From Dysidea avara (lineage: Eukaryota > Porifera > Demospongiae > Dictyoceratida > Dysideidae), in contig NC_089276.1 in NCBI RefSeq assembly GCF_963678975.1, positions 18,977,272 through 19,041,271 on the forward strand: DNA of 64,000 bases, read 5' to 3'. A program made the position numbers and the translations under genes. The notes under the pieces were generated by a model that saw only the letters and a program-made list of their open reading frames with translations, did not search any database and was not told where the DNA came from. The first letter of the stretch is position 1. Each line of letters opens with the position of its first letter. Of this stretch, positions 1 through 64,000 are shown piece after piece.

Positions 1-12
1 TAGTACACTACA

Positions 13-306
13 AGATATCAAGAGTAAATAATAGAGAAGAGAGTATCCAACTGCCATATACCATATCAAAAATGATCCTGTAAAGTCCACTCTGCTTGTT
101 AAAACATTTTCAAAGAAGGTGTTAAATTAGTCTATTAACAAGTGGTGTGCACACAGACTTTGTATTGTGTGTAGGTGATGATTACTAGATATGAACACTT
201 CTATGATACCCTAAATTTTACTGAAATATGCAGAAAGACTTAACAGAATCATTTTTGATATGGTATATGGCAATTGGATACTCTCTCTCTATTATATATT
301 CTTGAA
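13..306. repeat. Fold-back (inverted-repeat) element
   Basis: The left part (about 13-80) and the right part (about 240-306) are imperfect inverted copies. Both contain GAGAGTATCCAA, GCCATATACCATATCAAAAA and a following CTGT-AAG block, in opposite orientation. The roughly 150-bp centre has no convincing coding potential. This looks like a non-autonomous fold-back MITE. No clear target duplication can be checked because the left end lies at the window edge. Confidence 0.6.
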
Positions 307-1272
307 GATATGCAATCAAATTCAACAGTGCACACTTAACAGCTATATAGTTTTCAGCTGATCATGAGCAGATGCTAACTAACTCATAAACATGTTAAAA
401 ATTATAAATCAACCATGCAATGTAGATGTACATGAGTTTCTACTGTAATGCACAGTAAAAATTACTCACACAATTTACCATTCAGTAAAAATACATAATA
501 CACATGCACAATTCATACTTACATGAAGAAGCAACTTACTGTGTTACCATGGAATCTACCAAACTTAATAGCTGCCTGTCACAGGTAGTTGCAGGAATAC
601 TACAGTTAGCAATAGCAATAATTGCAGCAACCCAACTGTGATTCTCCATATGTGACCATATTTGCAAAAAAGTACCTTTTCCACACCTTTTACATACCAG
701 CAAACAATCTGATGTAACATGTGACTCCTTATACTGATTAAGTATCAAAATGCAGCCAGATATTGTAGCTACACTCATGGAAAATTTCAGGCAATTAGCT
801 ATATGTCATGATAAAATAGTATGAAGCTTCAAAGTTCAAAAAATGGGTCAAATTTTGTGTGTGAAAAGTACATTTTTGCAAATCCAGTCACATATATGCT
901 ATGATAAGAACTATACAGTGAAATCTGTGTATTAACTTAAGGACACCATAGAACCAACCAAAATTAAAGTGTCCTGGTTATCCGTATCTAGATTTTCAGG
1001 TATAATGTTTGTATGGAATACGTGAAACCATTTCCACGTGTCCAGACTATATATATGTAGGCACCTTAATTCAATTTCCAAGTACAGCCACTTTAATTTA
1101 CTGTAGACAAAATAATGCAACGATTTGTTTCAGTACATGCATACAGCAGATTCAATGACTGCAAACAATGAAACCACACCTGCACAGTAACTACATGCAA
1201 TAGTAGCTAAAATGAAAACCTAACTTTAAAAGGAAGTATAGTCTAGCTAGCTATAGCTGTAAAGGGAAGTAT
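307..1272. other. Gene-free stretch with a pogo-like terminus
   Basis: No supported exon is seen. Around 930-1000 the sequence contains a GTGTCCTGGTTATCCGTAT block. It resembles the Tigger/pogo-type termini found elsewhere in the window (for example at 32680), so it is probably a decayed MITE end. Short reading frames here look like random AT-rich sequence. Confidence 0.4.
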
Positions 1273-2999
1273 CAGGCGGATCTAGAAATTTTCAGAGGGG
1301 GTTTCAGGTTTAGGAAGTTTTCAATATCGGTCAGAAGTGGATCCAGACTTTTTGAAAGGAGAGTTCCACTCTGAAATACAACTTCAGCCTAGCTTTAAGT
1401 CAAAGACAGAAGAAAAAAAAGGTAACCGCCTGCTGTTGAACGACGTAAAGTATGAAGTTTGGCCATAATACACTATGTATAACACAGGTAAAGTTACAGT
1501 AGAATAATACACACAATTCTACAATATGTTTAGTTGCTCTGTAAAATTAATGCCAAATTAAACAAACTATAATAACAGGAATAATCTAGCATAATTCTAC
1601 AGCCATAATCTGTTCAATTCAGCAATTATTCTACAGAGCAAAAAACCTATTGTAGAATTTTTATGTATAATTTCTCTGTGTGTAATTCTTGGTGATGTTA
1701 TGTTTAACTTGGAATTGCTCCGTAGTCCGAGTTCCAATGAGGATGAAAATCACTATGGGGTTTGTCTACATGCTGATCATCATGAAAATCTTAGTTTTGC
1801 TGTGCACGTTACATATACGTTTTGTGTTGTTTTGTAATCTTTTCAGCCTTGTCAATGTATGTAGAATACTTTAAAACTTTAAAAAACATATACTGTCGGG
1901 TGGAAGGTAGTCACTGGTGCTTACTTCAAAGTGCATAGTTACTTCGCTCGGGTTAGCGATTTTCAGCTCCAGAGCAATTTTCTGATGACTGTGTCATCAG
2001 CTCAGTACAAACCACTTCAAAGTCAGCGTAACGAATGCCATAATTGAAACCACAACTCCACCTTAGGTATACTGTTGCACCTCCACAATTAGTTGTTTGA
2101 CTTTTTAAGTTGTTAGGCCACATAAACTTAATTATTAGTTTCTCCACCCGCGTTGCCATTTTTCGTACCTCATCACTGAGGATTTTTTACACCACTGGTG
2201 GCTGAGTGCAGCTATCCAGCACCTTCTTAAGTTGGTACCTTGCTAGAACAGTCTAAGAAAACTGCATTCTGAGTCATTTTAGCTAGCTACTTCAGCTAAC
2301 TAGTCAGTAATAATAAAATAAAAATCCACCCTCCCACACTGCTATTTTGAGTACAGGAGGATGAGAAACTAATAGTTTATGTGGTCTTAACTTGATGTTT
2401 TTTTACTACTTGAGATAGACACTTGCCTATGGGTATACACCATTGTATTGAGAAGTGTGCAGTAGGTGAATCATATTTGCTCACCACAAAGCATACAAAG
2501 ATCGCTGAGATCAAGATACTCTCACTACATATGCAAACTTGCAGCTAGAAGCAACTGTAGTTTCAAGACAGTCCAGATTGCCAGATGGCTTCCTGATTCA
2601 ATTGTGCCATTTTCCCCTTTAAAATGTATGGGAAGCCCCGGAGACAATATGTACTTTTTTCAGTTTTTAAGCACTGTACATGCCAAAGTAGCTAATTCCA
2701 ACCCAACAAATTATTTCTGAGATTGGCAATCGATACTCTATCTATTGAGCATATAAAAAGTCCATTTTTCCAAAATTTAAAAATTGGGCTGAAATGCCTG
2801 GCTACCTTGGATTTACTCTCGGGCTAAAGCTGAACCCACACTTTAGACTACTAAGAATTGTTCTTTAGATAGTAGTGGATGCACTCACAAGTTACACCCT
2901 CTACTACATTTTACTAATTTTGCTATAATAAACATCATGATGTCATAAACATATATAATGGTTTTCTTTTCATGTGCAATAAGCCCCTCTAATAATAAA

Positions 3000-3185
3000 T
3001 GTTATCAAGATAATCAATTTTTTTGAGATTGAGCAATGTTGAAATTTTTAAGATTTGCACACACTCTAAAAATGTGTTACACTACCGTACAGTCTAAATA
3101 TTTCAAGGGGCAAACTTTTCGAAGTTGAGCAATGTTGTTGAAAATAAATTTTTCGTGGATTTGCAAACAGTCCCAAAATGTATTA
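3000..3185. repeat. Two-copy tandem duplication
   Basis: Two diverged copies of a unit of about 100 bp lie in tandem. Each contains GAGCAATGTTG, then a TTTGCA-ACA segment, then AAATGT-TTACACTA. The second copy runs directly into the fold-back element starting near 3187. No gene is seen. Confidence 0.5.
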
Positions 3186-3186
3186 C

Positions 3187-3585
3187 ACTAGCTATTTAAA
3201 AAATTAAAAGTTTCAAAAGGAAGTATGGGTTGATATACATGCTACAAAACTAAGGAAACAAGCTCAAAAATGTTACAGCTGAAATGAGAAATGATCCAGC
3301 AGTGAAAAGTAAGGAAACAAGATTAGATGACTACTTGCTAAAATTAGACATACTTTAATCCCTACTTTAGGCTAATTTGATGGTCTCATTTCAAGATGCT
3401 AGCAATTAAAGTGTGTCTCATTTTAGCAAGTAGTCGTCTAATCTTGTTTCCTTACCTTTTACTGCTGGATCATTTCTCATTTCAGCTGTAACATTTTTGA
3501 GCTTGTTTCCTTAGCTTTTGTAGCGTGTCACAGTATATCAACCCCTACTTCCTTTTGAATTTTTTAATTTTTTAAATAGCTAGTT
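3187..3585. repeat. Large fold-back element, about 400 bp
   Basis: The arms (about 3187-3355 and 3410-3585) are near-perfect inverted copies over roughly 150 bp. They share the blocks AGCTATTTAAAAAATTAAAA, AAGGAAACAAGCTCAAAAAT and CAAGATTAGA-GACTACTTGC. The loop is about 60 bp. There is no open frame. It is one of about a dozen structurally similar fold-back elements in this window. Confidence 0.75.
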
Positions 3586-4434
3586 TGTTTACTTTTTTGT
3601 CTAGCTAGCTAGCTATATTATACTCTTTTTTGTTTTGCACATAGCATAAATATCACTTGAAGCAACTATCTTTTACCTTCGTACGCAATAAGCGCCTCTA
3701 AAATAATTATCATATTGTCTTTTAAAGAAGGCTTCAGCTGCATTTCTAATGGCCTAAATGTTGATGATTTTACAGTAAAACATCACTAGAGAGTCCACCA
3801 TTATTAACCCTCGCTTTTAGAAGTCTGGATCCCGAAGTAGATCCGCCCCTCAAAGACATTACTAGCTAGCTACCCCACAAAAAGACGACTACCCAGCGTT
3901 AACAAATGCTAGAGACAACTCCTTGGGTACTACACCCGTTCACCCTCATCTTATGCACACATATTCACACTTCGTTAAAATCACGTGTTTGAGTTGTGGT
4001 GCGCGCCACAACTATTAAGCACCGCAATTATTAATTATCCTTCGAGAAGAACAAAGAAGTGGATGAATGATGAAAGCAAACAGCATGGTGCAGTGGACAG
4101 AACGTAATCGGAACAACAGATTCGTGAATCCGATGTCATTACCTTGACTGTCTGAAATTTCTGGAGCCGTACACCTAGTGCTACCGGGTCTTACAGCAGG
4201 CAGGCTGGCAGACAAAATGTAGGTGAATTTTGAAATTTTTAAAACTCACTGTACATCGAAACATTCAACTTTTCGCTTCGTTTACCCAAGGTACAGCATC
4301 ATTATAACATTACTAATGCATTCCAGGTGGTTTTTTTCGGGTAAAACTTATTGCAAGGTCGTTTTTTGAGGTGCGAAAATCCACGAAACCATATGATTTC
4401 TTACCAACCACTACTATACAGTACTATCGTACTG

Positions 4435-4640
4435 TATGATATGGAGATCTAAGTATTTCAAGGATAAAATTTTTGCTGGTAACCCTTAAAATTGTGAAAT
4501 CAGCAAAAAATTTTCCCCTCAAAATATTCAGGCTATGTACGGTATGTGGAGGTCTAAACATTTCAAGGGTAAAATTTTCACTGATAGCCCCCAAAACTGC
4601 AAAATCAGCCAAAATTTCCCCCCTCAAAATATTTAGGCTA
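4435..4640. repeat. Tandem duplication, unit about 110 bp
   Basis: Two direct copies each run from GGAG(A/G)TCTAA-(C/T)ATTTCAAGG through AAAATTTT and CCCTCAAAATATT-AGGCTAT. Just upstream at about 4418-4440 is a palindromic ACAGTACTATCGTACTGTAT block, the same type of terminus that flanks the dispersed 0.6-kb repeat family noted elsewhere. Short frames on both strands here come from the repeat. Confidence 0.6.
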
Positions 4641-5343
4641 TATATACAATATTATGGCCGATTATTACTACTTCAAAAGCTTCACTTAAAAGCTTAATGG
4701 TAAGATCTAACAATGAAACATTGCTGCAGAGTGATTATTTGTTATGAAATATTACTACTAGGTAGCTAGACTGAGGCTAGCCACAATTGCCACGTTTCAG
4801 AGTGGAACCCCTTTCTTAAAAATCTGGATCTGCCCCTGCATGGTAACTATATTCTCGAATACTTATTTTTATCAAAGAACCTATGCCTATAAACTCAGTC
4901 ATTCCAGAGTGAAGGTACATGAAATCATACTACTACATCAATTATTGTTTTATGTTGTTACATATCCTGCAGATTCATGATCGCCACTCTTTCAACATGT
5001 GATCACTTATAATTAGGTGGTTTGCTTTGCCCTCTGCATGTCATCTTTTAGAATTGCCACTGCTAGAGATGGATAATAAATAACACCGCACAATAATTCA
5101 TATAGTGTCTGTTCACTCAAATAGTGCTACCATATTCAATTCCAGAAAAGGCTAATTTTCCTGTGGCATGCCCCTGACCCCCCTAGTTGGAGCATGCAAC
5201 ATGCTGAGTGTCATACACTTATTGAGTGACTTCCACTAATGCTCACATGAGAATATCCTAGGTCTGCTCCTGTTGCCTAAACCTGAAACCCCTCTGAAAA
5301 TTTCTAGATCCACCTGTATGGTTAATAATTTTGTACTAGTAGC

Positions 5344-5853
5344 CAGAATTGGTGGTAACTAGTAACTATACTTTGTAACCAAGTTATGTAACTAGTTACT
5401 TGTAAAGTAACTAGTAAAGTAACTAGTAATATAAGTAGCAACTTGTAATTAGGTCAACTAAGCTACAATAGTAACTAGTTACATTGTGACTATAGGTAAT
5501 TATGCTTTAAAAGCAAGAGCATTTCAATTTTTGTGCTACAGCCACATCAAGTAGACACATTCTGTGCACTGTTCTTCGGGATTCAGCTTGAGTAACAGAT
5601 GTAACAGAGCTGAATTAGCCACAGAATTGTTATTTCCAGAAAATGCACATATATATAGTTCTCTTCTTCCCTTGCTGAAGCATATCCGGGAAAAATAATC
5701 CTGTTTCAAATAAGCATAATGTATTTATGAAAGTAACTAGTAACTAGATACTTAGTCACCTTAACAGTAACTGTAACTAAGTTACATGGGATATAAAAGT
5801 AGCGAGCAACTAGTAACTAGTTACTTTTCTGAAGTAACTATACCCCAACTCTG
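5344..5853. mobile_element. hAT-type MITE, 510 bp
   Basis: The termini are CAGAATTGGTGGTAACTAG on the left and, as reverse complement, CAGAGTTGGGGTATAGTTAC on the right. They are flanked by an 8-bp target duplication with one mismatch: CTAGTAGC at 5336-5343 and CTGGTAGC at 5854-5861. The subterminal regions are dense in AACTAGTAACTAG repeats, as expected for transposase-binding subterminal motifs. There is no coding capacity. A related copy in the opposite orientation lies at about 7130-7560. Confidence 0.8.
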
Positions 5854-6517
5854 CTGGTAGCTAAGTAGCACTACATTACTATATATTTTCCATGCAGATC
5901 TGAAATTAGAAATTGAGAAGATTTGAAATTAAACTGATTTTAAACTGTTGCCTGCATCAAGACACTATATGCACCTTTTAAAAGTCTGGAAGGGGAAAAG
6001 GGTCTTGAATGAGGTTTTGTGCAATCAAACTCAGGAGTGCAGTAAATCCATTAATAATAAAAGAGCAGCTATAGGTTTTAGCATTTTGGGAGTTCCATAG
6101 TACAAATCTTCAACCTTTGGTTAGCTAGCTCTGCCATTTCAACACCTGCACTTTAGCTAACACTGGAAGTTCAGTTGCACAAAACCACATAGCTACAATA
6201 CAGGGACTCGTACAGAGATCCCCAGAATCTTTTTTCCCATTCCCCACACATAAGAAGACAAAGTGGTGTGGGAACTACACTACGATATGTTGTGTGGCTT
6301 CATATCAAAACTTTTGTCAAAATTAATATAGCTAGGCCACTGTACAAATGAAGTACTATTGTCCAAAACCCTCGGAGCAGTTACGTAAAATTATTTTATT
6401 ATTATATGCATATACACTGAATGGTTACCATTTGTTATGAGCATAATATTATCCACACAAAAACAGCCAAGCTGTGAAAAAAGGTGTGGCCTTAAAAATC
6501 CTGGAGGCTACTGAACT

Positions 6518-6586
6518 GCACTGTTAAAAATGAAGTGCTATGGTAGCACCTAGAGGTGCTATCAAAGCACTTCATTTTTAACAGTG
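6518..6586. repeat. Hairpin, about 34-bp arms
   Basis: CACTGTTAAAAATGAAGTGC and its complement GCACTTCATTTTTAACAGTG enclose a short stem continuation (TATGGTAGCACCT / AGAGGTGCTATC). The structure is almost a complete palindrome. It follows a CCACACAAAAACAGCCAAGC block at about 6455 that recurs at about 11500, so this is probably a rearranged MITE. Confidence 0.7.
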
Positions 6587-7129
6587 TGTTGTGTTAAGAA
6601 ATACATGCATGTATCACTGAAAAATGACATAGATAGCTAAAGTAGTTATGCTGTAAGAATCCAACTAGTCTGATTGTCATATTGCATACATGGTTAACTT
6701 GTAGGCCCCAAGAAAGGTGGTGATCTATTATATTCAAGGTAAGAATGTTGTTCAACTGACCTTGAGTGGTTTGTTTGACATGTGATAGAGAAATGGTGGT
6801 GTTTGGATAACTGAAGAATACAACACTTGTTAACATTGAAAAATTTTGAAACCTTGTGAGAAATTAATTTTTTATTGTGTACATGTATCATCAGATGAAA
6901 TTGGAATTTTCATAATAGTTTAGCTGCTAGCTATATACCTATGAACAAAACCCATTGAAACTTTACCAATGAATTCTCATTTTTTCATAGAATTTTCAAA
7001 TTCAAATGCCAGCAATGAAATTTTGTTCAAGCTAAGGGCAAATCTTTTAGGATAGTGATACTCTAATAGTGCAGAGAACATTCAAAAGTCATCTAGTAAA
7101 GTGTTTAGCTACAAACAAGCAGAGTTCAG

Positions 7130-7560
7130 AGTTGAATAGTTAACTCAGAAAAGTAACTATTAGTCACTTGTTACTTTTATACCATCCAGTTACTTTTTAA
7201 AGGTATAACTAGTATGTTAGTTACCAGTTCTTATGCTTGCTTGGTAACTTTTGGTAACACTTTTTGTAATTATTTATAATAGTCATGCAGATTTTCCTTA
7301 GCAATTAAGGAAAGAGAACTGTATATATGTATACTTCCTAATAATAATTCTGCAACCATTTCAGCTCAGTTTCAACTATTGTTCTGTCAGTTACTCAAGC
7401 TGATTAACACAGAACAACAGTACACAGAATGTATCTGCTTAAGGTGGCTGTAGTATGTCTGAAGCAAAAATAGAAGAGTACCCTTGCTTTTAAAAGCATG
7501 ATTGCTAGTTATACTATGCAACTATTGTAACTTACTTACAATCATTCCTATATACACTAG
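7130..7560. mobile_element. Second, inverted copy of the 5344-5853 hAT MITE family
   Basis: Blocks shared with the 5344-5853 element occur in reverse order and orientation: TAACTAGT-rich ends, a TGCTTTTAAAAGCA-type block, and a segment with CAGTTACTCAAGCTGA and GTACACAGAATG. Its ends are more decayed and I could not define a target duplication. Confidence 0.6.
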
Positions 7561-7645
7561 CCCGACTGTATAAAGCAACCACCAGCATATGAAAGGCCAA
7601 GAAATTGTGGCCCAAAGTGACCAGCAGGTTCCACTGTAATATAGC

Positions 7646-7651
7646 TTTATT
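7646..7651 (-). promoter_or_regulatory. Candidate poly(A) signal for the hexosaminidase gene
   Basis: AATAAA on the minus strand lies about 110 bp after the hexosaminidase stop codon. It is the first canonical hexamer I see downstream. It is assigned on position only. Confidence 0.4.
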
Positions 7652-7762
7652 AATTGTGTTGCTTATAAACAGTACCAGTGTACAAAACTATATAATACTT
7701 AAAAACACAGTGACTACAACTTCATTGCTATATACATGGTACAGAGTTAACAATCTGTTATC

Positions 7763-10700
7763 TTAGTTGTTATACTTTACACCACATCTCATAACTTCAC
7801 TACATGAACATCCTAAAGGACAAGCTTGAACTCCTCTTGATAACATTACCTAATGGTGGAAATACATCAATTAATTAGTGATCAATGATTATTAAACATG
7901 CATTGTATTATATACATGCTTTGAATGAAAAATTTCTAGTTACCAACAATTTGTTTCTCACAGGACAACACTCATACCTGATGGATGTGTTTTATCAGGG
8001 ACTCGTACAATAGACCACCTGGCTGAAGTGCGATTTTGTAATTCCAGAATGAGCCAGCAGCTGGAATGCCTCTAGGCCAAACCTTCACAATAATGCAGCA
8101 ATAATCATTACTGACAATTCACATCACATATCACACAACATACCATTCCAAGGATAGACCTGACATACTCTTTGTCATATTCCTGTTGGAACATCCAATC
8201 AGCTCTTGGAGTCCACTTTGGAGACTTGTCATTCCAGCACTGGTAATTTTCACAATACTGATCCGTCCACATAGCCAGCTCACCACCCAAATACTTCTCG
8301 TCGTGGGGATACTTTAACACAAACACATCACAAATGACAATTTCAATCCCTGATCATTTTATTGCCTATAGATATACCTTAACTATCAACAGAGACCAAC
8401 ACAACAAAAATCATAGTATAGTAGAGGTGATGAAGGTTTGGGCTAAAATATCACCCAAATCTTACTACACGCCAGCTTGGCAGTATTGGTTAGGAATAAT
8501 CAACCCCAAAAATTCCTTTGGAGCAGCCCCAACAATTTCTATGAAATTTTACATTAAGTGTCTTTTTGCCTTCTGCAGCAGCTACAATGGATGCAGCATG
8601 GAATTACCTTTGTCCTCTTTTGTGTCGCATTTCTTTCTCTACTATCACATAGGCGATGATTCATGGGTAGTGTGTAACGGCTTAAATTCTTGCCACACTT
8701 ATAACACAGACCATCAGTAATTTCCATTGTGACTATAGAGGCATTCCCATAATTGTTGTCCTTTGTTTGCTACCCTGTGTAATGGGTGGAACATAGCTGA
8801 AAACAAAGCAGAATGGCCACTTTGCTTAATAATTGGGGCACAGGTTCACACACAAAATTTGTTCTATGATATGTCGGCTGCCATTCTATCCTTTGATGCG
8901 GTATGCGCAAGTTCACCAGTCAAAATTATGCAACAAAAAGTAATCAAACAAGTAGTTAGGAATTTTAAATATGAGTAGAGCTCATGAAAAGCAATGAAAC
9001 ATCTACCCCTCATAGGCGTAGCAAGATATTTTAGATTGGGGGGCTCTAGCCTCTCGGTTTAGTAGGGTACACTGTTGTTAAAGAGCAAAAAAAAAAAAAA
9101 AAAGGTTGACACCTACTAAGAATGACTGCCCTCCACCAAATACAGATTGTATCACTGATAAAATACATATAGTTTGCTACACTGCCTCTATGAATACTGT
9201 GACTGCTTTATTCGAGTAATTGACTGCTCTATTAGAGTATCTCGATCTTTTTGCAATTTACAATCAGAAAATTGCAAGGGGGGCTCCAGCCCCCCAGGTT
9301 GTGGCCCTGCAGCTATACTCAGAGGCATATTTAGGGGGGTTCCTGGGTCAGGAAACCCACTTTGAAATTTAAACTTGTAGGCTTACAGCAGGAACACTAA
9401 ACTGGCTGCACAAATATACAGAAAAATGGGAATAGAGCAGAGCACTATTATTAGGAAATTTAACAACAAGAGTATGAATTTAACTACAAGGGAAAACATT
9501 AATGAAATGAAGATCAACATACTCTAAGAGTAGTCAGATGTATTCTAATAGAACAGACAAAACTACAGCTGTACCTTAATAGATATTCATAATGAACTGT
9601 GGGTATATAAATAATGTAAATGCAAAACTAGCTTGAAAGTAAATCAAAAATATTGAGTTTTTAATTGGAGAATTTGGATTACTTAAATACTCCTGACCAG
9701 CCATATACCATAATTGCTAGGACTTTAAGGGAACTAGGAAACTAAGCATAACTATATTGAAAATAACATAATTATATGTATTTTTCATAGAACGTAAGCT
9801 AATAAATTTTGAATATTTCAATTTGTCAGTGGCTGGGGGCTACATCCCCAGACCCCTGCATTAATAACTCAACACCAAATCTAGAAAAAATACCTAGGAA
9901 AAATCCTGGATATGCCTCTGTATACTAGTGGACGTATAATCCTACTTCAGTCATGGCTATACTATTGACTAGCTATAAGAATGAAGTAGGGATAAGATGT
10001 CCAGTACATAGCAGCAGGTGTAGGTCTTGTTTTATTATGCTATATTTCTATGACTCCTACTTGAATTCTAGTTTCTCCTTGTAGTTGCACGGTATGGTAG
10101 TACTGTATAGCAGGGATCTTCCAAAACTAACCCCCTTCCCCACCCCATTAAAAAATCATGCAATAGAAAATGGAAGAGTCTTAAGTAAAACATCAAATCT
10201 AGTATTATACCTTAGTAAATCCTTACAGAAGCACCTGCCTGGCCATAGTCACAAGGTTAGGTAGAGGCCGAAGAATACAACACCATTTCACACCACAAAA
10301 ACAAACTCGTGTGCATGTCACATGTACCTTTTTGGGTTCTAACAAACGCTTGCCCTCTCAGTACTCCTGATAAGAATTCTTGAGCGCCAGGACAAAATGT
10401 CCTGAGAAATCCAAACTTGTCCAGACAAATTTATACTTTGCATGGACACAAGTGACCTATAACACTGCCTGTAGTAGGCATTCACCATGAGTATATTGAC
10501 AGGAAAAAAGAAAACAGCCTTTTTACACATGCATAGCTCCATGGCCCCTTCTCCAAAGCACACCATTTTTGCATTATAGCTGTCCACCAGGTAGGGTAGG
10601 CCACACAGCAAATGCTGAATAAATTCACACCAGCTGTTTGCAAGATATGAGCATTCAAAGTTTCAATTTAATTTCTTCGTTTTTCTTCTTAACCTGTAGG

Positions 10701-13700
10701 GAGGCTATAGGGGCTTCAATTTATTTTCACACACTTTGCAAAAATTATTATAAAATGCAAACACATAACTCGCTTACCTTGATCTTTGGCACAAATGAAG
10801 AGCGTATAAGGGTGAATGTACGTACCACATTTGCTGTGAATCTGATGAATACCCGAGGAGTTATGAGGATTTATTCACGTATAAAAAGACCAAACTTCTG
10901 TCATAGTTACAGGGTAAACCGAGTATGGAATAACTTGAAAACTGGTGTGTAGATAGGCTGATCATTGTAACAGCACCTTTTGATAGCTTGAAAAGCAATA
11001 GAGTTCCAGTTACAAAGTTATAAAGCAAAAACCAAACAAGTGTAAAATCACAGGATCAAGATACTCTAATAAAGCAGTCACGGTAAGGTGCACAAAAATG
11101 TCGGGGAAAAAACTTACCAGAGATCAAACAAGGGACTTCCATACCTAACGCCTGCATCCTTAACCACTGAACCGCTCCTATCTTGGCTGATCACCTCACT
11201 TAATTTCTACTTTATATATGAAAATTCTAGTTTAAGTCTGCTTATAAATAAACATTTGTAATTTCAATCAATAGAAGTGTTGGATTGTTCTAGAACATTC
11301 TATGTATGTTTTTCTCAAAAAACGTACACTCTATTAGAGTAGTACAATAATATTACCAAATATTGTAGTGACGCATGCAATACAATACATTTATAAGTCT
11401 GTCTTCAATAATCATCATTGTGTCTGTATAGAAAACAACCCCAAAGTCAGCCACAGGCTGGTTTTGGGGCCTTATAAAGTACAAAAAGAAGTGAAATCCA
11501 CACAAAAACAGCCAAGCTGTGAAAAAGTGGTGCGGCCTTAAAACGTATGGGTGGAAAAGGTGTGAAATCAAAGGTGGCGGCTGAGAAATGGCTGCAATGA
11601 TGATAATGCTAATAAACTTTAACAATGCACAGAGTTTATTAGCATTAACATCATTGCAGCCATTTCTTGGCGCTACCTTTGATTTCACAACTTTTTCACC
11701 CAGGCTTTCCACTTTTTCACATTTTGTGTGGACTAGTATAAATATGTGCCTGTGAGGAAAGTACTGACATGGAATATTAGTATTTCCTCACAGGCACATA
11801 TTTAAACACCACAAAATTATTTGAAGCAATTATGCTACGATGAAAGGGAACGGATAGAGTCAATCAATGTTACATGTCTGGTCTTTTCCCAATGGAAATG
11901 AAAAATTCAATTCAACAGTCAACATTATACTAGTATTTTTAAAAATTGGTAATTTAAAAATAAATAATTATTAGGGATATATGCAATAAAAAGTAGTGAA
12001 ACCAGAGATGAATGATGGTATTACAGCATAGCTCAGTGGGAAGTTCCTACTTTGGCATTGAACATAGGGACTTTCCCACCGAGCTATGCTGTAATACCAT
12101 TATTCATCTCTTGTTTCACAACTTTTTATTGCATAGATGCCTACTTCATTTTTAAATTTTTTAGGGGGAACCCTACTTCAATGGTACTACCATACTGTTT
12201 GATGAATGCTCTATTAGAATATTTTGATCTTGTTTTATAAACACTTTCAAGAGGGTTCATATCCCCTCTGCAGATCCCTGAAAGATGAATCTATATAAGT
12301 TGTTGTGTGCTGTGCTGCATGTTGTTACTCACTCACTTTTGTACTGCCATATGATGTGCTAGGTTCCTGCTGTAAACTTAGAAACCTAGGGGATTTCGTG
12401 AGACCCTTGGAAACCTCGTACCTACGTGCCTACACCCCTGATATCACAACAAAGCATAGCTAGTGTATTTAAATGTTAAATGAAAAATGAAGTACCGTTG
12501 GAATCCGTTTCCCAAAAAGTAGGCCTGAGTCAAATATGCTCAAAGTTTTGCCCAAAATGCTTTCAGGAATTTCCCAAATTTTTCACCTATTATGCTCTTC
12601 AGTGTTCCCATTATGCTTGCAATATGCTCCTGGGTTATCGACATTTCTTACAATTATCTTGCAGGGGTGGATCCAGGATTTGGAAAGAGGGTAGTAGGTA
12701 TATGAAGCAGGGAGTCTGGGGTACACACACCCCAGAAGCTAAAGGTATTTCATAATGTGTCTAAAGAGTGAAAATTTTGATGTAGAGTGGTTTTATACAC
12801 AAATGTCTACATCATACCGCTTTCTAAGTGAACTACATTGATCAAGAGTTGAATAGGGATAAGTGAGTAGTTCAGCTAGCTATATATGAGCCTAAAGAAT
12901 GGCAAACACAAGACCATCTGTAGCAAATGTTCTTAGCAGGCTAAGTGTGCCCATGCATGGAATTGTGCTGCAGATGCTAATTTTCAACTATGAAGGATTC
13001 TCAATATTCAATAGTGTTTGGTGTGGTGACTGTTCTATTAGAGTGTTTTACTGACTGCTCTATTAGAGTATCTTGATGTTGGATTACTAGATATTTTGTG
13101 GGGGTGGGGGGTATGTTGGTCTGTCACTGTCTTGGAACATTTTAATCAATGAATGCTCTATCATACAGTACAATAGTACTGTATAGTAGGGACCACAAAG
13201 GTGCGGGCATGGTCCGGGCATGGTCCATGAAAAACATCACCCAAAAACCAGCCTCACTTTTCCCTAACAACGATGAAGCAGTATTGGTTAGGTAAAACTA
13301 AGCCCAATCAAGCCTTCAGATCAACCCGCAACGCTTTCAACAAGTTGCTATAAAATTTTTTTTTTAATTATTAAATGGAATTTTCTAGCGGCTGACTGAC
13401 TGCCTGACTGATTCCTTAACTCAATAACAGCTAAGGCTAAGGGTTTTGACGTCACTTCAGCCCAAGAGGTGCTTTTTGGCATACCACAGTATGTACATTC
13501 TTCATGGACTTACCAGTGTCCTCCTTTGTGTCCCATTCATCTTTTCTGACAGCGAAAAGTGTCAATTTGGTGGTAGCATGTGATGGCTTCCCTTCGTAAC
13601 GGAAATCATTCGTGTTTTTCATAGTGGCTACTTTGATTGCAGAGGTGCTTTTCAAACAGTTCTTGATTCATAATGCTGTGTGTGTAACAGGTTGAATATA

Positions 13701-16700
13701 GCTGACAACGAAGCGAAATGGATACTTCACTTTTCAGATGATAATTTGTAGCTGGGGTACATGGTGCCATTTGATGCGGTATGCGTGGGTTCACCAGTTT
13801 TATTTTACAAAAAATGTTAACAAACAAGTACACAAAGAAAGTTGGAATTTTCAACTAGAATAGGGACCATAACACATCAATAAAAAGTACTAAAACAAGC
13901 TGGAGTAGTGCACAAAATTAAAACAATAAGAAGTGTTACATCCCTACTATGCTCAAGATACCATAATGAAATGCATAGTAGGGTTGTAACACTTCTTATT
14001 GTTATACTGTGATTTAATATCGTGCACTACTCCAGCTTGTTTCAGTACTTTTATCAATGTGTTATGGTCTCTACTCTAGTTGAAAATTCCAATTTTTTTG
14101 TGTACTTGTTAGAGTATTTCACTACAAAGTGACTGTTCTATTAGAGAGTAATTTATGGAGCTATGTACAATGCTTTATTGCAGTTTCCACTAAGTGCTTT
14201 ATTAGGGAGTATCAATCTATTTTCATGGAATAGGCCAGCTTCATGTAAGGGAAAGCATTTTAATTGATCTTTTAATTGTGGTTATGCAACCACTGAATGC
14301 TGTGGTTAGTCGTAAAAATGTACAGAAACCATTGGGAAACGGACAACCATGGACACAAAATCTATTGTCACATAGAATCTTATGGAAATATCCAAGCTTT
14401 TAAAGCAGCACTATAAACTACATTGATTTCTAAGACGCCCTGTGGTGTTTGTCTGCTGTAAATACGCTAAGCCACTAGTGGGTTATGAGCCAATAAAGGT
14501 TAGAATACGTGATGAAAATGTTTTCTTGAGACGAAACACACAAGCAGCTGCTTGTTATCCTTGTTTACCAGACATACAGTACAAGAACAAATCTTACAAT
14601 CACCTGGATAATGTATCTGGGCTCCCTGAACATGCTATAAACTTAGTTGGCCCATTGTGTTGATTCAGCATTTTCCTGTGAAGTGATTCACAATAAAGGC
14701 TTTTGTTGGAGTTCCTGCGTGATTTTCTGACTCTGAACTTACAAATATTAACTGTGGAAAGCCTTGTCTGGTAACGTTTCTAACTTCACCGCCCTATAAC
14801 TTAAGCGTCCTTCATCCTATTCACAGCGGACAACCACAAAACAAAAGAGAAATCAATGTAGTTTCTTTCCAAGTAGGATATACTGTATACTTTTTAAGTA
14901 ACCAAAATTTTACTGTCAGTTTATCATCGTTTTCCCAAAGGCTTCAATACATTTTTATGGGCATCCACAGCATCCAGTGGTTATGTAATAGACAATTAAC
15001 AATAATTGCAGTCCTAAGGCCTTACATGAAACTGGCCTACTAAGCTCCATAGTTTGAAACATCCACTTAATATGCCAGCATTATACTGGCATAGCACTCC
15101 ACCCTATTATGCTTTTTATTACGCTGGCATATTTTACGCAGGCCTACCAAAAAGTAGTGAAACAAGAGACAGATTGTATACATGAACAAATCCCTACTTC
15201 ATAATACAAATAATGTTCCAATGCATGAAACACATACATACATAAGAGATATGTACCTCAAAAGCTATACTGCGCCAAGGTATCAGGTTTTCATCACGTA
15301 CGACATCCATGTAAAAGTAGTAATATTGTGACTCTATACTGAAATAGCAGAAAAAAGAGCTACCACAACATAACATACACAGTGCATCCTTAGTTACATA
15401 TCCAAACCCTCAGGTATCCAAACACCTCATTATCTGAACATTTGTTCATTTAGACTATTTCACTGCTAGTGTGTGTGTTCTATTGGAGTACATGCAAATG
15501 TATACTCTATTCAAAGACCTCAGTGGAGAAAAAATAAAAAGTAGTGCAACAAGTGATATGAATGATCATAATACAATTTAGCTCTGGGGAAAAAATTCCT
15601 ACATTGGCATGCCATTTGTGTTTAATGTTAAAGTTGAGATGTGATATTTCAAGGGGCGTGGCCACCATGGCTTGTTTTCCCATGCTAGATCATTAATAGA
15701 GTGTGCAATGTAATTTGTCATGCTGGACATCATCTTCTTTGTACATTGAAACCACATGCAATTATCAAAGCATTAATTTACATTAGATGCCACAAATTAT
15801 TTGAAGTGCTTACACTACTGTAAGACTTATGTAGTAGATACTTGTAGCTGAACATGATCTAGTTGGACTTAAGCATGGCAACTGCCCCCCTAAATAAAGG
15901 AAAGGCAAGGCATAAAGAGTAGTTACTCATCAGAACCCTAAAAGGAACATGCCAGACATACTACTATATGGTATATCAATGGGCTTTATTAATCAAATTC
16001 ACTTTTCTGAACACTTTTGGAAACAAAAGTGTACGGATAACTGAGGATACACCACCCAAATTTTGAGGAACATAAACTACAGTATTTAGCAGGATTGTCA
16101 AGATTCTACAGAGAATCACACATATCAGTATTGCTGATTATAAGGATGAAAATTTTTAAGAATACTCACAAAATACACAACCCTTGAAACATGTGCTGCA
16201 TTTTAAAAATAATAGATAGGTAACCATGTCACAAATTAACTAGCATGTTTGTACCTTTCATAGCCTTTTCTTACAATGTCTGCAGCACTATAACTATACC
16301 ATGCTTGGTATGCCATTCCTGGGACCTCCTATTAAACAAACCTTGTATAGCTTATTACTACCAATAGGCAGGTAAAATACTCACAACATTGCTCTTAAAT
16401 AATGCCTCCTCCCAACCAATAGGAATCTTGCCAAGGGATAATATGTACTCAGCAATCTCCTTCTCCATTGCAGCGGTACCTGTGACAAAACAGTATATAC
16501 TAGCTACATAAAAAAAATTATAAAAATTATCCTTGATGGGAGCTAAGGCCACTTATTGTTAAATACATGTTTCAAATCTGCAATGCCAATGCAGGAAGGT
16601 AACTCATTATTCATTAATTATAAGTACCTGACTGTTTTATTGGAGTGAGTTGAATGCTCTATTAGAGTATCTCACTATCTCAATCTAAAGTAGTGAGTAA

Positions 16701-19700
16701 ATAAAGACCATTCCACTGACATTGAAGTGGGTCTTCCAGCAACTCCCACTCCCCTCTTCTATGAGTATGTTACAATCTTTAAGCATTTGGGTTATGAAAA
16801 CATCGGTGAAACAGTTTTCACAACTGTTCTATTAGAGAAAATGTCAGTAATTGTCTTCATGTTTAAAGGAACTACACTGGATAAGTGAAATTGTTCAGAT
16901 AACTGAAGCCCACTGATTTATACGCACAGCACTAGCTTCTTTCAATTACTCTGATAGTACAGTCATTTACTGTAATAGAAGGGTAATGACAAAATACTCT
17001 AATAGAACAGTCTTTTTTGGTGTCTGGATAACTGAGGTTCAGATAAGTGAGGATTTACTATAGCTAGTTCTGAAAAACAAAGAAAACTCCTCCAGAACTG
17101 TGTCTAGAATACATCTTTCAGCTAAACAATTACTAAAGACAATGCAACTACAGTGTACCTGTATTTGAGCAATCTATTAACCAATTAATACATAGCTACA
17201 AAGCGATGTGTATGTATCACTATAGCAACAGACCTTCTAGAGTACATCTATCAATAACTTCAGTCTCATCACTTCCCATGTGAAAGTATTGGTCTGGAAA
17301 TAAACTGACTAACTCATCAATCAGTTTTTTCAAAGTCTTCAAACTCTTTCCCTTCAAATAACAGACAAAAACGTTTACAAGAATACACGCCTGGGACAAG
17401 TGAAAGAGTATTCTGCATTGCTTCAATATAGGTAACTCAAATGTACATCTTACACACTATAAGCTGTCAGTTCAGTGAGCTAAAGGTGAACGTTATACTT
17501 ATCTATGGCTCTACCCACCTCAGGGTCATTGTAGATCTGTCTATTGTCATAGTTGCAGAACTCAATATGCTCACCAGCAAGTGGGCTAAGTCCCTTGGCA
17601 TGTCCACTGCATAAAACACACACATACATAAAGCAGGTACCACAACAGGCATTTTAATACCAAAGTACATTCCTCATGTAAAATTAAGAATAGCTAGGAC
17701 TATACTGTATGCAGTAAACATGGGCAAATGCACTAGAACCTTAAATCTACAGTTAGTTACAGATTATTTTTAATTTTTTCACAATTTTTAATTATGAATT
17801 GCGGCATGCATTCAATATACTATAATAGGCTGTTGGTAACAGTGATTCATGAATAATTTTCCCCTCAAAAATAATTCACTAAACAACTAGTATAAACTTA
17901 CAGACTTACGGTAGTTCAATTTCTGGGATAACTCTTATTCCTCTGTGTCTTGCATACTCTATAATATCTCTGATATCTTTCTTTGTATAAAACTGACCAG
18001 GTTTTAGGTGACCAGTGAGCTGGGGAAACCTGAAATGAATGTACAGTGTATCCCTTAAGGTGCTCACATAGGCAGGTTTCATTACTATTAAACAGTACAG
18101 TAGTACTGTTTAAGTAGGGATTGCCCAAAAGTGACGTGCGCCGCCAATATTTCCTCCTTTAAATATCATCCTAGAGAAATATTAAGAGACAAGAATCACC
18201 TTTGTAGAATAATATTAGTCAATCTAACATGTAACACAGCATTGAAAACAAGAAAACACTTACCAGTGAGCGGATAAAGATTTTTTAAATTGTCAAAACT
18301 CAAAATTTAGTCTGCTTCACTGCCTCACTGCCTCACTGACCACATTCGCAAGCCTAGAGGCCAAACGAAGCAGTGCACGGCCACCATTTTACACCACAAT
18401 AACAAACTCACCACTGGGATGTGCCTTTTGGGGTTCTGACGAGTGTAGGCCCTCTGCGCCTTGTCTTTTCTTTTATCTTCAATCAGGCTGTTTGTCTTCT
18501 TCTTCATCCATGAAACCATACTGAGGCATTAATTTTCTGTATCAACACTTTCTTTCAGCAGCATATATAGACATCACAGAATTTATTTATTTCAGAGCTG
18601 GATTTCAGAAGCACTTCAGTCCCGGTGCTACTATAAGAAACATACTAGCTAGATATCTGCAAGTTCGCGATTGGTATCCCGTTCACGATAGGTATGCGAC
18701 CACAGCTTTCAATTAAAGATCTAGATGGACTAATAGCGATAGAGGATGGAGACCACACCTGCTTAACAATCCAACTGTTTACTTAACAGTAAACATGATG
18801 ACCTCACAACTTATTGGTCTAGCTAGCTGCACACCCCTTGGCTGACTCAAGATATATACTCTATACAACAGTCACTCTAATACAGCAGTCACAAGTTACA
18901 TTGTAGCTAGCTGTGTTACAACAAAAACTAAACAAACTAGTATTTTTTTTAAATTCTTAATTTAAAAATGAAGTAGGGATCTATGCAATAAAAAGTAGTG
19001 AAACAAGAGATGAATGATGATATTACAGCATAGCTCAGTGGGAAAGTCCCTACTTTGGCATGCACATTAGCTATAACAAGTATTTTGCACAATGCCAAAG
19101 TAGGGACTTTCCCACTGAGCTATGTTGTAATATCATCATTCATCTCTTTTTCTACTACTTTATATTTTGCATAGATCCCTACTTCATTTTTAAATTATTT
19201 TTTATAAAATGCTAGTTTATTACAACACTTACACTTCACTCTCTACACTGTATCTGCAATAGTCACTGAGGTGAAAATGAAACACATTCATCTTAAGGTA
19301 ACTCAGTGAGTCTAACAGAGCAAACACTAATTCTTTAGGAGCAAATCTTCGTCTGAAAGAAAATATAAGAGCATCCATATAATGATAGTTAAGAGCATCA
19401 AATGAGTTTGTATCCACATTATACAGATACTAATAATACATACGTAATTCTAATAGAGAGTATTTTGGCAGTTTCAATATACACTACCCCAAAATTACGA
19501 TCACAAAGGTAATCTGGTTTGCAAAAATCACCCCGTTTCAAAAATTAATTTTAGAAACTTAAAACCCCATCTCTTTTCAATTAATAAATAGATTAATTGA
19601 TAAAAATACTACTCACCCAGCATCTAGCAACAAGCCACGATGTCTATACATGGGGTAATCCTTGATGTGAACTTGTGAGTATGAAATACAAGAGTGGTTG

Positions 19701-22376
19701 AAGAATAATTGTGAAATGGTCTCCAATCCATAACTAAAATGCAAGCAACACAAATTAAGAGTGCACAATGTGTGTTCTATTAGAGTTGCAGTTTTAGTTA
19801 AGAGCAAAAAGTTGACTAAATGACCCTTGTAAAATATTCAACTATGCTAAATATACATCATCTCCTTTCGACAGTAACAATAAATACAATAACTGATCTT
19901 TCTGCAATGCTCATAGGTGCTATTTCTCTATGCAGCAATGACCCCACCCTATAAACACACATTTGTAATTTATGTGTACAACACACCTAAACACACACAC
20001 AACACACAAACACACTCCAGCAGTAGCAGCACATGAACTGGGTTATTTGAATTCATCTATGCAATGCACTAATAATTCATGTACAGTAGATATGCAAATT
20101 TGTGCAGTAGTGTGTGCACATGCACACAGGGGCATAGCCAGAACCCGGGCCACCCGGGCCCAGGCTCAGGCATCAATAATTTGAGATACTCTAATAGAGC
20201 AGTCAGATCGAGATACTCTAATAAATCAGTCACAGTATTCAGAGCAGTGTAGATGTAGTTATAAATAAGGAGGTGTAGTTAGTGGAGGGGAGATTAGGGG
20301 CGTAGCCGGGGGTGTTCGGAATATGGTTCGGACGACCCCCCCCCCCCCCCCCCCCCCCGGCAGAATTCTTTAAAACTAAAAATCACATCAAATCTTACAA
20401 CCCAGGAGCTCCCTGGTTGTTACTTTGCACACTAGCACTTCTCTGTACTACTCTTGAGGGTCGCATTGCATTAATGCTGAACTATTGCAAATCATCGAGA
20501 TCTACTGCATCACGTGATCAGTAGTGCACGTGATTCATGGTGGAAATGGCAAAGGACTGTTGACTGATTGAGGCAGACATACTACAAGGCAGCAGCTACG
20601 ACAAACTCGAGTGGTCGTGTTATACATGTGTCAGGTGAGCACAAACTGTGAACAGTTAATGTATATTTATCTGATGAATGGTTTGTTTGTCACATGTTTC
20701 GGGCACGTGATGTCTTGAATATATTGGAGTACAAGCCAAGTCTACTGACCATCAACAGGAGGACCGACCGAGAATCATGTATACCTGGAAGAAGTATTGC
20801 CAACTAAGGGACTCGAGTGTGGAGGTTCCCGTGTTAGAAAAATTGAAGTTGGCTGTCTGGAAGTGAAGATTAAGTTAGTATAAGCTAGCTACAATAGGTT
20901 TATAGTTTCTATAAGCTGCATAAACAGCAGTGTGTAGGTTTTAGCTAGCTACATGCACAAACGGCACCTTTAATGTTGCTGCCTAAGGATCATTTTCGTT
21001 CAGACGTGGTCTAGGGGGAAGCACCTAGGTCTTCAACCCAAACATTCTACTTGACATCTGACACCTCCAAGAAAATCCTGGATACCCTCATAGAAATTCT
21101 GTCAGTAGGTAGTAACTTTTTGGTCTTGAGGTTACAGCTAGGCCCTGGCATCACCAAAAGCCTGGCTACGCCCCTGCATGCACGTACCTAAACTTCTTAG
21201 AGGATCCTTGTTCCCAACCCTCCACAGAGCTCACCTAGCAAAGAGTAACCCATCTACAAACCTATTTATTTGGCCAGGTAAGGAGAGTAGTAGGCACTAG
21301 GCAACAGACAATAGCAGGAATGTGGTCCGTGGAGGCAAAGGCTTTCCATCCTGTACTAAAGCGTGATCTTTAATTGGATCCTATAGTTGTTGGTTTTCAA
21401 GGAGAGAACCCTGACCTTAACTATGCATGTACTGCATGCAAACTATGACACCTGCAGACACATGTACACACTAGCATACAATCACAGTGCACGTGTACAT
21501 GCCACACAAACACATTAACTTACATGGCACCAAATGGTGAATTGGCAATAATGGTGACTTCTTTAATCTCACTACTGACTATGACCTCGTATTTTCTATC
21601 ACTATTGAGATCTTCACTATCATCTGATACAAGAACATTGATAGTGTTCAGTTCAACAGCCTTGTGGGTACACTGGCTGTGGTCGCCAATACTAAGTAAT
21701 AATTTATATTTCTCAACTGCAGTCTGAAGGACCTTAGAAGTTATGTTAACTTTAAACTTCACGTTACTACCAATATACATGGACACTTCTTCACTGGTTA
21801 ATGCTGAGGTGTGTCTGGGTAGTGGCCATATCAGAAAGGTATTAGTTTCTGGTGACTTGTCAAAGGAGATCTGCCATCCTGAGGTACCTACATGTACAAA
21901 GTAAAGCACAATGCAGAGCTGAATCAAATCACAAGAGGCAGTCACTTTCACACTGCTAGCTGAATCCAGGATCAAAGCTTTTGATCGTAACCTTGATCAC
22001 TTGATCCACCTACTATAGTCTACAGCCTTGATCACTTTGATAGTCACTTCGTAAAATTTCGCGTAGCATAAGTTTCGGAAAAACGATCGACGGATATCTT
22101 GATCGATTGACTCACTTCAAGAAAGCACATTGATTGTTTGATCCACTTTAAGAAAGCAAATCGATTGCTTGATTTGATTTTGCTCCCAGGATTCCAAGCA
22201 GTGGGATTCGCAGTGGATACAGTGACTGCTCGAGTACGTGACTGGCGCTTCAGAGAATATATATATATTAACTTACCTTCGTTACCTGGCAAAAAGTAAT
22301 AGTGCAAAAGAACTAGCAAAATAAGAATCGTGGCGGTAAAGCATCCAACTCTGATAATTCGGTACATTTTTCTCAT
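7763..22376 (-). CDS. GH20 beta-N-acetylhexosaminidase, 13 exons, 545 aa
   Basis: This enzyme should remove terminal beta-linked GlcNAc/GalNAc in the secretory or lysosomal pathway. Exons on the minus strand: 22376-22277, 21887-21524, 19733-19617, 19352-19233, 18029-17910, 17606-17519, about 17351-17234, 16479-16385, 16328-16255, 15338-15257, 8311-8144, 8082-7978 and 7849-7763. All have GT-AG borders and phases that join without a stop. The start gives a hydrophobic segment at residues about 9-29 (signal peptide or type II anchor). It is followed by the GH20 N-terminal domain (IWPLP motif), the barrel-start HRGLLLD, HFHLSD, VIPEIELPGHA, the catalytic pair in HMGSDETE, GWEEA, and C-terminal LGGELAMW and WPRG motifs. 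The catalytic Asp-Glu is kept, but the usual GGDE is GSDE and the usual HWH is HFH. The CRYSVES stretch after HLSD suggests a divergent GH20 subgroup rather than vertebrate HEXA/HEXB. Intron 10 (15256-8312) is about 7 kb of repeats. Confidence 0.9.
8410..8985 (+). repeat. Dispersed 0.6-kb repeat family, copy 1
   Basis: It lies in a hexosaminidase intron. It shares ordered blocks with the copies at 13165-13860 and 29905-30440: a CAGTATTGGTTAGG block, a TGTCCTC-TTTGTGTC block, a GTGTAA-GGGTGGAACATAGCTGA-type block, and a 3' block GATGCGGTATGCGCAAGTTC followed by ACCAGT. Open frames inside (up to 128 codons) are not conserved between copies, so I treat them as chance. Confidence 0.65.
9320..9920. 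mobile_element. Probable hAT-type MITE, about 600 bp
   Basis: The left end is CAGAGGCATATTTAGG at 9320 and the right end is its approximate complement, CCTGGATATGCCTCTG, ending at 9920. The immediate flanks share TATACT on both sides, which could be a shortened target duplication. There are no coding features. Confidence 0.55.
10090..10960. repeat. Repeat-derived sequence, partly the 0.6-kb family
   Basis: It opens with a GTAGTACTGTATAGCAGGGAT block like the termini at 13165 and 18090. It then shares AACAC-CATTT-ACACCACAA-AACAAACTC and CTTTTTGGGTTCTAAC blocks with the region at 18370-18445. Reading frames of 90-104 codons are not supported by splice structure or domain similarity. Confidence 0.45.
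11050..11190 (-). mobile_element. tRNA-derived SINE with the dispersed TATTAGAG motif
   Basis: On the minus strand, GGAGCGGTTCAGTGGTTAAGG (around 11157-11178) resembles a pol III A box, and GTTTGATCTC (11120-11129) resembles a B box, at tRNA-like spacing. About 30-40 bp further downstream comes GACTGCTTTATTAGAGTATC (about 11060-11080), a copy of the widely dispersed motif. I see no cloverleaf good enough for a functional tRNA, so a tRNA-headed SINE is the better call. A similar B-box-like GGTTTGAAACC followed by the same motif lies on the minus strand at about 36165-36245. Confidence 0.55.
11470..11745. repeat. Fold-back element, about 275 bp
   Basis: The inverted arms share AAATGGCTGCAATGATG, ATGCTAATAAACT, GTGAAATCAAAGGT and TCCACACAAAA blocks, with only about 15 bp between arms. 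The 119-codon minus-strand frame here runs through both arms and is an artefact of the repeat. A separate hairpin with GTGCCTGTGAGGAAA arms follows directly at about 11741-11803. Confidence 0.7.
11940..12165. repeat. Fold-back MITE family A, copy 1
   Basis: The arms contain GAGATGAATGATGGTATTAC, AGCATAGCTCAGTGGGAA and GTGAAAC blocks on the left and their complements on the right, closed by a short loop at about 12050. The same family is present at 18955-19200, and a half copy lies at 15530-15610. The outer ends are AT-rich TTTAAAAAT-type. Confidence 0.75.
12662..13085 (+). repeat. Dispersed repeat with paired TATTAGAG motifs
   Basis: It begins CAGGGGTGGATCCAGGATTT. It is homologous over about 400 bp to the region at 62045-62450. 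Shared blocks are AGAAGCTAAAGGTATTT, GATGTAGAGTGGTTTTAT, GTAGTT-AGCTA and a terminal pair of GACTG-TCTATTAGAGT motifs at 13023-13078. This shows that the motif pair can travel with a longer element whose 5' end is hAT-like. Confidence 0.65.
13165..13860 (+). repeat. Dispersed 0.6-kb repeat family, copy 2
   Basis: It opens with the palindromic ACAGTACAATAGTACTGTAT terminus and AGTAGGGACCACAAAGG. It continues through CAGTATTGGTTAGG, TGTCCTCCTTTGTGTCCCAT and GATGCGGTATGCGTGGGTTC followed by ACCAG. Both strands have broken frames of 67-82 codons that do not match a known protein. Confidence 0.65.
13845..14095. repeat. Fold-back element, about 250 bp
   Basis: The arms share CAAGCTGGAGTAGTGCAC, AACAATAAGAAGTGTTAC and ATAACACAT blocks in opposite orientation, with a loop at about 13965. 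The left end overlaps the 3' end of the 13165-13860 repeat, so the two may be parts of one larger insertion. Confidence 0.7.
14442..14663 (+). other. Unassigned 73-codon reading frame in a hexosaminidase intron
   Basis: An open frame with moderately protein-like composition is present (cysteine-containing, with a YEPIKVRI stretch). I do not recognise it, I see no paralogue in the window, and there are no convincing splice sites. It could be a relic of an insertion or chance. Confidence 0.2.
16855..17065. mobile_element. Decayed Tigger/pogo-type MITE with TATTAGAG motifs
   Basis: It is related to the well-defined element at 32680-32895. Shared blocks are GTTCAGATAA-TGAAG, CA-TGATTTATA, GACAAAATACTCTAATAGAA followed by CAGTC, and a right end GGTTCAGATAAGTGAGGA. 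The left terminus is too decayed to place exactly. Confidence 0.5.
18085..18480 (+). repeat. Dispersed 0.6-kb repeat family, partial copy
   Basis: It begins with ACAGTACAGTAGTACTGTTT and AGTAGGGATTGCCCAAAAG, and includes the CCATTTTACACCACAATAAC segment shared with about 10280. It sits in the intron upstream of exon 5 of the hexosaminidase. There is no supported coding. Confidence 0.5.
18955..19200. repeat. Fold-back MITE family A, copy 2
   Basis: This is the best-preserved copy of the family at 11940-12165. The arms carry ATGAAGTAGGGATCTATGCA, AAAAAGTAGTGAAACAAGAG, ATGAATGATGATATTACAGC and CTCAGTGGGAAAGTCCCTAC, with near-perfect complements, closing at about 19070. It lies 20 bp from the 3' end of hexosaminidase exon 4. 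Confidence 0.8.
20127..21176. mobile_element. Non-autonomous hAT-like element, 1,050 bp
   Basis: The left end is CAGGGGCATAGCCAG and the right end is CTGGCTACGCCCCTG, giving 15-bp inverted termini with one mismatch. The 8-bp flanks are CATGCACA (20119-20126) and CATGCACG (21177-21184), which is one mismatch. The interior holds a poly-C run at about 20337-20358 and a second GGGGCGTAGCCGG block near 20297, suggesting an older internal insertion. No transposase is seen. It lies in hexosaminidase intron 2. Confidence 0.8.
20337..20358 (+). repeat. Poly-C tract
   Basis: A run of about 22 C residues lies inside the hAT-like element at 20127-21176. Its length is likely to be unreliable in the assembly. 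Confidence 0.85.
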
Positions 22377-22439
22377 TGTTCCAATTAAAGCGCATTATGA
22401 AGTCACGGCGCTTATAATCAAGAGTGCAATTACTCTAAC

Positions 22440-22520
22440 AAATCATACTGGCTTTTTATTTGTTTATTTATTAAGGCTTTACAGCACAAGTGCTGAAGGT
22501 CTGTAAGACAGCTGATCCTA
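22440..22520 (+). repeat. Short repeat with GCACAAGTGCTGAAGG
   Basis: An ATTTATTA-GCACAAGTGCTGAAGG-TGTA segment is shared with about 59225-59260. It looks like the conserved tail of a dispersed element, but two short copies are not enough to classify it. Confidence 0.4.
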
Positions 22521-22923
22521 CAGCCTGTTTAAAGTTGTTACATAAAGTGTGCTTGAAAAACAATACTCTAATTTAGCATTCACTTTGGTGTTCAGATAAT
22601 CAGGGTTCGGATAACTGACTCTCCACTACCTTAAGCTATATGTATTGCCAGCATGCAGTTATCAATAGTTCATCAGATGGTTTACAACCCAATCTATGTA
22701 TGTAGCTATGCTTGCAAACAGCGTTGGAAGTGGGTCACACCTGTTGACCCACTCGACCCACAAACCAATGTGGATGTGACCCACTTCTGACCCAAATGAT
22801 AGTTTTTATATTTTTAATTGTATTGTAAAATGAGACATAAATTAAGATACAATTGAAAATCTGTAATTTACTAATTGATTGTACAAAAATCATTAAAATT
22901 GATAAGGTCTTGTCCATGTACAG

Positions 22924-23341
22924 TTAGATTATCCCTTTTCTAACAGCTTCATAAAAGACAACAGTGGATTCCACAGCATCATCCTTTAGGCGGTTCCTAT
23001 CTTTCCATGCAATACATCCTGCCCCACTAAAATGCCTCTCAGACTCAGCACTAGATGCTGGTATGACTAACACTTGCCGTGCCAAACAACTCAAAATCGG
23101 AAAGTTAAAGCTCTGCTGTCCCCGGATCAAACACTGACCTCACAGCATCAGGCTGCTGTAAATCTACAACAGTTATAGAGTTGTAATGTCGGAACTCTGC
23201 ATCAACATCAGCTTCAAAATCTGATACATGGTCACTACTTTTAGAAGTACCGGAAGCCACATTTCTATATTCAGCAAATGGGTCATATTTTGCCTTCTTG
23301 GTAGATGTTTCATTATCAGGGCATTCTGCTGTGGTTGTCAT
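22924..23341 (-). pseudogene. hAT transposase C-terminal fragment
   Basis: Two overlapping minus-strand frames (23341-23105 and 23130-22924) are offset by a frameshift. The downstream one contains LARQVLVIPASSAESERHFS and then RNRL, matching the hAT dimerisation domain pattern (LA-x-LxIPAxSxxSER-FS). The upstream one is an acidic linker. The conserved tryptophan pair normally preceding this region is not visible. The fragment is nonfunctional as it stands. Confidence 0.75.
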
Positions 23342-23844
23342 GTCTTCAAGGTCAATGAGTACAATTCAGTGCTCTCCCCACAAGACCTTTCCCATCCTGT
23401 ATTGATAGAGGTGGACAAACGGTGGCATGCACAATTAATGTGACACTTGGAGTTTGTTGCAGCTACCATGTTTGCACCTTTATCAGTGGCATGTGAGACA
23501 CACGATTTCAGCCTTCATATCATGACCGCTTGCTGATCTCACGATTTTCAATAAAATTTCCTAAGGCACACTAAATCTCCTTGATTTAAGCCCCAAAACG
23601 TCTTTGTAGCAGGTATCACGTGATCAGTTAATTAGAAAAGTGGGGCGCCTCTTATTTTGAACTGGTTGGTGGTTTCCAGTATTTTTACTGTGTCACAAGT
23701 CACTATGCTGTCAAACTCAATGAACTGAGCATTATTTGAAGGTGAGAAGAGATTCAGCACACATGGAAGGTGAAGAATAAGGTGAAATCCTACCAGTTGT
23801 GGTATTAGTACAAATGTTTATTGCTTAATTTCGGTTGTTGTGAG

Positions 23845-24944
23845 CAGGGGCGTAGCCAGCCAATATTTGATGGTTGGGCATGACATCAACTTAGTTAACT
23901 ACACACACGAGAAACACGCTCACTTTTATGTGAGACGGCATTATCAAAGAAAAACGAAAAGTGTATGCACGCATGGCCTACACCTACCTATGCTATAGTG
24001 TAAACAAATGCTGCTTGCATGCATGCAAACATTTACTAACTATATGCTATTCTATTAAACTTGTAGGGCAGGAATCCACCAATCGTCTTAGTCGAGCATC
24101 ACGTGACTTCAAACTGCTGAACCTAGATCTACAAGAACCAACAATGTAAACAGTTTATCACATATTTACTACAATCAACTGGCAGTATAGCTTACAGACC
24201 AACCACCAGTGATATGTAATGCTTTTTCAAGTAAACGCCACATGGCCCCAAATGAAGACCGGGGGCGCTAATTTATGAACTATATTGAATCTTATCACAA
24301 ATATCGGCATGCCAAGAAAGCTTCGTCCCAGACTTATTGTAAAGGATCTGGTGTAAACCACAACTCGGTTAATCAGTACAAATTGTGCACGTGACACTTT
24401 ATAATGACGTGACCTTTCCTCCATTTCCAGCTCCATTTGCATATGCCATTATTGTTATCTAGAAGAGTACGTTTTCCCATTTTCTTTCATCAGCAGTAAG
24501 TTAGGCTATACGGTACTTTCCTTATCAAAAAAATACGCTTAGTGACAAGTCCACTGAAACGAAATCTTTTGCTGCCAGCACCATCCACACTGAATCCTAC
24601 TGACGATTATCACTCACTGTGAATTAGATATACAGTTCGATAAATTTCGAATTTAAACCGCCAAGGAGCGTGGTACGTGCGGCTACATGAACTGTAATTA
24701 TAGGGACTTCCTCAGGGATTTTCCGAGTAATGGATCACGTGATAAACCATCTATCTCGATCTCTTCTTTGAAGTCATGATTCAACAAATGAGGTATACGT
24801 TTACGCTTTACAGTATTAAAGTTGGGTTGTTTTGTGTGCTGCTGTGAATCCTGGCATGAATCTTAAGCTACCTGTGATGGTTGGGCAAGAAACTGTGATG
24901 GTTGGGCAAATGCCCGCCCATGCCCACCCTTGGCTACGCCACTG
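23845..24944. mobile_element. Nested hAT-like element, 1,100 bp
   Basis: Its ends are CAGGGGCGTAGCCAGC on the left and TGGCTACGCCACTG on the right (complement CAGTGGCGTAGCCA). A perfect 8-bp duplication GTTGTGAG lies at 23837-23844 and 24945-24952. A GATGGTTGGGCA block recurs near both ends. It shares its terminal sequence with the element at 20127-21176 but not its interior. It inserted into the 22719-25825 hAT, so it is the younger of the two. No transposase is recognised. Confidence 0.85.
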
Positions 24945-25405
24945 GTTGTGAGGTGTACTTGTGCAAAAAATCTGACTAAATCCACTGCTGGATACTGATT
25001 ACTCAAGAAATGAGAGGTGATTTCAACGATGAATCACTGGTGAACCAGTACATCAACTGAGTTGAAATTGAAAGACTGATATCACGTGATTCAACGATGG
25101 AGCAAAGATAGTAGGTTCTTGTCATATAGCTAGTAGGCTAAGGCACAAAGACAGACCTCTCAACCTGGAAGCAGACCTGGTCGTGAGAAAGCCAGCCACC
25201 CATACCCCATGCAGCTGTGAAGCCTACCATCTTTATGATGGGGCTCATGCATATACATTTGTTTTAACAAAAAAAATGTTTAAAAGCACAACAACCAGCT
25301 ATGTGGGTGCAATACTGCTGTTTACTGCAGCTTATAATATCTCTATGCTACAGTGAGTGATTTTTCTTCCCCATTTGCCATTCTTTTATAAAGAAGACTG
25401 GACTT

Positions 25406-25661
25406 TCACACACTACAACAAGCAACACCACGTACTTGCTTATTCTTCACTGCCGGGATCCCAAACAAGACGAAACTGGTCCCAAGCACGACTCGAGCAC
25501 GACTGCCCTTCGACTTCTTGTTTAATAATCTTAAGAACCAACTCTCCCGACGCCACACGTTTTGTAACAGTTTGAGGCGATATGGTATCACACGGTTCAG
25601 AATGAATACCAGCAGATGGCGGCTCAGACGCAATGTTCAACAGTGCCGCTCCTTCGCGCAA
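25406..25661 (-). pseudogene. hAT transposase N-terminal (BED zinc finger) fragment
   Basis: A minus-strand frame contains SRAWDQFRLVWDPG and then, with a frame change, KNKQVRGVACCSVC. This gives the W-x-x-F and C-x-x-C spacing expected of a BED finger at the start of hAT transposases. The Cys-His second half is not preserved. Together with 22924-23341 it marks the transposase as minus-strand. Confidence 0.5.
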
Positions 25662-25984
25662 ATCCTATGCTCGACCAGAAGCCATATTTCAAGTTCACGT
25701 GATCTAATTAATTATCCGGGTCACATCCGGATAATTTATTTCGCGGATGAGACCCGCTCGACCCGGCCAAAAAGTGACCCGAATGACCCGGATTTCCCGG
25801 GTCATCCGACCCACTTCCAACGCTGCTTGCAAACATTGGAATATAGCTAGAAGCCAAATGATATTCAAGTTATTTATTATTACTGGGCAGGCAGCTCTGC
25901 TGATTTGCCCAGGAAAAATAAGATTTACAAGTATTAGCTAGATATACATTACAACACACTGAACACTTTCGATACATGTAGAAG

Positions 25985-26160
25985 AAAATGTTATTGGGCC
26001 ACTTGCTTTGTTTATGGTTCAGCATCTATTTTAAATGATTTTCACTACATAACTCGTACTGTAAGACTGCCCTCAGATCCATAGCTACAGCATTGGTTCA
26101 AAGATGAGCTATGTATCTATACTTCATACATAGGAGGTGGAAACAGAGGCCAGGGGCTAT
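25985..26160 (-). repeat. Inverted copy of the repeat at 31265-31450
   Basis: The reverse complement shares CATAGCCCCTGGCCTCTGTT, TCCACCTCCT-TATGTAT, GTATAGATACATA, ATGGATCTGAGGG-GCAGTCTTA and GAACCATAAACAAAGCAA with 31265-31450. The two copies point in opposite directions and straddle exon 1 of the NLR gene. Confidence 0.7.
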
Positions 26161-26837
26161 GGCCCTCTGGTTAATGCTTGCATTATGGAGCCAGCACTAC
26201 CCTGCAATTTTGTCTCCATCCATGCATGCATGCCACCATCCTCAGTTACCGCCTCCACTCCAGTGTGAGCATTCGTGATACCACTACTATACTTTAATAC
26301 AGAAACAGTGATAGTGGCCCAAAACATCAACTTCGAGAGTTTCATAATATTTGCAAATCTTCAAGCAATCCAATTCTGCTAACAGTTGCTGATACTCTAC
26401 CTTGTTCTGTTTATGACTGAAGATGGTGTTCTGAATCCAATGGACAGGTAAGGTGATTGAATTGGTGGCAGTATTATAAATAACAAGACCTGGTCGATAA
26501 GGAGTCACCATCACAGCTGGTGGAATTGTGACCGGAGGTGACTCACTGGCTTGTAGGGTTGGAAGGTCAGCAAAAACTCGGATAAGCAAAACATAGGCAG
26601 TATAACAGGACATGGGGAATCACATAAGATGCATTGTGCCACTGCACTGAATATTCCATCATATATTAACAGCAGTTGGTAATGTGTCAGATGAAGCCTG
26701 TACTGAAAAGAAAGGATAATTGCCCTGGATGGAATCCTGACAACCGTATAAAATCTGCAAGTAGCTTCCAGCTTAGCTGAATCATCAAATTTGTGAGAGT
26801 GTTTGGAGGTGATCCTCACAGTGAGATTTGGTGTCAC
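26157..26837 (-). pseudogene. Degenerate mobile-element coding sequence (class uncertain)
   Basis: Overlapping minus-strand frames (26837-26511, 26613-26287, 26345-26157) with frameshifts read as a continuous protein-like segment. It contains YADLP/FADLP, a TIPP-V run, RPGLVIYN, then KVEYQQLLAEL and YETLEVDVLGHY. This order (RPDxV, a basic KxxKY/EY helix, then a VxxLGHY strand) resembles the C-terminal region I associate with retroelement polyproteins in invertebrates, but I cannot name the family. It ends in the repeat shared with 31265-31450. Confidence 0.4.
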
Positions 26838-27479
26838 TTAATAATTGATGTATAACAATCAAACTAATGGTAAAGTAGAAAGTTGCTTCTTGGCAGCCAT
26901 TAAGATGGTGTAATCATGGTCTTGCACTTACAGAAAATTTTTCCCTAACTGCAGATATAAGTCTAACTCATGGAGCGAGTTGGGGGTCAGAGGAAGCACT
27001 GACACAAGAAAGTAGATTGAGCTTGGCTTCTCTACTATATGGCACACTGGGACAGCAAACTCCAAGAATTACTCAGGTGGGCACTCCTCGTTAGGTGCAT
27101 GTATAGCCACTTCTTCTAGTGGGTATATAGTGTATTGTGTAGTGGCTGCATCAACACTTAGGTGGAAAAGCAGTTGGGAAAGAATATAATTCTCTGCAGA
27201 CGAACCAAGGCATCAGTTGCTGCTAACAATTCCGTGAGACATGCTATGATTCGTTTATTTGCTGCTTTCCTAGTTAATAAAACATCAATGAGTTTGCCCA
27301 ACAATTTTGTGCCTTCTGTAATTGATCTAGTAGTGCCCTTTGATAAAGGTAGCTATGCCTTTTCATAAATGCCTGATGCCATCGAACAATTAAGGCATGC
27401 ACACACTTTACGGGTTTAAATGACAAATCTAAGCCACCTGCTTTGAAAACATCATCTGTATATCCTTTTACTGAACGTT

Positions 27480-27897
27480 CTATAGACCGGAGTCCACTTT
27501 GGAGATTTTATGGTTGCAGGGTTGCCGTGAAGAGGCACAAACTGTCTGGCTCTTTTGGAGCATACGTGTATATGCATATATGGTTTCCATTCTACAGTGT
27601 TAAAATTCACTGACTGACACTTGTAAAGTCAAATTGTAAGAACAGTTTCAGTTGAAAATTTGCACTTAAGAAAGTGTTTCGTTCAGTGGTTTAGCCTATA
27701 ATTTCGTTCCTTTCCGTTAGATCCCGTGGTAGCTAGACCTCACCCACGTACGTAGACTATAGTATATTGTGATGCAACAAAAAAGCTAGGTTTGTAAACA
27801 TCACGAGGTGGGTTTTTCCTTATGAATCTATGATGTAAGCTTTAGCTTTATTAAAAGACTCTACATGCGCAGAGTAGGGAGTATTTTAAGATCGACA
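27480..27897 (+). promoter_or_regulatory. Upstream region of the NLR gene
   Basis: No exon is seen between the degenerate element and the NLR start. A TGCGCAGAGTAGGGAG segment about 30 bp before the start codon sits in otherwise AT-rich sequence. No TATA box is obvious. The transcription start cannot be placed. Confidence 0.25.
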
Positions 27898-30800
27898 ATG
27901 GCATCTCCATCCGAAGAGATTGCTGATCATCTGAACTCCTTTCGACTGAAACGTAAGGATTGAATTAGTGACGTTACCGTATGCGTAAAAATTTTCCAGG
28001 TGGAAAATTTTCGTAGATTTCGTAGACTGATCACCTTTCACCTACGAAAATTTTCCTCTGAATCCACCAATTATGCATATAATTTGCTATTGTAACTACC
28101 TAGCTACGAAAATTTTCTTCCGAATCTTGGTCTACCTCAAAACTTTTTACGCACGGTATACGGTAACAACGTGCATGCAGCTTGCATGTGCTTTCAGCTA
28201 TACATGTGCTTTCAGTGCATATAGCTATAATGATAGAGACACAAATTATATTTTATTCAGTTTACTAGCTAGCCAACAAACGTAAACGACGAAAATTTGG
28301 CGTGGCTAAAATTTGGCGAACAAACCTTTTGCCATTAGCTAGCTACTTTATAGCTATTTCTAAATTTCAAGGCAGTAATTCAAGGCAAATTGCCCCATAC
28401 AATATCCGCCATGCCCATGTGCATGCTGATTTGCAAGGGGTCCGTCACTAAATTCCGCATAACTTAGTATAATAGTCATCTACGAGATTGTTGGTGGCTT
28501 CTTTAGTAAACACGGATATGTAAAGCAGAAATTTCCTGAAGTTTCACCATTGAAATATTATGGAATTTGACGACCATATTCAAATAGCTATTCTCAACGA
28601 TTTTCTGAGTGATTGCATGACTCCCAGCTGAATCTGAAATTTCCGGCGTCATTCAGAGCTACATAGAAGTTTACGGAAAATTAGTTTATTCTTGGCAAAC
28701 TGAATGGCCAGCTGTTAACTACTTTGAGTTAATTAGCTATAACAGCTGGCAATTTTGCTATGAACAAGTTAACAGCTGGCAATTTTTATAATTTTATAGT
28801 GACTGCAAACTTCTTCATAATATAGACTAGTAGTTACATTTGCCATTTTAAAATGACACTATAGGTCAAAAGCATGCACTGTCTATGGTTTAAATTGATT
28901 TCCCCTTGTGATGGTGTTGACATAAGTGAAGCAGGTATCAAGGCTAGAGCTAAAATAATTGTTTGAAATTTTGAATAAGATCCCCTCTAAATCATTGATA
29001 AACCAAATAATTATGGTATGTAATTGCAACATATACTAATTTTTCAGTGTAAGATTCATCAGCAAGTGTCCAGTGTAGCTGGGCATATAAATAATTGATT
29101 ATCAGTATCAACCAATTAACTTGTTTCTGCTGGTGCTGCATTTGTGGTAGGTAATTGTAAGGATAAAATACTTTCCACCCACCTGCACATATATGTAAAC
29201 AAAGAAAACATTCCAACAGTGACACCAGCCAGATGATGCAATTGCATATGTTTATCTGCTTATCAGTCACATATACATATATGGCTTTACATAAGCTGTT
29301 TATCACATTTAGTAGGATTCAGTGTAATGGGATACCATATATATAATGTATAGTGAGGGATTTTTTGTTACTGAATTGTTGCTCTCTAATAATGTTTTGG
29401 CCAACCTGTCTATATTTTCTGTATTATTGGAAAACAGAACTATAGCTGGATTTATGTTCAGCATTAGTTTGTCATTACAGTAGATCATGAACCATGCAGT
29501 GGGTCCTTTTTGTAGCAAATAGTTTCCAAATATGTTTCAGTAGATGTTTGTACAACACAGATGAAAACAGCTGATAACTTAAGTAATGTATGTCATACCA
29601 AGTATCATGGCTAACTGACCAAGTGTTTGTGTGGCTTTGTTTACTTTGATCTATGTCACCACCTGAATAGCAAGGTGGGTTTTATGACAGTAAATTGTGC
29701 CAACATTAACCACCTCCCCATTGCTATATGGCCGGGAGTCAGACAACCTGTAGCGATTAATGCAGAACATTCAAAATGTGTTGAGAAGTCTAAGATCACC
29801 CGTGAAATGTTTTTATGTTTAATTTTATCTGTCTGGATTGTTAATTGGTCAGGTTATTCAGCCAATCCACTTTATAATTGGTCAGCTAGGCTTAAAGTAA
29901 CTACAACATACAGTACGGTATAGTGGGGATCATAAAGGTTCTCACACGCGTTTTCACAAAAAATATTGACCAACAGAAACATACCTTCACTGCACCTCTG
30001 CATACTTATTGGTGAGGTATATATAACAAGCCCAATAGTGCCTTCAGTCCATGCAATCCAAAACATTTCCACTACAAAATTTTAAATTATATACATATAT
30101 ACTAGTCTTTTAGTGGAATTCTCTGCTGACTGACTAACTTACTTTCTAATGCGGCCTTCAGACAAACATAACGTAATGGCTAAAACTTGATTTTTTCATT
30201 GTTAGACGTTGCTTCAGCCTGACAGGTGCCTTTTGGTGTATACTGCAGTATGTACAATGCCAATCATGGAAACAATACATAATGGCCATGCACTTCATTT
30301 TTCAGTAGTTAGAAGATGGGGTGCACACTCAGATGCAAAATTAATTTTGTAATATGTCCGGTGTCATTCTTTCTTTTAATGCGGGTTCACCAGTCATAGT
30401 TTGTTACATAAAACAAGTACAAGAAAAAGTATCAGTCATAGAAGTGAAAGAAAGAGTAGAGAAAAGTCACCTGGAGATCAGTCACCTGGAGATAACGTAC
30501 TAGTGGATCCGACATGTACTTATTTGCTATAGTATAATACAATGCAGAATAGCTCTGGGGAAGTGGTTAGGCTATATGAATCTAGACCCCAATATCACCT
30601 AGAATATATGTACACTTGTAATTTACATGTACACACATTTATAAACGTATGTGGTGCGGAAACGGGCACTAGGTGAGGGCTACAAAATCATCTAAGATTT
30701 TATCTTGGTTTAACCAAGATAAAATCTTAGATGATTTTGTAGCCCTCACCTGAAATATACAGCATTATTACATATACGTATACTAGCTACAGTAGATTCT

Positions 30801-33800
30801 TCAAAATTTATGTACTAATATAAGCACATGCACAACTAGGAAGACCACCAAGAGAGGGGGGCAACTGGAGCGATTTCCCTGGGACCCGACCTGTTGGGGC
30901 CCCAGACAATGTTGAAACAGTGTATTTCACAATACTGTAGGCCCCGATTTCCTAGGGCCCCCTACAGTCTTTCGGTGGTCCTGATAATGCAAAAACTGCT
31001 AAAACTGATTCACTTAAGTTTCACTTCACTTTAATGTAGTTTTGATATTAATGATATTAAAACATTTCAAAAGTGCCAAGAGTAGTAAGCAAGCATATAG
31101 CTATGCCTAAGATTTTTCACCAAGTAAGATAAGATTTGAGGAAGTGTATATAGTGGCTCACACTGAAGTGGAAGGTGGTGATTGAGGATGCATGGTGGTG
31201 GAGGGACAATAATTGAAGACTGAAGACAAAATTACAGGGCAGTACTGGCTCCCTAATATAAACATCAACTGATAAAATGGGGGGTCATAGCCCCTGGCCT
31301 CTGTTTCCACCTCCTCTATGTATTAAGTATAGATACATAACTCATCAATGTTGTATGGATCTGAGGGTGCAGTCTTAAATATTGTGGAAACCATTCAAAA
31401 TAGTTGTTGAACCATAAACAAAGCAATCCAATATTCTACAAATTTGGACAATGTAAGTGGGTCTAATAAAATTTTCGTCAAAGTTGTGTTGTATATCATG
31501 TGGCTTCTATATTCAAAGCATTATAGCTACATGGGTCGGGTCATAAAACTATCTCATGAACTATGAGAACTACATGCAATGTGTGATATAGTTTGTAATC
31601 CCTTTCAGCTGGTATGTCGTCAAATCACAAGTTTGTCATATGCGAGTTACAAACAATGTTATACCAGCACTCAGTGCATGACCATGCAAATACGTATCAA
31701 AAACAAAATATTGTAAATCATTATAATACTTCTTTGGATCTCTATGCGTGTGTCACAAAACAGATAAACTTATGCATGATTTCCTACTGCTAATTCACAA
31801 GCAAACTAACAGCTTAATCATATAGCCTAAAATTCTGAGGATGCTTTGAATTGACTTAGCTATTAATTAAAGATATGAACAAATCATGATCCCACGATTG
31901 GGCCTATATCCCCAGGCTTTTCCTTTGATTATCCTTACAAAGGAGATAATGGCTTCAAAATTGGAGCCCCTTAATTCTTTATAGTTGTGTATGTATAATA
32001 AGAGATGTGTGTATACCAATAATTTGTTTTATTATTCACTGTGATCCACAGCTTCACTCAGACCAGAACTTCGAGATTTAGTAGAACATGTTACTCCAAA
32101 GTATGCCATTTACTGGAGAGAAATAGGAATACTCATTGGTGTCCATATTCAGGAAATACTGGTCATTGAGCATGGACATCCTACCATGCTTAAAGTGTGC
32201 TGCAATAAAATGTTTGTGGAGTGGCTTGAGTGTGATAAACATGCCAGTTGGGGACAACTACTTGCTGCCATTGATTCTCCTGCAGTATCAAAACCCTTTC
32301 GTATTATGCCCAACATTGGTAAGTGGCAGCATATCTCATTCATGTAATATTTTTGAGACAAAAGGTGATGGAATGCCAGCATGATAATAATGATATTTCT
32401 ACAAGCATTATTTATGTGTTTACAGAACAGCCATGCACTGCATTAGTTTATTAATATTAAAAGGAAAATGCATGCACACACTTGTCCATTAGTGTAGCAG
32501 CTTCATAGTGTTCATTATATTGTAGTTCTCTGGCACAGTATTACTAGTCATTCCATTTGCATTCATTATGTGAAACTGGTATATTATACAGATCTGTTGC
32601 CAAGTAATTACATCACGAGAACATTTATTATTGTCCATTACATAAATAGTCTACTCTTAGTCTCTCACTAGCAGAGGTACAGTAGGACCTCCATTATCCG
32701 AACACCTGTGAACCAGCTGAATCACAAAAGTGTTCAGATAAGTGAATTGTTCGGATAAATGAAGCACATTGATTTATATACAGAGCTCTGTTGAACTACT
32801 TTAATAGAGCATACACCTGTTGACAAAATACCCTAATAGAACAGTCACCAATACTGTTCGGATAATCGAGGGTTCAGATAATCGAGGTCCTACTGTATAT
32901 GTATATGTCAAATTAGTCCTGGTAGACTATGTATTCATTGTGGTTTTATTGCAAGTATTTACATAAGTAATGTACCATTGTGTAGACGTTCATTCATCAG
33001 TGGATGGCTGCAACAGACAGAAATTGAGTAGTGCCACAAGTAAAGCTGTAATATCATTAAAAGCTCGATACTGTAACCAACCTCCCCCATGTGCTAATGA
33101 TTTTCCTGAGCTGCCAGTCTTACAGTACGTTCAATTAGCTTTAGTTCATAAAAAACATGTTAAGAATGAGCAACATCACTTGGATGATTTTACTAAGCAT
33201 GCACTCTTAAGAGAACGAGATGTTATTCATAACATAAAAGAAAAGCTGCACAGCATTGAAGAAATATTTTATCACAATAATAAACCATGTCCATCTCGGA
33301 TACTAATAGAAGGCGGTCCGGGGGTTGGCAAAAGCACACTGGTATATAAAATTTGCCAGGAATGGTCCAGAGGAGAACTCTTGAAAGAATTTCAGGTGGT
33401 ATTGCTATTGATGTTAAGAAGTTTCTGGAATATGTCTCTAAAAGATGCCATACAATCATTACTTGGCAGTGAAGTATGTTCAGAGTTGTATGAGTCACTA
33501 GGATCAAATGTGATGTTGATATTAGATGGGTATGATGAAATGAGTGCTTCTTGGCAAGCTGATCCATTCTTAACTAATCTACTGAATAGCCATGAGCTTC
33601 CTAATGCAACACTTGTCATAGCATGCAGACCACATGCATGTGTACATTTGAAGGGCTTTGAGAGGAGAATAGAGGTACTCGGTTTTGATAAGGAGCAGAT
33701 ACAAGAGTTTGTCAAAAATTATATTTCTGAGGATACCAGTCTATCTGCAAAGGAGTTCCTCAAGAAACTGGAGATGAATCCCTACATTTCTGGCTTATTG

Positions 33801-36800
33801 CATATCCCAATGTGTCTGGCAATGATTATTGAAATCTATCAGCATGACAGGGCTTTGCCAGCCAATCCCAATCTTACTGAGCTATTAAAAACTTTTGTAA
33901 CCTGCATGATTGTAAGGCAGTACGAGAAATATCCCAAAGCTGAAAAACATTGCGACCATGATAAACATCAGATAGTTTCTGCACTGTTACCTGACGTTCC
34001 CAAAGAAGCTGTTGACATGGTATTCCTTCTCAGTAAAGTAGCATATCATGCTTTCTTTAAGTGGCAGGGTGTGAGAAACAATGATGGGTCACTGAAAAGT
34101 CCAAAAATCATATTTTCTGAAAAGGAATTGAATCAGTGTGGTTTTACAACTATTGATGGAAATGGATTTTTCCAAACTTTCCAAGTGCATAAACTACCAA
34201 GGAGCACTACTACCTATAACTTCATCAATCTGACTGTCCAAGAATTTTTCTGTGCATTGTATATATGTTTATTGCCACCTGATGTGCAGCACACGATAAT
34301 TGAAACCCATTTTGAGGTTTTCCCTTACATGTTTTGTTACCTTTACGGTCTTTGTAAACCATTGCCATCCAGTATGTTACAGTTTGTTTGTTCAAAATTA
34401 ACAGATCTAGAATATGCCAACACTAATAAAAACATTGCCGTATTCAACTGTGCCATAAAGTGTATCTGTGAGTCTTCAAATTTCAACACTAAAGAAAATA
34501 TATCATCATTGAAAATAAACATGAGCTTCCAAGTTTTATTCGCTTATGACTGTTGGTGTATTTCATACTTACTGTGTCATTTTCCAGTATTGCAGTTAAA
34601 GTTATGGGTGTGCAGTATTGGAGATGATGGAGCAGAGCAGTTAGTCAAGCACATTGATTCTATTGGTAATATAAAGGTGTTGGATCTACATTGGAACAAC
34701 TTTACTAGTGATGGGATTGAACATATTATAAAGATTGTGAATTTCAGTAAGTTTAATAAATGCATAAAGCAACAGGTCAGTCTGTTTTGAAACCAGTTCA
34801 CCAGTTTTAAAACAGGAAGCATATGCAGAGTCTTTTCAATGCTTACTGTTATAGCTAAATTTTCTCAATGCTTGTTATAGTAGCTGTGAGATTCCAAAAA
34901 ATAAAATAGGACAGATGATGCAGTCACACCATGATGACAGCGAAGCTTTTAGATTGAAAATGTTTTCATTATGTCTATTTACCAGTAAATTAAGTAACTA
35001 CTCGCAGTTGTTAAGACATAAAACGTGACTGTTCTATTAGAGTAATTGACTGCTTTATTAGAGTTACTCTAATAAAGCAGTCAATTATGTCTTGATTGTT
35101 TGCTACAAGGTGATACAAGCATTAATCAATAAAATTGGAGGAGGAAAGGGCATGTCCCCCCATTTTATTGTCTAGTTATTACGGTTTTATAAACCTTGTA
35201 ACAAGAGGTTGTTGTATCTGGCAATAATTAAATTGCAGTTTCACAGTCGATGTACAGCTCCACATAGCTTATTCAAACACTTGCATTTGTCCACTCACTG
35301 GGGTTAGCTAGCTACACATAGCTAGCTAGCTATCCATGCATGCAAAGCTTTCATGGGGGGCTGTTGTAGCTAATGAAATTGATTACAGGAAAGGAGAGCG
35401 CAGTTTTGAAATAGGTCAATTGCCATTTCAAAACCGTATAATCTCCTAGCATGGACTTATAAATAATTAATTTTTATCGCACAGAGTAGCCATATGTATA
35501 TGTTTGAATTTCATTGTTTATGGAGTTACATGCTCCCTTGTCCAAAGGATTCAAAACGTATGATTAACGTATGCAGCTCTCTTGTTAAAAAATAATAAAT
35601 ACTGGCACACCTTGTAGGAAGAGATTGGTAGTTGGGAATATTCGGGTAGCTTGTTACTGCTTCACGTCCCTCACGCTTAAAATCCAAACAAAATTTCATG
35701 CAAAATAAAGAGCCAAGATATTCTAATACAACAGTCAAATCTTCTAATGGAACAGTCACCACATGTAACATTTTTAAAATCCTCAAAATTTCTGATTACA
35801 GTATATAAGCCATGTCTTTGCATGCCATAACCATATGACACAAGTTTACTTCAGTCATAGCTGAACTAGCTATACTCACCACTGTTACACATCCCTATAA
35901 CTCATGGTTATACTGTTTGTGCAGAAAACTACTCTGTACTAAGAATTTCAACATTAAATTGCTTATTGCTGCTTGCTCCATATATCTAATATGATCATGG
36001 TGTACCCCTTGCCAAACCTCTCCTGTGTAATTACATTAAATAGGATGGTTGCTGGTAGCAATCCTAATAAATGGTTCCTGAATAGAGAACTTCCACTTAT
36101 AAAGTAGAGGTGAACAGCTGTGACAGCAGTGTTAGGTGTGAAGGTCCCTGTAAAATTGTGGAGCCGAGATACTCCAATAAAACAGTCACTACAGGGTAAA
36201 AGTGTATGAAAAATGTCAAAAAAAAGGTCACCAGGTTTCAAACCACTTGTTTGGTTTTTTGATTTAACATAACTGTATAATTAGTCATTACTCTTTTGTT
36301 TCAAAAGACGATGCTATGATGATTAGTCTATGTACTCACCAAATTTCAAGTTATTCTGATAATAAGTTTACCCTGTAGCAGTGACAAAAGTTTGATCATT
36401 TTTACATGAATACACGTCCATTGAATACGTGGTAAACTCACCAAACTGAGTAAATGAAATTTAAAATTTTTACATGTCCTTGAGTTATAGTGAATTTAAT
36501 CATATTTTGGTATGTGGCCAGCATGCAAAGCTATGATACAAAAATGGTTTGGAGAAGGGACCATGGAGCTATATATGAATGCTTGAAAATCGTCTTTCTG
36601 TCAATATACACATGATGTGCTTTCTTGGCCACATAACATAAAATTATCATGATTATGTCTTGATCTTCATAGTATGTGATATGTATCAATGGTAGCAATG
36701 TGACTTGTACTTACCTCTTTGATGATTTTTAAACATACAGACATCAGATCATTAGCAAAAATAGATCTGGGACGTAATCCATTCAAAGACGAAGGCATTG

Positions 36801-37237
36801 AGCTACTAATCAATGCTCTCCACTGTTGTGATGCTGTTGTAGAAGAACTATCGGTGTGGCAGTGTGAAATTTCATCAAAAGGAGCAAAGCATATAGCTAC
36901 AATGCTAGAGACTAACAAGACTTTAAGGACTCTCAAAATGGATGGGAACAATATTGGTGATGAAGGAACTGTTGCCTTAGCCAGTGTACTCAGCAAAAGC
37001 ATGCTTTTAATACTACATCTCAATCACTGCGGTTTTAGCTATCATGGGGCAGAGTCACTAGTTAACAATTTAAAGACCAGTTGCAATAAAAGTATGATGG
37101 TGCTCTACTTGCAAAAAAATGCTATCACATTGCGTGGAGCTCGGTTAATGGCATCACTAGCATGTGACGTGAAAGAGATACAAATTGATGAAGAATATAT
37201 GGACGACGATGAAATAAAAGATGCATATAAGCGATAA
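27898..37237 (+). CDS. NLR immune receptor: DEATH-NACHT-LRR, 4 exons, 859 aa
   Basis: This is a probable intracellular innate-immune sensor. Exons are 27898-27952, 32052-32318, 32986-34746 and 36741-37237, all with GT-AG borders and matching phases (1-1-1). Residues about 20-107 form a DEATH-like fold, with YWREIGILIGVH, a MFVEWLE helix and SWGQLLAAI. The NACHT ATPase has Walker A GGPGVGKST at about 217-225 and Walker B VMLILDGYDE at about 283-292, followed by LVIACRPHA. A helical region follows to about residue 640, then leucine-rich repeats of the 28-residue ribonuclease-inhibitor type (LDLHWNN, IDLGRNPFKDEG, LKMDGNNIGDEG) to the end. The large third exon with the whole NACHT and split LRRs fits metazoan NLRs; the DEATH-NACHT-LRR order is known in sponges. 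The first exon is chosen on phase and donor quality and is the least certain part. Introns 1 and 2 carry MITEs. Confidence 0.88.
27973..28167. mobile_element. MITE in NLR intron 1, about 195 bp
   Basis: The left end GTTACCGTATGCGTAAAAA and the right end TTTTTACGCACGGTATACGG followed by TAAC are inverted copies with a small insertion. The interior has three GAAAATTTTC-type blocks in both orientations. It begins 20 bp after the exon 1 donor. There is no coding. Confidence 0.65.
29905..30440 (+). repeat. Dispersed 0.6-kb repeat family, copy in NLR intron 1
   Basis: It starts ACAGTACGGTATAGTGGGGAT followed by CATAAAGG. It includes a GGCCTTCAGACAAACATAA block and ends with GATGCGGGTTCACCAGTC-like sequence, in the same order as at 8410-8985 and 13165-13860. 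Confidence 0.6.
30671..30751. repeat. Perfect 81-bp palindrome
   Basis: The left arm 30671-30710 (starting AGGTGAGGGCTACAAAATCA) and the right arm 30712-30751 are exact reverse complements, 40 bp each, with a single T at the centre. It lies in intron 1 of the NLR gene. Such a loop-free palindrome would extrude as a cruciform and is usually unstable, so it is either recent or an assembly artefact. Confidence 0.9.
31265..31450 (+). repeat. Repeat copy, inverted relative to 25985-26160
   Basis: See the partner copy at 25985-26160 for the shared blocks. Here it is not followed by the degenerate coding sequence that accompanies the other copy. Confidence 0.65.
32680..32895. mobile_element. Tigger/pogo-type MITE, 216 bp, TA target duplication
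   Basis: The left end is CAGTAGGACCTCCATTATCC and the right end is its complement, GATAATCGAGGTCCTACTG, flanked by TA on both sides (32678-32679 and 32896-32897). CAGTAG-ACCTC-TTATCCG termini with TA duplications are typical of the Tigger/pogo branch of Tc1/mariner. The centre holds two copies of the dispersed motif (CTTTAATAGAGCATAC and CCCTAATAGAACAGTCAC). It sits in NLR intron 2, about 90 bp upstream of the NACHT exon. Confidence 0.8.
35025..35092. repeat. Cluster of three TATTAGAG motifs with a 43-bp palindrome
   Basis: A direct copy (GACTGTTCTATTAGAGTAAT) is followed by a direct and an inverted copy head to head. Positions 35044-35086 form 21-bp arms (AATTGACTGCTTTATTAGAGT) around a single T, a perfect palindrome apart from the centre. 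It is in NLR intron 3. Confidence 0.85.
36130..36260 (-). mobile_element. SINE-like fragment with a TATTAGAG-type motif
   Basis: On the minus strand a B-box-like GGTTTGAAACCTGG is followed by a T-rich run, a GACATTTTTCATACAC segment and then GACTGTTTTATTGGAGTATC. This is the same order as in the tRNA-headed SINE at 11050-11190. The A box is not recognisable. Confidence 0.45.
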
Positions 37238-39743
37238 CTTGATAGGTAGCAACTGTACTGTATTTTATTGAGCAGAATTTTAATCATTGTACTGAATCAT
37301 GTGAATACCAAAGTTCCTTTTCACAAGTTCAATGTTCTCTACATCTCCCGTCAAGAATTTTTTTTTTTTTTTTTTTGGGGGGGCGGGGGATGTTTTGAGG
37401 TGCTGAATGAAGCACACCCCTTCAAAAAAATTTTCTATTTGCTAGCTAGAAGCTACAGGTTGTAACTGCATGTTATGCATAGACAATGAAAAGAGTAAGG
37501 GAAGGATTAATTAATTTTTTTCTTAAGTATCAATGAGAGATAGTTAAAGTTATATTTAGGAGTAATGATCACATTATTGAGGCTGCTAAAAATCAAAATA
37601 CTCTAATAGAACACCTTAGGGTTACACTACCCTAGGACCTACCCTTAGAACACCTTTTTCATTTTAACTTGATACTTGGGTTCCTAACTTCCTGCAGTGA
37701 AATCGCTTTGTAAGATTTTGAGTGAACAATTAAGGTTATAGAGGATCTGGAGGGCTGCCCCCATGAAAACCCTTGTCACCAGAAATTCTGTACTTGATCA
37801 ATTTGAGCTCCACATACTTAAATTTTATACATGTGTTATTAAATTTCATTGCTTGTTTGTGAAGTTATTTCATGTAGGGCTTTTCAACAATTATAAAGTA
37901 CTAAATTAACATTAAAGAAATACCACAGTACGAGACAGACTTCCCTACCATACTATAGTTATATGAACCAGTTACCTCTTTTCTTAGCCCCTCACTACAA
38001 ACTTTTGCTCTTGCTAGCACTCCCCCTTGTGAAATCCTGGATTTGCCCCTGTATTAATACCCTCAGGCAAACATGCTGACCCTCAGGCACGTACACCACT
38101 TCACATCAAGGGCATATATATATATATCCATAGGCAATCATAACACATACATGATGGCATTATTAGAATCAAGAGTAGTGTGGCTGCTCCATTAGAGTAT
38201 CTCTATCCAGTAGTTTGCAGCACTAGCATCTCTCTTCTCTGTCTGAAAACCAAGTTATCACTCTCATGCATAATAGTCCTTCACCCTCATACACCTGCCC
38301 ACACAACCATCATGTACTCAACCACAAGCATGTACATACACCCAATCATTTACATGCATGTTCTCAACCACATTTGTAGGTTTGTACGTGCACATGCATT
38401 CACCAACAGCATGCACGTTCTCACCACCCCATGCACGCATACGTACCTACCTCATGCAGTCACACATGCATGTACCTACCACCTACTCTCATGCACATGC
38501 ATTCACCTTACCCTCATGCATGCACAACCACTCACATTCCCACCCATTCTCATGGTATAGACAACATTATGTGCAACAAAGATGTAGAGACATGTAGGTC
38601 TGTGGTATTAACTAGACTATAGTTTTAAATATTACAAGCATGAGCTCCTTTATTACCAGATATTTATACTTTTCACCTTTTACAGTCAAGCTGCATCTGC
38701 AAACAGCCAGTGAAATCAGCCATGGCAATATACAGTACTTAAGTGATGTACAATTGTACATGGAATGCTATGAAATGAAGAAAGAGTGATACAATTACTG
38801 GGACACGCAAGTAGTTTGGTTTGAAGCTCATACTGTATACCAGGGAACAAAATTGACAACAAATTTTGTGTAATGAAAATGAAAAAACCAGACCATAACT
38901 TTGATATTGTAACCTAAGCAAAACTAGAAGCCATGCAATACAGCCTGGAATTGGAAGAATTCCCTAATGATGTACATGTAATCTAATAATTCTGCCAATT
39001 GCAAAACAGCAAAGCTGGTAAGAGTGTGGTATTAAAACAAAACAATGGCAAACAAGTATAGATGTTGTGCCACTTCTAAATAGCAGTTAGTGAGTGAGGC
39101 CTACAAAGAATCCAGTGTAAGCATTGTAAAGTCAAAGATAGTGGCCAGAGAATGGATGCAATGATGTGATCAGTGTTGATAATGACAGCAAGTCATTATT
39201 AAAACCAGGAGCCGCAATGCGCCTTCGGTGTTTATAAGCTCCTATTAAAACTTAGCATCATTATAGCTATTTTGGCAGCCAACTCTGATTTCAATAGTGT
39301 CTGCAGAATGGAACATATACTGTAGGTAATCTGACACTTACATGTATGCAGCAACGTTATAGAAAACAGCAATGAACACTATAAAAGGACTAAATATGGC
39401 ATGGTAAATTGGTAATAACACAGCTATATGAGCAATAAAGTCTTTAATAAAAAGTACGCAAATTTAGTATTTGCCAACATGTCAGGTCCATTCACATAAT
39501 AGAATATTCAAATGGTAAGTTTACCAGATTTCAGACTCCCCAACAACTATACACATAATTAAAATTCTGGGTAATATAAAGTGATAGCAAATTTTCAGTG
39601 AAGAAAAGTCAGCAAACTTGTGAGATAAAAGAGCATTGAATGAGGGTAATGTTCTATAATTAGAGTTGCTTGTTCTTTTAATTTTGTATCTTTTCACCAC
39701 CATAGTAGTACGTAAAAAATAATATTCTCTAATATATACAAAA
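37238..39743. other. Intergenic, repeats only
   Basis: Between the NLR stop and the end of the downstream C9orf72-like gene I see no supported exon. Features are a T15-G7 homopolymer pair at about 37363-37385, one TATTAGAG motif at about 37594, a GATTTGCCCCTG hAT-like terminus near 38040, an ATGCA-rich tract, and AT-rich unique sequence. Confidence 0.5.
38240..38545 (+). repeat. CATGCA/ACC-rich low-complexity tract
   Basis: Irregular repeats of CATGCA, CATGTAC, TTCAC-A and CTACC blocks run for about 300 bp without a fixed period. All three plus-strand frames are open here because of composition (His/Thr/Cys-rich), so the frames of 63-126 codons are not taken as genes. Confidence 0.6.
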
Positions 39744-42700
39744 TCAGCTGCATTGAAGAGCACTGAGATACTCTACCACTGGAATACTGTAATCTATTGG
39801 TAAAACTTTGGAAATTATTGATGGATCATCTTTACCAGCCAAACCAAGTAGCAACCTCAAATCACTACCATTATTTATATACAAGTCTTCCATTAGTTGC
39901 ACTAGATCAATTCTGCCAATAGATGGTGTCCTATAGAAACCATCATACTAAATGTGTTTCATTGTAATTCAGTAGATCTTACCACGTATCATTCACATAC
40001 TGGCTCAGTGTGCAGGCTTTGTTATGGAGTACCGTCATGTAGTGTGATATGTAATGTTCTCTGGTACAGTTATGGTGTGATAATGATGAGACCTGTGGTG
40101 GAATATATGAACTTTAAGTGTTGGGTAGTGAACAGATTGTGTAGTGTTTCCTCAGGCATAGCCTGGTCAGTGCAAATTTGAAATATTATAAAGCCTGAGA
40201 GCCAAGTCATGGCATATATTATATTTACTGGGTTGAATGGCTAATATTTACCTAGTCTCAAATAAAAGCTATTGTGGTTACTATTCAATTTGTTCACTAT
40301 TAATATTACCAAATACTATCAAAGCTCCCTTGTTCACTATTAATAATACTACAAGATAGTCCTATTCATTCTCACCATAAAGATAAGTAGTTAACTCCTT
40401 AGAATAACACTTTTATAATAATGTTAATTCAAGGGGCAGTACATTTAAGGAACCGCAATTAAATGTGGCAACTATTATATTTGAGATGTGACATTTGTAT
40501 TTGAGAAATGAGCAGTCATTCACTATCAGGATTTAGCATATAGTATAACATCACACCTCATCACTACAAACAGTACTCACCATAGACAGTAGATAATGTA
40601 TAAGTGGAGCAGACTCGAGCATAATAGGTAAACATTTTCTGTAAGAAAAGAAAGTGTGAATAAACACACAGTACAATTTGATATACATAAATTTAACAAC
40701 AATTTAGGGTAAGTGCAACTTGAAGGATGTATGTGATTTATACTAATATTATGTGGTAAGCTCTTCAAAATGGTGTTCAGATCAGAATACTAGACAAGTA
40801 GACATCTACTCCATGATACATCTACTTCATGATACATCTACTCCATGATACACAGGATAAATCAGAAAAAGAACAACCTTTTACAAGTTAGGTCTACTTG
40901 ATCCATCTCAGCTCTCTTTAGTAATCCCAGAGACACAGCCAAACTTTGTTGTAGTGGAGTAACTACAGGATTAACTATTTCCCTTACCTAATACACACAA
41001 GTGAAGTATTACCAAAACATGTCTGACATAGACCTTACTTCTAATCTGGTGACATCAATGATGATGGGCCTGTATGCCTCACTAGTTAGTTCCACTAGGT
41101 TGGTTGGTAAATAGTTTCCTTGCTCTTCTTCCTTTATAGAACAAAGTTATTCACAATCTAAACACTAAAGGTTGTTTACATATAAGAATCCCTGCACATA
41201 CAGGCCTGCTTGGTAACCAAGTGTGGTCAAGTCTTGATCTGGTGTTATCATTAGTGACAACCTTCGCTCGTTGGTAGACATAAAACATGATAAAGTTCTT
41301 ATCATCTGTACAAGGAATATACTGATATAATTTAGTGTGGTAGTGCTAAATAGTAGGGATCACAAAGGGTTTTGCCATTATAAAAGACCCTCTATTATCT
41401 CACCCTCACTTACCCAAAATTGGAAATGACTGTTCTAATAGAGTATTTTGAGTACAAATGTATGTTCTATTAGAGTATTTCTGAAAATTAATGTATGTTC
41501 TATTAGAGTATTTCTAAAATTAATGTATGAGCTTCAGTTATCTGTACTTATGAAAACTGTCACCACTACCTAAGCCACATTAGTTTGGATAACTGAGGGT
41601 CTGCTGTACCTTCACGACAATTAGGCGGTATTCATTGGATACAATCCCTAATATGTCTTGAAAACAATTAACTCTAATAAGTATCTGTAAAGTTTTAAAT
41701 TTAACAAAATTTTCCAATGACTGACTCATTGACTACTCTACATCTTCAGACAAGTGTAATTTTATGCCATGACCTTGTATTTTCAGTTAGATGTAACTTA
41801 ATTAGTCATCATATCAATATAGGTTGGATTTTACACCTATGCCTCAACACCACAATAGTAGAAAAAGATAGATTCACCTTTGAAAAAATAACTACAAAAA
41901 AAATGATAAATACAATATTACAAGCAGTAAGCTACACGGTCAATGCTTGACATGATTGTATAAAATGTTTTTAAGTAAAAAAGTTTCGTGCATACAAAAT
42001 TATATTCTATAACAGAAAAAGAGCAAACTACATGTACAGTAAATGTCTCTGCCCATATTTCTCAAATGTTGCTCATTTATCGATATATAGAGAACTGTTA
42101 GTATGTACATGTTGAGCTGGATCCTCAAAAACATTTAATAATTCATGGGTGGAATTTCACATGATCTTAAAATTCGGCTCATTTGTCGCATTGCTTGACC
42201 TACTAAAATTATTTCAAAATCATTTCGTTCAAATGCCTGACACAATATTTATGGCCAATCAAAATTTTCACCATACATTTCCTATGGGGAAGCCATAAAC
42301 TATCCATTACAGCCCTTTTCCCAAGCTTGTATTTAAGCCAAACCACACATGTCTGTTGTTGACACTTTGTTGACACTTTTGTCGTCACCACTAGTCATCT
42401 GATTGGCTGAGATGTTGATTTTCTTGAGAAAAAAGTCAACTTTTTACGTTTTTTAAGATTCAGCTCAACTTATATATATACTATAATTGTTTCTCAATGC
42501 TATGAAACACACCACCCAGATTACCTTCTGAATTTTTTCCAACTTCCTCCCTATTACAATGGCATAACCACTTTGATATAAAAATGCTGTGATGACTCTA
42601 AAACAAATAACATATCAAATTCACACGTGTGTTGTATGTGTTGTATGTGTTGTGTGTGTTGTATGAAGACTATCAAATATAAACTGTTGTGCATGGTTGT

Positions 42701-45700
42701 CCTTACCTTTCAAGAAAATGAATCATTCCATAAGATTTATTATTTAATTTAGACCCAAGGTAAGTCTCATTTACCTGTAACACAACAATTACCAAGAGTT
42801 ACTACATTACTACCATATGTAAATTTTGTACTGATCACACAAAAATTGAGGGTAAAAATCCAAAATCACTGGTGACAACAACCTGTAATAATTTATTGAA
42901 GAATTAAATAACTAGTAACAATTCATGAGTAAACTTTCATGAATGGAACACCGATCGTGAAATTTTCTTCCTCGAAAATCACTCGCTAATGGTAGTATTC
43001 TACAAATCCATTGTATCTACTGTAGTTACACTAGCTATTAGAAACACAATACTCTATTGAAATGTAAAATTGAAGTGTTGCTATCACTATCATTAGTGGT
43101 TTACAGTAATACCAGCACCACAATGTTTTCCATAATTATACGTGTAGTACCTTTGATTTCTTTATCTACACATGATAAGTTGCAGTCTAAGGACACAGCT
43201 ACAGTGTAACCATAGAGATGTATTAAAATTGTAAGGAAAATTTAGACAAGCTAGTAAGGATCACCACAGTGAAAAGTGCTTAAACAAAGGGAATCACCTG
43301 AAGTGCAAATTTAATTCCTACTTTATCCAATACAATCAACAATGAATCATTATGCTTAGGAATTAAATTTGCACTCCATGTGATGATCCTCATTGTTTTA
43401 AGCACTTTTCATTGTAATGATCCTACTAGTTTGTAAAATTCCTAACTTTCCTTATACTTGTCTGTAACTAACCTTCAGTTACACCACATCAAAGGAAAGA
43501 AAGGTGTCAAACATGTGAGGCTATTATTGTACAAAATGTGTCCTATGTTGATCACTAATAAGCAATGTAACTGTATCGCTCAGTTGTTGAATACGTATGT
43601 TCTGCCCGTTACACAGTGCTACACATGGAGAACAATACATAAAGCTAGCTTACAGCTGCAAGTGCTGGTAGGAGTGGCGCACAAATTTCAGATGATTTCT
43701 GTTTTATTCTCAAGTGATAGATGGCATGAAACCATTAAAGTGTTACCGCGAATTGACACCTTGCACTGAAAGCAAGAAAATGGAACACAAAGGAGGACAA
43801 AGGTAAGTCCATGAAGCATGCATTGTATGTACAGCGCAGAGACTGAAATTATGGTCAGACATCTGCCATTTTCGGACCATTTTTGGGTGTCTGAACATTT
43901 TAAGAAAGTTATTGTACAAAGCTATTAAGTACAGTATGTCTGACCAGATAACTAGATTTGTCAGATCATTTCCAAAACATAAATTTTAGGCCCTAGCCTG
44001 TTACAGTATGCCAAAAGTCACTTGTTGGCTGATGCAATGGACAGTGATACTAAAATCCAGTAGCCATAGGCCATTATTGAGCTATGCTTGTCTGAAGGCA
44101 TCAGTTAGTTAGTAGAAATTCCACTAAATACAAAATATTGGAACATCTTATTGGGTTGCACTGAAGGCACTTTTGGGCCAACATGCATTAAAGATATTGT
44201 GAGGCTGGTTTCTGGTCAGTATATTTTCGTAGGAAGGCACAAACCTTCATGACCCATACTGTATGATATGTCACCATAGCAAAACATTTGTTAGCATTAT
44301 CCAGAATTTTAGTAGCTCGATAATAGGTGACTGTTCAATTAGAGTATTTTATCATTCAGTATGCTCTATTAGAGTAACTGAGAAATGCAATTCTATATTG
44401 TGTGCAATTATTATATAAACAACAAAACAAATATACAACTAACTGTAAACAAATCTGGGTCAGGAACACTGCTATATCTGATGCCAGTGGCTAGTTTTAC
44501 AAATCCAATAAAGTCTTTTGGTTTGTGGAGCAAGAACTGAAGTTTCTGCATCAGTGACAGTTCAGGTACATCGACCACATCTTCTTGAATGATGAAATTT
44601 TTGATCACTGGATCAAGAAATGAGATGGTCGTCTTGTACTTTGGCTGTCAGTAAACCACAACACTATAATTGTTACATTCACAGTGTGTAAAAAAAGCAT
44701 ATACCTACGAGATATATTAACAAGATTCTATTGTGCCTAAGTATGGATGGACACAATCTACTTGCCAACTACAGTTACTTATATGCTTTAATTTGTTAGA
44801 GCAAGATCTTACCCTGTCTATTTAATTTATAAGATTGATGCACGATTATTGTAAAAGTGGCAACCTAAAAAACCAAACCTGTATAACACCATGAACACAG
44901 AACGTCTTGATCTGTGTTTAGTTCAGACTAGCAAGCTATTCCTTCTGATTACCCTGTCATGATAAACAGACTTATCCTTCTCATAGGTACTAGGTTCTGT
45001 CCAATTATTGTAACAGTAAAAAATACTATTAGACAATCACTATAGATGCTCACTACAAGGCCATCATTACTATATTGCTTGTTCAGTATCCCTGGGTGTA
45101 GCATAAACAGGTTCAGGTAGAAGGTGATTGAGTATACACTTGAGTATACACTTGACCATGCATGTGATCGATTTATTAGAGTGTCTCTATCTTGAAAGGT
45201 ACAAGGGTGTGAAAGAAGAGTGGATGGTGTAACCTATAATTTCATTACTTGGCTTTTCTGCTTCACCTCATGCCATATTTGTCTCTTGATCACACCTCCA
45301 GCTATATTTTCCATATTGTACTCACTACAGTAGTATTTAATTCCTACTTCAGCCATATACAGAATATAGCCATGACTGAAGTAGGGATGTGTGATAAGAA
45401 TAGGGACTAAAACAATCATGTGATACTTAGAATATATCAGTTTACAGACCAACAGAATTTTTTTAACTTGACAAAAAAGCCATGAAGGTGGTGGATGGGA
45501 AACAGGAAAGTGACCTTAGTTTCCTGGCTTGATTATACCTAACTGATTTTTCCAAGAAGTGAGGCTGGTTTTTTGGTGATACTTTTGGGCAGGGAAGTCC
45601 AAGCCTCCATTATCCCTACTATACAGTACTACTATACAGTATGTACTATGGCACCGTTCAAATGCAATGTCATCTCGCAAGAGTGCAAGTGATTTAAAAA

Positions 45701-47452
45701 CTTGCTAATTAAAGAGTGTGGCACTTGTTTCACTTGCGAGTATTCATCCCATTTTGTTTGGGATGAGTATTCGCTAGCAAAATAGGTGCCACACCCTTTA
45801 ATTAGTGAGTTTTTTTTAATCACTCACACTCTCACAAGATGACGTTGCATTTGAGCAGTACTATGATTCCTTGTTTTCTGTCACTGCCTTGGTTTAATTG
45901 ATTATTTTGGGAGGCACTGAACTGACTGAACTCGGCACTGAACTGACTGAACTCGGCACTGAATGACCAAGTGTTAAAATAAATGCAAATACTATGCACA
46001 TAAACATGCTATATTTGGCTCGAGACCATACCAAAGTGCTATATTTTCCGTAGTGCATGAGTATATGTGGTGCTTTAATTGGTTTAATGTATGAATCCAG
46101 AGTTGTAATCAAAAAGGAGGTAACCGTTTACTACAGTTACCTGGAACGCCATGATGGCCATGATGGCAGTGAGAAAACTAGCTCTAGTACCTTCTTGTGA
46201 CTAGTAGAAGGTTAATTTGTATCAAGTTATCACACAATTTGTGATCCATCAGAACCAGAATTTACTTAGTAGTGCGAGGAGAACAGCTGAGGAAGGCTAG
46301 CTATGGTGTCCATGAGTAATGGAGAGTTTGTACAGCTACTGTTTCTAATCATTACTCATGAGTGTGGCCTTTGTTACTTGCTATGGTAATGTTGGTGATA
46401 GCTTTGTTAGTGGGGGTAGTTGTGGTCATCCCAGTGATTCTATGGATTGTGTTTATGGTTGTGGTATACTTTTCCCTTTATACCTAATATGGTAAATTAG
46501 TACAGCTGCAGGTATAGATGTGATCTTCCTTGCTTCTTACTCACATACAAAATTTCCCTTGTACATGTATGGCAGCCGATCTAATTTATTTTGCAATAGA
46601 ATTGGATTGTAATTACATGTCATTCCCACCCTTAGGGCTTGAGAATTTCCTTGTATCATCAACAAGTAACAAATCCCTCCACCTCTATATAGTTTGGCCT
46701 CAACAAACTGCTGTTGTCAATTCCAGAGGTGTATAGCTGGACTCATAGGAGAGGGCAGGACAATAATTGACACATAATTGCAGTGGAAATGATGTTATAG
46801 CCAGATTATGTTCTAACAAAAGCTAACATCAATTCTAATAGAGTTGTCAGGTGTGAACAACCAGGTTATCTTCAAAACTATCTAACAATAAATAAATAAC
46901 GTGCCATTCATTGGTATGTAATGCTTGGGAAATACAGCAATGTGTAAACAGCTATGATACTATTATAGCTACTTAGTCTATATATACCTGTTTAGCTAAT
47001 CTTGTCAAATTGGGTATCAAATTGAACTTCAAGATAGCCTTCATCTTATTCACGAGTAGTGTGTGTCTGCTTAGCCATTCAGTTAGTTCACTCAATGGCA
47101 GCACGATACTGAGCGAGAACAAATCCGGATAGTTATTATGACTAGACGGCACGGAAAACAGGAAAGCTATTGCAATGATATTCTTGTTACTGAGACAGTA
47201 AAACATTGATTCCAGGTCTACCAGCGCTCTGGACGCTTCCGCTACCAAAGAGTGGTTGCTGACGAAATCGAGGGATTCTTTGGGTACAGTGTAGTTATGT
47301 TTATTAGCAGGATGAGAGCTGCGCCATGTCCTCAACTTTCGTGTTCCCTCAACATTATCCCAAACTGCCAAAATGACAGCAGAAATATAAGAGTCACAGT
47401 CCAGGATAACTTCATCAGCGGTCTGAGCCATTTCCCCGGACTCATGTCCCAC
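39744..47452 (-). CDS. C9orf72-like DENN-family protein, copy B, 10 exons, 496 aa
   Basis: In animals C9orf72 partners SMCR8 and WDR41 in a complex regulating autophagy and lysosomal and small-GTPase signalling. Exons on the minus strand: 47452-46988, 44644-44444, 42774-42707, 42597-42525, 41305-41180, 41131-41039, 40987-40878, 40638-40581, 40092-39983 and 39930-39744. Phases join throughout; exon 7 uses a weak donor (GTTGTT), chosen because it keeps phase with exon 8. Family landmarks are AVWDNVEGTR near residue 30 (WDN-GPR in the family), LSNKNIIAIAFLF, LPLSELTEWLSRH, then NERRLSLM and LYVQGF, REHYISHYM-VLHNKA, and DLRLLLGLAGK near the C-terminus. The length matches human C9orf72 (481 aa). 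In copy B the conserved GPR after WDN reads GTR. The start lies about 120 bp downstream of copy C's stop, head to tail. Intron 1 (46987-44645) is about 2.3 kb of repeats. Confidence 0.88.
40802..40855 (+). repeat. 18-bp tandem repeat, three units
   Basis: ACATCTACTCCATGAT is repeated three times, with one unit carrying TTCATG. It lies in intron 7 of copy B, about 20 bp downstream of exon 7. Confidence 0.7.
41430..41525 (+). repeat. Three TATTAGAG motifs, two in a 36-bp tandem
   Basis: GACTGTTCTAATAGAGTATT is followed by two direct copies of an AATGTATGTTCTATTAGAGT unit with a 36-bp period. It lies in intron 4 of copy B. It shows the motif amplifying locally as a minisatellite. Confidence 0.8.
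43257..43440. repeat. Fold-back element, about 180 bp
   Basis: The arms share AAAAGTGCTTAAA, GGATCA and GTGCAAATTTAATTCCTA-type blocks in opposite orientation, with a loop of about 30 bp at 43330. It is in intron 2 of copy B. Confidence 0.7.
43690..44285 (-). repeat. Dispersed 0.6-kb repeat family, minus-strand copy
   Basis: Read on the minus strand it opens CATACAGTATGGGTCATGAA followed by GG, continues with ACCAGAAACCAGCCTCAC, AAAGTGCCTTCAG and TGCCTTCAGACAAGCATA, and then a TGTCCTCCTTTGTG block. It is the counterpart of the copies at 13165 and 29905. The plus-strand frame at 43458-43769 overlaps it and is not supported. Confidence 0.6.
45645..45870. repeat. Fold-back element, about 225 bp
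   Basis: The arms share CAAATGCAA-GTCATCT, AGTGTG and GGTGTGGCAC/GTGCCACACC blocks plus GAGTATTC-CCCATTTTG at the centre, in opposite orientation. The left end abuts the palindromic ACAGTACTACTATACAGTAT terminus of the 0.6-kb repeat family. It is in intron 1 of copy B. Confidence 0.7.
45910..45965 (+). repeat. 25-bp tandem repeat, two units
   Basis: GGCACTGAACTGACTGAACTC is repeated twice with a partial third unit. It is intronic in copy B, just beyond the fold-back element. Confidence 0.75.
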
Positions 47453-47575
47453 AATATTTCATATGTAATTACAATTATTTCACAGATAATTAAAAATATA
47501 CTCAATTAAAAATTCAACGAACAAGAAATTTATCGGAGCACTGTATATGCAAAATATATAAAATTGTGATGTGTG

Positions 47576-53164
<5,589 letters not shown>

Positions 53165-54091
53165 TAGGTCTACTTGCCATATACCCTGTACATCCTAGTG
53201 AATAGAACAGCAATAAAAGCAAATTACAGACACAACTTTTAAAAAGCCATTTCTTAGTTTCTGGACACCTACGTGCATGCAAATTTAAATCAGATTTCTA
53301 AATTCACAAGTACCATTACAAAATTTTATACCTTTCAGTGCCTGGCTTAATCAATGTGGTATACCACTGCAAAGTTTTCAATAAGCACTCCACTACTTTG
53401 GCTCCTTTCCCTCTGCAAATTTAACACTGATAATTCATGCATGCATATTTCGCTTGGTGGTAATTATTCAAACTAGCAGTAGGAATTATTACATATTTCA
53501 AATACAACCATCTGGTCTGGATGATAGGATCCATGGTCTAAACACATGTCTGACTGTGAGGTTCAATTTGAATGTATCAGTTATTCAAATTACACAAGTC
53601 TGCAACTTCATGTACACATCACAAACACCAAGATACAAGTATCCTGCTTGTATTGCTACATAAATTAAATAGGATAGTCTATGTTTCAAAACCCTTGTAG
53701 TTCTACCAAGAGTACATTATAAACGTCACGAGACATCATTCGACCAGAAACTAAGGATCTTAAGTTAAACGAGTTTTAATGAATGTCGTGCGTACACATC
53801 GACTGAAACAAAGTTGTAGAGTTACGCAGTAAGATAAACTCACTGTTAATCCTTAAATATCACCTCTAGCAGTTTGCACACCTGGCAAATCTGTCTAATT
53901 AGAGCACACGATGTGCATTAGAAAGCAGCTGACACTTTTACGCATGCGCACATTATTTATCCAATCAGAAGCAAGCAAGAGGAACGCGGGAGATACAAGA
54001 CCGCCAAGTACAAAAGGGTGTGTTCTTCCAAACATCTCACATTTTAAGCGCGATATTTCAAATAAGGTAGCAAGTTAGATCTTCTGTCAAC
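53165..54091. promoter_or_regulatory. Divergent intergenic region between copy C and RRM2
   Basis: A 927-bp region separates the minus-strand C9orf72-like start from the plus-strand RRM2 start. The RRM2-proximal 150 bp are more GC-rich. They contain a palindromic CGCATGCGCA (53941-53950, NRF-1-like), a CCAAT box (53961-53965) and TTTAAGCGCG (54043-54052, resembling an E2F site, the usual S-phase control of RRM2 in animals). These assignments rest on motif similarity only. A short plus-strand frame at 53454 is not supported. Confidence 0.45.
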
Positions 54092-55723
<1,632 letters not shown>

Positions 55724-55971
55724 ATCATCCAAAGCCCTCTGTATATTATATGTAACTCCCACTGTATATAGTAATATAATATATGTTCTCTTTTGTTTTG
55801 TAACCAGCTGTAATGAACGTATGCATGGTGAATGTACTTTTATTTATCAATTTGTTCTAAATGTTGAGCACCAAAATGACGTATTTGCTACGTAATTACT
55901 GCACTTTTCAAAGGGCATCTCACTTTTCGCGTTTAGTTCTAACGTCTTCCAGTTACAGTACAAAACTAATC

Positions 55972-57776
55972 ATGCCCAGCTTTCTGAATACTAAGGTTTG
56001 GTGATGTTTTATGTTCGTCATTACCGCTTTACGTTTACAGGACGAGTTTAATGCCGCTTTGGCTGGAGCTGGTGACAAGTTAGTGGTTGTGGATTACACC
56101 GCTAGTTGGTGTGGTCCATGCCAATTCATCGCTCCAAAGTTTGAGGTAAGAAGAATATTGCATATTGTGTGAGTTGACGCGATGTGCAGTTGGAATCCTT
56201 CCGAAAAAAAAACAAAAAACGTAATACGTAGCAACTGCTATTTATGAGTTTAGGAAGTGTACTTGAGCCAGTGAGTTATGCTTTGTCCTCTAGTTCATTA
56301 TTCGTTTGCTAATTTGTTGCTGACTCATAAAGGTTAATTAGATTATGTGGGTAGGTAAGAGAGTGTTGGTGTGCCCTCTCATAGTTTGAATTGGCACAAT
56401 CGACTTTTCCTTATTTGATAAAAGTTATGGAAAGCATAGAAGTGCTTTGGTGCTATATTTGCTTTATCTGCCCTATCTCTGTGTAACTTACCATTCTCTG
56501 TGTAGTTACATACAGAGTAAGACTGACTTGTTACTTTGTTGCCTATGAATTATCTTAATGTGAAGCCTGGCTAACCCTTTGAAGAAGTTAGCATCAAAGT
56601 CCATGATGAAACCTGTCAAAAACTTTGGTATTCATGTAACATGATGAAGATGGTTTAGTACTGCTTCCTTGTCAATTAAAATGTTACCTCCAGCAACACA
56701 TCTGCACTCGTAGAATTTAACTCTCTCCAAATATCTAGTCACTTTTATGGTAACAATGCCCCTAGCCATGGATGTGCATTTTAAAGCATTTTCCTCTTTG
56801 TAGACATGTTTTAAAATCTGTAGCTTTTTGTTCATAGAATGAGTTATTTTAGCTTAGAACTTTTCTTTCAAGCACATACTATTTTCCCAAACCAATTTTC
56901 TAGGTGTGCTCTTGATTTTTAAACGTGCTATTGAGGAGATTAGCACCTGATATGCAAGGTGTATTATCCCATTAACATCCATATAAGGCAGCATAGCATC
57001 ATAATTCATCCATAGAATAAAATTTTGCCTTGTTTTGTGTGTTCCATGGCAAGAAGTGCTAATACTGAAGCAGGCGTACCCATAGAAGTCCACATTTCTA
57101 GGATAACCACTGAGGTCTGGCATACTTGTTATTTATCCCAGATAAGTTTGTATAGACATAAACAGGTCCTTAGTTTATAGTAAATATTAAATTTATGGTT
57201 ACATCTTCCTGTAGGAGTTTTCTAAAACTCACACTGACTGTGAATTCTATAAAGTTGATGTGGATGACAACCCGGTGAGTTTGGTTACTATGGCAACCCT
57301 ATGTTTAATGGATGCTTTGTATATAGGAGGTGTCTGAGGAGCAAGGAATCTCAGCTATGCCTACTTTTATGTTTTACCGCAACAGTAAAAAGGTGTGAAT
57401 TTCCAGATTATAAGTACCATGCTAAGATTTAAGTACCCATGCTTTGTCTGTCCATTTGTGTGTATGTACCATACAAGCCATCTTCCACAACACTTTTCTA
57501 GTTCACAGGTATTTCTTAAACTCCCCTGATTTTAAAGACGTCAAAATAAGTTTTAAGTAGCAACAAAGTTTATATCCTCTCATATTAATGTTACAATGGC
57601 CTATATGACAGCTTGCAGATTTTATACAGGGTAGATTCCACACACATGCTGGGATACATGTTGTTTTCTGTAGAAATTTATTTTGATGTAACGTTTTGTG
57701 GTTTACATTGTAGGTGGACAGCTTCACCGGAGCTGATGCTAACAAGCTAGAAGCTAAGATCAAGGCACTGAAGTAG
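55972..57776 (+). CDS. Thioredoxin, 5 exons, 105 aa
   Basis: A cytosolic-type thioredoxin that reduces protein disulfides, including those of ribonucleotide reductase and peroxiredoxins. Exons: 55972-55995, 56041-56145, 57215-57274, 57327-57392 and 57714-57776, all phase 0. The protein starts [11 protein letters not shown] and has [20 protein letters not shown] with the WCGPC redox centre. It continues through [32 protein letters not shown] with the cis-proline (MPT), and ends in an amphipathic helix. The length is the family standard and there is no targeting peptide. Intron 2 is long (about 1.07 kb). The gene starts about 250 bp after RRM2 on the same strand. Two damaged copies follow. Confidence 0.96.
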
Positions 57777-58408
57777 GAAGGAACACTTGAGATATTTATT
57801 GTACTGTTATTAGTTATGTGTGTGAAACAATTAGAAATCTGAAATGCATTCACTAGTTTGTGTACCGCATTTGCAATACTTTTCAAGTTTTGAGAAAACT
57901 TTCCAACCTTGTCTCCATTGTACTTGTGGTACATATGATAGTTTGTTCATTAAAAGTTTGTAAAAACTATTAGATTTGCAAAATGCATTGTTACACAACA
58001 GGTGTGTGTCTGTGTGTGCTATAAATACGCACATGAAATGGCCGGTAACAGCAATAGGTGTTACAGTAATAATGGCCATCCTTGTAGTAATATAATTACT
58101 TTGTAATTGGTGGCTGTACTTATTATAATTAATGGAAGAAGACAGAAAAATGAAAACATTTTATGGTAAACAGATGGATGGAAAACTTTAATTTGGTGAG
58201 CTATACCTCTACTAGCTGTTATATCAGAATGAGGGAGGACGTAATGTACAACACAAATTGTACTGTGAAGTATTACATGTTTCTGACTCCCTGTATTCAC
58301 AGGTCCCTAGTGGGATAATGTTCACAATAAGTATTGCATAATAAGACCTAGTTTTCTCACCTCAGGGCATCTCTTATTTCACTTTCATCCTACAGTACAA
58401 AGTTGACC
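57777..58408. other. Thioredoxin 3' flank and repeat spacer
   Basis: A possible poly(A) signal ATTAAA lies near 57948. The segment from about 58320 to 58408 resembles 63190-63250 (CAGGGCAT-TC, TACAGTACAAAGT), so it belongs to the duplicated unit carrying the thioredoxin pseudogenes. No exon is seen. Confidence 0.45.
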
Positions 58409-59280
58409 ATTCCTCACTTTCTGAAAACAAAGGTTTGGTGTTGCTACAAGTGTGTATATGTTGTGTCCCTCGATCATTACCACTTTGCTGTACTTTACTG
58501 TTACAGGAAGAGTTTACTGCTGCTTTGGCTGGAGCTGGTGACAAGTTAGTGGTTGTGGATTACACCGCTAGTTGGTGTGGTCCACGATTCGTTGTTCCAT
58601 TGTATTTGCTATTCAAGCTAGTGTACTTGAGCCCGTTAATATGCTTTGTCCTCCAATACAGTATTATATGTTGCTGAGGTTTTGTGGATATGTAAGGGAG
58701 TTTTGGTGTGCCCTCATAGTTTAAATTAACACAATTGAAAACTATTCAATGTGTGAGAAAGTGCTTTAATGCAGTATTGCTTTAGCCATCAATATGTGTA
58801 TGTATCTCATGTAACTTGCACTGGGTATTAAAAAGAGAGACCTGTTACTTTGTTAGATGTCAGTCTCACTAACATTATAATCATTGTAAAGGAGCTATAG
58901 ATTTTATACTGACATCAAAGAGCCTCAATCACATGGTTTAATACTGGTGAGGCTTGTTTACAATTTTCAAGCACCCATAGAGATGATTCAGTATTCCTTC
59001 CTGGTTTAATAAAACGTTATCTCCAGAGACACATCTGTACTCAGTATCAGTACCCCTTTCCTACTGTCTAGTCATGTTTGTGATTCCATGGATAAGGCTA
59101 TGGTTCAGGCGTACATGTGTGCGTGCTTGTGTGTTGTGTTGTGTGTACGTACGTGCGTGTGTGTGTGTGTGTACTGCATATCCTCCTTCCAAGTATTTTA
59201 TAGTAAAGAAAGTAATATTTTTTTTAAAATTTATTAGCACAAGTGCTGAAGGTTTGTACAAGTAGAAGGAAAATTTTGAA

Positions 59281-59425
59281 ATTGATTATGGATCATAGCT
59301 ATAAAAGTAGTGAAATAGGGAAAGTCACCTAATGAATGAAATGGAATGTCCACTACTATACCTGAAGATATAGTAGTGGACATTTAATCTGAGCTAGTAA
59401 TCGAAATAGGATTAAATGTCCACTA
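59281..59425. repeat. Fold-back relics, family B
   Basis: AATGTCCACTACTATACCTG and its complement form a hairpin at about 59345-59380. ATTAAATGTCCACTAGTA at about 59410 matches the loop of the fold-back element at 63505-63672. It is a rearranged copy of that family inside the pseudogene intron. Confidence 0.5.
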
Positions 59426-60040
59426 GTACATCTGTACGTGTGGTAGAATGGCACTTAATGTTTTCATTTGGACACATGCCCCAACTATTACTGAGAAGTG
59501 AAGTGGTCATTACATTTCATTTCAGCTACTGTATGTTCAGCCCATTACACACATTACAAGAAGCACCTCTGCATCCATACAGTTACTATGGAAAATGTGG
59601 ACAATTTTTGTTACAAAAGTAGGGAAGCCATCATGCATTAGTTACTGCAAATCGACACCTTGTACTATCAGTGAGACACAAAGGTAAGTCCATGGTGTGT
59701 ATATTGTATGCACTGCCGTATGCCCAAAAGCATCTGTTGGACTGAAGCAATGTCTAACAGTGAAAAAAATCAAGCCCATAACCTTAGCCATTATTGAGTT
59801 ATGCTTGTCTGAAGGCATCAGGCAGTTGGTCAGGCAGTTGGTCAGTCAGTAGAAAATGATTTTTTTTTTAATTTTGTGGCAACTCATCAAAAGCAACCAC
59901 TCTAAAGGCACTTTTGGGCCTGAATCAATACTGCCAAGTCATACATGTACTATTGTGAGGCTGGATTCTGGTTAATAGAAAGTGCTAACCTCAGCTCGAT
60001 GATCTGTAATATACAATAATACCAAGAGTTACCTCTTGAT

Positions 60041-60572
60041 CAGAGGAGGTTGGACGCATTCATGTGAGCTGTACATTTTCATTGGAAAATCTTCGTTTCA
60101 AGACAATTTTATTAAAACTATAGTGTAATTGAAAGTTTATGTATTTCTAAATCTAATGGCGTGGTGAACCCTGCTGATTTAGCTGGTGACCAAGCCAGAG
60201 TTTAAAGCACCAATAAAATAAATTGCGCTAAATCTGTTTTATTGAGGAGGGTAATACAGCGATCTCAGTGTAACGCAGTGAAGGGCCGTTGTTTCATTAT
60301 AGAAAACGTACGTGACAAGCCTGGTGAAGTTGTATGCATCAAATCACAATTAAATAATTTCACCACGGATCTCAAGTGCTTTGAGAAAACAAGGTACACA
60401 GCCTTGAAGCCTATGTGAAGGACGATCTGAATATCTAATGAACCCCAGTGAACTCCATCGCTTTTTAGTTTAGTATTGCGACTATTGAGGATCACGTGAA
60501 ATACCAAAGAAAAGAATACAATTAAAAGCAATATATTTAAGTAGCACTTATAGCGCGTCCAACCTCCTCTGA
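60041..60572. mobile_element. hAT-type MITE, 532 bp, perfect target duplication
   Basis: The ends CAGAGGAGGTTGGACGC and GCGTCCAACCTCCTCTGA form 17-bp inverted termini. An exact 8-bp duplication CTCTTGAT lies at 60033-60040 and 60573-60580. The perfect flanks suggest a fairly recent insertion. The 152-codon minus-strand frame (60723-60265) crosses its right border, and nothing in it resembles a transposase, so I do not call a gene. The host sequence on both sides belongs to the 0.6-kb repeat family (59640-60000). Confidence 0.85.
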
Positions 60573-61117
60573 CTCTTGATAATACTACACCCCCTGTATA
60601 CTTTAAGCTCACTAGTCCATCATTTGGTTGAAATTTCCTGTGATTCAGTCTAGATTTCAAACATTTCCCCTTTGTGCGCAAAACTTCACAGGTGTTTAAC
60701 CCTCCAACTGTCACAGTTACCATATATGGCAGGGTAAAGAATTGTTCTCTTTAATAGTACAATTTTGACTTCACTACAACTTCTTTGTGAGTTTAATAAC
60801 ACTTAACCTGAGGCCCTCATGCCCACAGGGTCCCATTACTAAGATAAATGGATTCTTTGCAGATTCGTTATGTAATTCATCTTGTAAGAAGATTTGTTAG
60901 TTTGATGTTTGAGTTGTTAATCATGTCTGTAAAGGAATGAAATAAGTAGATGGGGATAGTTATCCCAGGATACAGCATGGTGTTGTAATATCCATGGGCA
61001 TTGGGAGTGATGATGGAAAACTGGACTTGGTGTAAATTGCTTCACCTTAGAATAGTATTAGAAGTGGTAATAAATATAGAATTGTGCGTTAGATTTATTT
61101 TATTGTTTCATAACAAT

Positions 61118-61118
61118 A

Positions 61119-61150
<32 letters not shown>
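61118..61150 (+). repeat. (GT)n microsatellite
   Basis: About 16 GT units lie in intron 2 of thioredoxin pseudogene 1. Confidence 0.9.
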
Positions 61151-61155
<5 letters not shown>

Positions 61156-62044
61156 AAACAACTTGGTCAAGTTCCTAATTAGTCCATAGGAAACATTGTT
61201 ATACAAGTGAATATCAGCCCAACTTCGGCTCATGGCATGCTCCACTAAAACGATGGTTAGACTCTGTAATAGGTTTCATTTGTAGAAAGAGTATCATTTT
61301 TAAAAATCTTTTAGCTTGAAACATTTTGTTCAGGCTGGTGCATGACTAAGACTCACAATATTTCAGAGGTGCCCATATATTTAAAATTAAAGGTGCTATT
61401 GAGGAAAGTTTATCTGATTTATTCTGAATTGTCTTCCTGTAGGAGTTTTCTAAAATTTACACTGACTATGAATTCTATAAAGTTGATGTGGATGAAAACA
61501 CAGTGAGTTTGGTTACTATAGCAACCTGATGTGTGTGTATATATAATGTTTTGCATACAGGAGGTGTCTGAGGAGCAAGGAATTTCAGCTATGCCTACTT
61601 TTATATATTTTATCGCAACAGCAAAAAGGTGAATTTCCACCTTAAAATGCCCATCCAAATTTTTACTGTGTGTACAGGTATATCTGTCAGTGTGTGTACC
61701 ATGCAAGCCTGGATATCACAATAAGGGACACGCTGTAGTAAACAGAAATAAAAATTAATATAATAGGTAAAAGTTTCCCCATATTAATGTTATAATGGTG
61801 CAGATTTTATACAGGGTAGATTCCACACACGTGCTGCCTGGTTTGTGCGTCTTGTTTTCTGTGGAAATTTATTTCTGTTACTATTGGCAGCAATCTTTGT
61901 GGTTTACATTGTAGGTGGATAGCTGCATTGGTGCTGATGTTAACAAATAGGAAACTAAGATCAAGGAGTTGAATACAAAGTACAGTAGGAAGGGACGAAG
62001 ATATTTATTGCACTTTTATTAGTTGTTCAGTGGCAAATTCAAGG

Positions 62045-62450
62045 GGCAGGATTTGGCAGAGGGGAGCATACCACCAGGGTGATAGGTATATAACCTGTGG
62101 GGGGGGGGGGGGGGGGGGGGGTTGGGGAATGTAGTCTCCCAAGAAGCTAAAGGTATTTTATATATATTTCAGGATTTGATGTGGAGTGGTTTTATGCACA
62201 TCGTGTGTTATATAATAAATCATGCTTTCTACATGGTCTGCATTGAAAAGAGCTCAGTGACGGTCATGAGTAGTTTAGCTATGAGGCTAGAGTAAATTGT
62301 CATAGAATGATATATTTCATATGCAAAAAGTTTATCCCCATGGGTTGGTGCTGAAGATACAAGTTTTCATACTCTGGATGGCTCTTAATGGTGTAACATG
62401 TGGTGACTGTTCTATTAGAGTATTTGACTGACCTCTATTATGGTATCTTG
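62045..62450 (+). repeat. Dispersed repeat with paired TATTAGAG motifs, copy 2
   Basis: This is the counterpart of 12662-13085, with the shared blocks listed there. It contains a G-run of about 22 bases at 62098-62121. The motif pair at its 3' end (62403-62450) has the second unit degraded to CTCTATTATGGTAT. The right border meets the MITE at 62465. Confidence 0.65.
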
Positions 62451-62464
62451 ACCTTGTCAAGTGC

Positions 62465-62806
62465 TAGTCTGGCGTAGCCGACCCGCGCGTAGCACGAGGG
62501 TCTGGTGACAGCCGCATTCAGTACCTGTGCAGATGGAATGCAATTAAATTTGAAAATACGTGCGAAACACTTGGACAATTTCCGGTAACAGAGCGCGACA
62601 GCTACTGTACTTGCACTTGAATGACGTCTATTTCCTCTACAAACCCTTACATCTGTGCTGGTTGTAGAAAAGACATAAGAAGCTCGCCATAATCAGTGGC
62701 CAAATCGGAATAACGTCATAGAATGTTGTTAATTGGTCACTAAGCGATCTGATTGGATGCACCAGTTTTTCGTAAGGCTGGCACAGGTACTGAATGCGGC
62801 TGTCTA
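62465..62806. mobile_element. MITE with 9-bp target duplication, 342 bp
   Basis: A perfect GTCAAGTGC duplication lies at 62456-62464 and 62807-62815. The element starts TAGTCTGGCGTAGCC. It contains GACAGCCGCATTCAGTAC near the left end and its perfect 24-bp inverted partner (starting GCACAGGTACTGAATGCGGC) at the right end, finishing GTCTA. A 9-bp duplication points to a Mutator-like rather than a hAT origin. It is clearly more GC-rich than its surroundings. Confidence 0.75.
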
Positions 62807-63248
62807 GTCAAGTGCATTATTGGTTTTGCATACCACATTTGCAATAATTTCACAGTTTGAGAAATTTTCTAACCTTTGCCATCAATGTACTGACGTAGTG
62901 TCTAAAATTTCAGATAAACTATTAAGTTCCTAGATATATATTGTACAATTAGGACTTTCATCTCCATGTGTATTATGTATATGTTGGTGGCCTTATTTAA
63001 GAAATAATGTAAGAATAAAGAAAAGTGAAATATTTTAGACTAGAGCTTGTATGGTAAACAGATGGATGGAGAATTTATTATAGCCTATATATGTATGTCA
63101 AGTTGTTATCAGAATGGGAGAAGACTTTTACAGCAACTGTCTCGTGTACTTGTGTATAATGCACAACACAAAATACTGTTAAGTCTTACATAATAGGAAC
63201 CAGCTTCTCACTTCAGGGCATTCACATTTATCTTACAGTACAAAGTCA

Positions 63249-63434
63249 ATCCTTCCTCACTTTCTGAAAACAAAGATTTGGTGATGCGATATGTGTTGTG
63301 TCCCTCATTACCATACTTTACCTTTACAGGAAGAGTTTACTGCTGCTTTGGCTGGAGCTGGTGACAGGTTAGTGGTTGTGGATTACACCGCTAGTTGGTG
63401 TGATCCATGCCAATTCCTTGCTCCAATATTTGAG
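63249..63434 (+). pseudogene. Thioredoxin pseudogene 2 (partial in window)
   Basis: Exon 1 relic at about 63249-63275 lacks an ATG, and its donor GT is changed to AT. Exon 2 (63330-63434) is full length at 105 bp with an intact frame and a good following GT. Its redox motif reads WCDPC instead of WCGPC. It shares [12 protein letters not shown] with pseudogene 1 rather than [12 protein letters not shown] of the intact gene, so the two damaged copies are closest to each other. Exons 3-5 would lie beyond 64000. Confidence 0.85.
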
Positions 63435-63504
63435 GTAGCCACTATGAATTATGATAGAGGAAATAATATAGGATATTTATGTTGTATCAAAGTTGAAAAA
63501 CATA

Positions 63505-63672
63505 AGTAGTGGAACAAGGGAATAGCCAAAAAGTGGTGAAACAAGGAAGGTTGCCTATACCTGCAGTTATACTATTAGTGGGATTAAATGTCCACTAGTA
63601 TATCTGCAGGTATAGGCAACCTTCCTTATTTCACCACCTTTTTTTGCCTATTCCCTTGCTTCACTGCTTTTC
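63505..63672. repeat. Fold-back element, family B, 168 bp
   Basis: The arms carry AAGTAGTG-AACAAGGGAATA, AGTGGTGAAA-AAGGAAGGTT and GCCTATACCTGCAG with near-perfect complements, closing around 63582-63600 (GATTAAATGTCCACTAGTA). It sits about 70 bp after exon 2 of thioredoxin pseudogene 2. Confidence 0.75.
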
Positions 63673-63789
63673 CCTAATTCAACTTAAAATTTCTATTTTT
63701 CCTTCTACTTGTTTGTTTTCTTTTTTATAACATAATTATGGCAAATGAACCAGCACATACTTCATTAAAAGAATATGGAAAATACAGGT

Positions 63790-64000
63790 GATGAGCATTA
63801 TGGCTAAACTGGGAAGCCACATCACACTATCACGAATCAGTACCTTGCGTTGTTAGCAAAAAGTACTGGAACACAAAGGAGGACAAACATAGGTCCATGA
63901 TGGGTATATTGTAGTTGGCGAAAAGGCACATCTTAGGATGAAGTGATATAGAAATCAAGCCCATAGCCTTATCCATTGTTGAGTTATGCTTAGCTGGAGG
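63790..64000 (-). repeat. Dispersed 0.6-kb repeat family, copy cut by window end
   Basis: It contains TGGAACACAAAGGAGGACAA, AGGTCCATGATG, a GAAGTGATA block and GAGTTATGCTTAGCTGGAGG at the edge, in the same order as at 59640-59830 and 43780-44100 on this strand. Confidence 0.6.

Follow-up and report, generated by a model that had tools for sequence, protein, structure and literature searches.

Tandem C9orf72-family genes and a related third copy in the genome of the sponge Dysidea avara

Work on C9orf72 treats it as a single-copy gene, loss or repeat expansion of which matters in ALS and frontotemporal dementia. The locus described here raises the question of whether a sponge genome holds several members of this family, and of what such copies might do. 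Single-copy status, which the earlier note on this DNA had given as the normal condition in animals, agrees with Zhang et al. and with a 2018 comparative study that describes vertebrates as lacking C9orf72 paralogs (PMC5822839), as far as the cited passages of these sources go. The titles and abstract openings of open-licence literature, among the matches listed, named no C9orf72 paralogs for sponges or other non-vertebrate animals. We analysed a stretch of 64,000 nucleotides (C5:18977272-19041271; hereafter the window, to whose positions all coordinates refer unless a contig is named) and searched the whole genome (550.8 Mb in 108 contigs).

As the earlier note had proposed, two genes of the same plan lie head to tail on the minus strand of the window; each has ten coding exons and an open frame, and their intron phases are equal. 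Copy C extends from 53164 to 47576 and has an open product of 511 aa. Its exons are located at 52691..53164 (474 bp, containing the ATG at 53164, a WDN-GPR motif and the match to Pfam PF15019), 52430..52639 (210 bp), 52208..52269 (62 bp), 51559..51631 (73 bp), 51365..51493 (129 bp), 51240..51320 (81 bp), 50475..50617 (143 bp), 50205..50265 (61 bp), 47856..47965 (110 bp, aligning with the SMCR8-binding helix of human C9orf72) and 47576..47768 (193 bp, ending in the stop codon TAG). The ATG is a putative start, because a splice-acceptor-like AG lies 30 bp upstream of it, as is also the case in the third gene described below. Copy B extends from 47431 to 39744 and has an open product of 489 aa, with exons at 46988..47431 (444 bp, containing the ATG at 47431 and a WDN-GTR motif), 44444..44644 (201 bp), 42707..42774 (68 bp), 42525..42597 (73 bp), 41180..41305 (126 bp), 41039..41131 (93 bp), 40878..40987 (110 bp), 40581..40638 (58 bp), 39983..40092 (110 bp) and 39744..39930 (187 bp, ending in TGA and followed 62 bp downstream by ATTAAA at 39682). 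The outer limits of 39744 and 53164 proposed previously proved exact, as they mark the final base of the copy B stop codon and the A of the copy C ATG, respectively. The spacing of about 120 bp had been underestimated, and the distance from the copy C stop to the copy B ATG is 144 bp (47432..47575).

All nine introns of each copy start with GT and end with AG; these ends were picked at such sites, and the models are tested instead by their frames, which remain open and similar. Intron phases (0,0,2,0,0,0,2,0,2) are common to both copies, and in the protein alignment six of the nine introns share a column, while the remaining three lie 1-3 columns apart. The same alignment displays the WDN-GPR and WDN-GTR versions of the motif that had been noticed before. 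Exon 4 (73 bp) and the penultimate exon 9 (110 bp) are indeed equal in length between the copies. The coding exons of human C9orf72 measure approximately 444, 60, 96, 65, 73, 117, 236, 58, 110 and 187 bp. Since lengths of 73 and 110 bp recur there, the lengths shared by copies B and C would be inherited from the ancestral gene and would not mark the duplication. A literature search for C9orf72 exon structure returned nothing on this subject among the matches listed.

Both proteins almost certainly belong to the C9orf72 family, and profile searches bore out this part of the earlier note. Matches to the Pfam C9orf72-like family (PF15019) scored 107 bits for copy C and 72.6 bits for copy B against a curated cut-off of 27; it was the sole family found for copy C and the sole one above its cut-off for copy B. 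Among solved structures, human C9orf72 (PDB 6lt0, 6v4u, 7mge, 7o2w) was the best match for both (copy C, E = 5.1e-45, 157.6 bits; copy B, E = 5.1e-24, 88.2 bits), whereas the other matches of copy C had E values of at least 0.26 and copy B had no other at E up to 10. The human match covers the longin and DENN regions of each protein (residues 25-146 and 209-496 of C; 6-135 and 199-470 of B), although identity to the human protein is only 25-28%. In a single alignment, identities were 183/480 (38.1%) for C and B, 128/457 (28.0%) for C and human, and 114/449 (25.4%) for B and human. Resemblance of B and C by chance is excluded by their BLASTP match (E = 1.6e-92). Exon structure and family are established for these two intact genes, which we attribute to the tandem duplication of an entire gene with its introns. 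Searches of viral contigs, with 125 pattern matches, and of prokaryote genomes, with 17, confirmed no further relative of C9orf72.

The cluster is larger than the pair that had been described, in that contig C5 carries three genes and two relics. A genome-wide Pfam search gave two matches, corresponding to exon 1 of copy C and exon 1 of a further copy, and missed copy B. Exon 1 of copy B as query matched three places in the genome (E up to 0.1), as did the exon 5 region of copy C (E up to 1). The C-terminal part of copy C gave 18 matches, all on the minus strand of C5, which by position belong to copy C (6), copy B (2), the third gene (6) and the relics (4); stray pieces of exons 2-4 may have been missed by these three queries. 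The third gene, D, lies outside the window on the minus strand, from C5 18868907 to 18812982 (56 kb), and begins approximately 148 kb beyond the end of copy B. A first reading of gene D as a 5' fragment was dropped when exons 4-10 were found further along. It has ten exons, GT at 9/9 donors, AG at 9/9 acceptors and 500 codons without a stop, and its exons 4 (73 bp) and 9 (110 bp) have the same lengths as in B and C. Copy C is its closest relative (430/499 protein residues identical, 86%). Gene D has no ATG at the start site of copy C, and it reads WD-YGPR where copy C reads WDNIYGPR, so that two loop residues are missing.

The two relics, near 18790 kb and 18970 kb of C5, look dead, as nothing beyond a shortened exon 7, exon 8 and the intervening intron was found. 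They are 90-96% identical to each other over five pieces and 80.5-88.6% identical to C or D, so the relic itself was copied. A 152-bp TG/CA array occupies 50656-50807 in intron 6 of copy C, and gene D and both relics have comparable CA arrays ahead of exon 7; the array was therefore probably copied along with the gene.

An order of events can be proposed from these comparisons, with human as the only outgroup. Among the three sequences B, C and human, B and C are closer to each other than to the human protein, so that their duplication, which is old, is most simply placed after divergence from the human lineage. Gene D would then stem from a second, more recent duplication on the C side. Identity between C and D is patchy, amounting to 85.9% over codons 8-92 of exon 1, 99.0% over codons 93-158, 51/51 positions in intron 1 and 94.8% in exon 2. 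Codons 93-158 contain no synonymous changes, whereas dS is 0.28-0.34 for the opening part of exon 1 and for exons 3-10. When the 48 mismatches were shuffled over 707 ungapped sites, a run as long as the observed 141 bp of identity (52845-52705) was reached in 20 of 20000 trials; this procedure drops gapped columns and ignores uneven constraint. Nevertheless, constraint is an unlikely cause of the identity tract, given that intron 1 is identical and synonymous changes are absent. The simplest reading of the tract is a recent exchange of sequence between C and D, that is, putative gene conversion.

Comparison with contact residues of the human protein bears on what the copies might do. In the cited portions of the structural papers, human C9orf72 contacts Arf through W33, D34 and I71, and the W33/D34 double mutation almost abolishes Arf1 GAP activity (PMC8213707), while V82, F84, V86, L121, L125 and H128 contact SMCR8 (PMC8336837). 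The same six of these nine residues (W33, D34, F84, L121, L125 and H128) align as identical in B, C and D, as far as these published residue sets go. Thus, B and C both retain W33 and D34 at the Arf contact and four of the six residues of the SMCR8 contact core, but differ from human C9orf72 at I71 (Ala in both), V82 (T or S) and V86 (C in both). In the SMCR8-binding helix, 12/27 residues of C and 9/26 of B are identical to human.

The N-terminal part of human SMCR8 as query found one match in the genome (E up to 1), at C6:36201930-36202157 (4.7e-8, 30% identity). The match carries two stops, both outside the open frame of the exon, and the frame includes SARGYVR, which aligns by eye with the human stretch that holds the catalytic R147. 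Used as query in turn, this exon found only itself (E up to 10). The genome thus probably encodes one SMCR8 alongside several C9orf72 proteins, with both the identity and the copy number of SMCR8 judged from a single exon. Such a ratio suggests competition or subunit exchange.

We therefore favor the reading, with a probability of roughly 0.6, that the old tandem duplicates B and C, and later D, serve as alternative C9orf72 subunits for one SMCR8. Each copy would pair with the one SMCR8 detected, each pair would form a C9orf72-SMCR8 GTPase-activating complex, and the copies, as interchangeable subunits, would be distinguished by their regulation or by part of the surface that contacts the GTPase. 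Judged from their sequences, B and C are very probably intact, expressed genes. Membership in the C9orf72 family is plain from the searches above, whereas partnership with SMCR8 is something we infer from conserved residues, and we give even odds to B and C being alternative SMCR8 partners. A bolder and decidedly speculative extension, which we hold to be quite improbable, is that the cluster was kept moving by duplication and gene conversion, and that the single SMCR8 is contested by three products with different Arf-contact loops (WDN-GPR in C, WDN-GTR in B, WD-YGPR in D). One catalytic arginine would then serve several GTPase-activating complexes of different specificity, with D possibly acting as a non-activating brake.

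Several other explanations would account for parts of these data. That B and C are an assembly artefact of one gene, which the earlier note had considered, is ruled out by their identity of only 38%, and we can practically dismiss an artefact or uncollapsed haplotype for the cluster as a whole: gene D is 92% identical to copy C over 775 bp of DNA, yet the two can be aligned only in pieces around exons, and the introns of D are far longer. An unlikely account is plain redundancy, in which duplicates were retained by dosage or drift and some are dying. The presumably dead relics with their shortened exon 7 fit this idea, as do the altered start and loop of gene D and a C-D dN/dS of 0.73 in exon 2. 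However, dN/dS between C and D is 0.32 overall (499 codons; bootstrap 0.23-0.45), with 0.38 for the opening part of exon 1, 0.14 across exons 3-7 and 0.29 across exons 8-10, where about 0.5 or more would be expected if one copy were free, and copy B remains fully open despite long divergence. Neofunctionalisation, with copy B outside the SMCR8 complex and paired with a different longin-DENN protein, for instance folliculin, seems more doubtful. It draws on the lower scores of copy B against human C9orf72 (88.2 against 157.6 bits), its P39T change near the Arf contact, Pfam Folliculin matches elsewhere in the genome (C7, from 21811340) and a faint FNIP_C match in copy B (E 0.036, 14.1 bits). 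FNIP and folliculin share a related longin-DENN domain plan, as outlined in the cited part of PMC3521125, but the FNIP_C score is below the cut-off of 25, copy C has no FNIP match, both copies exceed the C9orf72 cut-off, and copy B retains the same six contact residues as C. The earlier note had regarded copy B as the more diverged, which holds for its scores against human and Pfam but not for its rate: over 448 ungapped columns with human as outgroup, unique changes numbered 39 in C and 49 in B (chi2 1.14, not significant), so the lower scores do not show faster evolution of B.

The short gap between the codons of C and B raises the further idea, which we consider very doubtful, that the two genes form one co-transcribed unit through read-through. 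In its favor, the 144 bp contain neither AATAAA nor ATTAAA, and the next AATAAA (47305) falls inside exon 1 of copy B, so the C and B transcripts may overlap. Against it, one of the eight forms of poly(A) signal sought, the variant GATAAA, does occur in the gap (47534). Moreover, there is no evident way to translate the second long frame of a joint transcript. Short gaps are normal in the compact genome of the sponge Amphimedon, where the cited passage gives a median intergenic distance of 587 bp and frequent overlap of gene starts and ends (PMC4773876), so spacing is weak evidence of co-transcription. A scan of the gap for bacterial-type promoters and terminators found none, which says little for an animal.

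In place of these alternatives, we retain the reading of B, C and D as alternative C9orf72 subunits. The cluster adds one more case of a familiar type of event to a family described mostly as single-copy, and is otherwise an ordinary gene-family expansion. Its three genes differ from the condition of vertebrates, which lack C9orf72 paralogs in the cited account (PMC5822839), and resemble the lineage-specific, multi-copy C9orf72 families that arose by independent expansions in Entamoeba and Trichomonas according to the cited section of PMC3521125. Those are protists, likened here by description, whereas in the sponge the tandem pair is old and the third copy younger. By keeping some contact residues and changing others, natural paralogs such as these show where the protein tolerates change in a gene that is still retained. 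They also let one ask, from a case provided by nature, whether the GTPase specificity of the SMCR8 complex is determined by its C9orf72 subunit.

Other frames flank the tandem pair. Part of a plus-strand frame at 54151-54465, divergent from copy C, matches the small subunit of ribonucleotide reductase among solved structures (E 2e-10), and the frame has no Pfam match; it may share a bidirectional promoter with copy C. On the other side, a plus-strand frame with a NACHT domain (32967-34790; Pfam 1.9e-22) is followed by leucine-rich repeats (36704-37234, plus strand; 3e-16), and together they constitute an NLR-type receptor gene on the opposite strand, facing copy B. Pfam matches to thioredoxin (58345-58674, plus strand) and a beta-hexosaminidase-like family (21520-21996, minus strand) are weak and below cut-offs.

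Elsewhere in the genome, the Folliculin family of Pfam matches the region C7:21804001-21844000 at 21811340, 21814195 and 21835325, with the same short frames repeated, which we take to be a folliculin gene with an incomplete second copy lying 21-24 kb downstream. Nine large contigs carry 21 scattered matches to mitochondrial cox1. One of these matches, at C8:25954946-25956247, is a long, nuclear-looking copy inside a large contig, with a presumptive nad1 frame after it on the same strand. In this cox1/nad1-like copy, arginine is encoded by AGA or AGG at all four sites examined, a usage at odds with bilaterian mitochondrial codes but in keeping with those of sponges and cnidarians.
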